From Polyangiaceae bacterium (GTDB lineage: Bacteria; Myxococcota_A; Polyangia; Polyangiales; Polyangiaceae): a DNA stretch of 45,119 nucleotides. The notes under the pieces are model-generated. The model did not search any database. It saw only the letters and a list, made by a program, of their open reading frames with translations, and was not told the origin of the DNA. The first letter of the stretch is position 1; each line of letters starts with the position of its first letter. A program made the position numbers and the translations under genes. The DNA lies in the NCBI GenBank assembly GCA_029261965.1, contig JAJDAH010000345.1, positions 1 to 45,119 of the forward strand, in the 5' to 3' direction. Positions 1 through 45,119 of this stretch are shown here, in pieces.

Positions 1-2715
1 CGGAGGAGTCTCGACTCCGCCTCAAGCCAGGAGGATCTCCATCTCGACGACGGGCATCCTCTATTGGCCTCGCTCGGTGCTCTTGGCGCGGAGTTCCAGA
101 AGGTTCTTTCGGCGGAAACAGAGGCGCTCGGCGTAGCCGAAGTGGAAAAGGACCTGCATGAGGCGCCGCGCTCCACATCGATGCTGGGGCGCCTGCAACA
201 CGACGTCTACGCGCTACGTGGTCCGGGACCCGAACGACGCCCGAGGGCGGCGCCCCCATCCGCCAGGCGCGCGGGTTCTCGTTCGCCCCGCCGCAAGCCG
301 GCGCCGGAGAACCAACTCGGCTTCTCCTTCTGCGCCGACCCCTCCTCGTCGCCCGAGCCGTCCTCGTCGCCCGAACGCCACGTCATCGAGACCGAAGATC
401 ACTCGATCGAGCTGCATTCTTGCCACAGCCCGATGCGCGAAGTCGAAGTGTTGCACGACCAGATCCTCGCCCTCTTGACCGATCCCGACTCGAGCATCCT
501 GCCGCGCGACATCGTGGTCATGATGCCGGACGTCGACGGCTACGCACCGTTCGTCGAGGCGGTTTTCGATCGCGACCGTGATGACGAACGCCATGTGCCG
601 TACCACGTAGCCGACCGTTCGATTCGCCAGGACGCGCCGGTCATCGAGGGCTTGCAACGCATCCTCGCCTTGGCCAGCGGTCGCATGACCGCCTCCGACG
701 TCATCGACATCGTCGCGCTCGATGCCGTTGCCGGTCGATTCTCGATCGGCCCAGGTGACCTCGAGACGTTGACGAGCTGGGTCGTCGACAGCGGGATCCG
801 TTGGGGAATCGACGCAGAACACCGGGAAAAACACGGCCAGCCCGCGCTTCATGCAAACACGTGGCGCTTCGGATTGGACCGCTTGCTGCTCGGCTACGCC
901 ATGCCCGGCGCGAGCCAAGAGCTCTATCGAGACGTGCTCCCGTTCGACCATCTCGAAGGTCGAGATGCCGAGCTCGTCGGCCGGCTCGCCGAGCTGTGTG
1001 AGCGGCTCTTCGACCAGGTCGCAAGCCTCGCTCGACCTCACACGCTGGACGAGTGGCGCGGGATCATCGGCGACGTGCTCGACACCATGCTGGACAGCGG
1101 CCCCGAGAACGCTTGGCAGCATCAACGCGTCCGCCAGGCCCTCTCCGAGCTCGGCGAAGCCGCGCGAACGGCGAAGTTTCATGACCCGGTGCATCTCGAT
1201 GTCGTTCGCGAGTTGCTCGACGAGCAAATCGACGACTCGCATCCGGCGCGCGGTTTCCTCGCTGGTGGCGTCACGTTCTGCGCGATGGTGCCGATGCGGG
1301 CGATCCCCTTCCGCGTCGTCTGTCTACTCGGCATGAACGACGGAGCTTTCCCTCGTTCACATCGACCGATCGACTTCGACTTAATCTCGAGCCGTCCATC
1401 TCGCCTCGGTGATCGGTCGCGGCGTCACGACGATCGGTATCTGTTCCTCGAAACTCTTCTCAGCGCGCGGGAGCGCCTGCTCGTGACCTACACGGGGCAG
1501 AGCATTCGAGACAACCAGGCGGTCCCTCCCTCGGTGTTGATCACCGAACTCGTCGACGTCGTGGCGGACGCGTTCGATCCTCCCGGTGGCGCCGGCGCCG
1601 ACTCCGAGGAGCAACGGAGCGCCGCCGTTCGAAGCCACTTGACCGTGCACCACCCGTTGCAGGGATTCAGTCGGAGCTACTTCGACGGTGAGCGCCCACG
1701 GCTGTTTTCGTACGCGCGCTCCTACCTCGACGGCGCGGCAAGCCTGAAGCCCGTGCGCCAACCGTCGAAGCCGCTATTCGACGGTCCGTTACCCCCGACC
1801 GACGATCAGAACTCGCCGGTCGCGCTGGCAGATCTCACGCGGTTCTTCGAAAACCCCGCGGCGCACCTTCTCAACCGTAGAGTCGGCATCTACCTCCGTG
1901 AGGAGGCCCTCGACATTCCGGACCGTGAGCCGATCGAGCTCGACAAGCTCGCAGAGTACGGAATCGGGGCATTGATATTCGAGCATCGCCTCGAAGATAT
2001 CGACCCGGCCGTTTCGCTCGCGGTAGCACGAGCCGGCGGTGCGCTACCGCCGGGTGCGCTCGGCGACTGCACACACTCGGACCTCGACGCCAAGAGTCGG
2101 CGAATTGCGAGCGTGGTGCGCGGATACCGCGAGGGCGGTCGTCGTGAAAATGTGCTCGTCAACCACACGCTGCCGAACGGTGAACGCATCACCGGCGAGC
2201 TCGGTGGACTCTGGGCGAGCGGGCAGCTGTCCTACCGCTACGCTCGCCTGCACGCGAAGCATCAACTCGGGATGTGGGTTCGACACCTCGTGTTGAACTG
2301 GGTCGCCCCCGCAGGATACACGTCGTCGAGTATCGTCGTCGGGCGCCCACCGACGAGCAAAAAAAACGCGGCGGTGCGCTGCCACGTTTTTTCACCCGTC
2401 GAGGATCCGGCCCCGCTCTTGATCGAGCTCATGCGGATCTACCGGTTGGGGCTGCGTGCCCCATCGCTGCTGGTGCCCGATGCCTCGCGAGCGTACGCCG
2501 AACGGTTGCGCCAGCGAGGAGATCCCGATTCGGCGCTCCAGGCAAGCCGAGGGGCCTGGCCCGACGCCATCCGGTTCGACAATCACGTACGACGCACGTT
2601 CGGCGCCAGCCAGCCGCCGTTTGCCGACGTAGCGACCGTCGGTCCCTCGTTCGCCGAGCTCGCCACGACGGTTTTCGACCCGTTGCTCGAGCACGAACAG
2701 GTGTTCGATGCATAG
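1..2715 (+). CDS. recC: RecC subunit of exonuclease V, 5'-truncated by the window edge
   Basis: This is the gamma subunit of RecBCD, which in the family grips the unwound ends and reads Chi. The frame is open from base 1, and the text around bases 58-100 (HPLLASLGALG) is RecC-like and already internal, so the true start lies upstream. Family landmarks include SIELHSCHSPMREVEVLHDQ (about bases 400-460), the PRDIVVMMPDVDGYAPFVEAVFDR block just after it, the LGMNDGAFPR helicase-like block near base 1330 and the LADLTRFFENPA block near 1830. Unusually, an Arg/Pro/Ser-rich low-complexity stretch of about 60 residues (roughly bases 230-385) sits between the first helicase-like segment and the SIELHSCHS motif. 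The stop overlaps recB by 8 nt, so the subunits are translationally coupled. Assignment is firm; the 5' end is not in view. Confidence 0.93.
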   Translation, partial: RRSLDSASSQEDLHLDDGHPLLASLGALGAEFQKVLSAETEALGVAEVEKDLHEAPRSTSMLGRLQHDVYALRGPGPERRPRAAPPSARRAGSRSPRRKPAPENQLGFSFCADPSSSPEPSSSPERHVIETEDHSIELHSCHSPMREVEVLHDQILALLTDPDSSILPRDIVVMMPDVDGYAPFVEAVFDRDRDDERHVPYHVADRSIRQDAPVIEGLQRILALASGRMTASDVIDIVALDAVAGRFSIGPGDLETLTSWVVDSGIRWGIDAEHREKHGQPALHANTWRFGLDRLLLGYAMPGASQELYRDVLPFDHLEGRDAELVGRLAELCERLFDQVASLARPHTLDEWRGIIGDVLDTMLDSGPENAWQHQRVRQALSELGEAARTAKFHDPVHLDVVRELLDEQIDDSHPARGFLAGGVTFCAMVPMRAIPFRVVCLLGMNDGAFPRSHRPIDFDLISSRPSRLGDRSRRHDDRYLFLETLLSARERLLVTYTGQSIRDNQAVPPSVLITELVDVVADAFDPPGGAGADSEEQRSAAVRSHLTVHHPLQGFSRSYFDGERPRLFSYARSYLDGAASLKPVRQPSKPLFDGPLPPTDDQNSPVALADLTRFFENPAAHLLNRRVGIYLREEALDIPDREPIELDKLAEYGIGALIFEHRLEDIDPAVSLAVARAGGALPPGALGDCTHSDLDAKSRRIASVVRGYREGGRRENVLVNHTLPNGERITGELGGLWASGQLSYRYARLHAKHQLGMWVRHLVLNWVAPAGYTSSSIVVGRPPTSKKNAAVRCHVFSPVEDPAPLLIELMRIYRLGLRAPSLLVPDASRAYAERLRQRGDPDSALQASRGAWPDAIRFDNHVRRTFGASQPPFADVATVGPSFAELATTVFDPLLEHEQVFDA

Positions 2716-5700
2716 CTTCGAGGCGACAACAGTCGAGCTGAGCGGCACGCACCTCGTCGAAGCCAGCGCTGGCACGGGGAAGACCTACGCGATCACGACG
2801 TTGTTCGTGCGGCTCATCGTCACTCGCTCGCTCGGAATCGAGCAAATCCTGGTCGTCACGTTCACCGAAGCGGCCACCACCGAGCTTCGTGACCGGATTC
2901 GGCGACGCCTCCGAGAGGCGGTGCATGCCTTCGACTTGCGTGCGCGCGGCGAACGCAGCCGGGACACCGACCTCGCCACAATAGCGGCCGCGAGTGACTC
3001 GCCGAAGCGTGACCGCCAGCGGCTGGTCCTGGCGCTCCGGGACGTCGACGAAGCAGCGATCTACACCATCCACGGCTTCTGCCATCGCATGCTGCAGGAC
3101 CGGGCGTTCGAGAGTCGAGTCCCGTTCGACGCCGAAGTCGTGCCCGACCACACGGCCCTGCGCGACGAAATCACCGCGGACTACTGGACCTCGCGGATCA
3201 CTCGCGCGACGCCGACGCTGGTTCGTCTGCTCGACGATGCAGGGGTGAGTCCCAGTAGTTGTCGCGCCCTGGTCGACCTCGCCATCCGCCATCCGGACAT
3301 GCCGGTCCTGCCCACGGACACCGGCGAGGTCGTGGAGCCGGATCGCTCTGAGTTCGACGCTGCGTTCGAGCACGCTCGCGGTCTCTGGGACGAGGAGGCC
3401 GTCGGCGAAACACTCATCCACCGGCGCCTTCACAACGGCTGGTACAAACCAGCGCTCGTGCCCGGATGGTGCCGGGAAATGACCGAGTACCTCGAGGCGG
3501 GACCCGACGTCGTACCCGCGCTCTTTCCGCGCTTCGACAAGTTCAAGGCAACCTCGGTCGCCAGAGCTTGGAACAAAGGGTTTCGAGGGATCACTCTGCC
3601 GTTCTTCTCGGCGTGCGAGGAGCTCGGCGCCGCTCACGAGCGCTATCGCGAGGCGCAAGAAGCCACGGTCAGGGCGTTCAAGAAGGACCTGGTCGCCTAC
3701 GTTCGCACCGAGATGAGGCAGCGCAAGCACGAGCGAGGGGTGATGACCTTCGACGACTTGCTGCATCGACTCCGAAACGCCATCGCGTCGAGCGACACGC
3801 TGTGTCGCGGGATACTCCAGCGCTTCCCGGTGGCGCTCATCGACGAGTTTCAGGACACCGATCCGATCCAGTACGACATTTTCGAGCGGGTATACGTTGG
3901 CTCGGAGGGAACGTTGTTTCTCATCGGTGACCCAAAGCAGGCCATCTACGCATTCCGCGGCGCCGACGTTCATGCCTACCTCCGCGCCGCGCGCGAAGCG
4001 CAAGAGCGGCACACCATGACCGTCAATTGGCGTTCGGACCCAGCGCTCGTTACCGCCGTCAGCCGGCTCTTCGAATCGACGCCCAGACCGTTCCTTCTCG
4101 AGCAAATTGAGTTTCCCGTGGTGTCACCCAGCCCCGGAGCCGTCGATCTACTCCGACCGCGGCCACCCATAGACGGCGCGCCGCTCGAAGTGTTGTTCGT
4201 CGAGCGGGAGCCCAAGGAGAAGCGGATCCCAAAGGGCTGGGCGGATTCGCGTCTGCTCGATCTGATCGCCGCGGAGATTTCGACCCTGATTCGAAGCGGC
4301 ACCACGATAGGCGATCGGCACGTCGGACCCGGTGACATCGCGATTCTGACGAGGACCAACCAACAGGCTTTTGCCGCTCAAGTCGCGCTGCGAAAGTTGC
4401 AAATTACTTCCGTCGTGCTCGGCGACGAAAGCGTGCTCGAGTCCGAGGAAGCCGCCGAGCTTCGGTGGTTGCTCCGGGCGGTGCTGGAACCCACGAGTGC
4501 TACGGCAATCCGTGCCGCACTGACGAGTCAGCTGCTCGGCGTCACCGCGAACGAACTCGTGGAAATCGAGGCAGGCGAAACACAATGGGACCAGTGGATC
4601 AACGACTTTCGGGAGTGGCACGCCATCTGGGTGGAAAAGGGATTCGTCCAGATGATGCGCGCTTTGATGCAGCGTCGGGGGCTGCAGCGTCGTTTGTTGG
4701 AGCTCGACGACGGCGAGCGCCGCATGACCAACCTGCTGCACTTGACCGAAATCCTGCACACCGCGTCGACCACCGCCCATCTGGGCCCGACGGCGCTCCT
4801 CCACTGGTATTCGCTCCAACAATCAGATGCCAAGGAGCTCAAGCGGCGCCCCGAAGCGTCGCAGATCCGGCTCGAGAGCGACGAGCACGCGGTAAAGATC
4901 ACCACCGTGCACAAGTCCAAGGGGCTCGAGTACCCGATCGTCTACGCCCCCTACCTGTACGACGGCTCTCTCGTCTTCCGGCAAGAGGAGAAGAACCTCG
5001 TCTTCCACAACCCAGAGCACGGTGACCGGCTCGAGGTCGACATCGGTTCCCGAGAGCACGCCGAACATCTCGCTCTGGCGAGGCGGGAACGCTTCGCGGA
5101 AAACACCCGACTTCTCTACGTCGCCCTGACGCGCGCCAAGCATCGGTGCACCGTGGTTTGGGGCGCATTCAAGGACTTCGAAACTTCCTCGCTCGGGTAT
5201 GTGTTTTACCCCAATCAGCTCAACCAAACCTCCCCGCCCGCGGAGCTCGAGGGCACCTACGTCAACTTGAGCGACGTGGAGCTCCGAGAAAGACTGGCGA
5301 GGCGCGCGGCGGGATGCGAGGGCACCATCGGCGTGCGCACGCTCGACAAAAACGCCGTCGGCAAAGTCGTGCCCCGGCAGGAGGAGATGGATCACCGGCT
5401 GCAGTGTCGTGTGGTTCCCGACGAGCAACGAATCGACTCTTGGTGGCGCTTGACGAGCTTCTCTGGACTGACCGCCAGCTCCGACCAAGCGCTCTTCGAC
5501 CAAACCGAAGGCCTAGATCGCGACGAAGCAGAAGAAGCGCCGGACGACCGGCGAGCCACGGCCGTGGAAGAAGGCGAAATCGTGCTCAGCGGCTTCCCAC
5601 GAGGCGCCAAGGCCGGAAATTTTTTCCACGAGGTGTTCGAGGTTCTCGACTTTCAGAAGGCGAACCCGTTGCTCATCGAAGAGAAGCTGGCCGCCTACGG

Positions 5701-6340
5701 GTACGAAGCGACCTGGCGCGAAACCGTCGCCAAGTCGATACGCGACGTGTTGCACACCCCGCTGCTCGAAAACGAGGCGCTGCGTCTGCGAGATCTCGCT
5801 CCGACGGACCGACTAAACGAGCTGGAATTCTGCTTGCCGGTGTCGACGAGCGCTGGCAGTGAGCGGCTGACCAACCGTAGGCTCGCGCGGGTGTTTGGCG
5901 AGCACCCGAGCGCTCTCGTGCCGAGCAGCTACGCTGACGACGTCGCTCGACTGAAATTTCTCCCGGTGCAGGGGTACCTCAAGGGTTTCATCGACCTCGT
6001 CTTCCGCTACCAGGGTCGTTGGTTCGTCGTCGACTACAAGACGAACCACCTCGGCGACGACGTTCGTGCCTACTCGGGGGACCGGCTGCCGGCTGCCATG
6101 GCGCGCGGCCACTACTACTTGCAGTACCACTTGTACTCTCTGGCCCTGCACCGATATCTGTGCCGCCGCTGCCCGGGCTACGACTACGACCGCAACTTCG
6201 GCGGCGCGCTCTACCTGTTTCTCAAAGGGATGAGCCCCGAGAGCGCTCAGAACAGCGGCGTGTTCCACGAACGCCCGCCGAGGGCACGAATCGACGCGCT
6301 GAGCCGCGCGCTACTCGACACGGGAGAGGCAGCGTCGTGA
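2708..6340 (+). CDS. recB: RecB helicase-nuclease subunit of exonuclease V
   Basis: This 1210-residue protein is close to the usual RecB length (about 1180). It is the 3'-5' SF1A helicase and the only nuclease of RecBCD. Visible motifs are Walker A ASAGTGKT (about residues 18-25), the Walker B region LIDEFQDTDPIQ (about 377), the motif III/IV region with GDPKQAIYAFRGAD and NWRSD (about 438), motif V VHKSKGLEYPIV (about 733), and motif VI LLYVALTRAKHR (about 800). The C-terminal nuclease shows GFIDLVF and VVDYKTNHLG (about 1092-1110), with the Asp and the DYK residues of the PD-(D/E)XK site. The ATG lies 8 nt inside recC and the TGA overlaps the recD GTG by 4 nt, so recC-recB-recD reads as one operon. 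Nothing looks damaged. Confidence 0.97.
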   Translation: MHSFEATTVELSGTHLVEASAGTGKTYAITTLFVRLIVTRSLGIEQILVVTFTEAATTELRDRIRRRLREAVHAFDLRARGERSRDTDLATIAAASDSPKRDRQRLVLALRDVDEAAIYTIHGFCHRMLQDRAFESRVPFDAEVVPDHTALRDEITADYWTSRITRATPTLVRLLDDAGVSPSSCRALVDLAIRHPDMPVLPTDTGEVVEPDRSEFDAAFEHARGLWDEEAVGETLIHRRLHNGWYKPALVPGWCREMTEYLEAGPDVVPALFPRFDKFKATSVARAWNKGFRGITLPFFSACEELGAAHERYREAQEATVRAFKKDLVAYVRTEMRQRKHERGVMTFDDLLHRLRNAIASSDTLCRGILQRFPVALIDEFQDTDPIQYDIFERVYVGSEGTLFLIGDPKQAIYAFRGADVHAYLRAAREAQERHTMTVNWRSDPALVTAVSRLFESTPRPFLLEQIEFPVVSPSPGAVDLLRPRPPIDGAPLEVLFVEREPKEKRIPKGWADSRLLDLIAAEISTLIRSGTTIGDRHVGPGDIAILTRTNQQAFAAQVALRKLQITSVVLGDESVLESEEAAELRWLLRAVLEPTSATAIRAALTSQLLGVTANELVEIEAGETQWDQWINDFREWHAIWVEKGFVQMMRALMQRRGLQRRLLELDDGERRMTNLLHLTEILHTASTTAHLGPTALLHWYSLQQSDAKELKRRPEASQIRLESDEHAVKITTVHKSKGLEYPIVYAPYLYDGSLVFRQEEKNLVFHNPEHGDRLEVDIGSREHAEHLALARRERFAENTRLLYVALTRAKHRCTVVWGAFKDFETSSLGYVFYPNQLNQTSPPAELEGTYVNLSDVELRERLARRAAGCEGTIGVRTLDKNAVGKVVPRQEEMDHRLQCRVVPDEQRIDSWWRLTSFSGLTASSDQALFDQTEGLDRDEAEEAPDDRRATAVEEGEIVLSGFPRGAKAGNFFHEVFEVLDFQKANPLLIEEKLAAYGYEATWRETVAKSIRDVLHTPLLENEALRLRDLAPTDRLNELEFCLPVSTSAGSERLTNRRLARVFGEHPSALVPSSYADDVARLKFLPVQGYLKGFIDLVFRYQGRWFVVDYKTNHLGDDVRAYSGDRLPAAMARGHYYLQYHLYSLALHRYLCRRCPGYDYDRNFGGALYLFLKGMSPESAQNSGVFHERPPRARIDALSRALLDTGEAAS

Positions 6341-8154
6341 GCGCATTCGAGCAGCTGTCGGACCGCGGCGTATTTTCTGCGCTCGACCGACACTTCGCGA
6401 GAGCCATGGCGCGGCTCGTCGGCACGGCGAGCCCCGAGGTTCTGCTCGGAGCCGCGCTGGCGAGTCGAGCGGTACAGCATGGCCACGTCTGTGCCGATCT
6501 TCGGCGCTTGCACGCGGAGCCACTGCTCGACCACGAGGAGAACGCGGTCGAAGACGTGGAGCTACCGAGCACCGAGCGGTGGTGCGACGAGCTCGCCAAG
6601 AGCTCGCTCGTCGGCGACGGATCTCGCGCAACGCCGCTCGTGCTCGATTCAGAGCGACTTTATTTGTTTCGCTACGCGGACTACGAAAAGCGTCTCGCCA
6701 AGGCGATCCGGTCGAGGCTCGGTGGGGCGGTCGATCTCGACGCCCCTACCCTGCTCGACAGCCTCGCGCGTCTGTTTCCCGACCATGACGAACAGCGGCA
6801 GGCGGCGGTCGTCAGCGCACTTTCACGCTTCACCGTAATCTCCGGGGGTCCGGGCACCGGGAAGACGACCACAGTGCTCCGGCTGATTGCGCTCTTGCAG
6901 GAGCAGGCGCGCACCCGCAAGCGATTCGAGCGCATCATCCTGGTGGCGCCCACGGGGAAGGCCGCGCAGCGGCTCGGCGAATCGATCTCAGCGAGCCTCG
7001 AGGCTCTGAAGACCGACGACGACGTCAAGTCATCGATTCCGACTTCGGCCGCCACGATCCACCGCACCCTCGGTTACCAGCCGAGGAGCCCGACCAGGTT
7101 CAGGCACGACGCGCAGAATCCGCTGCCGGCGGACGTCGTCATCGCGGACGAAGCTTCGATGATCGATCTCGCCTTGATGAGCAAGCTCGTCGAAGCCGCG
7201 CCACCGCACGCACGCCTCGTCCTGCTCGGTGACAAGGATCAACTCGCCAGCGTCGAAGCTGGGGCAATCCTGGGCGACATCTACGGTGGGGCGGTCGGCG
7301 AGGGTTACTCGCGCGACTTCGTCGATCGAGCTCGTCGTCTCACCGGTGACACTCTGCCCGTGCAGTCGGGCAACGCCGCGGGCATCGGCGATCACTGCAT
7401 TCACCTCGTCAAGAGTTATCGCTACGAGGCGGCTCTCGGGGTCGGTGTCTTGGCACGCGCCATCAACGATGGCGACGTCTCGGCGGCCTTCGAAGCTCTC
7501 GACGCAGACGCGGTGCGTGAGGTCGAACTCGCACAGATCGAGTCCTCGACGAACCTCGAAGAGTTGCTTGCCCCCGCGATCCGGGAGCACTTCGCCGCCC
7601 TCGGCAGAGGTTCGCCCGCCGACCGGCTGCGAGCTCTCGACGAGTTTCGAATTCTCTGCTCGCACCGCCGGGGCCCGTTCGGCGTCGAAGCCGCGAACGC
7701 GGTCGTCGAGCGGCGACTCGCTGCCGACGGCGTGCTCCGAGTGGATCGCGAACACTATGATGGGCGGCCGATCCTGATCACCAAAAACGACTATCAGCTC
7801 GAGTTGTTCAACGGCGACGTCGGTGTGGTCGTCGGAGACGCTCGACGCGGCTTCCGTGCGCATTTTCCGGGCAAGGACGGAAACCTGAGGAGCATCCCGC
7901 CGAGCCGGCTACCGACCCACGAGACGGTGTTTGCGATGACCGTTCACAAGAGCCAAGGCTCGGAGCTCGGAAGAGTGCTCGTGCTTCTGCCGCCGGTGGG
8001 CTCACCGCTATTGACACGCGAGCTCGTCTACACGGCGGTCACCCGCGCGAAGCACAGAGCCGTCATCGCGAGCCGCCGCGACGTGCTCGCCGAAGCGATC
8101 GGTCGCCGAGTAGAGCGCGCCTCGGGTTTGCGCGACGCGCTGATGCGCCCGTGA
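6337..8154 (+). CDS. recD: RecD helicase subunit of exonuclease V
   Basis: RecD is the 5'-3' SF1B helicase of RecBCD. I place the start at the GTG at 6337, in a GTGA overlap with the recB stop, giving 605 residues, close to the usual length of about 600. The open frame extends further upstream, but only antiparallel to good RecB sequence. Motifs are Walker A GGPGTGKTTT (about residues 170-179), Walker B region ADEASMIDLALM (about 269), GDKDQLASVEAGAILGD just after it, VHKSQGSE (about 535) and YTAVTRAK (about 564). The N-terminal 120 residues begin with FEQLSDRGVFSALDRHFA, as expected for the RecB-contact domain. A GC-rich inverted repeat covers the stop codon. Function and start are both well supported. 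Confidence 0.95.
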   Translation: MSAFEQLSDRGVFSALDRHFARAMARLVGTASPEVLLGAALASRAVQHGHVCADLRRLHAEPLLDHEENAVEDVELPSTERWCDELAKSSLVGDGSRATPLVLDSERLYLFRYADYEKRLAKAIRSRLGGAVDLDAPTLLDSLARLFPDHDEQRQAAVVSALSRFTVISGGPGTGKTTTVLRLIALLQEQARTRKRFERIILVAPTGKAAQRLGESISASLEALKTDDDVKSSIPTSAATIHRTLGYQPRSPTRFRHDAQNPLPADVVIADEASMIDLALMSKLVEAAPPHARLVLLGDKDQLASVEAGAILGDIYGGAVGEGYSRDFVDRARRLTGDTLPVQSGNAAGIGDHCIHLVKSYRYEAALGVGVLARAINDGDVSAAFEALDADAVREVELAQIESSTNLEELLAPAIREHFAALGRGSPADRLRALDEFRILCSHRRGPFGVEAANAVVERRLAADGVLRVDREHYDGRPILITKNDYQLELFNGDVGVVVGDARRGFRAHFPGKDGNLRSIPPSRLPTHETVFAMTVHKSQGSELGRVLVLLPPVGSPLLTRELVYTAVTRAKHRAVIASRRDVLAEAIGRRVERASGLRDALMRP

Positions 8155-8175
8155 GACACCGTGTCGGCCACGGGC
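8147..8175. terminator. Inverted repeat between convergent recD and lactonase genes
   Basis: Perfect 7-bp arms GCCCGTG (8147-8153) and CACGGGC (8169-8175) enclose a second small palindrome (GACAC/GTGTC). The structure spans the recD stop and ends 7 nt before the stop of the minus-strand gene, so it could serve both directions. There is no T tract on either strand, so intrinsic termination is only inferred from its position. Confidence 0.4.
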
Positions 8176-8182
8176 GGCGGAA

Positions 8183-9031
8183 TCAAGGCAGGCCGGCTCG
8201 CGGGACGTCGACCTCGACGATTCGAATGCGCCCGTTGCCCGGCTTGACCTTCGTGGGCTCGGAGCCGCGAGCCTCGAGCAGAAAAAGCGTCTTTCCTTCG
8301 GGGCCCCCGAGCATGCAGGCGTATCCACCACGATCTTCCAGCACGATGCGCTCGATCACCTCTCCACCCTCGGCGACTCGCACGAACGCCCCCGGATCCA
8401 GCGGCACGGCGAACCAAATGCATCCTTCAGCGTCCAAGCAGATGCCATCCGGCGGAGCATCTAGCTGTGCCCAGACCCGTCGATTCGAAAGCGAGCCGTC
8501 GTCGGCAACCTCGAAGGCGGTGAGCCGTAGACCTCCGGTTTCGGCGATGATGAGCGTTTTTCCGTCCGGGGTAATCACCGTGCCGTTCGGGAACATGAGG
8601 TCCTCCGCAACGACTGTCGCGACGCCTTGGGGCGTGATCATGGCGAGCTTGGCCAACGCCGGGGCCTGACCCGTGTAGAAGTCGAATCCGAAATTCCCGA
8701 TGTACGCGCGTCCCATCGAGTCCACGACCATGTCGTTGCAGTGGAAGGTGGCGATGTCAGCGAGATCGGCGACTTCGACCAAGCCGCTCGCCTCGAGCCG
8801 CATGAGCTTTCGGTCGTTCATCGACACCACCAAAAGACGCCCGTCGGGTAGCCACCCGAGACCGGAGGGGTTGTTCGGCACCTCGACAATCGTTTCAGAC
8901 TTACCCAGAGTGTCGACCGCCATCACTCGCTGGGAGTGCATGTCGCTGAACCACAACCGCCCGTCGCGCCAACGAGGCCCCTCGGGAAAGACCAGCCCGT
9001 CGAGCAGAACTTTGGGTTCTCGGTCGTTCAT
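8183..9031 (-). CDS. SMP-30/gluconolactonase-family lactonase
   Basis: A 282-residue six-bladed beta-propeller protein of the SMP-30/LRE family (sugar- or other lactone hydrolases with one divalent metal). The expected metal ligands are visible: Glu17 in VFPEGPRW, Asn99 in FHCNDMVVD, Asn149 in MFPNGTVITPDGKTL and Asp195 in PPDGICLD. The chosen ATG at 9031 overlaps the stop of the upstream oxidase gene (ATGA) and has a good Shine-Dalgarno sequence, GGAAGGAG, about 7 nt before it. The longer frame to 9154 would only add sequence overlapping the oxidase. The two genes are coupled, so the lactonase may act on a product of that pathway. The substrate cannot be told from sequence. Confidence 0.88.
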   Translation of the reverse strand: MNDREPKVLLDGLVFPEGPRWRDGRLWFSDMHSQRVMAVDTLGKSETIVEVPNNPSGLGWLPDGRLLVVSMNDRKLMRLEASGLVEVADLADIATFHCNDMVVDSMGRAYIGNFGFDFYTGQAPALAKLAMITPQGVATVVAEDLMFPNGTVITPDGKTLIIAETGGLRLTAFEVADDGSLSNRRVWAQLDAPPDGICLDAEGCIWFAVPLDPGAFVRVAEGGEVIERIVLEDRGGYACMLGGPEGKTLFLLEARGSEPTKVKPGNGRIRIVEVDVPRAGLP

Positions 9032-10392
9032 TCGCGCTCTCCTTCCGCTACCCGATCCACCCGCTCGTCCGACCACTCGAGCACGCCCAAAATGCTCCGG
9101 ACCACCAGCCACCGGAGCGGCTCTGGGGGCATGATCCGACGAGGCTTGAGCCACAGTACACGACCCAGTCCGTCACGCTCGTTCAACAAGTCGACGATGA
9201 TCTGACCGGCATAGCTCGCTTGTGCCAGCCCGTGGCCCGCGTAGCCGACTGCGTAGAGAATGTTGTGGTGCGGACCGGCCCTTCCGACCTGGGGGAGGAA
9301 GTCGATGGCAAAACCAATGGGACCGCCCCAATGACGCGCTATCGGAACCTGGTCGAGCTCGGGAAATCGCGCACGAAACGCCGTCTCCACCTTCGACGCG
9401 ATTTTCTGATCGACATCCGACAACGGCCGGTTGTCGTACCCGTAGCGAACGTACTTGGTTCCGCCCAGGACGCGATTGTCCGCCGTCAGGCGGTAGTTTT
9501 CGAGCACCTCGTGCGCACTGTAGACTCCGGCCCGAGCTCGCCAGTCGACGGCGCCCAGCTGGTCGTCGGTGAGAGGTTCTGTCCAGAAGAGCTGCACCTG
9601 AAGCCGGGCGAGCTTCGGAACCGGGGCTTCGAAACCTTCGGTAAGAATGGCCGAGGGATAGGCATTCGTGCCGACGACCACGTGGTTCGCCCTCACCTCG
9701 CCCCCGGGGGTCGTCAGAGTCACGATTCTGCCCGGGTCCATCGCCGTCACCGGAGTTTTTTCGAACAGCTGGACGCCAGAGGCGAGCGCCGCGCGACGTA
9801 GTCCCCGGGCGAGCTTGGCCGGGTTCAAGACGCCGCCTCTCGGCTCGAAGACCCCTCGTTTGATGACTCGAGGGAAGCCGCGCTCGCGCAGCTGGTTTTC
9901 GTCGAGCAGCTCGGCGTGCATCCCTACACGCTCGCAGGCGCGTGCAGCCTTCTCGACTCCGGCAAACTGCTTCTCGTGTATCGCGCCGAAGACGTTGCCC
10001 ACCGCCTCGTAGTCGCACGAGATGTCGTACTTCCTGATGAGCGCTTCGGTGTGCTCGATGGAACCTTCGGCAAAATCGAGCAACTCCTTCGTTCGCTCCT
10101 GACCGAACATGAGCTCGAGAGTTGGAATGTCTTTGCCAATGGTCGGCGTCAGGTGACCGGCGTTTCTTCCACTCGCACCGAACGCCGCCACTTCCGCTTC
10201 GAGCACCGCGACACGGTGGCCCTCTTCCGCCAGCGCCAGTGCGGACGAAAGGCCGGTATACCCCGCGCCGATGACCGCGATGTCGACGTCGATGGAGTCG
10301 TCGAGCGACGGCGCCGGGTCGTCGATCTCGGCGAGCCAAGGGCTGACCGTCCAATGCACGAACAGCGATACTAACCGCCTGGCCTCGAGCAT
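9028..10392 (-). CDS. FAD-dependent amine/amino-acid oxidase (DAO family, PuuB-like)
   Basis: A 454-residue flavoprotein of the DAO fold. The dinucleotide-binding motif VIGAGYTGLSSALALAEEG lies at about residues 40-58, followed by VLEAE and the GASGRNAGHL motif typical of the PuuB/OrdL branch (gamma-glutamylputrescine oxidase-like). The C-terminal ARHWGGPIGFAIDFLPQVGR block is also typical of this family. Likely reaction: flavin-dependent oxidation of a secondary or primary amine to imine with H2O2 release; the substrate is unknown. It is translationally coupled to the lactonase gene behind it. The ATG at 10392 leaves only 26 bp to the divergent uvrA start; a GTG at 10359 would leave 59 bp and is a fair alternative. 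No lipid or membrane anchor is apparent, so it is probably cytoplasmic. Confidence 0.85.
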   Translation of the reverse strand: MLEARRLVSLFVHWTVSPWLAEIDDPAPSLDDSIDVDIAVIGAGYTGLSSALALAEEGHRVAVLEAEVAAFGASGRNAGHLTPTIGKDIPTLELMFGQERTKELLDFAEGSIEHTEALIRKYDISCDYEAVGNVFGAIHEKQFAGVEKAARACERVGMHAELLDENQLRERGFPRVIKRGVFEPRGGVLNPAKLARGLRRAALASGVQLFEKTPVTAMDPGRIVTLTTPGGEVRANHVVVGTNAYPSAILTEGFEAPVPKLARLQVQLFWTEPLTDDQLGAVDWRARAGVYSAHEVLENYRLTADNRVLGGTKYVRYGYDNRPLSDVDQKIASKVETAFRARFPELDQVPIARHWGGPIGFAIDFLPQVGRAGPHHNILYAVGYAGHGLAQASYAGQIIVDLLNERDGLGRVLWLKPRRIMPPEPLRWLVVRSILGVLEWSDERVDRVAEGERE

Positions 10393-10418
10393 CGCCAGGC
10401 CATATGCTCCGCCCCCCG

Positions 10419-13256
10419 ATGGAGCTCGACCACATCCGAATCAAAGGGGCTCGCGAGCACAACCTGAAGTCCATCGAAGTCGAGATCCCCAAGAAGAAGC
10501 TCGTCGTTTTCACGGGCGTCTCGGGCTCCGGCAAGAGCTCGCTCGCGTTCGACACGCTGTACGCCGAAGGACAGCGCCGATACGTCGAATCGCTGTCAGC
10601 CTACGCCCGGCAGTTTCTCGGGCGCATGGAAAAGCCGCGCTACGACACGATTCGCGGCCTGTCGCCGACGATATCGATCGAACAGAAGACCACCGGCAGC
10701 AACCCGCGCTCGACCGTCGGCACGATCACCGAGCTCTCGGACTACCTCCGAGTGCTCTATGCACGCGTCGGCACGCAACACTGCCACCACTGCGGTCGGC
10801 AGGTCTCGGGTCAGAGCGCCGAGCAAATCGCTCACGACCTCCGTGACAAGTCGGGCACGAAGCTGCTCTTGCTGGCGCCGCTGCTCGTCAACCGCAAGGG
10901 CGAGCATCGGGAGATGCTCGAAGACGCGCGCCAGGCGGGCTTCGTGCGACTCCGCGTCGATGGGGAAGTGGTCAGAAGCGACGAAATCGAAGCGCTGGAC
11001 AAGAGGAAGAAGCACACCGTCGAAGCCGTGGTCGATCGGATCGTCGTCGGCTCGGCGAGCGCCGACAGAATCACCGAATCGGTGGAAAACGCGCTGCGCG
11101 TCGGCGAAGGCACGCTCATCGCCTCCGTCGAAGGCCGGTCGGATCGCACGTTTTCGCAGTCGATGGCGTGTCATCGGTGTGGCGTTTCGTTCCCAGGCCT
11201 CACTCCGCAATCGTTCTCGTTCAACAGCCCTCAGGGCATGTGCGGTGACTGCAATGGCCTGGGTTCGAGAGTAGAAATCGACCCCGACCGCATCGTCCCC
11301 GACTCCGCGCTCTCCATCGACGGCGGCGCGATCGCACCGTGGGGAGAAAACGTTTCCAAGAAGCGCACCGGATGGTCCGGCGCCTTCCGCTACCAGATCC
11401 TCAAACACCTCGGCATCGACATGAGCGCGCCGTGGAAGCGCTTGCCAAAAAAACAACGTCGAGTCTTGCTCTACGGCACGGGCGAGAAGCGCTATCGGGT
11501 CGTTTGGAAAGGCAAGACGGGGAAAGGTTCGTTCGAGGTCCGGTGGGAGGGGCTCGTGCATCGGTTGATGCGGCGTTTCAAAGCGACCAAGAGCGAACGC
11601 GCGAAACGCTGGTACCAACAATACATGGGCGACGCCGAGTGCTCGACCTGCAACGGCTCTCGCCTGCGCTGCGAGAGCGCCGCGGTGCGCGTCGGCGGAA
11701 AGAGCATCGTTGAAGTCAGCGCGCTCACGGTCGACGAGGCTCGCTCGTTCTTCGGTAAGCTCCGACTCGCCGGCGCCGCGAAGCAGATCTCCGAGGAGGT
11801 CCTCAAGGAGGTGAAGAGCCGGCTCGATTTCCTGACGGCCGTCGGCCTCGGCTATCTGTCCCTCGATCGCGCAGGCCCCTCGTTGTCCGGAGGGGAGTCC
11901 CAACGCATTCGACTGGCGAGCCAAGTCGGCTCGGATCTGACCGGGGTCATCTACGTGCTCGATGAACCGTCGATTGGTCTGCACCAACGCGACAATCGTC
12001 GCCTGCTAGACACCCTCGAGAGGATGCGGGACATCGGAAACACCGTCGTCGTCGTCGAACACGACGAAGAAACGATTCGATGCGCCGACCACGTCATCGA
12101 CTTTGGACCGGGCGCCGGGGTGGAGGGTGGCCGGGTGGTTCATGCCGGCACCCCCAAGACCCTCGAGAAGAGCCGGAGCTCCATCACCGGCGCGTACCTC
12201 GCCGGTCGGCGAACCATCGAGATTCCAAACCGGAGACGCGTCGCGAAACACTCACTCGAGATCCGGGGCGCGGGCGAAAACAACCTTCGCGACATCGACG
12301 TCAAGATCCCCCTTGGCGTGCTGACGGCCATCACCGGGGTTTCCGGCGCCGGAAAATCGAGCCTGGTGAACGAGATTCTTCACCCAGCGCTCGCGCGGCG
12401 GTTCCACGACTCGACCCGTCGAGTGGGCAAACACGATCGCATCGTCGGCGAGGAGAAGCTGGACAAGGTAATCAACATCGATCAACGACCCATCGGCCGA
12501 ACGCCTCGGAGCAATCCTGCGACCTACATCAAGGTGTTCGACGAGATCCGCGGCTTCTTCGCCGAGCTCCCGGAAGCCAAGGTCCACGGGTACAAGCCTG
12601 GCCGCTTCTCGTTCAACGTCAAAGGTGGACGGTGCGAAGGGTGCGAGGGCGACGGTGTTCGAAAAATCGAGATGCACTTCCTCCCAGATGTCTATGTCCG
12701 GTGTGACGAGTGCAAAGGACGACGCTTCAACGAAGCCACGCTTCGAGTTCGGTACAAGGGGCGCTCAATCGCCGACGTGCTCGACCTCACCGTGACCGAA
12801 GCGCTCGAGCTCTTCAGCGCCCATCCCAAGGTCTCGGGTCCGCTCGCACTGCTCGAAAGAGTCGGCGTGGACTACCTGCACCTCGGACAACCCTCCCCAA
12901 CGCTCTCCGGTGGAGAGGCGCAGCGGATCAAGCTCGCTCGCGAGCTATCGAAAAGAGCCACTGGCCGCACGCTCTACATCTTGGACGAGCCTACGACCGG
13001 GCTGCACTTCGAAGACGTCAAGAAGCTGCTTTCAGTCCTCCACGAGCTGGTAGACGCCGGAAACACGGTCATCGTCATCGAGCACAACCTCGACGTCGTG
13101 AAAACGGCGGATTGGATCATCGATCTGGGCCCCGAAGGCGGGCCCGCGGGAGGGCGAGTCGTGGCATCCGGCACTCCGGAGAACGTCGCCAAAAAGAGCC
13201 GGTCACACACCGGACGGTACTTGAAGCAAGTCCTCGCGGCCGCGCGCGCCGCCTGA
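10419..13256 (+). CDS. uvrA: UvrA, damage-recognition ATPase of nucleotide excision repair
   Basis: A 945-residue UvrA, matching the usual 940-950. It carries two ABC ATPase modules: Walker A GVSGSGKSS (about residues 32-40) with the UvrA hallmark EGQRRYVESLSAYARQFL, and GVSGAGKSS (about 640). Each has its signature, LSGGESQRIRLA (about 488) and LSGGEAQRIKLA (about 827). Zinc-module cysteines appear as CHHCG (about 121), CHRCG with CGDCNGLG (about 250-285), CSTCNGSR (about 408), and CEGCEGDG with CDECKGRR (about 737-770). I prefer the ATG at 10419, since MELDHIRIKGAREHNLK aligns with family N-termini; the ATG at 10404 adds five residues. UvrA scans DNA with UvrB. The intergenic gap to the divergent oxidase is too short to see a LexA-type operator. 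Confidence 0.97.
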   Translation: MELDHIRIKGAREHNLKSIEVEIPKKKLVVFTGVSGSGKSSLAFDTLYAEGQRRYVESLSAYARQFLGRMEKPRYDTIRGLSPTISIEQKTTGSNPRSTVGTITELSDYLRVLYARVGTQHCHHCGRQVSGQSAEQIAHDLRDKSGTKLLLLAPLLVNRKGEHREMLEDARQAGFVRLRVDGEVVRSDEIEALDKRKKHTVEAVVDRIVVGSASADRITESVENALRVGEGTLIASVEGRSDRTFSQSMACHRCGVSFPGLTPQSFSFNSPQGMCGDCNGLGSRVEIDPDRIVPDSALSIDGGAIAPWGENVSKKRTGWSGAFRYQILKHLGIDMSAPWKRLPKKQRRVLLYGTGEKRYRVVWKGKTGKGSFEVRWEGLVHRLMRRFKATKSERAKRWYQQYMGDAECSTCNGSRLRCESAAVRVGGKSIVEVSALTVDEARSFFGKLRLAGAAKQISEEVLKEVKSRLDFLTAVGLGYLSLDRAGPSLSGGESQRIRLASQVGSDLTGVIYVLDEPSIGLHQRDNRRLLDTLERMRDIGNTVVVVEHDEETIRCADHVIDFGPGAGVEGGRVVHAGTPKTLEKSRSSITGAYLAGRRTIEIPNRRRVAKHSLEIRGAGENNLRDIDVKIPLGVLTAITGVSGAGKSSLVNEILHPALARRFHDSTRRVGKHDRIVGEEKLDKVINIDQRPIGRTPRSNPATYIKVFDEIRGFFAELPEAKVHGYKPGRFSFNVKGGRCEGCEGDGVRKIEMHFLPDVYVRCDECKGRRFNEATLRVRYKGRSIADVLDLTVTEALELFSAHPKVSGPLALLERVGVDYLHLGQPSPTLSGGEAQRIKLARELSKRATGRTLYILDEPTTGLHFEDVKKLLSVLHELVDAGNTVIVIEHNLDVVKTADWIIDLGPEGGPAGGRVVASGTPENVAKKSRSHTGRYLKQVLAAARAA

Positions 13257-13257
13257 A

Positions 13258-13279
13258 CGCCGGCGAGAAGCGCCCGGCG
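13258..13279 (+). terminator. Hairpin just after uvrA
   Basis: CGCCGGCG (13258-13265), AGAAG loop, then CGCCCGGCG (13271-13279). This gives an 8-bp stem with one bulged C, starting 1 nt after the uvrA stop and followed by GTTTC. It is a plausible uvrA terminator, although the T run is short. Confidence 0.45.
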
Positions 13280-13359
13280 CGTTTCTGGGCCGAATCGAGC
13301 CCGGCAGCGGACAATTTGCGCTTCGGGCGCTATCCGCCCGGGCTTATCGAAGGAGCAAC

Positions 13360-14103
13360 ATGAGCGCGCGAATCGCAACCCCCCAGCAGCATCCCGATTG
13401 GTTCGTGACCGACGGCGCGCGCGTCGTCGGCCCCGTGGACACCAGCCTACTTCTCAAGGGCGTGAGCTACGGCCGAGTTCCGGACGGGTGCTGGATCGCT
13501 CAACCCGGCTGGGGCGCTTGGCGCAATATGGACTCGATTCGCGAGGTGCGGGCCCTCAAGAAGATCGGCATGTACGAGGTGGATGGCCTCGAACCATGGG
13601 AACGAGTCGCCCGTTCCACGCCATTGGTGGACGCCGGGACCGAGAAGCTCCTGTCTGCTGCCAGCGACCCCGGCGAGCTCGTGCTGTTCGGCATGCACGA
13701 GATGCTCCAGCGAACGCGCGCGTCGGTCGGCCTCGTGCACCGAATGCGAGCACCCTACGTCGGCCTGGTGACCTCGTGTGCAACGGGCCCGAATGTTCGT
13801 GCCTCTCTCGGGGCGATGATCCCGGCACGGGACCCTGCGCGCGACGTCGCCAGGCTCGGCACGTTCATCGCGGGCCGACCGTGGTCCAGCCCCGCCCGAT
13901 CGGCGATCGCCGACCGCCTCGCGGGTGGGTTCGAGCGCCTGCGGGGTGTGGCGATGGTGCCGCTTCGCTGCAATCACCGTCTCTACGCGATGATCGAGCT
14001 CGGCCGCACCGACCACGAGTTTCGAGGCGTGGACCAAAAAGCGATCCGCGCCATCGCCGGAGCCGTGGTTCGTCGACTCGAAACCGTCACGCGTTCGGCA
14101 TGA
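13360..14103 (+). CDS. GYF-like/GAF-like two-domain protein, function unknown
   Basis: A 247-residue protein with a good ribosome site (GAAGGAG, 5 nt before the ATG). Residues 10-60 look like a bacterial GYF_2-type adaptor fold: DWFV, then VGPVDTSLLLKGVSYGRVP and WGAWRNM, which is the W-F..GP...L..G...W..W pattern. Residues about 100-245 end in GVAMVPLRCNHRLYAMIEL and FRGVDQKAIRAIAGAVVRRLE, the usual C-terminal strand and helix of GAF domains. GYF domains bind proline-rich peptides and GAF domains bind small ligands, but neither partner is apparent here. There is no membrane segment or output domain, and it appears to stand alone. Assignment by eye only; the GYF call is the weaker one. Confidence 0.72.
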   Translation: MSARIATPQQHPDWFVTDGARVVGPVDTSLLLKGVSYGRVPDGCWIAQPGWGAWRNMDSIREVRALKKIGMYEVDGLEPWERVARSTPLVDAGTEKLLSAASDPGELVLFGMHEMLQRTRASVGLVHRMRAPYVGLVTSCATGPNVRASLGAMIPARDPARDVARLGTFIAGRPWSSPARSAIADRLAGGFERLRGVAMVPLRCNHRLYAMIELGRTDHEFRGVDQKAIRAIAGAVVRRLETVTRSA

Positions 14104-14234
14104 CACCGGACGCGCGTCAGTAGACCCGCGTTCCGCCATCGCCAAAAACCGCCTCGATTTTCGCCTCCCGCTCTCGGGTTGGGGGTGTAACATCGCCCGC
14201 CTGCCCGGACCTTCTCGGTACGCGGGAAACACTC

Positions 14235-14255
14235 ATGAAAGCGGTTGTGCGATGA
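14235..14255 (+). CDS. Possible six-codon leader ORF duplicating the start of the next gene
   Basis: ATG AAA GCG GTT GTG CGA TGA encodes MKAVVR. Its first 12 bases, ATGAAAGCGGTT, recur exactly at 14252-14263 as the start of the quinone oxidoreductase gene. Its TGA overlaps that gene's ATG (ATGA). The weak purine-rich element GGGAAA lies about 6 nt before this first ATG, while nothing similar precedes the second. It may be a leader used for reinitiation, or just a scar of a 17-bp duplication. Confidence 0.4.
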   Translation: MKAVVR

Positions 14256-15235
14256 AAGCGGTTCTCTGCAAAGAATACGGCCCTCCGGAAAGCCTCGTCG
14301 TGGAGGACGTCGAGTCACCGAAGTGCGGCAGCGGACAAGTGAAGATCGCCGTTCATGCCTGCGGCGTGAACTTTCCGGACGTTCTCTTGATCAAGAACGA
14401 ATACCAATTCAAGCCGTCGTTGCCATTCGCACCCGGGGCCGAGGTGGCGGGCGAAGTCGTCGAGGTCGGTGCAGGGGTCGAAAAGTTCAAGACGGGAGAC
14501 CGCGTCGCTGCGATGACCGGCTGGGACGGATTCCGCGAGGAGGTGTGCTGCGAGGAGGTGAAGTGCCTGCCGCTTCCGGAATCGATGGACTACGCCACCG
14601 GTGCGGGGTTCACCATGACTTACGGAACGAGCTACCACGCACTCGTGGACCGGGCGAAAATCCAAGCAGGCGAATGGCTGCTCGTCCACGGAGGCGCAGG
14701 CGGTGTGGGCACCGCGGCCATCGACATTGGACGCGCCCTCGGAGCTCGGACCATCGCGACCGGCGGCGATGACAAGAAGCTCGAGAAGCTAAAGGGCCTG
14801 TACTCGGTGGATCACGTCATCAACTACAAGACGACGAACCCATTCAAAGATCGAGTCAAGGAACTCACGGATGGCGGCGCGGACGTGATCTACGATCCGG
14901 TCGGCGGCGACGTGTTCGACCAGTCGCTGCGGTGCATCAACTGGGAGGGTCGGCTGCTTGTCGTCGGTTTTGCCAGCGGCACGATCCCCGCGGCCAAAGC
15001 CAACCTCTTGTTACTCAAGGGGTGCGCCGCGATGGGCGTTTTCTGGGGCCGATTCGCAGTGATGGAGCCCGAAAAGTGCCGCAGGAATTTCGAGACACTG
15101 TTCGAGATGCACGATCAGGGCAAGCTCACTCCCCATATCTCGCATCGCTTTCCCCTCGAAAAGGCGGCAGACGCGCTCTACGCCGTCATCAATCGAGAGG
15201 TCGTCGGCAAATGTGTGTTGACGGTCCATCGCTGA
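14252..15235 (+). CDS. NADPH:quinone oxidoreductase-like MDR protein (zinc-independent)
   Basis: A 327-residue medium-chain dehydrogenase/reductase of the QOR class. The N-terminal GroES-like fold begins MKAVLCKEYGPPESLVVEDV. The cofactor motif HGGAGGVGTAAIDIGRALG is at about residues 146-164, followed by DHVINYKT and VIYDPVGGDVFDQSLRCI. The catalytic- and structural-zinc cysteine sets of alcohol dehydrogenases are absent, as expected for QOR. These proteins reduce quinones or enones with NADPH. It ends 39 bp before an acyl-CoA dehydrogenase gene on the same strand, so an enoyl- or other lipid-derived substrate is plausible. The start shares a 12-nt repeat with a mini-ORF just upstream. QOR membership is sure; the substrate is not. 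Confidence 0.88.
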   Translation: MKAVLCKEYGPPESLVVEDVESPKCGSGQVKIAVHACGVNFPDVLLIKNEYQFKPSLPFAPGAEVAGEVVEVGAGVEKFKTGDRVAAMTGWDGFREEVCCEEVKCLPLPESMDYATGAGFTMTYGTSYHALVDRAKIQAGEWLLVHGGAGGVGTAAIDIGRALGARTIATGGDDKKLEKLKGLYSVDHVINYKTTNPFKDRVKELTDGGADVIYDPVGGDVFDQSLRCINWEGRLLVVGFASGTIPAAKANLLLLKGCAAMGVFWGRFAVMEPEKCRRNFETLFEMHDQGKLTPHISHRFPLEKAADALYAVINREVVGKCVLTVHR

Positions 15236-15274
15236 ACGACGTCCCAGAACCCCCCGCGACAAAGGCAAAAAGGC

Positions 15275-16495
15275 ATGTTTCTCGAGCTCTCTCCCAAAGC
15301 CCAAGACTACCTCGAGCGCGTCAAGGCGTTCATGAAGCAGCACTCGTTTCCGAACGAAAAACGCTTCTACGACGAAATCGCCGAGGGGGATCGGTGGCAA
15401 CCGACGGCGATCGTCGAAGAGCTCAAAAAGAAAGCCAAAAAAGAAGGTCTCTGGAACCTGTTCCTGCCAGAGAGCGAACTCGGAGCGGGTCTGACCAACT
15501 ACGAATACGCACACCTCTGCGAGGAGATGGGTAAGTCCTCGCTCGGGCCGGAGTCCTTCAACTGTTCCGCACCGGACACGGGCAACATGGAAGTCCTGGT
15601 GCGCTACGGAACACCGGAACAGAAGGAGAAGTGGCTGGCGCCTCTGCTCGGCGGAGAAATCCGAAGCGCATTTTGCATGACGGAGCCTGCCGTAGCTTCG
15701 AGCGACGCCACGAACATCGAATCCCGCATCGAACGAGACGGCGACGAATGCGTCATCAATGGTCGCAAATGGTGGTCGAGCGGCGCCGGCGATCCTCGAT
15801 GCAAGATCTTCATCTTCATGGGCAAGACGGATCCGAGCGCGTCGAGGCATCGGCAACAATCGATGATCCTCGTTCCACGAGACACGCCCGGCGTGAACAT
15901 CGAGCGCATGCTGCACGTGTTCGGCTACGACGACGCGCCCCACGGCCACGCGGAGATCGAGTTCAAGGACGTTCGTGTCCCGGCGGAGAACATCTTGTTG
16001 GGCGAAGGCCGAGGCTTCGAGATCGCCCAAGGGCGTCTAGGGCCCGGTCGAATTCATCACTGCATGCGCACGATTGGTGTCGCCGAGCGTGCGCTCGAAA
16101 CCATGTGTCAGCGAGGCATCGATCGACTCAATTTCGGCAGTCGCATCATCGACAAGGGGGCCGCGCGAATGGACATCGCCAAGTCCCGCATGGAGATCGA
16201 CCAGGCGCGACTGCTCACTCTGTGGGCAGCCCACAAGATGGACACGTCGGGCAACAAGGAAGCCCGCCGAGAAATCGCGATGATCAAGGCCATTGCGCCC
16301 CAGATGGCGCTCGACGTCATCGACCGGGCCATCCAGGTCCACGGCGGCATGGGCGTTTGTCAGGACACGTTCCTCGCGAAGGCCTGGGCGGGCACCAGAA
16401 CGCTCCGATTGGCTGACGGCCCGGACGAGGTCCACATGGAGCAAATCGCACGGATGGAGCTCAAGAAGTACACCGAAAACCCCGGGCGCGCCTGA
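15275..16495 (+). CDS. Acyl-CoA dehydrogenase, ACAD10/11-like
   Basis: A 406-residue FAD enzyme that oxidises acyl-CoA to enoyl-CoA. Landmarks are [17 protein letters not shown] (FAD and substrate loop), [46 protein letters not shown] and [16 protein letters not shown] near the C-terminus. The last two blocks match the ACAD10/ACAD11 branch better than short- or medium-chain enzymes. The Shine-Dalgarno sequence is likely AAAGG, 9 nt before the ATG. The HAD gene that follows begins 9 nt later. In vertebrate ACAD10 a HAD domain, an aminoglycoside-phosphotransferase-like domain and an ACAD domain are fused; here two of those three lie side by side, which supports a shared job in hydroxy- or branched-acid breakdown. 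The kinase-like part is not in this window. Confidence 0.92.
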
Positions 16496-16504
16496 GGCGG
16501 GACT

Positions 16505-17137
16505 TTGAAAGCCGTCATCTTCGACCTCGGCGGGGTCGTGCTCGAGTCGCCGCTGCACTTCATCACCGAGTTCGAGAAGGCCCGCGGCCTTCCGGAGAAC
16601 TTCGTTGCACGAGTCGTGGGTGGCTATGCGTCGCGGCCCGACGGACCCTGGCAGAAGCTCGAGCGAGGGGAGCTCGGACTCGAAGAATTCTGCCAAGCGT
16701 TCGACCGCGAGATCGTCGCGATGGGCCACCGGATGTCCACCGCCGAGATGATGAACGAAATGTCCGAACGCACGTTCGTCCGACCGGTGATGCTCGAAGC
16801 CATTCGACGCCTTCGAGCGTCGCAGAGAAAAGTCGCCGCCCTCACGAACAACTGGGAAACCAACGACGAGCAAAACGAACGGCTGAATGGGCTTCGGGCC
16901 GAGTTCGACGTTTTCGTCGAATCCTGCAAGGTCGGCATGCGAAAGCCGGACCCTCGAATTTACGAGATGACGCTCGCCGAGCTGACGCTGGAAGCGCGGG
17001 ACGCCGTTTTTCTCGACGACATCGGCAAGAACTTGAAAGCCGCCAAGACCCTGGGCATGGCCACGATCAAAGTCGTGGAGCCCGTTGCCGCGCTGCGCGA
17101 ACTCGGCAAGCTCTTGTCACTCGAGCTCGTCGACTGA
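16505..17137 (+). CDS. HAD-superfamily hydrolase, ACAD10/epoxide-hydrolase N-domain type
   Basis: A 210-residue HAD protein starting at a TTG (TTG AAA GCC GTC, giving MKAVIFDLGGVV). Motif I has the Asp7 nucleophile, but the usual second Asp is replaced by Gly (DLG instead of DxD). The rest is present: ALTNNW (motif II Thr), GMRKPDPRIY (motif III Lys) and VFLDDIGKNLKAA (motif IV acidic pair). The Asp-to-Gly change is common in this clade and makes strong phosphatase activity uncertain. It lies 9 nt behind the ACAD gene, which mirrors the HAD-ACAD fusion of ACAD10. Family is clear, substrate unknown. The TTG start has only a weak upstream Shine-Dalgarno sequence (GAGGCGGG). Confidence 0.86.
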   Translation: MKAVIFDLGGVVLESPLHFITEFEKARGLPENFVARVVGGYASRPDGPWQKLERGELGLEEFCQAFDREIVAMGHRMSTAEMMNEMSERTFVRPVMLEAIRRLRASQRKVAALTNNWETNDEQNERLNGLRAEFDVFVESCKVGMRKPDPRIYEMTLAELTLEARDAVFLDDIGKNLKAAKTLGMATIKVVEPVAALRELGKLLSLELVD

Positions 17138-17165
17138 GAGTTTCTAGCCTTCGGAGCTAGCTCTC
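17136..17165. terminator. Bulged hairpin between convergent HAD and rpoD genes
   Basis: GAGAG-TTT-CTAGC, loop CTTCGGA, then GCTAG-CTCTC: ten paired bases with a 3-nt bulge. The structure begins just before the end of the HAD stop codon and contains the rpoD stop. It may end transcription from both sides. There is no long T tract. Confidence 0.45.
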
Positions 17166-19286
17166 GATGAACGCCTTGAGCTGCTTCGAACGGCTCGGGT
17201 GCTGGAGCTTGCGCAAGGCCTTCGCCTCAATCTGTCGGATGCGCTCGCGAGTCACCTCGAAGTCCTGACCCACCTCTTCGAGGGTGTGGTCGCTCTTCTC
17301 GCCGATACCGAAACGGAGCCGAACCACCTTTTCCTCGCGCGGAGTCAGCGTCTTGAGGACTTTGCGGGTTTGCTCCGCGAGATTCGCGCTGATCGCGGCG
17401 TCAGCCGGGCTGAGCGCGTTCTTGTCCTCGATGAAATCTCCGAGGCTGCTGTCGCCATCGTCGCCAATGGGCGTTTCGAGGCTGAGCGGCTCCTTGGCGA
17501 TCTTCAGAACTTTGCGGACCTGCTCGATGGGTAGCTCCATCTTCTTGGCGATTTCTTCCGGCGTCGGCTCTCGCCCGAGCTCCTGCACGAGGTATCGCGA
17601 CGTGCGGATGAGCTTGTTCGTCGTCTCGATCATGTGAACCGGAATGCGAATGGTGCGCGCCTGGTCCGCGATCGCCCGAGTGATCGCCTGTCGAATCCAC
17701 CACGTGCCGTAGGTGCTGAACTTGTACCCACGACGGTACTCGAACTTGTCCACCGCCTTCATCAGACCGATGTTCCCTTCCTGAATCAGGTCGAGGAACT
17801 GCAGGCCACGGTTGGTGTACTTCTTCGCGATCGACACGACGAGACGCAAGTTGGCTTCGACGAGCTCGGCTTTTGCACGTTCGGCCTTGCGTTGGCCCTT
17901 TCGGATGGCGTCGTAGGTCTTCATCATGTCGTTGATGTCGACGTTGAGCTCCTGACCGACTTTCTTGGCCTCACGTTCGCTCGTGCGCATGTCGCGCTCG
18001 ACATCCGGGAGCCGCTCGCGGCGAACCATCAACCGGCGGCAGAGATCTTCTGACGCTCGCGGATCGGTCTTCGCGTCTCGCAGCGCTTTCTTGAGCTTGG
18101 CGCGAGTCAATCCCGATCTTTTTTCGAGCTCGACCGCCAGGCCGTCGGCATGCTTGACCTTCTCGACCATCGCTTTGAACTTGTTGACGATTTTTTCGAT
18201 GGTCTTCTTGTTGAGCCGCATCTCTTGAAGCGTCTTGACGAGCTCCTTGCGGTTCGTACGCATCAACTCATCGGTGGCCTTGCGTCGCGCTTCATCCGCG
18301 GTACGACGCTCGATACGGAGAGAAGCGTCCTTCTTTTCCAGTCGCTTGACGCGATCCATGAGCCGTAGCACGCGACGATCGGCTTCCTCCTCGTCGAACT
18401 CTTGTTCTTCGTCGTCGGCGTCGCGCACGAGGTCGCGCACTCGGACCTTGTGATTCTTGAGCGCTTCGCCGAGCAGGACGATTTCTCGAGCTGCCAAGGG
18501 GCTGTCCAGCAGAGCGTCGAGCATCTCGAGCTCGCCCTCTTCGATGCGCTTGGCGAGCGCCACTTCGCCTTCGCGAGTGAGTAGCGCAACGCTGCCCATC
18601 TTGCGCAGGTACATGCGAACGGGATCGGTGCTTCGACCGAAAAACGCGTCGTCGTCGTCCTTGACTCCCGTCGGAATGTCGGTTTTGGGCCGACGAGGAG
18701 TTCCCGCGGCCTCTTCCGCCTGGGGTTTCACCGCGGCAGAAGCGAGGAACTCGGCTTCCATACCGGCTTTGGGCGCCGCGTCGCTGGCGTCGCTCACCAC
18801 CGCAATGGGATCGTCGTCGAGCGCGCCGAGTGATTCGCGATCGTCAGATCCTTCCGCCGGCATCGCCTCGTTGACCTGCTTGTAGGTCAAAAAGCCCTTT
18901 CCGGCGGCCGCCGCCTGCTTGGCAGTCGGTTTCGCTCCGTTCGACTTCTTCTTGGCGGCTTCTTTCGGAGCCGCCTCCTTTTTGGCCGCCTTGGGGGCTT
19001 CCTTCTTCACGGCCTTGGCAGGCGGCGCCTTCACGGCTTTGGCTGCCGGCTTCTTCGCCACAGCTTTCTCCACCTTCTTCGGCTTCGCCTTGGGCACGGC
19101 TGCCTTCGCCTTGGGGGCGGCCGCTTTGGCCTTGGGCGCAGGCTTCGCCTTCGGCGCTGTAGCCTTTGCCTTCGGTTTCGCGCGGCTCGTCGACTTCGCG
19201 CTCGCGGCGCTGCCACTGCGTTTCGGTGACCGACCAGACTTCTTCACTCCCACCTTCGACCTCTCATCGCTGAAGCCGAACCACAA
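17157..19286 (-). CDS. rpoD: Primary sigma factor RpoD (sigma-70) with Lys/Ala/Pro-rich N-terminal tail
   Basis: A housekeeping sigma factor of 709 residues from the TTG at 19286, or 696 from the GTG at 19247, which has AAGG 5 nt upstream. Residues 14-127 are a low-complexity [14 protein letters not shown]-type basic tail. [13 protein letters not shown] at about 131 is a region 1.1 landmark, and [21 protein letters not shown] (residues 221-241) is region 1.2. Region 2 starts near 479 ([27 protein letters not shown]-like core; [15 protein letters not shown]). Region 3 follows, and region 4 starts at 647 with the helix-turn-helix [27 protein letters not shown]. The tail looks like a histone-H1-type or nucleoid-protein tail and could add non-specific DNA affinity. 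Core regions appear intact. It is monocistronic between a convergent gene and a 370-bp gap. Confidence 0.97.
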
Positions 19287-19338
19287 TCTGTCCTCATGAT
19301 CGTTTCTTCGCTCTCATCAAGGTGCGGAGACGCCAACA

Positions 19339-19356
19339 ATGAAACGCTGTTTTCAT
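19339..19356. repeat. Inverted repeat close upstream of rpoD
   Basis: ATGAAA (19339-19344), six-base spacer, TTTCAT (19351-19356). It lies about 50-90 bp before the possible rpoD starts. Two perfect half-sites at this distance fit an operator or a leader hairpin, but there is no independent support. Confidence 0.3.
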
Positions 19357-19593
19357 GGCGTTTTGTGAGCGCCTACGGAAACGGCGACGTCGCAATGCGT
19401 CCGCCGCAGGACAGCCGGGCCGGCAGGGGGTCCTCATGTAGCGCATGCCCCCCCGAAAGTCCCGCTAAGGCGTCGGTTTTTTTCGAACCGGCGATGCCAA
19501 AAAAACGAGTCGACGCCGAGGTTTGGGAGTTTTGCGCGGGGGTGACCACGCATCGATCGAGCTGTGGGGTTGCGGGGCAGCCCCGGTATTAGC

Positions 19594-19605
19594 CTGAAAT
19601 TTCAG
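19594..19605. repeat. Perfect 12-bp palindrome CTGAAATTTCAG
   Basis: CTGAAATTTCAG lies in the gap about 52 bp after the SDR stop and about 310 bp before rpoD. It could be a dimeric regulator site. Its AT-rich core stands out from the GC-rich surroundings. Confidence 0.3.
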
Positions 19606-19657
19606 AGGAAATGGCCGCGTTTAGGCGACTAATCCGCTCATTTGCAAGGTTTGGGCC

Positions 19658-20428
19658 TCAGAGGCCAGGACCCACCGAGCGGCCGCCATCCACCATCAGA
19701 ACCTGGCCGGTGACCAAGTCCGAGCCGGTGATGAACGCGACGACTGCCGCGGCGACGTCTTCGGGATCGCAGACCTTTCCGAGGGCGGCGCGGTCCTCCT
19801 GCATCGATTTGACCGTTTCGTAAGCGGCACCCAACCCGGCTTCCAACCAACGGCCGGTGATGAAGCCGGGCGCCACGGCGTTGACCCTCACCCGGGGGGC
19901 CAAGACACGAGCCAAGGCGATAGTCATGTTGTTGAGGGCCGCTTTCGAAGCGCAATAGGGGATCGAGCTTCCAGTGCCCGAGATGCCGGCGATGCTCGAG
20001 ACGTTGACGACCTCCGCGTCGCCGCTTTCCGTGAGCGCGTGGCGAGCAGCCCGAGTGACCTGAAACGGACCCTTCACGTTCACATCCATGATCTTCGTCC
20101 AATGTTCGTCGTTCACCGCATCGAGATCGGCGTGGGCGATGAAGCTCGTCGTCCCAGCATTGTTGACCAGCACGTCGAGGCGCCCAAGCTCACGAGTGGC
20201 CATTTCGACGAGCGCGCGGCAATCCTCGTCGGAGGACACGTCGGCGCGTACGGCGATGCCTTTGACGCCGCGCGCGGAGATGTCGGCGGCGGTCTTTTCT
20301 GCCTCATCCTTCGATTTGCTGTAGTTGATCACGACTGAGCAACCGAGCGATGCCAAGTCGAGGGCGGTCGCGCGCCCGACACCTGTCCCGCCGCCAGTCA
20401 CGATTGCTGCTTTGCCATCGACTTTCAT
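19658..20428 (-). CDS. Short-chain dehydrogenase/reductase (FabG-like)
   Basis: A 256-residue SDR. It shows the NAD(P) motif VTGGGTGVGRATAL (about residues 10-23), DVLVNNAGTTSF (about 85-96), and the catalytic set Ser144/145 (VVNVSSIAG), Tyr158 and Lys162 (PYCASK). The C-terminal SDLVTGQVLMVDGGRS is the standard SDR ending. The chosen ATG at 20428 overlaps the hydrolase stop (ATGA) and follows AAAGGAG. Its sequence resembles 3-oxoacyl-ACP reductases and other secondary-alcohol oxidoreductases, which cannot be separated by eye. It is the last gene of a three-gene operon with an SCP2-domain hydrolase, which hints at a lipid or sterol-like substrate. Confidence 0.9.
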   Translation of the reverse strand: MKVDGKAAIVTGGGTGVGRATALDLASLGCSVVINYSKSKDEAEKTAADISARGVKGIAVRADVSSDEDCRALVEMATRELGRLDVLVNNAGTTSFIAHADLDAVNDEHWTKIMDVNVKGPFQVTRAARHALTESGDAEVVNVSSIAGISGTGSSIPYCASKAALNNMTIALARVLAPRVRVNAVAPGFITGRWLEAGLGAAYETVKSMQEDRAALGKVCDPEDVAAAVVAFITGSDLVTGQVLMVDGGRSVGPGL

Positions 20429-21621
20429 CCCATCTCCTTTCCGAGAAACTCTCTGACGTGCTCGTGCAACACGTCGGGCATTTCGAACTGCGGCACGTGG
20501 CCACAATCTTCGAGCACCACCGATGTCGCCTTCGGCACCGCGTAACGCACGTGCTTGCCGAACTTCGCCGGCACGAGAACGTCACGATCGCCCCAAACGA
20601 ATAGCGCTGGACGTGTGAGCCAGCGAAGGCGACTCCAAAATCCTTGCTGACCCCACGGGGTGTCCAAATAGATCTGCTGGGCCGCAGAATAGAAGGCGTG
20701 ACGCGCTCTTGGCTGCGCGAAGACGCGGAAATATTCATCCACCGCCGCGTCGTACCAGCTCGGCGGCACGCGGTCAGGTTGCGAAAATATCATCTTGAGG
20801 GTGGCCATGACCGTGGCGCGCGGCACGTAGTGCGGCACCATGCCGAGCTCCGGACGAAGAACGCGCACGAGTGGCACGAAGTTGCGAAACTTTCGAAACG
20901 CCATCGCCGGCGCGTAGAGGCACACGCGGTCGACGCGTTCGGGGTGCCTCAGCGCCACTTCGAGCGCCACACGCCCGCCCATCGAATTGCCGATGAGCAC
21001 GGGACGCTCGAGCCCCAGAGCATCGAGAAAGGATTTGGCCCACTTCGCGAAGAACGCGGCGTCGTACTTTCTAATCGGCTTCGAGGATTCGCCGAATCCC
21101 GGTAGATCCACCGCGATCACGCGACGCTCTCTGGAGAACTCCTGAAGCGTCGTCAGCATGGAGGCACAGGTCGCCCCGAGACCGTGGAAGAGCACCATCG
21201 GACTGCCTTCGCCAGCCTCGAGGTAGAAGGTGTCGATGTCACCCACCCGCAGGCGCTTCGGCCGCGGGAAATGGCTCGGGCGAGGCGATTGGATGAGGCC
21301 TTCGAGCGTCATCGCCAGAGCGATGCTGCCGCGTACTCGAAGATATCCCTTCAGCCAGACCTCGAGCCCCGACCGCTTGCCCTCGAGGATCTCAGCGAGG
21401 GTTTCGGCATCGGTGTAGACCACCGCCGTCGGGTGGAGGGACGAGCCCTCCACCACCGTGACCTGGTTGCCGCGGGCGCGCACCGTCCAAGTGCCCGCCG
21501 AGCCGGCCTCGAGCACGAGATCAGCGCGAGCATCCTCGTCGAACGGCCAATGCTGCTGGATCCCGACGTCGAGAGCGGACTGAACCCGCTGCCGCGCATC
21601 GCTTCGAGGAGAACTCGACAT
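20425..21621 (-). CDS. SCP2-like domain fused to an alpha/beta hydrolase
   Basis: A 398-residue fusion. Residues about 30-112 resemble a sterol-carrier-protein-2 lipid-binding fold, including the ending LEVWLKGYLRVRGSIALAM. Residues about 125-398 are an alpha/beta hydrolase with oxyanion motif LFHGLGA (144-150), nucleophile Ser213 in GNSMGG, the acid in VWGDRDVLVP (Asp345 or Asp347) and His375 in EDCGHVPQFE. A lipid carrier domain on a hydrolase suggests a hydrophobic ester or lactone substrate. No signal peptide is visible. It is coupled on both sides: its start shares a base with the upstream gene's stop (TGATG), and its stop overlaps the SDR start. Domain calls are by motif; the SCP2 part is less certain than the hydrolase. 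Confidence 0.84.
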   Translation of the reverse strand: MSSSPRSDARQRVQSALDVGIQQHWPFDEDARADLVLEAGSAGTWTVRARGNQVTVVEGSSLHPTAVVYTDAETLAEILEGKRSGLEVWLKGYLRVRGSIALAMTLEGLIQSPRPSHFPRPKRLRVGDIDTFYLEAGEGSPMVLFHGLGATCASMLTTLQEFSRERRVIAVDLPGFGESSKPIRKYDAAFFAKWAKSFLDALGLERPVLIGNSMGGRVALEVALRHPERVDRVCLYAPAMAFRKFRNFVPLVRVLRPELGMVPHYVPRATVMATLKMIFSQPDRVPPSWYDAAVDEYFRVFAQPRARHAFYSAAQQIYLDTPWGQQGFWSRLRWLTRPALFVWGDRDVLVPAKFGKHVRYAVPKATSVVLEDCGHVPQFEMPDVLHEHVREFLGKEMG

Positions 21622-21959
21622 CAGTCGCGATGCTTCTCTCCTGAGCCCTCGGGGGAGTCGTGGCGCAACGGGTGCTCGTCCGCCAGAGTCGGCATTACCT
21701 GACGGGGCTCGTCCACGACATCGTGCCTGAGCGGGTCGTCGTCATGAAGCGTGGGGATGGAGTCCCGCGGCAGATCCGGCGGTCGGGTCGGCCTTTGAGA
21801 CGGCGGTACCGAGCTTGGCTCTTTCGGTCGGGAAGACCCTGCGGTCTTTACGCCTCGCTTCGGCGATCGTCCGCGCGTCAGCTCGGGCCAGTCAGGGTCG
21901 GGCTCGAGGTCGATTTCTTCGAGTGACGGGTCACTGCTGGGCTTTTCGTTCGACGACAT
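21621..21959 (-). CDS. Small acidic, proline-rich protein with a duplicated PTL..PLRHD motif
   Basis: A 112-residue protein I do not recognise. It is hydrophilic and rich in Pro, Asp, Ser and Arg, with no hydrophobic segment, so it is probably disordered and cytoplasmic. A short motif occurs twice: PTLHDDDPLRHD and PTLADEHPLRHD, 22 residues apart, each containing two His. The N-terminal EEIDLEPDPDWPEL is strongly acidic. It is likely real because its stop overlaps the start of the SCP2-hydrolase gene in a TGATG, and the frame is open across the gene's whole length. It is the first gene of the operon. Its role might be as a binding linear-motif protein, but no function is assigned. Confidence 0.62.
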   Translation of the reverse strand: MSSNEKPSSDPSLEEIDLEPDPDWPELTRGRSPKRGVKTAGSSRPKEPSSVPPSQRPTRPPDLPRDSIPTLHDDDPLRHDVVDEPRQVMPTLADEHPLRHDSPEGSGEKHRD

Positions 21960-22035
21960 GACCCCGAACTCTCTTTAGCGCGCCCCAGCCCAGCAACCAA
22001 TGCTATTTCCGCTGGCGCACCCGGGGGGCGACGTC

Positions 22036-23616
<1,581 letters not shown>

Positions 23617-23622
<6 letters not shown>

Positions 23623-25764
23623 GGACGCTTTGGCGATCACTCGAGCATCGATCGCCACGAGCCCCCGTTCGGTGATCACCAACGGGTTGAGGTCGAGCTC
23701 TTCGATGGCCGGGACGGCTTCGACGAGGTTCGAGACCCGCAACAGCACCTCGGCGAGCTCGTCCCGATCGAGCTTCGGACGCTCTCTTGCACCGTCGAGC
23801 AACGGCTGTGCTTCGATCTCGCCGATCACGTCGTGAGCGTCACGACGCGAAAGCGGGACCAGGCGAAAGCTCACGTCCTTGTAGACTTCGACGAAGATCC
23901 CGCCCATTCCGACCATCAAGAGTGGTCCGAAGTCGGGATCTCGAGACATGCCAACGATGATTTCGGTCCCCTTGACCTGCTGCTCGACCGTGAACCCGTC
24001 GATGCGCGCACCCGGCTGCCGTTCGGCGATCTTGCGACGAATCTCTCCGCACGCCGCCCTGACTCCGTCCGCGTCCACGACGTCGAGCACGACCCCGCCG
24101 ACGTCGCTCTTGTGAAGCACGTCGGGGCTGACCACCTTGACGACGACCGGGAACGCAATTTTCTCCGCGATGAGCACGGCCTCGTCGTCGTCCTTCGCCG
24201 TGCCGCTACCGTTGTACTTGATGCCGGCGCAGGCCAACACGTCGCGCGCTCGAGACAGGTCGAGGTTTTTTTGCCCGGCGTCGACCGCGTCCGCCACGAG
24301 CTTTCCCGCGCGATCGAGGTCGACGGGGGGCAGCTCCAGATGAGTCGGCTCCGGGGCGTCCCGCCTTCGGAGCCAAGCACCGCGTTTCATGAGCGCCCCC
24401 ATCGCGCTGACGGCGCGCTCCGGAAAGTTGAACTCCGGCACGCCTCTCTCGTCCAAGTAGTGCCCAACGTCGGTGCCTTCGAGCCCAATGAAGCTGGCGG
24501 TCATGGGCTTGGTCCACGCGGGATTTTCGTGTGCTTTGGCGATCGCTTCGGCCACCGCCGCGGGATCGGTCATCGCTTGCACGGTCATGATGACGACGAC
24601 GCCGTCGATCTCCGGGGCCTTTCCCAACACTTCAAGAGCCTTGGTGTACCGCTCGGGCGTCGCGTCGCCGATCACGTCGACCGGGTTGTTGTGTGACCAC
24701 ACCGCTGGCAAGACCTCGTTCAACGCGGCCATCGTTTGATCGCTCAGCGTGGCGAGCTCGATACCGTGCAGAGCGGACGCGTCGGCGGCGAGCACGCCGG
24801 GACCACCCGCGTTGGTCACGATGGCGAGCCGAGGGCCTTCGGCCGCGGGTTGGCAAGCGAGCGCCCGAGACCAGGCCAAAAAATCGCCGATCGTCGACGC
24901 CTGCAAGACCCCAGCTTGTGAAAATGATGCTCGGTACGCCGCCATCGAGCCCGCGAGACTCCCGGTATGACTCGAAGCCGCCTTCGCGCCCGCGGCGGTA
25001 GCGCCGCCCTTGATCGCGACGATGGGTTTTTTCGCACTGACCTGGCTTGCCACCTGGAAGAAGTGTCGAGGCTCCTGGAAAGACTCGAGGTAGATCGCCA
25101 GTGCCTTGGTCTTATCGTCGTCCGCCAACCAGCTGATGACGTCCTCGTCTTCCACGTCGGCTTTCGCACCGAGCGAAACCGCGGCGCTCAATCCGAACTT
25201 CTCTTGCTCGGAATAGCTGATCACTCCCGTCACTAGCGCGCCGGACTGACTGAGCAGACCGATGGACCCGGGCGCGGGCGCTTTGGCGCCGAAGCTGGCA
25301 TTCAGGCCCGCCGATGGGCGCATCACCCCGAGGCAATTGGGACCGACGACGCGCATTCCACGGGCCTTGGCGGCCTCGACCATCTGCGCTTGTAGCGCCT
25401 TTCCTTCGTCGCCCATTTCGGCGAATCCGGCCGAGATGACGATGACGCCTTTGACACCGGCATCGGCCGCTTCGCTCATGAGCGCCGTGATGTATTTGGG
25501 CGGGATCGCGACGCAGACGAGGTCGATGGTCTCGCCGATCGCCGCGAGGCTCTCGAACGCCTTTTCCCCCAGCACCTCTCCGCCCTTGGGATTGACCGCA
25601 AATACCTTGCCGGGGAAACCGCTGGAGCGTTCGCTACCACCAGTGAACCCGTAAAGCAGGTTCTCGAGCAGCGCGCGCCCGACGGATCCTGCGCGATTCG
25701 AGGCACCGACGACGGCGACGGACTTGGGATTGAAGAACGGATCGAGCGAGGGATCACGAGGCAT
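23617..25764 (-). CDS. ADP-forming acetate/acyl-CoA synthetase-like protein (fused alpha-beta)
   Basis: A 715-residue protein with the three-part layout of NDP-forming acyl-CoA synthetases. It has a CoA-binding Rossmann domain (SVAVVGASNRAGSVGRALL near residue 15), a succinyl-CoA-ligase-like middle with GPNCLGVM, LSQSGALVTGV and SSHTGSLAGS (the expected phosphohistidine region), and a C-terminal ATP-grasp domain from about 490 (AFPVVVKVVSPDVLHKSDVG; MVGMGGIFVEV; LDLNPL). It lacks the GNAT acetyltransferase domain of Pat-type relatives. Expected reaction: acyl-CoA + ADP + Pi to acid + CoA + ATP, or the reverse. The ATG at 25764 is preferred over the upstream extension to 25791. It stands alone, tail-to-tail with prfC. 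Substrate range cannot be read from sequence. Confidence 0.88.
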
Positions 25765-25810
25765 GGCGCCCGCGAGTGTCACCGCACGCAATCACACCCG
25801 CAAGGGCGAC

Positions 25811-25847
25811 AAAAAGACGACGGCCCGCCGCTTTCGCGGACGGGCCG
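25811..25847 (-). terminator. Intrinsic terminator of the Gly-rich lipoprotein gene
   Basis: On the minus strand the left arm CGGCCCGTCCGC, a GAAA tetraloop and the right arm GCGGCGGGCCG pair as 11 bp with a single bulged T. The stem is followed by TCGTCTTTTTG. It begins 30 nt after the lipoprotein stop. This is the clearest rho-independent terminator in the window. Confidence 0.82.
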
Positions 25848-25876
25848 AGGTCATTTTCGAACGGTTCGAGCCGGGA

Positions 25877-26749
25877 TCAGCCGCCCGAGCCGCCCTGGCC
25901 GGAGCCGCTGGCTCCACCCTGGCCGGAGCCGCTGGCTCCGCCCTGGCCCGCGCCGGCCGCGCCGCCCTGAGCTGCTCCACCCTGGCCCGCGCCAGCCGCG
26001 CCGCCCTGAGCTGCTCCACCCTGGCCGGCTCCGCCCTGACCGCCGCCGCCGGCTCCGCCAGCGCCGCCTGGAGTGCAGGTCATCGGCGTCGGAGGAATGG
26101 GAACCGTTGGCCCACCGGGGATCGCCGACAAGAGGTCGTTGATCTCCTGCTCGTTGACACACATCGGCATCATGCCAACGAAAGACTGAACGAGGTCCGG
26201 AAGGCTCTCCGTGGTTCCGCCGCAGGTGCCGTCGGTACGACAGCAACCGAGCAGATTGATGGTCCCGACGATGGGCACCATGTCCACCTCGATGCCGTCA
26301 CACGACGGGTCGGGGGGAGTCGTGATCCCGCCCATCATCAGGTCTGCGGGGTCGATGCACGTGATGCCCATGAGGTCGACGCCGAGCGTCGCCAGAATCG
26401 TGGCGTCGAGGCCGCAGATGTCGCCCGTGGCGCAGCAGGGATCCAGCATCACGCCTGCGATCCCGGTGTCGAGACCCATGCAGGTATCTCCACCGCAAAC
26501 CGTCGGACCGGTCATGCCACCGGAGCCGCCGGTGCCACCGCCGCCCGTGCCGCCACCGCCGGTACCTGCACCGGCGCTGCCGCCAGTTCCGCCACCGCCG
26601 CTGCCGCCGGTGCTGCTACCGGCTGCACCCGCATCGCCATCCGCTGCCGTGCCGTCGCCGCCACCGCCGCCACAAGCGGCCACTGCCAGCGCGCTACCCA
26701 GAGCCACGATGGCTCCGAAAAATATTTTCTTCGTTTTTACATTCGCCAT
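25877..26749 (-). CDS. Gly-rich secreted lipoprotein, function unknown
   Basis: A 290-residue lipoprotein from the ATG at 26749, with GGAGAA 6 nt upstream. The signal peptide KKIFFGAIVALGSALAVAAC ends in a lipobox with Cys26 (V-A-A-C). It is followed by a long Gly/Thr/Ser linker of GGGGTGG type to about residue 78. A compact Cys-rich core (about 80-235, with at least ten Cys including two CC pairs) follows, and then a second low-complexity Gln/Gly/Ala tail of AAQGGAAGAGQGG units to the end. Low-complexity segments flank the core on both sides. The core was not recognised. It is expected on the outer membrane or cell surface. It ends at a strong terminator and has its own AT-richer leader, so it is probably monocistronic. 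Confidence 0.82.
   Translation of the reverse strand: MANVKTKKIFFGAIVALGSALAVAACGGGGGDGTAADGDAGAAGSSTGGSGGGGTGGSAGAGTGGGGTGGGGTGGSGGMTGPTVCGGDTCMGLDTGIAGVMLDPCCATGDICGLDATILATLGVDLMGITCIDPADLMMGGITTPPDPSCDGIEVDMVPIVGTINLLGCCRTDGTCGGTTESLPDLVQSFVGMMPMCVNEQEINDLLSAIPGGPTVPIPPTPMTCTPGGAGGAGGGGQGGAGQGGAAQGGAAGAGQGGAAQGGAAGAGQGGASGSGQGGASGSGQGGSGG
25889..26014 (-). repeat. Coding tandem repeats in the lipoprotein tail
   Basis: Two adjacent tandem sets: 39-bp units (two copies, encoding AAQGGAAGAGQGG, 25937-26014) and 24-bp units (two copies, encoding ASGSGQGG, 25889-25936). Copies are nearly identical at DNA level. This suggests recent slippage and probable length variation between strains. Confidence 0.8.
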
Positions 26750-26765
26750 TTTAATTTCTCCGCAA

Positions 26766-26777
26766 GCTTTCGAAAGC
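26766..26777. repeat. Perfect palindrome GCTTTCGAAAGC in the lipoprotein leader
   Basis: This 12-bp palindrome lies 17-28 nt before the lipoprotein ATG, just upstream of its Shine-Dalgarno sequence. Its position suits an operator or a leader hairpin. There is no other copy that I noticed in the window. Confidence 0.35.
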
Positions 26778-26896
26778 ACCTAGGAACTTGGGCTCCACCC
26801 ACTCCGCCGAGCGCGGCGTAAAGATGCCCCCATGCGCCCCGAAGTGCAACATCCGCGTATGCGCCGCGGAGGAAAAACGACAGGCTTGTAGGGGAT

Positions 26897-27757
26897 TTAC
26901 GCGGGCGCCTGGTAGGCGCCGACTAGGGATTCAATCGTCTCGGAGCAGGCGGCGCAGACTTCTTCGATATCTGCCGCTCCGATACCCAGGCCCTCAGCCA
27001 CCCCGGGGATGTACAAACAATCGCCCGGATCATCCGTCTCGCCGTAGCCGCGCTGGTGCGCCACGGCCGCGGCGATGTGCACGATGCCAACGAGGCCCGG
27101 GTCGGTGAACCACGGGGCGGAGGTGGGGTCGTGGTGCCAGCGCGTCGCCCAGCGGGTGGCGTAGGGCAGCCGCCATTTGCGCGCCAGCACCGCCCCGACC
27201 AGGCCGTGGTCCATCCCCAGCAGGTCGCGCTCGACGCAATACGAGGCTTCTCCCTGGGGGGCCCCCGCCGCATCGAGGCGGGCTTCGAGCATGGGTCCGA
27301 TCAGCAGCTTGCCGCAATCATGAAGCAGCGCGGCGGTGAAGATGTCCGGCGCTTCGCGCCCGACGTGCGCGGCAAGGGCCGTGGCGATGACAGCGGTCGC
27401 CACGTTGTGGCGCCAGAATTCTTCAGCCCGAATCCCGTATCCTGGGATCTCGCTAGGAATCACTCGGGCGAAAGACGCGGTGATGACGACCTCGGTCATT
27501 TTCTGACGCCCGAGGAGCGAGACGGCCTGCTCGACCGTTCCAACGGCGCGGCGCAAGCCGAAGTAGGCAGAATTCGCCAACTTCAAGAGCGCGACGGTGA
27601 GCCCGACGTCGGTGCGAATGAGCTCGGCGAAGTCGCGGTGTGTGGAATTGGGATCGGCCTGCAGCTTCCCGAGACGCTTCATCACCGGAGAAAAAACCGG
27701 AAGCCCGGCCAGGTTTTCGTAGATCTCCTCGTTGGTGACGGCGGCGACGGTTCCCAT
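26897..27757 (-). CDS. HDOD-domain signalling protein
   Basis: A 286-residue protein covered almost entirely by an HDOD domain. It opens with LPVFSPVMKRLGKLQADPNS (about residues 18-37), then ELIRTDVGLTVALLKLANSAYFGL and the YFG-LRRAV-TVEQAVSLLG block. LLHDCGKLLIGPML near residue 150 keeps an HD-type motif. HDOD proteins are usually non-catalytic signalling or regulatory modules, often near c-di-GMP or chemotaxis systems; no EAL, GGDEF or receiver domain is attached here. The start is ATG. It is divergent from the TetR gene 69 bp away. A GGCGCCT/AGGCGCC hairpin with a 3-nt loop covers its last codons. Confidence 0.88.
   Translation of the reverse strand: MGTVAAVTNEEIYENLAGLPVFSPVMKRLGKLQADPNSTHRDFAELIRTDVGLTVALLKLANSAYFGLRRAVGTVEQAVSLLGRQKMTEVVITASFARVIPSEIPGYGIRAEEFWRHNVATAVIATALAAHVGREAPDIFTAALLHDCGKLLIGPMLEARLDAAGAPQGEASYCVERDLLGMDHGLVGAVLARKWRLPYATRWATRWHHDPTSAPWFTDPGLVGIVHIAAAVAHQRGYGETDDPGDCLYIPGVAEGLGIGAADIEEVCAACSETIESLVGAYQAPA
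26904..26920 (-). terminator. Hairpin over the last codons of the HDOD gene
   Basis: GGCGCCT-ggt-AGGCGCC: a perfect 7-bp stem with a 3-nt loop, inside the last coding bases. It has no T tract. It may help end HDOD transcription before the lipoprotein gene or protect the transcript end. Confidence 0.3.
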
Positions 27758-27826
27758 CGGTTACCGAGTTGAGCGGCTCTTGCCCGAGAACCTTGAGCCG
27801 CGGGCTCGGCCGACGGGTCGGCGCCC

Positions 27827-28498
27827 GTGATACTGTCCCCGAGCGTGCGGAAAAAGAAGCCGACCCGCGACAAGGAGCGCAGCCGGCGCAAGTTCATCGA
27901 TGCGACGATCGAAGTGCTTCGCCAGCAAGGGCCCTCGGGGCTGACGACCGGGCGGATCGCCAAAGCCGCCGGACTCTCTCAGCCGAGCTTCTATGTGCAC
28001 TTCACGGATATGGATGACGCGCTCCGTGTCGTCTCCGAAGAAGTGGTGACCGGCATCCGCTCAGCGATTCAGGACGCCAGGCAAAAGGCGGCGCCGGGCG
28101 CGGACGCGGATGCGGTGCGAAACGGCTACGCCGTCGCGGTCAACGAATTCCTCGCGCAGCCCGATCTCACCGAGCTCTTTCTCCGGCACAAGAACGATTC
28201 GACGGCGTTCGGCGAACGGCTGCGCGAGCTCGTCCAAGCGTTTCACCAGGACTTGCTCGCCGACCTCGAGAAGATGGGCATGAGAGGTGTCGTCGGAGAC
28301 CTGGAACTCTATGCGCACTTCGTGGTCGGCATGACACTGATGGTGGTCGAGGGCGTGCTCCTGGGGCGCCTCGAGGACAAGGAGCAAGCCATCGATGCGC
28401 TGGCCGCCGCATCGGTGTCGATGAGCGGCGCGTTTTCAGGAACGAACACGACGCCGTCGAGCTCCGCACGGTTACGCCGACGCGAACAGAGCCGGTGA
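27827..28498 (+). CDS. TetR-family transcriptional regulator
   Basis: A 223-residue regulator. The N-terminal helix-turn-helix (about residues 22-68) reads RRKFIDATIEVLRQQGPSGL, then TTGRIAKAAGLSQPSFYVHF, the typical TetR recognition-helix ending (S-x-FYVHF). The C-terminal ligand domain is helical and unclassified. The start is the GTG at 27827; a second GTG at 27845 is also possible, and neither has a strong Shine-Dalgarno sequence. The stop overlaps the UbiA-family start (GTGA), so the regulator heads the prenyltransferase operon and probably controls it and itself. The 69-bp gap to the divergent HDOD gene is the likely operator location, but I saw no clear palindrome. Confidence 0.9.
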   Translation: MILSPSVRKKKPTRDKERSRRKFIDATIEVLRQQGPSGLTTGRIAKAAGLSQPSFYVHFTDMDDALRVVSEEVVTGIRSAIQDARQKAAPGADADAVRNGYAVAVNEFLAQPDLTELFLRHKNDSTAFGERLRELVQAFHQDLLADLEKMGMRGVVGDLELYAHFVVGMTLMVVEGVLLGRLEDKEQAIDALAAASVSMSGAFSGTNTTPSSSARLRRREQSR

Positions 28499-29481
28499 GT
28501 GCCGCGGAGCCCATCGCCCGTCCGAAGCCCCAACCGGGACCGGCGAACACGGCTGGGCGTTGGCTCTCCGCGGTCAAACCCGCCAGTTGGCCCAAAATCC
28601 TCGTGCCAGCGCTGCTCGGGCAGGCCCTCGGAATCGCCGCTTCGATGCGCGTCTCCGCCCAAGGTGTCGCGTTCGGGCTCGGGTTCACGGTGTTCGACCT
28701 CATTTTTGTCGTCCTGATGAACGACTGGGGCGACCGCGAGGTCGACGCCATCAAGCGTCGACTGTTCCCGGATGGTTGCTCGCCCAAGACGATCCCCGAC
28801 GGAATCATTCCAGCTCGCAGCGTGGCGCGCGTTGGGCTGAGTTTTGGAGTCATGGCCGTGCTGTCGTCGATCGCCGGCGCGTTCGCTCTAGGGTCACCGA
28901 TTCTCTTCGGGCTCGGACTCGGCGGCGTATTCTTGTTCGTCGCGTACACGCTTCCTCCGCTCCGCCTCAACTACCGCGGCGGAGGGGAGCTGCTCGAGAT
29001 GCTCGGCGTCGGTGTCCTGCTGCCGCTCTACAACGCGCACGCGCAGGCTCCGGAGCGCTGGTCCGACTGGTCGGGGCGCTTGTTCGAGGTTTGGCCCACC
29101 ATGCTCGGCTTTGCCGCTCTCAGCCTCGCGAGCGCCATCGCCAGCGGCTTGAGCGACGAAACGAGCGACAGAGCCGGTGGCAAGAAGACGTTCGCGACGA
29201 CTTTCGGAAACCGCGCCTCGCGCCGATTGGTCGAGGTGCTGGTCCCCACGGGCGCGGTGCTTTGGCTCGTCGCGCCACTCGTCACCGGCGCCACCGTGAC
29301 GACTACGATGCCGGCGGCGGTGATTGTAGGGCTGCACTACCTCCGTATGCTCCGAGCGAGTGGCGCCGCTGGCACGGACGCTTTCGCCGCCCACGGGGTT
29401 TACAAGCAGCACTTGCATCGAGCCATTTGGTACGGCGCCAGCGTCCACGCCGTGCTACTCGCGGCCCAGGCTCTGTCATGA
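28495..29481 (+). CDS. UbiA-family prenyltransferase (copy 1)
   Basis: A 328-residue polytopic membrane enzyme of the UbiA superfamily, which transfers polyprenyl chains to aromatic or other acceptors with Mg2+. The first Asp-rich motif is NDWGDREVD (residues 76-84) and the second is DETSDRAGGKKT (221-232). Between them is PPLRLNYRGGGELLEMLGVG, a MenA-like segment shared with copy 2 in this window. Eight or nine hydrophobic segments are visible. The GTG start is coupled to the TetR stop, and the stop is coupled to the next gene (ATGA). The acceptor is unknown: quinone precursors, sugars and lipid headgroups are all used in this superfamily. The Pro-rich N-terminal 20 residues are not part of the fold. 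Confidence 0.88.
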   Translation: MSAAEPIARPKPQPGPANTAGRWLSAVKPASWPKILVPALLGQALGIAASMRVSAQGVAFGLGFTVFDLIFVVLMNDWGDREVDAIKRRLFPDGCSPKTIPDGIIPARSVARVGLSFGVMAVLSSIAGAFALGSPILFGLGLGGVFLFVAYTLPPLRLNYRGGGELLEMLGVGVLLPLYNAHAQAPERWSDWSGRLFEVWPTMLGFAALSLASAIASGLSDETSDRAGGKKTFATTFGNRASRRLVEVLVPTGAVLWLVAPLVTGATVTTTMPAAVIVGLHYLRMLRASGAAGTDAFAAHGVYKQHLHRAIWYGASVHAVLLAAQALS

Positions 29482-30209
29482 CGCATGCCGCCTCGCTCGA
29501 GCAACTACGCGAAATCGACACCGAGATCCGCTCAGCGGGAGAGCCCCGTTCGCTCGCGCCCAATCGACCGGCACCCAGCAAGCTCGAGTCCATCGGTCGC
29601 ACGCTCTTGACGGAACACGTCCCTCGGGCAACCGGAGCGACCTTCGTCGCTCAGGTTGCCCGCGTCGCCCGGGCCCAGCTCGAGTCTTTTCCCGAGAACA
29701 TCTTCTGGGACTTCGAACTGATGGCAAAAACGATGCTGGAGGCCGCCGTGCGCGGCTCGCTGCAAGAGCTGGCGGACACTATCGGCGGCCTGCACGAGCG
29801 TTTCGGGCAACCGCCGATTTCGTTTCGATACGCCCACGACTTCGTCTACGGCTTCGACTGGGCGAAGTGGGTGGCCCGCAAGCCCGCCGAACGACGTGAC
29901 GTCGGACCGTTCAGCCTCGAGTTCCTCCGCGCACTGCACCATCGAGGCGACGAGATGCTCGAAATGATCGCCAACGACGATCCGAAGTACGGACGTCTGC
30001 CGCCGAAAGCCCCTCGGAACCCGTTTCCATTCTCTCGCGAGCCGGAGCACGAGCTGGCGCTACACCTCGAGCTCGCCCGGCAGGGATGGATACCCGTGGA
30101 AGCCTGGCGATTCGACGCACCCGTGCTCTGGGATCGCCCCTTCGCGAGACACCGCGAAGAGCGCGCCACCGAGATCGGGATCCCCCAGAACCCCCAAGAG
30201 CACTGCTGA
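29478..30209 (+). CDS. Uncharacterised 243-residue protein coupled to UbiA copy 1
   Basis: I do not recognise this family. The ATG overlaps the UbiA stop (ATGA), so it is almost certainly real and co-translated. The protein is soluble-looking and mostly helical, with no signal peptide or membrane segment. Distinctive text includes FPENIFWDFELMAKTMLEAA (about residues 74-93), ISFRYAHDFVYGFDWAKWVA (about 115-134) and EFLRALHHRGDEMLEMIAND (about 153-172). The run of Trp/Tyr/Asp residues and paired His (ALHHRGDEM) could form a binding pocket. C-terminal residues from about 210 look loose. Its coupling suggests that it supplies or uses the prenylated product, or helps the membrane enzyme. That is inference only. 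Confidence 0.72.
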   Translation: MTHAASLEQLREIDTEIRSAGEPRSLAPNRPAPSKLESIGRTLLTEHVPRATGATFVAQVARVARAQLESFPENIFWDFELMAKTMLEAAVRGSLQELADTIGGLHERFGQPPISFRYAHDFVYGFDWAKWVARKPAERRDVGPFSLEFLRALHHRGDEMLEMIANDDPKYGRLPPKAPRNPFPFSREPEHELALHLELARQGWIPVEAWRFDAPVLWDRPFARHREERATEIGIPQNPQEHC

Positions 30210-30264
30210 CGGTGTTCGAGTAGCCGCTGGTCGCGGCGAGCCGCCAATCAAGGCAAACCGCCCG

Positions 30265-31167
30265 TCAGGGCGAAGCCCAGATCCACGCCGCCGCCGAGAG
30301 CACGAATGCGCTGGAGATAGCCGCGCCGCCGAAGATGACGAACCAACGGCAAGCTGCTCGTCGGTCAGCGTCCGCGAAGGTCACGAGCACCGACGCCGCC
30401 GCCACGAAACCCATCGGCGCGATGAAAACAGCGGCCCGGAGGATCGGATTGGCGTCCGGCACCACGAGCGAGCTGCCCAAGACCGCGAGACCGATGACGA
30501 GGAGCGCGACGACTCGCGCGGGGCGCTGACCCCAACGCACGGCGAAGGTGCGTTTGTTCGACCGCCGATCCGACGGGAAGTCCGGCAAGGCGGTGACGAG
30601 GTTGCCGGCGTAGCCGAGAAGAGCTGCAGGCAAGAGCGCCAGCCAGGGCAGCGAGAAGTGGCCGGCTTGCGTGTAGAAGCCCGCCACGGGCAAGACGACG
30701 CCGAGACCGGCTGCCTGCAAGAACTCGCCGTTTCCACGATACGACAACCGCAACGGGGAAAAACTGTAGGCCCACATCAAAGCCACCGAGAAAAAGGCGA
30801 AGAGCGGCATGGCCGGTCGCCCGAGCCCAAAAGCGAGCACGAGAGTCACCAGCGTCATGCCGAGCGCGGCGATCCGAGCGCCACTCGAAAGCTCGGCTCG
30901 GGTCAGCTTGCCTTCGACGAGCACGCGCGAGCCACCAGAAAAAGCGTTGTAAGTCGCATTTTGCCTGTCCGACTCGTAGTCGGCGACGTCGTTCGAATAG
31001 ACAATGAACAGCTGGTCGAACACGCCGAAGCAATGCACGAGCAAGAGCGGTAACCACGAGAACTCGACACCAGAGCGCACCGCCAGGGCCTGACCGAAAA
31101 AAAGAGGAAGGGCGATGTTCGCTTGCGCGAGCGGCCGAGAGGCCTGAATCCACGCGCGTAGCTGCAC
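30265..31167 (-). CDS. UbiA-family prenyltransferase (copy 2)
   Basis: A 300-residue UbiA-superfamily membrane protein starting at GTG. Its Asp motifs are NDVADYESD (residues 59-67) and DFPSDRRSNKRT (196-207). SPLRLSYRGNGEFLQAAGLG matches the equivalent MenA-like block of copy 1, yet the rest is only loosely similar, so these are diverged paralogues and not a recent duplication. About eight membrane segments are visible. It is convergent with the copy-1 operon (55 bp between stops) and divergent from the ArsA-type ATPase gene about 66 bp away. SGGSRVLVEGKL after motif 1 resembles MenA-type enzymes that use an aromatic acid acceptor, but I would not name it menA from this alone. Confidence 0.86.
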   Translation of the reverse strand: MQLRAWIQASRPLAQANIALPLFFGQALAVRSGVEFSWLPLLLVHCFGVFDQLFIVYSNDVADYESDRQNATYNAFSGGSRVLVEGKLTRAELSSGARIAALGMTLVTLVLAFGLGRPAMPLFAFFSVALMWAYSFSPLRLSYRGNGEFLQAAGLGVVLPVAGFYTQAGHFSLPWLALLPAALLGYAGNLVTALPDFPSDRRSNKRTFAVRWGQRPARVVALLVIGLAVLGSSLVVPDANPILRAAVFIAPMGFVAAASVLVTFADADRRAACRWFVIFGGAAISSAFVLSAAAWIWASP

Positions 31168-31233
31168 GACGACACTCTAGTATCGAGGAACCGGCTTGGC
31201 GACGACGTGGGAGTGCACTACCCAGGTGTCCGA

Positions 31234-32148
31234 GTGACGTTCGACCCATTCCGACAGCCGCTCCAGCTCTTCACTGGGAAGGGCGGCGTCGGAAAGAGCA
31301 CGGTCGTCGCGGCGATCGCGCGACGCGCGGCCCAACGAGGTCTCCGTCCGCTGCTCGTGGAGATGGGGCATCGCGCCTCGATGGAGACTGTGCTCGGCGG
31401 AGGAAACATCGGCTACGAGCCGCAGTCGATCGCCGGAGTGTCGGCGATGAACCTCGATTTCGACCAGGCCCTCGAGGACTACGTCGCCGAGAACTTCAGG
31501 AGCCGTCGGCTCGCCGGAGCCGTGCTCGGCAACTCCGCGGTGGCTCGGTTCGTGCGCGCCGCCCCGGCGGTGGCCGAGGTCGCCACGTTGAGCAAGCTCC
31601 GCGCGCTCGTGGCGAGTGACGAGTACCACCCAATCTATGTCGATCTCGACGCCACCGGGCACGCCCTGATGTTGCTCGAGCTGCCGCGGGTGCTCGACGG
31701 CCTCGTTGGCCGGGGTCCGCTCCGACGTCTATTGGCTGCACTCTCGACACTGCTCGGCGACCCAGAGACGACCGCGCTTCATCTGGTCACCCTCCCGAGC
31801 GAGCTTCCCGCTCAAGAAACGATCGAGCTCCATCAGGCACTGTCGAAACCGCCGGGGGCACCGCTCGGCGGGCTGTTCGTCAACAGAGTCCCGGGTGACC
31901 GGGCTGTGTCGACACCCCTGCTCGACGAGCTCGAATCTCGAGCAAGAAAGTCCAACTGCGCCGACATCGTCGAAGACGTGCACATCCTACGGCGACGCAT
32001 CGACGAGTCGAGACGGGCCAGCGCCGTCGTGAAACGACTGCAACGAGAGATCCCACTACCACTGGTCCGAATACCCGACTTCGACGCCGACATCGGCCCG
32101 AAACACTTGGACGCGATCGGTGGCACGGTCGAGAAGCAAATCGCATGA
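31234..32148 (+). CDS. ArsA-type P-loop ATPase, first of a pair
   Basis: A 304-residue ATPase of the ArsA/GET3 (SIMIBI) class. The deviant Walker A is FTGKGGVGKST, with both the signature Lys and the P-loop Lys. The switch/Walker B-like block is degenerate: YVDLDATGHALMLLELPRVL, where ArsA family members usually have DTAPTGH. I prefer the GTG at 31234, with AGGTG 5 nt upstream and the P-loop 14 residues from the start as usual; the frame opens at 31207. No ArsB-type membrane partner, arsenite Cys ligands or GET3 tail-anchor-binding groove can be recognised, so arsenic resistance is not implied. The stop is coupled to the second ATPase (ATGA). A heterodimer is likely. Confidence 0.86.
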   Translation: MTFDPFRQPLQLFTGKGGVGKSTVVAAIARRAAQRGLRPLLVEMGHRASMETVLGGGNIGYEPQSIAGVSAMNLDFDQALEDYVAENFRSRRLAGAVLGNSAVARFVRAAPAVAEVATLSKLRALVASDEYHPIYVDLDATGHALMLLELPRVLDGLVGRGPLRRLLAALSTLLGDPETTALHLVTLPSELPAQETIELHQALSKPPGAPLGGLFVNRVPGDRAVSTPLLDELESRARKSNCADIVEDVHILRRRIDESRRASAVVKRLQREIPLPLVRIPDFDADIGPKHLDAIGGTVEKQIA

Positions 32149-33335
32149 GTTGGCTCGAGAAGAAGCGCCTGCTCTTGTGCGTCGGACCGGGCGGAGTCGG
32201 CAAGACGACGGTTGCCGCCGCCGTCGCACTCGACGAAGCGCGCACGGGCCGACGCGTCGCTCTGCTCACGATCGATCCCGCCAAGCGCCTCGCGGACGCG
32301 CTCGGCCTCGATGGTCTCAGCGACGAGCTCACCCGCGTCGAGCTATCGAGCGACGCCCGCGGCGAGCTCTACGCCGCCATGCTCGACACCCAAGCGAGCT
32401 ACGACTCGCTGATGGCCCGGCTCAGTGGAGACACCGAGACGACTGCTCGAATTCTCTCGAACCCAGTCTATCGCGCTTTTTCGAGGACACTTGCCCGCTC
32501 GCACGCCTACATCGCGATGGAGCGACTGCACGCGATCATGGGCTCGGGTGAGTTCGACCTCGTGATCGTCGACACTCCGCCGACCAGAAGCGCCCTCGAC
32601 ATCCTCGACGCCCCGGACAACTTGGCACGGTTCCTCGACGACGATGTCGTGCGATGGTTTCTCGCGCCGCGGGCTCGCGGCCCTCTGGCCAAGCTTCTGC
32701 CGCGCGGCGGCCGAGCGGTGACACGCGTGCTCGGGATGCTGGCGAGCCAGCGACTCGTCGAGCAGCTCGCGGGGTTTTTCCAGGTGCTGCTCGACCTTCG
32801 CGACGGATTTCGTGCTCGCGCCGAGGAAACGCGCCGCATCCTGCGTGAGCCGTCGAGCGCGTTCGTGCTCGTGGGCGCCCCGACGCGAACTAGCCTGGAC
32901 GACGCGGTGTACCTCCGAGACGGTCTCACACAGCGCGACGTCACGGTAGACGCGATCGTGTGCAACCGCGCGTTCGTCGCGTGTTCGACCGATGCCACCC
33001 GACCGCTCGCCGAACGAGGCGATCGGCCGCGGCCGGAATCGACGGAGTTCGCCTCGAGCCAGCTGGGCCGCCTCGGCTACTCACCGGCGGAGCGCTCGCC
33101 GGAGCTCGTCGCCTTGCTTCGGGAGCTCGACCGCGAACGGCGAAGCGTGGTCCGCTCGAATCGGGCCGGCGCGGAAGCTGCGCGCGAGCTCCGGTCGAAG
33201 CTCGCGGGCGACTGCCACATTGCGCTCCTCCCCGAGCTGTCGGGCGTCGTGGCGAGCCTCGACAGCGTGGACGAGCTGAGCCGGGCCATTTGCTGGGAAT
33301 TTTCGCCCGGCTCGCGCTTGCCCTATGGTATTTGA
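32145..33335 (+). CDS. ArsA-type P-loop ATPase, second of a pair
   Basis: A 396-residue partner of the preceding ATPase. Walker A here is VGPGGVGKTT: the P-loop Lys is present, but the deviant-Walker-A signature Lys is replaced by Pro. The rest of the core is the more canonical of the two: LLTIDPAKRLADALGL (like ArsA TDPAHSL) and IVDTPPTRSALDILDAP (like DTAPTGHTLRLL). In SIMIBI ATPases the signature Lys reaches across the dimer to the partner's nucleotide, so a pair in which one member has it and the other lacks it suggests an asymmetric heterodimer. Mycobacteria have a comparable adjacent pair, Rv3679/Rv3680, as established knowledge. Coupled by ATGA to the first gene and followed 39 bp later by an outer-membrane protein. 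Confidence 0.87.
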   Translation: MSWLEKKRLLLCVGPGGVGKTTVAAAVALDEARTGRRVALLTIDPAKRLADALGLDGLSDELTRVELSSDARGELYAAMLDTQASYDSLMARLSGDTETTARILSNPVYRAFSRTLARSHAYIAMERLHAIMGSGEFDLVIVDTPPTRSALDILDAPDNLARFLDDDVVRWFLAPRARGPLAKLLPRGGRAVTRVLGMLASQRLVEQLAGFFQVLLDLRDGFRARAEETRRILREPSSAFVLVGAPTRTSLDDAVYLRDGLTQRDVTVDAIVCNRAFVACSTDATRPLAERGDRPRPESTEFASSQLGRLGYSPAERSPELVALLRELDRERRSVVRSNRAGAEAARELRSKLAGDCHIALLPELSGVVASLDSVDELSRAICWEFSPGSRLPYGI

Positions 33336-33374
33336 ATTCTCGCGGCGAACCATCGGAGTGCAGCGATTCGCGAC

Positions 33375-34877
33375 GTGGCCTTTCGTTATCCCGACCCGCG
33401 GATCCTCCTCACGGCGCTGACGTCGGCCGTAGCGCTTTGTTCACCGCCGGCCTTCGGGTCGAGCGCCTTCGAGCTCGCCGGCGCGCAAACGAGCCGAAAC
33501 GGACTGAACTCCCGCATCATGGCGACCGGCGCCGAAGCGACCTACTACAACCCTGCTCTTCTACCGCGCGCAGGTGCGCAGACCGAGGTCGGGGCGTACT
33601 TTCTGGTCACTCGGGGCGACATCCACCTCGACCCACGACCGGACAACGTGGATGTGCCGGTCTCCATCTACGACGCTCGCCTGCGCAATCCCGACGGATC
33701 GAGCTCGCGGCTCGAGCTTCGGCCGTTCCCGACCACAGAGATCCCCGAGCCGCGGGAGGACACGCTCGTGCGGAGCACGAGCTCCTACGCGACCCTCGGT
33801 GTGGCGTTCCCGCTGTTGAACGAAAAACTCGTGTTCGGGTTCTACGGCCTGTTGCCGATTCGTAACGTTCAACGTCAATCGTCCTTCTTCTCGGACGAGC
33901 GCGAGCAGTACTTCGACAACCGGCTCGAGTTCGAGCTTCTCGGGGATCGATTCGAGATTTCGAGCTTTGCCATCGCGCTCGGCAGCCAGGTGACCCGCTG
34001 GCTCGCTCTGGGAGCCGGCGTCGACCTGACCATCCGCAACACGGCGGTGACCGGGGTCTATGTTCCGGACGCGAGCGATCAACGTCGAATTTTCTTGAAC
34101 CCCGACATCCGCGTGGAAACCGCCATCTCTCCCTATTTCGGAATCGCGACCCAGCCCACGCCGGAGCTCGGTCTCGCCGCCACCGTGCACTTCCCGATTC
34201 GCAGCGATACCGACGGCATCAACGAGGTGCGCTTCTTCAACTTCGAATACCCGGACGACGAGGACGCCGTCGTCCAGACCTTCAAGTCTACCCAGGGCTA
34301 CGAGCCGCTCCGCGCGAGCACCGGGGCTTCTTACAAGTCACTCGACGAAAAAGGCCAGACCGAGTGGGGGCTCGGCAGCCACGTTTTACTCGAACGATGG
34401 ACGACCTATCGCGACAGGCACGGTGAAGCTCCACTCGACGGGTGGCGCAACACGTTTTCCGTGGCGGTCGGCGGCGTCGTCGGGTTCAAGCCGGGCTCGC
34501 TCGCACTCGACGCGGAGTACAAACCTTCGCCGGTTCCCGACCAAACCGGGCGCACCAACTACGTGGACAACGCGCGCATTCTCACGAGCGCGGGGTTCGA
34601 GACCCCCGTCAAGGTATTCGGCCTCGGATTTCGGTTCGGGGTGTACCTGCACGGCCAATACTTGGTTCCCCGAAGCGTCGAGAAGGACCCCAACGCGGTG
34701 CACCCGGTGCTCGACGAATTCCCGGACGGTTCCACCGATTTGGTCAACGATGAGGTCATCACCGAATCCACGGGCCTTCAGACGAACAATCCCGGCTATC
34801 CTGGATACTCGAGCGAGGGGTTCATCATGGGTGTCGGCGTGGCTTTCAAGTTTCCTGCGATTCGGAGAGAGCGATGA
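33375..34877 (+). CDS. FadL/OmpP1-like outer-membrane beta-barrel protein
   Basis: A 500-residue protein with a GTG start and an N-terminal signal peptide (LLTALTSAVALCSPPAFGSSA). The mature start FELAGAQTSRNGLNSRIMAT, then EATYYNPALLP, matches the FadL/TodX pattern (alanine-rich helix followed by YNPA). Many alternating amphipathic strands follow (for example FGIATQPTPELGLAATVHFP) and the protein ends VGVAFKFPAIRRER. FadL proteins take up hydrophobic molecules through the outer membrane. No strong Shine-Dalgarno sequence is seen before the GTG. It is coupled to the lipoprotein behind it (ATGA) and lies 39 bp after the ATPase pair. Function in lipid uptake is inferred from family; the ligand is unknown. 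Confidence 0.82.
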   Translation: MAFRYPDPRILLTALTSAVALCSPPAFGSSAFELAGAQTSRNGLNSRIMATGAEATYYNPALLPRAGAQTEVGAYFLVTRGDIHLDPRPDNVDVPVSIYDARLRNPDGSSSRLELRPFPTTEIPEPREDTLVRSTSSYATLGVAFPLLNEKLVFGFYGLLPIRNVQRQSSFFSDEREQYFDNRLEFELLGDRFEISSFAIALGSQVTRWLALGAGVDLTIRNTAVTGVYVPDASDQRRIFLNPDIRVETAISPYFGIATQPTPELGLAATVHFPIRSDTDGINEVRFFNFEYPDDEDAVVQTFKSTQGYEPLRASTGASYKSLDEKGQTEWGLGSHVLLERWTTYRDRHGEAPLDGWRNTFSVAVGGVVGFKPGSLALDAEYKPSPVPDQTGRTNYVDNARILTSAGFETPVKVFGLGFRFGVYLHGQYLVPRSVEKDPNAVHPVLDEFPDGSTDLVNDEVITESTGLQTNNPGYPGYSSEGFIMGVGVAFKFPAIRRER

Positions 34878-35734
34878 GACAATGGCTAGTCCTGGCAGCG
34901 CTCTTTGGTGCTTTCGGGTGTGGGTCGGGCGGCGCTGACGACCAGGCCGGCACTGGTGGGGCGGGCGGAACCGGCGGCGGAGGGACCGGCGGCGGCGCGG
35001 GCACGCCGGTCATCGGAGAATGTCCGCCTGTGGCGTCACCGGGCGCCCTCGACAATGTCACCGGTAAGTGGGCGTACCTCGAACGATTCGCCCAGTTGGC
35101 GCAGGCCCCGGCGTTTCCCGATCCCCTTCCCCAGACCATCGTGTTCGTCGAGCTGCTCGACATTTCGGGCGCGCCGAATGCGCTCGTGGTCGAAGGCGAG
35201 TATTGCCGTCACCTGGTCCAAGATCGTCAGTCGCTGGTGACGACTGTGATCCCGCAGGCGTACATCGACTCGCTACCGGACTTCACGCGACCGGCGACGT
35301 TCACCGTCGGCTCGGACGGGGTCGGGACGCTCAGCTTTCCGACATTTTTCGAGGTGTTCGGTGCGACGCTCACCGATCTCGAGAACGAGGCGCTTCCGAC
35401 GGAGCCCGCCGATCCAAGGGTGGTCGATCAGGACAACGACATGCAGCCTGGAGTCACGATTCGGCTGACCGGTCTCGTGGACGGCGAAATCTACGTGACG
35501 AGCCGAAAAACGACTGGATTCGACGCCATCGCGGTCAGCGCCGACCGGTTCGAAGGTCTTTCCCAGTCCGGACAGATGCAAACCATCCTCGCCACCGATC
35601 CGCCGTCGATCAAGGACCTCTCACCCACTTCGGTCCGGGACCCGGACGAGTGCGAGACGACGGCGACGCTGGTCCGGGTGGACGCGAACGCCGACTGCGA
35701 CATGATCAACGCCCAGTTCGATTCACTTTTCTGA
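34874..35734 (+). CDS. Lipoprotein coupled to the FadL-like protein
   Basis: A 286-residue lipoprotein. It has a short signal peptide with Cys16 (LAALFGAFGC; residue -3 is Ala, atypical), then a GTGGAGGTGGGGTGG linker typical of Polyangia lipoproteins, and a folded domain from about residue 48. The domain starts VIGECPPVASPGALDNVTGK and has Cys pairs around residues 49, 110, 262 and 274. It contains WAYLERFAQLAQAPAFPDPL and reads as a beta-rich unknown fold. The ATG overlaps the OMP stop (ATGA), so the two products are likely partners at the outer membrane. No family could be named. Confidence 0.8.
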   Translation: MRQWLVLAALFGAFGCGSGGADDQAGTGGAGGTGGGGTGGGAGTPVIGECPPVASPGALDNVTGKWAYLERFAQLAQAPAFPDPLPQTIVFVELLDISGAPNALVVEGEYCRHLVQDRQSLVTTVIPQAYIDSLPDFTRPATFTVGSDGVGTLSFPTFFEVFGATLTDLENEALPTEPADPRVVDQDNDMQPGVTIRLTGLVDGEIYVTSRKTTGFDAIAVSADRFEGLSQSGQMQTILATDPPSIKDLSPTSVRDPDECETTATLVRVDANADCDMINAQFDSLF

Positions 35735-35772
35735 AGCCAGCTCGAGCCACCTGGCCAAACGGCGACTGAAAG

Positions 35773-36480
35773 ATGACCGCGCCAGTCTTCGAATGCCGCG
35801 ACGTCGCGGCGGGCCACCGTACGGAGGGTGGCGGCAGCAAGACGGTGCTCGAATCGGTCAACTTCGTGGTCGACGAAGCCGAGGCGGTTGCCATCGTTGG
35901 AGCCTCCGGATCCGGCAAGTCCACGCTCGTGCGGCTGCTGAACCGGTTCGACGATCCGGTGCGAGGCACGGTGTCGTTCCGGGGTCGACCCATCCAGGAC
36001 TACGACCCGCTCGAAATCCGGCGCAAGGTCGCGCTCGTGCTCCAGACCCCCGTCATGTTCGATGGCACCGTTCGGGACAACCTCTCGATGGGCCCCGCTG
36101 GCGTCACGCCGCCCACCGAAGCGGCGATGCGAGAGCTGCTCGAAGAGGTCGGACTCGCAACGTCGCTGCTGGATCACAGCGCCGAACAACTCAGCGGCGG
36201 AGAGAAGCAACGCATCGCCATCGCGAGGGCGTTGGCGGGTGAGCCCGACGCCATCGTTCTCGACGAGCCGACGAGCGCCCTCGATCCGAAAACGGCGGCG
36301 CTCGTCGCGAAGATCCTGAACGACCTTCGCTCCTCCCGTCAGCTGACCCTGGTGTTCATCACTCACGCACGAGAGTTGCTCGCCCTCGTGGCCGGGCGAA
36401 GATTCCTAGTGCACGACGGCCGAGTAGACGTCGACGTGTCCCCCGAACGAATCGAAAAATTCCTCGAGGCGGGCGAATGA
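35773..36480 (+). CDS. fetA: FetA/YbbL-like ABC ATPase (iron exporter)
   Basis: A 235-residue ABC ATPase. Walker A GASGSGKST is at about residues 43-51, Q-loop VLQTPVMFDGT at about 92, signature LSGGEKQRIAIARAL at about 140, Walker B IVLDEPTSALD at about 161, and H-loop FITHARE at about 195. It is coupled to a UPF0014-type permease behind it (ATGA), which is the diagnostic arrangement of FetAB, reported in E. coli to export iron and protect from oxidative stress. The name is by context; the ATPase alone would only be called ABC. No Fur-box-like site was found in the 38 bp upstream. Confidence 0.87.
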   Translation: MTAPVFECRDVAAGHRTEGGGSKTVLESVNFVVDEAEAVAIVGASGSGKSTLVRLLNRFDDPVRGTVSFRGRPIQDYDPLEIRRKVALVLQTPVMFDGTVRDNLSMGPAGVTPPTEAAMRELLEEVGLATSLLDHSAEQLSGGEKQRIAIARALAGEPDAIVLDEPTSALDPKTAALVAKILNDLRSSRQLTLVFITHARELLALVAGRRFLVHDGRVDVDVSPERIEKFLEAGE

Positions 36481-37295
36481 AAGAAATCGTCGACATCGAG
36501 TGGTGGCGCCTCGGCCTGTCGGCGCTGGCCGTCGTCGTCCTGATTGCGCTTTCCCGGATCATTCGGCTGAATCTCGAACGAAGCCTCGCCATATCGGCAC
36601 TTCGCGGAACGGTGCAGCTACTCGCCATCGGGTACGTGCTGACGGCGATTTTCTCGATAAAACACCCGGGCCTGGTCCTCGGCACGCTTTTGATCATGCT
36701 GACCGTGGCTGCGTGGACCGCGGCGAGCCGACTGCCTCGCCGACTGCCTGGGATGACGTTTTTTGCCTCGGGGGCGCTCGTCGTCGGCATGTCCATCAGT
36801 CTGTTTTTCATGACGGAAGTCGTCATCGGGGTCGAGCCCTGGTGGGATCCGCAGCACCTCATCCCACTCGGCGGCATGCTGCTCGGCAACGCGATGAACG
36901 CCGCTTCGCTCGGGGGGGATCGATTTCAAGAAGAGCTTCGCAGCCGACGAGGAGAAATCGAAACCATGCTCGCGCTCGGGTTCAGTGGCCCAGCCGCTCT
37001 GCACCCCCCGCTGAGCCGTAGCTTGCGCGCCGCCATGATCCCCACCATCAACGCGTTCATGGTCGCGGGTCTCGTGCAGCTTCCGGGCATGATGACGGGA
37101 CAGATCTTGAGCGGTGTCGACCCCCTCATCGCGGTGAAATATCAGATTCTGATTTTCATCATGCTCATGCTCTCCACGACCACGAGCACCTGGCTTTTTC
37201 TGTTGTTGGTGCGAGGACGCTACATCACGCCGGCCCACCAATTCAGAACCGAGCTGACGATGGGTACCTACTCGCCTAGTAGACGTCGCAAGTAG
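36477..37295 (+). CDS. fetB: FetB/YbbM-like (UPF0014) iron-export permease
   Basis: A 272-residue membrane protein of the UPF0014/FetB family. Family-like blocks are LERSLAISALRGTVQLLAIG (about residues 37-56), MLLGNAMNAASLGGDRF (about 135) and LPGMMTGQILSGVDPLIAVK (about 201), with some seven hydrophobic segments. Its start is coupled to the ATPase gene. Expected role: with the ATPase, export of Fe(II) from the cytoplasm. The last 28 nt overlap the tail of the convergent lactone oxidase gene, so the two transcripts are complementary there and could affect each other's 3' ends. Confidence 0.89.
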   Translation: MKEIVDIEWWRLGLSALAVVVLIALSRIIRLNLERSLAISALRGTVQLLAIGYVLTAIFSIKHPGLVLGTLLIMLTVAAWTAASRLPRRLPGMTFFASGALVVGMSISLFFMTEVVIGVEPWWDPQHLIPLGGMLLGNAMNAASLGGDRFQEELRSRRGEIETMLALGFSGPAALHPPLSRSLRAAMIPTINAFMVAGLVQLPGMMTGQILSGVDPLIAVKYQILIFIMLMLSTTTSTWLFLLLVRGRYITPAHQFRTELTMGTYSPSRRRK

Positions 37296-38449
37296 TCGTT
37301 GAGGAAAATCCCCGTCGGATCGAGCTCACGACGAAGCGCAACGAAGTCTCCGAACCTCGGATACAGATCGGCGAGATCTTCGGGGCCGAGCGTATGAAGC
37401 TTGGCCCAATGGGGACGCCCGGCGTGATTCCGGAACACGGCTTCGACGTCTGCAAAAAACGGTCGGTACTCGACGTCCGCGTCCTGATGGGCGCTGATGG
37501 CCACCACGTCGCATTCGAACGCCGGGCTCAGCCAGATGTCATCGGCGGCGACCGTGCGATATTCGATCGGCCATCCGACGTCGGGGTGCTTCTTCTGCAT
37601 GCAGGCGCGGAGCTCGGAGAAGCATTCGGGGCCCTTCTCTGCTTCGACGGCGTACTCGATTTCGTTGAAGACGAGCTCGCGCTCGGTAGGGAAAATCACG
37701 TGACTGTGATCGATACGCTCGCCCCCGACGTTCTCGAGGGGATCGGGATCGACCTCGGTCGGATCGAGCGCCTTGAGCTCGACCCGATCCCGTCCTGGCC
37801 ACCAAAAAAATTCGAGATGACGATGTTTGGCGGTGAGATCGGCGAGATCGGCGAGCGCCTCGGCAACGCCGACCTTCCAGATCCGTTCGTGAAGCCGATA
37901 GGCCGGCACGACGCTCAGGGCGAGCTCGGTGAGCACCCCCAACGCCCCGAGCGACAGCTGTACGGCGCCGTGAATGTCAGGGGTATCCTGACGCGAGGAT
38001 TCAAAAATTTCGCCCGAGGCGCCGACCAGACGAGCCGCCTGGAGCTGGGTCGACAGACTGCCGAGGGTACTGCCAGTCCCGTGGGTTCCCGTCGAAACGG
38101 CGCCACCGATCGCTTGCACGTCCACGTCGCCCTGGTTCTCGAGCGCGAGCCCCGCCGCGCGAAGAGGCTCTCCCATGTCGCGGATTCGTGTGCCTGCCAA
38201 CACACGCGCCGACATCGACCTTGCATCGGCGTTGATCACGCCGGAGAGACCTTCCAGGGACAAAAGCACCCCCTCCGTGCTCACCAGAGGCGTGAAGGAG
38301 TGTCCGGCACCGACCGGGCGAACGCAGCCACCCGCGGCTCGAACATCGCGAACTATCGTCACGATCTCGGCCTCGCTAGACGGCGCTCGAACCGTCGCGC
38401 GAGGGGCGCTGACGGTGCCCGACCAATTCTTCCAGCCCACGGCGCCCAT
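37268..38449 (-). CDS. FAD-linked sugar-lactone oxidase (D-arabinono-1,4-lactone/L-gulonolactone type)
   Basis: A 393-residue VAO-family flavoprotein. The FAD segment VRPVGAGHSFTPL (about residues 43-55) contains His50, the usual covalent flavin ligand; it is followed by GGAVSTGTHGTGS (about 115-127). The C-terminal block HWAKLH (about 347-352) is diagnostic for aldonolactone oxidases, and DPTGIFLNDYLRRLL ends the protein. Likely reaction: oxidation of an aldono-lactone with O2, giving H2O2. The ATG at 38449 is preferred over the GTG at 38464; no strong Shine-Dalgarno sequence is seen. The protein is apparently cytoplasmic. It shares a 183-bp regulatory gap with the divergent kinase gene. The SMP-30-type lactonase at 8183 is far away, so I do not link them. 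Confidence 0.88.
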   Translation of the reverse strand: MGAVGWKNWSGTVSAPRATVRAPSSEAEIVTIVRDVRAAGGCVRPVGAGHSFTPLVSTEGVLLSLEGLSGVINADARSMSARVLAGTRIRDMGEPLRAAGLALENQGDVDVQAIGGAVSTGTHGTGSTLGSLSTQLQAARLVGASGEIFESSRQDTPDIHGAVQLSLGALGVLTELALSVVPAYRLHERIWKVGVAEALADLADLTAKHRHLEFFWWPGRDRVELKALDPTEVDPDPLENVGGERIDHSHVIFPTERELVFNEIEYAVEAEKGPECFSELRACMQKKHPDVGWPIEYRTVAADDIWLSPAFECDVVAISAHQDADVEYRPFFADVEAVFRNHAGRPHWAKLHTLGPEDLADLYPRFGDFVALRRELDPTGIFLNDYLRRLLGE

Positions 38450-38480
38450 TCTAACCCGACCCACCGCTCACACTTGCGCA

Positions 38481-38501
38481 CCGAAGTGGATGTAACTTCG
38501 G
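38481..38501. promoter_or_regulatory. Perfect inverted repeat in the lactone oxidase/kinase divergent gap
   Basis: CCGAAGT (38481-38487), seven-base spacer GGATGTA, ACTTCGG (38495-38501). It sits between divergent starts at 38449 and 38632. It could be an operator for either gene, or a hairpin in one leader. Confidence 0.4.
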
Positions 38502-38631
38502 CGAAACCCGCGCGTATTCGCACGGGGAGGATGGAAATGCGGAATGGGGACGGAACTGGGGCCTCCGCGGCCCGAGAACTCGAGCCGTGCCGCCCTCCGT
38601 CGGGCTAAAACACGCATCGAGGGATACTGCC

Positions 38632-40623
38632 ATGTCGACGATCAAGTCTGGGAATACACCGCCCGGGGAGGCGCGGCGCCCGCCGCCGGGCATGACGCCA
38701 CCGGTCCCCACCCATGCCTCGGCGCCCACCATCGAGGCCGAGCATTACCAGACTCTCGCTCACGCACCGAAGTCCGAAGGCTTGGTCGATGCCACACCAG
38801 CCTCGCTCCGCCATACCGACTTCAACGCGCGATACGAGCACCGCGGAGTGCTCGGCGAGGGGGGGATGGGAGAGGTCCGGCTCTGCAAAGACCACGTCAT
38901 CGGGCGCGAGATCGCGCTGAAGGTTTCTCTCCCGGGCATCGGCTCGCGCTCGGACATGGGGGCGCGCTTCATCCGCGAGGCTCGGGTCCAGGGTCAGCTC
39001 GAGCACCCCAGCATCGTTCCCGTGCACGATCTCGGCGTCGCTCCCGACGGCTCGCAGTACTTCACGATGAAACGAATCGCCGGGCTCACGCTCGAGCAGA
39101 TCATCGAAATCCGCAAGGACGACAACAACGCCCTACACGAAGAGTACTCTCGGCGGAGGCTTTTGACCGCGTTCAGTCAGGCCTGTCTCGCCATCGCTTT
39201 CGCACACAAAAAAGGCGTCGTTCACCGCGACCTGAAACCCGCAAACATCATGCTCGGAGAGTTCGGCGAAGTGAACGTTCTCGACTGGGGCGTCGCCAGG
39301 GTGCGTGGGGCGGACGACCCGAATGCCAGCATCGACATGAACCTGCCCGACGACACCGCGCAGGCGAAGACCATGGACGGCTCGATCATGGGCACGCCGG
39401 GATACATTGCGCCCGAGCAAGCGAGGGGGGATCTCGCCGACGTCGACGACCGGAGCGACGTTTACGCTCTCGGTGCGATTCTGTTCGAGCTCTTGACCCT
39501 CGAGCCCCTGATCGCGCGGGACAAAGTACAGGCTATGCTCTTGTCCGCGATTTCCGGCGCCGACGCCCGGCCATCGGTCAGATGCCCAAAGCTCGAAGTC
39601 CCCGTCGAGCTCGAGGAAATCTGCGTTCGGGCCACCGCCACGGACAAGGCGGACCGCTACGAAACGCCCCGCGAGCTGCACGAGGCCATCGAACGATTCC
39701 TCGACGGCGATCGTGACCTGGCCCGGCGCCGCGAGCTCGCCGAACAACACACGAAAAATGCCGAAGCGGCGGCTGAGTACATCTCGGGTCCCGGTGGAGA
39801 CCTGGCTCGAGCACGCGCCATCCACGAGCTCCAATCGGCCTTGGCGCTCGACCCGGGCAACCAAAAGGCCGTTCAAACGATGATGAAGGTGCTCGGCGAG
39901 ACACTCCAAGAGATCCCACCCGAAGCGGAAAAGGAGCTCGACGACGCCCTCGTCCGTCGCCGAAGGATCAACTCGCGACTGGCAACCGGCGCGTACATCA
40001 GCTGCCTGGTCGTGTTCCCCTACGTATTCTGGGCTGGGCTCAAGAGCCCGCTGGCCGCCGTGTCCTTTGCCATGCTCATCGCGGTAGCGGGGGGCTACAC
40101 CGCTTGGACGGGCTTCGGCAACACGAGATTCAACCGGTCGGTGCAGCTCGGCGCCGCGTTCGTCGCATTCGCCGTCGTGCTCATGGCCGGTACGTTGTTC
40201 GGGCCTCTGATCTTCACGCCAGCCTTCGCGACCGCGACCGTACTGGTGTTCATCGTGCAAATGCGCGCTGATCGCTTCCTGCAGTTGGTGGCCCTATGCG
40301 CCGGGATTCTCGTCGTCGTCGTCCCCGCGCTGCTGCAGGTCACGGGCGTTCTCCCGGCACCTTACGCCTTCCAGAACGGCAACATGATCGTGCTACCCGG
40401 AGTGACGAACCTTGCCGAGGCGCCGGCTCTCACGTTTTTGATTCTGACGAGCGCGCAAACGCTCATCATTCCGGCGTTCATGGTCGGCCGCGCGGTCACC
40501 TCCCTCACCGAAGCGGAGCGCCGTCTATTCCTCCACGCCTACAACATGCGCCACCTCGTGCCCGACGAAGCCACCACGGGCAGCGTTTCGCTTCCACCAG
40601 CGGCTCTCACGAGCAGGAACTGA
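38632..40623 (+). CDS. Ser/Thr protein kinase with polytopic C-terminus
   Basis: A 663-residue kinase from the ATG at 38632, with GAGGG about 8 nt upstream. The kinase domain spans about residues 64-361: glycine loop GVLGEGGMGEV, Lys in IALKVS, catalytic loop VHRDLKPANIM (about 197), DWG instead of DFG (VLDWGVARV, about 217) and GTPGYIAPEQARGD (about 258). A short helical linker (about 375-445) rich in Ala/Glu follows, with AIHELQSALALDPGNQKAVQ resembling a TPR. Then come at least five or six membrane segments (about 450-620). DWG instead of DFG is seen in some bacterial kinases and still keeps the metal-binding Asp. This is a membrane-anchored signalling kinase with a cytoplasmic catalytic domain. 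The D-threonine-aldolase-like gene starts 11 nt after its stop. Confidence 0.92.
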   Translation: MSTIKSGNTPPGEARRPPPGMTPPVPTHASAPTIEAEHYQTLAHAPKSEGLVDATPASLRHTDFNARYEHRGVLGEGGMGEVRLCKDHVIGREIALKVSLPGIGSRSDMGARFIREARVQGQLEHPSIVPVHDLGVAPDGSQYFTMKRIAGLTLEQIIEIRKDDNNALHEEYSRRRLLTAFSQACLAIAFAHKKGVVHRDLKPANIMLGEFGEVNVLDWGVARVRGADDPNASIDMNLPDDTAQAKTMDGSIMGTPGYIAPEQARGDLADVDDRSDVYALGAILFELLTLEPLIARDKVQAMLLSAISGADARPSVRCPKLEVPVELEEICVRATATDKADRYETPRELHEAIERFLDGDRDLARRRELAEQHTKNAEAAAEYISGPGGDLARARAIHELQSALALDPGNQKAVQTMMKVLGETLQEIPPEAEKELDDALVRRRRINSRLATGAYISCLVVFPYVFWAGLKSPLAAVSFAMLIAVAGGYTAWTGFGNTRFNRSVQLGAAFVAFAVVLMAGTLFGPLIFTPAFATATVLVFIVQMRADRFLQLVALCAGILVVVVPALLQVTGVLPAPYAFQNGNMIVLPGVTNLAEAPALTFLILTSAQTLIIPAFMVGRAVTSLTEAERRLFLHAYNMRHLVPDEATTGSVSLPPAALTSRN

Positions 40624-40634
40624 CGGCTCTCACG

Positions 40635-41627
40635 ATGAATCTGCACGATCTTCAAACTCCGGCGTTGCTCATCGACGCCGGTGCGCTCGAGCACAACCTG
40701 AAGACGATGAGCGCTGCGCTTCCGGGCCCGAAGCTCCGGCCCCACGTCAAAGCGCACAAGTGCACCGAGCTGGCGAAACGGCAGGCGGCCCGAGGTCACC
40801 GGGGTTTCACGTGCGCCACACCGCTCGAGGTCGTCGGCATGGCAAAAGCCGGCCTCGGCGACGACCTGCTACTCGCGAACGAGTCTCTCGACCCCCGCCG
40901 ACTCGAAGCCATGGCCGAGTGCGAAGGGCGCGTCACCGTCGCCGTCGACTCGGAGGCCACCATCGAAGCCGCAGCGAGATGCGGCATCCACGAAGTGCTC
41001 GTCGACGTGAACGTGGGGCTGCCACGGTGCGGTTGCCCGCCAACGGACGCCGGCCGCCTCGCCGAGTCGGCGCGCCGTCAAGGGCTCCGGGTGCGTGGGG
41101 TGATGGGTTACGAGGGGCACCTGATGGCTGTCGCCGACCGAGAGACCCGTCAGGCCGGGGTGGAAGCGTCGATGAAGCAGCTCCTCGAAGCACACGCCCT
41201 GACTGGCGGCGACATCGTTTCCGCGGGCGGCACGGGGTCGTACGACATCAACCCGTGGGCGAACGAGATCCAGGCGGGGTCCTACGCGCTCATGGACACC
41301 GAGTACCAAAAGCTCGGCCTACCCTTCGAGCAAGCGCTCTTCGTCTACGCCACCGTGATCTCGAAGTGCCCGGGCTTCGCGGTCGGCGACTCTGGCCTGA
41401 AAGCCCTCGGCATGGACCACGGAAACCCCGACATGCTCGGCGCGACCGTGCTCTTCTGTTCGGACGAGCACATCACCTTCGTTCCAGAGGGGGATCTCGC
41501 GGTCGGCGACAGGGTCAGGGTAGTTCCTGGGCACGTGGATCCGACCATGGCGAAGCACGAGCGAGTGCACGTCGTCGAGGGTGAAACCGTGCTCGAAACG
41601 TGGCCTGTGGATCTGCGCGGCTGGTGA
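40635..41627 (+). CDS. D-threonine aldolase-like PLP enzyme (D-Ser/D-Thr metabolism)
   Basis: A 330-residue fold-III PLP enzyme (alanine racemase-like N-terminus). The PLP lysine is Lys39 in RPHVKAHK. GFTCATPLEVVGMAKAG and VDVNVGLPRCG follow. The metal motif is HVD (His300, Asp302) in VPGHVDPTMAKHERVHVV, the H-x-D form of bacterial D-threonine aldolase (fungal D-serine dehydratases have H-x-C). Likely reaction: D-Thr to Gly and acetaldehyde, or a related beta-hydroxy-D-amino acid cleavage. The start is ATG at 40635; the longer open frame before it runs through the kinase. It lies 11 nt behind the kinase and shares its strand, so they may be co-transcribed, although a functional link is not obvious. 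Confidence 0.88.
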   Translation: MNLHDLQTPALLIDAGALEHNLKTMSAALPGPKLRPHVKAHKCTELAKRQAARGHRGFTCATPLEVVGMAKAGLGDDLLLANESLDPRRLEAMAECEGRVTVAVDSEATIEAAARCGIHEVLVDVNVGLPRCGCPPTDAGRLAESARRQGLRVRGVMGYEGHLMAVADRETRQAGVEASMKQLLEAHALTGGDIVSAGGTGSYDINPWANEIQAGSYALMDTEYQKLGLPFEQALFVYATVISKCPGFAVGDSGLKALGMDHGNPDMLGATVLFCSDEHITFVPEGDLAVGDRVRVVPGHVDPTMAKHERVHVVEGETVLETWPVDLRGW

Positions 41628-41628
41628 T

Positions 41629-41646
41629 CGGCGCGCAAGTGCGCCG
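41629..41646 (+). terminator. Short GC-rich hairpin after the aldolase gene
   Basis: CGGCGC (41629-41634), GCAAGT loop, GCGCCG (41641-41646). It starts 1 nt after the aldolase stop and about 40 nt before the next lipoprotein start. No T tract follows, so it is a weak terminator candidate. Confidence 0.3.
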
Positions 41647-41687
41647 GAAGCCTGACGCCCACCACCCACAGTGCTATTTGCTCCAGC

Positions 41688-42161
41688 ATGAGCCTCGTCG
41701 CTCGAAACGTGGTGCCCGCCGCCGTGCTCTTCGCATCCCTCGCGTTTTTTGCGTCGTGCGGCAGCTCGGAGTTCGTCGTCGTCGACGCCGGCGCTGGCGG
41801 CACTGGCGGCAGCAGCGACGCCTCTTCGACCGGCGGCACCGGTGGGCAGTCCGGATCGGGCGGTACCGGGGCTTCCGGGGGATCCGGCGGCACCGGCGGC
41901 TCGCCGGGCTGCGTGGGGCTCGCCGCCTCTTGCGCGGTCGACGGCGTGCCGTGTTGCGGCGACTTCGTCTGCACCGACGGCACGTGTGAAACCCCCTTCT
42001 GCGGCGGAGAAGGGCTCGGGTGCTCTAGGGACCTTCCGTGCTGCTCGCAGTTTTTCTGCGAAGGAAACGCGTGCCGCTGCGGCGAAAACAACGATTCTTG
42101 CGACGAAGAGACACCGTGCTGCGCGGGGCTCTCGTGCCGCGCCGGTCGTTGCTCCCAGTAG
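41688..42161 (+). CDS. Cys-rich small lipoprotein with GTGG linker
   Basis: A 157-residue lipoprotein: a signal peptide ending in LAFFASC (Cys24), a Gly/Thr/Ser linker (about 37-73, GGTGGSSDASSTGGTGGQSG style), then a compact module with about 20 Cys. The Cys pattern repeats three times as C-x(5-6)-C-x(5)-CC-x(3)-F/SC-x(4)-C: DGVPCCGDFVCTDGTC, RDLPCCSQFFCEGNAC and EETPCCAGLSCRAGRC. It looks like a disulphide-knotted surface domain of Dickkopf or knottin type, inferred only by pattern. Expected outside the cytoplasm. The ATG has no good Shine-Dalgarno sequence. The stop is 2 nt before the likely start of the next gene. Confidence 0.8.
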   Translation: MSLVARNVVPAAVLFASLAFFASCGSSEFVVVDAGAGGTGGSSDASSTGGTGGQSGSGGTGASGGSGGTGGSPGCVGLAASCAVDGVPCCGDFVCTDGTCETPFCGGEGLGCSRDLPCCSQFFCEGNACRCGENNDSCDEETPCCAGLSCRAGRCSQ

Positions 42162-42163
42162 CC

Positions 42164-42733
42164 GTGGACGGCGAGCGCTATCTACGGTTCCGCTGCACGC
42201 AGTGCGGCGATTGCTGCCGCCAACACCGGGCACCCATCACCGACGCCGACGTACGCCGCCTCGCCGAGCACACCGGTCGCCCCCCCCAGAGCTTTCTCGA
42301 ATGGCTCGGCCCTGACGACATCGACATGACGGGCGAGCCCGAATCGTTCGTGACCCTGCGCGAAGGACGACGACTCATGACGCTCGCGTTCGAACGCGAA
42401 GGGTGCGTCTTCTTGCAAAACGACACATGCAGCGTGCACTCGGCGCGCCCCTCGGGCTGTCGAGCCTTCCCTTTCATGCCCGAGCTGGACGATCAGAAGA
42501 AGATCCGCCGCCTGTCGCTCCTTCACGAGAGCACGTGTCGCTACGAGCTCGACGGTTCCGTCGAACCGAGCGCCGTCGTGGATTCCTACACCACGCAGAC
42601 CACCGAGCTCGTCGCTTATGTGCAACGAGTCGGCGTGTGGAACCGTCGTCAGCGCCTGAGAAGGCATCTCAGACGCCTACCCGAGTCACAACAGGCGTAC
42701 CTGAGGTTCTTGGGTCTCGAAAGGACCGCCTGA
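42164..42733 (+). CDS. YkgJ-family Cys-cluster (Fe/Zn-binding) protein
   Basis: A 189-residue protein from the GTG at 42164. The N-terminal RFRCTQCGDCC and central CSVHSARPSGCRAFPF give the eight-residue Cys set (CxxCxxCC...C...RPxxCRxFPF) of the YkgJ/UPF0153 family, thought to bind iron or zinc. Family function is not established. The rest is helical and basic, ending LPESQQAYLRFLGLERTA. The frame is open further upstream, but that part lies antiparallel-free over the lipoprotein and looks non-native (poly-Arg). It starts 2 nt after the lipoprotein stop. A strong hairpin covers its stop codon. Confidence 0.85.
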   Translation: MDGERYLRFRCTQCGDCCRQHRAPITDADVRRLAEHTGRPPQSFLEWLGPDDIDMTGEPESFVTLREGRRLMTLAFEREGCVFLQNDTCSVHSARPSGCRAFPFMPELDDQKKIRRLSLLHESTCRYELDGSVEPSAVVDSYTTQTTELVAYVQRVGVWNRRQRLRRHLRRLPESQQAYLRFLGLERTA

Positions 42734-42763
42734 GCCCAACGCGCCTTCGCGTAAGGCTCAGGC
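42728..42763 (+). terminator. Strong hairpin over the end of the YkgJ gene
   Basis: GCCTGAGCC (42728-42736) pairs perfectly with GGCTCAGGC (42755-42763), and inside it ACGCG-cctt-CGCGT gives five more pairs. The YkgJ stop codon (42731-42733) lies within the first arm. It is followed by an AT-richer stretch without a clean T run. A second 7-bp stem (CTCGAAA/TTTCGAG, 42765-42786) comes just after it. Probably the end of the transcript. Confidence 0.6.
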
Positions 42764-42851
42764 TCTCGAAACGTTTGCTTTTCGAGCAGCGCTCGATCGG
42801 CGCGTGGCCGGTCCAGGCGCCTGTGATAAACTGGCGCCAAGGGGGTATCTG

Positions 42852-45119
42852 ATGCGGCCAGCGACCATGGAGATACCGATGGGCCGACTCGTTTCTTGTC
42901 TGGCACTCCTTGTGGGCGCCACGGCGTGCGGGCAGCAGGAAGCACCGCCGCGGGTCGAATCGGTCACCGCGAGCCTTTCTGCAGAATTTGGGGTCGACGA
43001 CCCGGCCTACGAGGCGTCCTGGGGCGTGCAGCGGGGCACGGCCTCGGCGTCGAACGGCACGAATACCTTGGTGGTGTGGGTCGATGAACGCGTCGCCTGG
43101 GTAGCGCCGCACCTAGCACTGAGCGCCGAGACCCGCGGGTTCATCGTCGCTGCTCGAGTCTCCCCGACGGGTCAGATTCTGGATCCGGGCGGGATCCCGC
43201 TAGCCGAGGTCGATTTCGACTTCTCCCAGTCGGTCCGTGTCGGGTCCGACGGCGCGGGTTGGCTCGTCGCCTGGGCCGACGATGGCGCGGCCGAGGCTCG
43301 CCGCGTAGCGGCCAACGGCTCGCTGCTTGATTCGAGACCCATCGCGTTGGCCAGCGCGTCGGTCGTCACCATCGACGACGTCGAGTTCGACGGAACCAAC
43401 TATTGGACCGTATGGACGCACGACGGCGACCGCAACGACATTCTAGCCAAGCGCGTCGCTCCCACTGGCGCGGCGGTAGACCTGACTCCTATCGCGATTT
43501 CCAACGTCGCTCAGCATCAGCAAGACGCGGAAATGGCTTGCACCGCCTCCCAGTGTTTGATCGCGTGGAGCGACACTCGCGAAGGGGCGAGCGCCCAGCG
43601 GATTTTCGCGACTCGCGTCGACTCCTCCGGCGGCGTTCTCGATGCTCCACCAATTCGCACCAACGCAGCGACGGGCCAGCAGGTGAAGCCTTCGGTGGCG
43701 AGCGACGGCACGGACTTTCTCATCGTCTGGGCCGATCAGTCGGTCGTCAACTCTCGAGCTCAAGCGGCGATTGTCGACGCAGCAGGCACACCGACGACGC
43801 CTGCGGCCATCGACCTGGCCCCCGCGTCAGATGATCCTAGCGTCGCGTTCGGGAGTGGGCAGTACGTCGTGGCTCTCACGGGACCGGAAGGGCTGGGAGA
43901 ACAGGGCATCTACGGCGTTCGCGTGACACCCACCGGCACGGTGCTCGACGGCAGCCCCGTAGTTTTGGTTACAGGCGAGGACCCCCACTCTGCATTCGGT
44001 CCGAGCCTCGTGGCCGAGGGAGCGAACTTTCGCGTTTCGTACGATTTCGCAGCCCACGGCGCCAACTCCGCTCAAGAGATGGACGTCCGATCCCGTAGCT
44101 TCACTTCCGCTCTGCTCACGACTGGACCGCATGTTTACGTCAGCAACGAACCTTCCGGTCAGCACGTCCCCGCGATCGGCTTCAACGGCAGCTCCTACCT
44201 CGTGGCCTGGATCGATTCGAGACCCGGAATCAATCGCCTCGGCGGGTTCCGCGCCGCTCGCGTGGACCAAAATTTCGCCAAGCTCGACCCGAACGGAATT
44301 CAGCTGACCAACGAGTCGTTCGCATTGTTCGACGATGTTTTCTCCAGTCCCAACTATTTCTACGAAGAAACACGAATAGAGATCGCTTCGGACGGCACGG
44401 ACTTCGCCGTTCTCGCGGTACCCGACGGGGCGTGGCGCATTTCGGGATCCGGTACCCTACTCGGCTCGTTGAGCATTCCTGGCACGAGCGCTGGCCTCGA
44501 CTTCGACGGGACCAACTACTTCGTGGTGTGGCAGAGCACGCTCTTCGACGCTGGCGATATCATGGGCTCACGCATGGCGCCGGACGGTACATTGCTCGAT
44601 CCGGCGGGCATCACGATCTCAGCCAACGTCGATCTCCAGATGCAACCCGCCGTCGTGTGGAGCGGCTCGCAGCACTTCGTCGTGTGGGTGGACGATCTGG
44701 TCGGCGTACGGGGCGCCCGGGTGGCCCAAGACGGGACCGTGCTCGATCCGGCCGGGATCACCCTCGGCAACAACGGCCAGTTCGTCGACGTCGCCTCGGA
44801 CGGGTCCGGATTCATGGTCGTGTGGAACGACGGTTTTGGGGGCTCGGCACAATCGGCTGCCGTAAACGCCGCCGGGGTGGCCAGCCCCGCCAGCGTGACC
44901 GTGTCGACCGGAGCTCGATTTCGGCCAAGCGTTGCGTGGGCGGGAACGAGCTATTGGAGCGCGACCCAAGTGGGCACGTCGATCACTCTGCTGCCCGGTT
45001 TTGGAGAAGCGCTCGAACCCGGTCGAGTCTTCGTCGAACCAGCACTATTGGCGGGACCCGCGGGTCAACTGGTGCTCGCGTACTCCAGTCTCGTCACGAC
45101 GCCTCCGGAGTTCGGTCGG
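42852..45119 (+). CDS. Repeat-built secreted lipoprotein, 3'-truncated by the window edge
   Basis: An uninterrupted frame of 756 codons running to the last base, with no stop. Possible starts are 42852 (AAGGGGG 6 nt before), 42867 and 42879 (GGAG about 7 nt before). The last gives a signal peptide MGRLVSCLALLVGATAC with lipid-anchor Cys. After that, about 12 copies of a roughly 50-residue unit follow. The most regular part of the unit is a SDGT-x-(F/Y)-(L/V)-V-(V/A)-W-x-D strand pair, for example VGSDGAGWLVAWADD, ASDGTDFLIVWADQ, FNGSSYLVAWIDSR and SDGSGFMVVWND. Between them lie RV-x(3)-G-x-(L/V)LDPAGI segments. This suggests beta-propeller or beta-solenoid blades. Probably surface-exposed or released. 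Function unknown. Confidence 0.8.
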   Translation, partial: MRPATMEIPMGRLVSCLALLVGATACGQQEAPPRVESVTASLSAEFGVDDPAYEASWGVQRGTASASNGTNTLVVWVDERVAWVAPHLALSAETRGFIVAARVSPTGQILDPGGIPLAEVDFDFSQSVRVGSDGAGWLVAWADDGAAEARRVAANGSLLDSRPIALASASVVTIDDVEFDGTNYWTVWTHDGDRNDILAKRVAPTGAAVDLTPIAISNVAQHQQDAEMACTASQCLIAWSDTREGASAQRIFATRVDSSGGVLDAPPIRTNAATGQQVKPSVASDGTDFLIVWADQSVVNSRAQAAIVDAAGTPTTPAAIDLAPASDDPSVAFGSGQYVVALTGPEGLGEQGIYGVRVTPTGTVLDGSPVVLVTGEDPHSAFGPSLVAEGANFRVSYDFAAHGANSAQEMDVRSRSFTSALLTTGPHVYVSNEPSGQHVPAIGFNGSSYLVAWIDSRPGINRLGGFRAARVDQNFAKLDPNGIQLTNESFALFDDVFSSPNYFYEETRIEIASDGTDFAVLAVPDGAWRISGSGTLLGSLSIPGTSAGLDFDGTNYFVVWQSTLFDAGDIMGSRMAPDGTLLDPAGITISANVDLQMQPAVVWSGSQHFVVWVDDLVGVRGARVAQDGTVLDPAGITLGNNGQFVDVASDGSGFMVVWNDGFGGSAQSAAVNAAGVASPASVTVSTGARFRPSVAWAGTSYWSATQVGTSITLLPGFGEALEPGRVFVEPALLAGPAGQLVLAYSSLVTTPPEFGR

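Follow-up and report, generated by a model that had tools for sequence, protein, structure and literature searches.

A truncated repeat protein gene at the contig end

The stretch of DNA analyzed here (the window) spans contig C274 in full, 45,119 bases, and at its right end it carries a reading frame on the plus strand (42852..45119) that stays open for 756 codons and leaves the window without a stop. The original prediction had described exactly such a frame, and the open reading frame listing and the end of the contig at position 45,119 bear it out: the stop is missing because the contig itself ends there, at a break in the assembly. As the final 23 bases of the window have no second copy in the genome searched, no overlapping contig was found to take the gene further. 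Codon-position GC in the frame is 0.66/0.53/0.75, consistent with coding. Contigs C267, C98, C145, C304 and C447 were considered as the continuation of the gene and rejected, being contig-edge pieces of which none could be tied to it. On these five contigs there are stretches rich in Cys or Gly and tails resembling MYXO-CTERM.

Judging from the sequence, the ATG at 42879 is more likely than position 42852 to be the start codon, because a Shine-Dalgarno-like GGAG (42869..42872, plus strand) sits six bases 5' of it and the start of P0002, a paralog in the same genome, aligns nearby. Translation from this ATG would yield a signal peptide with a probable lipobox, ATA-Cys26 (42879..42929, plus strand; Cys codon 42927-42929), which by eye is plausible but atypical. 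The ATAC lipobox passes the general lipobox rule, though it is untypical, and the lipobox of P0002 is LAGC. The mature window protein, P0001, would begin at Cys26; in its AlphaFold2 model, residues 10-25 form a helix in a region of low confidence. That the gene encodes a lipoprotein, as first proposed, is probable.

The upstream neighbor on the same strand (42140..42733, plus strand) is a CxxCxxCC protein by its Pfam match (PF03692). The P0002 gene likewise follows a Ser/Thr kinase gene. The two neighboring kinases are only 32% identical over 324 columns and the genome holds at least 150 kinase matches, and because of this low identity and this abundance we claim no link between kinase and propeller.

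Repeat units and predicted fold

Units of about 50 residues, with the consensus Q..PAVAFDGTNYLVVWxDxR....DIYGARV...GxVLDxxGIxIS, recur along P0001. A repeat HMM was trained on 66 units taken from relatives, all outside the window's genome. At i-E<=0.01 it detected 11 units in P0001, 10 of these with values below 1e-7, and in a shuffle control 7 of 200 shuffled versions of P0001 yielded any unit, with a top score of 5.6 bits. A profile including all sequences marked 12 stretches, 10 of which scored above 5. The repeats in P0001 are thus confirmed as real and not the product of chance. When the A-B turns of 14 blades, picked by eye, are used to measure spacing, successive steps are 195, 141, 156, 159, 150, 162, 168, 207, 114, 156, 138, 141 and 120 nt; 9 of the 13 fall within 138-168 nt and the outliers are 114, 120, 195 and 207, in agreement with the spacing of mostly 140-170 nt with a few irregular gaps that had been read from the sequence at the outset.

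The AlphaFold2 model of P0001, built on a 17-row alignment, is all-beta (mean pLDDT 71, pTM 0.64), with pLDDT under 50 at residues 489-544, 682-689, 702-732 and 747-756. VIA-align placed residues 56-428 on the propeller of CylK with Z 38.3 and an rmsd of 2.9 over 343 residues; the next matches for this first ring were YncE (Z 29.1), the PLL2 lectin (28.1) and the CV39L lectin (27.8), and the archaeal surface-layer propeller 1l0q was also among the fold matches (Z 27.9). With Foldseek, large eukaryotic WD40-type double propellers led the list for the same model, at query-length TM-scores of 0.17-0.43 among the matches listed; CylK ranked 12 in that list and moved to first place after domain-wise alignment with VIA-align. 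A search of a viral structure library returned generic propellers.

The model of a complete relative, L124 (pLDDT 83), has 14 blades, which begin at residues 42, 93, 146, 199, 251, 304 and 356 in ring 1 and at residues 409, 461, 514, 567, 620, 671 and 721 in ring 2. Its first ring aligns with CylK at Z 43.4 and an rmsd of 2.2 over 346 residues, the next family following at Z 30.9 (VIA-align). For the first ring, the models and VIA-align give the closed ring of seven four-stranded blades that characterizes a seven-bladed propeller; the second is read from the strand count in L124. On these models the body is strongly predicted to consist of two seven-bladed propellers in tandem, with a total of 14 blades, and a single fourteen-bladed ring is unlikely because the first ring of the tandem closes after seven blades.

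Mapped onto the window, this architecture begins with an N-terminal closing strand, EFGVDDPAY (residues 45-53; 42984..43010, plus strand), which the alignments identify as the EF.xD motif of the family. Blades 1-7, assigned from AlphaFold2, VIA-align and the repeat units, make up the predicted first propeller (residues about 56-428; 43017..44135, plus strand), and blade 4 holds a Cys pair, MACTASQC (43533-43556, plus strand). The predicted second propeller, blades 8-14 (44136..45119, plus strand), is assigned from the repeat units and a blade-by-blade match to L124; its blade 9 is irregular, and blade 14 lacks its last strand owing to the contig end, such that P0001 comprises blades 1-13 plus most of blade 14. 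The initial estimate of about 12 units therefore agrees with the profile counts of 11 or 12, but the structure and the complete relative raise the number to 14 blades, the last of them cut.

The original prediction had left it to structure prediction to tell a propeller from a solenoid, and AlphaFold2 together with the closed-ring alignment comes down on the side of a propeller. That the repeats are chance, or build a solenoid instead, is hardly credible. Such a reading could draw on the divergence of blades 7, 9 and 13 and on the low-confidence residues 489-544 and 702-732, but it is at odds with the shuffle control (7/200 with any unit), with the 13 detectable units in 11 of the 21 relatives, which span several phyla, and with a closed-ring alignment at Z 38-43.

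Paralogs and the expected 3' part

At E<=1e-5 the genome encodes three such proteins, on C274 (the window), C233 and C58. The paralogs are 31-40% identical to the window protein, and the one on C233, P0002, reaches 40% across nearly the full length. Beyond the aligned window edge P0002 has one strand, RLRGQLL, and its first Cys lies 21 residues past the edge; altogether it extends 288 Cys-rich residues further before being cut by its own contig end. This Cys-rich part matches Pfam Disintegrin (E 1.1e-17), and its match to Dicty_CTDC is below the cut-off. P0003 is complete: its 13 detectable repeat units are followed by a short motif with Cys, an extended run of Gly/Ala/Ser and, at the end, a MYXO-CTERM tail that scores 22 bits against TIGR03901 (cut-off 20). 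MYXO-CTERM matches over the cut-off number at least 65 in this genome (150 of 231 candidates scored), three of them only with their neighbors, and none of 14 control genomes has one over the cut-off.

From these paralogs we infer that, past the edge, the window gene would continue with a single closing strand and a stretch rich in Cys and/or Gly before ending in a MYXO-CTERM tail; the stalk and tail of P0001 are drawn from paralogs and relatives because its own C-terminus is absent. The repeats had been expected to run on past the edge, and this part of the original prediction probably does not hold, as the expected total is 14 and the comparison with P0002 leaves only one closing strand to come. 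More repeats directly past the edge are thus improbable, and the feature stands all the same, because 14 blades close the double ring. As for the sorting or autotransporter domain suggested for the end of the protein, the former is expected from the MYXO-CTERM tail of P0003, and no autotransporter domain was found in the C-termini scanned.

A gene that stops just past the edge, with no stalk or surface tail, would instead make a plain lipoprotein. Four relatives (L134, L137, L179 and L180) end without a MYXO-CTERM-like tail, as judged by eye, and the final residues of the window lie near the end of the fold. We nonetheless regard this outcome as improbable, given that P0002, the nearest paralog at 40% identity, continues for 288 residues before its contig ends and that P0003 ends in MYXO-CTERM.

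Relatives in other genomes and their tails

A single pattern-based scan of genome contigs yielded 21 loci, from Myxococcota, candidate division WOR-3, Stahlbacteria, Planctomycetota, Verrucomicrobiota, Ramlibacter and others. The frames of 11 of these relatives contain exactly 13 units scoring above 5, and the remaining 10 contain 3-12, including L127 and L133, which are cut by contig ends; because of these 10, fourteen blades is the common layout and not a law. In the class to which the window belongs, the family profile has matches at E<=1e-20 in 110 of 240 genomes sampled, and with P0001 as a single query 14 of 59 nearer genomes (its own genome counted) match at E<=1e-10. The earlier statement that such proteins are numerous in Polyangia is accordingly true across genomes (110/240), but in the window's own genome three were found at E<=1e-5.

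Of 39 closed frames, two duplicates and a doubtful one were set aside, and the C-termini of the other 36 (P0003 and 35 relatives) were scanned. TIGR03901 (MYXO-CTERM) was matched by 15 of the 36 and the T9SS type A tail by 6, both at E<=0.01; at least 15 matched neither sorting model at this threshold, several of which look MYXO-CTERM-like by eye. In L122, L125, L126 and L132 the T9SS type A tail scored above its cut-off, and tails of the T9SS type occur on double propellers of WOR-3 and of unclassified bacterial MAGs. The same kind of double propeller is found on different tails according to lineage, which argues for surface display beyond one genome.

A mobile element was considered and rejected: none of 159 matching stretches in viral contigs was confirmed as a relative, and searches of phages with L124 and of plasmids with P0001 returned none.

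Conservation and possible function

In a 15-row alignment, 133 of 686 tested columns reach at least 75% conservation, and the repeat consensus explains 131 of them, a column being counted as explained if its residue occurs in at least a quarter of the units at that position. The two unexplained columns are the E and D of the closing-strand EF.xD motif (counted on L124). Because 131 of 133 conserved columns follow the repeat consensus, a catalytic site shared by the whole family is unlikely on this alignment, though sites particular to subfamilies are possible.

This pattern bears directly on whether the protein might be an enzyme, with an active site on the top face or in the channel of the propeller, as in CylK, lyases and glycoside hydrolases. 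Among solved propellers, that of the alkylating enzyme CylK is indeed clearly the closest (Z 43.4 vs 30.9), the fold matches also include glycoside hydrolases and polysaccharide lyases, and L124 scores 33.1 bits against Pfam GH43 (cut-off 32.2), without any single stretch reaching it, with L121 below the cut-off at 25.1. However, CylK is absent from the matches of PDB sequence searches; the window protein lacks the CylK-type N-terminal domain that supplies Arg105 of the CylK active site (PMC8916777); GH43 is unmatched by P0001 at E<=1; and no residues conserved in a blade-specific manner were found apart from the closing strand. We thus consider an enzyme a poor bet. GH43 was rejected as a family name, the whole-protein score of L124, which no single stretch carries, being taken as an echo of short motifs or fold.

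Conservation that is almost purely structural would also suit a scaffold, that is, a surface or matrix protein with no specific small ligand that serves as a rigid block for docking other surface proteins. The archaeal surface-layer propeller 1l0q among the fold matches (Z 27.9) and the matches of TIGR04275 propeller repeats to relatives point the same way. Against this, the three genomic copies, at 31-40% identity, look like diversification rather than a uniform lattice, and we hold a scaffold to be unlikely, though worth keeping in view.

Variation within the repeat offers a further clue. The 422 units compared include at least two proteins twice. Of the seven B-C loop columns (21-27), all but one have an information content of 0.3-1.2 bits, the exception being an Arg column with 2.0, while the columns of the A-B turn (DGTN) and the C-D turn (GxVLD) carry 1.4-3.8. 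The top face bears the blade-connecting and internal-strand loops (PMC8916777). Because the B-C loops vary more than the turns of the opposite face, the top face would set the ligand; the more variable face is the one that usually binds.

With moderate confidence we favor a surface-displayed lipoprotein with a double propeller as its body. The signal peptide would export the lipoprotein, and the MYXO-CTERM tail expected from paralogs and relatives would display it at the surface. Less certainly, the two rings would serve as a head for multivalent binding, resembling a lectin or adhesin, with the variable top face selecting the ligand. For the tail, one published model has Sec export, membrane insertion of the tail, a proposed lipidation of its Cys, cleavage by myxosortase and passage through the T2SS to the outer face (PMC11980579).

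Comparison with known systems

Searched against Pfam, P0001 has no significant match (best DUF3659, 11.9 bits, E 0.21), and against NCBIfam nothing at E<=1. Among its relatives, L121 (74.8 bits) and L124 (41.1 bits) exceed the DUF3659 (PF12396) cut-off of 24.8 through summed short stretches, but no single stretch is above it; membership was rejected and the scores taken as a short-motif echo, with P0001 itself only at E 0.21. Other Pfam matches on the propeller parts of relatives are below cut-off. The papers covered on CV39L/BP39L, tandem or double propellers, TIGR04275 and MYXO-CTERM propellers, mostly non-subscription ones, do not describe the family. It is a widespread, little-described family, not a new kind of system.

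A curated repeat model close to these units is TIGR04275 (beta_prop_Msarc), whose 85-bit cut-off is passed by L129 (117 bits) and L132 (86.2 bits) among the 12 relatives scanned, and which matches 9 of the other 10 below cut-off, the best stretch lying at about model positions 2-35 of 40. In contrast, P0001 has no match at E<=1 and P0003 reaches 15.5 of 85 bits, and the model has 40 positions whereas the units here are of about 50 residues. By these matches the window repeat is best classed as a divergent relative of the TIGR04275 propeller repeats.

CV39L (NF052350; PDB 6gxs) and the PLL lectins share the seven-bladed ring, the DGxxYLVxWQD strand pair and the fold (Z 27.8-30.9), and CV39L is the top PDB sequence match for the profiles A3 (E 3e-9), A5 (2e-6) and A4 (6e-7). 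It differs in being a single ring in a 376-residue chain, as opposed to two tandem rings, and its model stays short of its cut-off in the relatives (33-67 of 350 bits in 5 of 12, E 1.4e-18 to 3.4e-8) and gives no match for P0001. In these lectins, sugar sites lie between blades and have a stacking tryptophan (PMC6943638). The sequence link to CV39L suggests lectin-like activity, and we treat it just as a lead because CV39L did not turn up when P0001 or the first ring of L124 served as a single query against the PDB, and the profile match, weak and short, covers mainly one strand pair.

The CylK propeller (PDB 7fh6, 7ron) is the closest solved fold (Z 43.4 for L124 and 38.3 for the window protein), but CylK is an enzyme with a single ring and no sequence match to the window family. 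CylK has a calcium site at each blade junction and an RTX-like N-terminal calcium domain, fused to the propeller, that gives the active-site Arg105 (PMC8916777). That domain is absent from P0001, whose closing strand sets in 19 residues past Cys26. By the curated cut-off the window protein is thus no CV39L lectin, and by sequence or domain make-up it is not CylK.

In overall layout the protein resembles TraA and other MYXO-CTERM surface proteins of myxobacteria; for TraA the authors proposed a PA14 head, a Cys-rich stalk and a MYXO-CTERM tail (PMC3325183). Judged on paralogs P0002 and P0003 together, the order here is similar, with a head, a Cys-rich stretch or Gly-rich linker and a MYXO-CTERM tail, but with a double propeller where TraA has PA14, which P0001 does not match at E<=1; the Cys repeat TIGR04201 is unmatched in P0002 at E<=0.1; and TraA has a type I signal (PMC6626042), where the N-terminus here is lipoprotein-like. 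In the proposed arrangement, the double propeller would replace PA14 of TraA as the recognition head on a Cys-rich stalk.

Taken further, and as a speculative proposal that we consider doubtful as a whole, these proteins might form an unnamed family of receptors or adhesins, the propeller counterpart of TraA, in which a head of two times seven blades rides on the sorting system of its host lineage (in Myxococcota, MYXO-CTERM with myxosortase; in WOR-3 and unclassified bacterial MAGs, tails of the T9SS type). Many of the Myxococcota members would then be lipid-anchored both at the N-terminal lipobox and at the C-terminal MYXO-CTERM cysteine, forming a clamped loop at contact sites. Myxobacterial genomes encode many surface proteins without assigned function, and here a set of repeats becomes a defined architecture whose fold, number of blades and route of anchoring can be tested. 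If the double propeller binds glycans or cells, it would constitute a second class of recognition head beside the PA14 of TraA.

Blade and domain features of the predicted double propeller

The window protein, predicted to fold as tandem seven-bladed beta-propellers, carries a cysteine pair in blade 4 (MACTASQC, positions 43533-43556, forward strand), with one cysteine on each side of the conserved turn between strands A and B. A similar pair is found in its paralog P0002 (IACAASQC) and, in one blade apiece, in the relatives at loci L129 and L123 (IACxxxxxC). These residues could possibly form a turn-stabilizing disulfide.

We also observed that in ten relatives (L123, L129, L134, L137, L173, L175, L176, L179, L190 and L191) an unnamed N-terminal domain of approximately 200 residues lies before the first repeat of the double propeller, with the motif FDLGAIV.RVHFAFRPDG ... 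GVEQSW.F ... GLHF.DP.TGLG.RYGHATWIDA.G. This domain is absent from the window protein, and none of the four carriers scanned had a Pfam match to it at an E value of ≤0.1.

Other surface proteins and kinases

Giant cysteine-rich surface proteins were observed at L066 (C98), L068 (C280), L069 (C243), L063 (C267), L064 and L065. Four such frames, 1304-2290 residues long, end in the surface-sorting tail MYXO-CTERM; Pfam matches show that L063 contains Disintegrin-type repeats and that L068 and L069 contain DNRLRE domains. The frames at L063-L066 are broken where contig ends fall within the repeats. In the window's own genome alone, Ser/Thr kinase domains are matched at least 150 times (E ≤ 1e-20).

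An N-terminal lipobox is also recognizable by eye in several MYXO-CTERM proteins, from both this genome and the propeller family (L037, 4065-6950; L069, 442-5001; L116, L170, L123, L128, L129, L176 and L184). Neither this lipobox nor double anchoring is mentioned in the consulted portion of the myxosortase paper (PMC11980579). Because the lipobox accompanies a C-terminal sorting tail, these proteins may, judging from sequence, bear a lipid anchor at each end.
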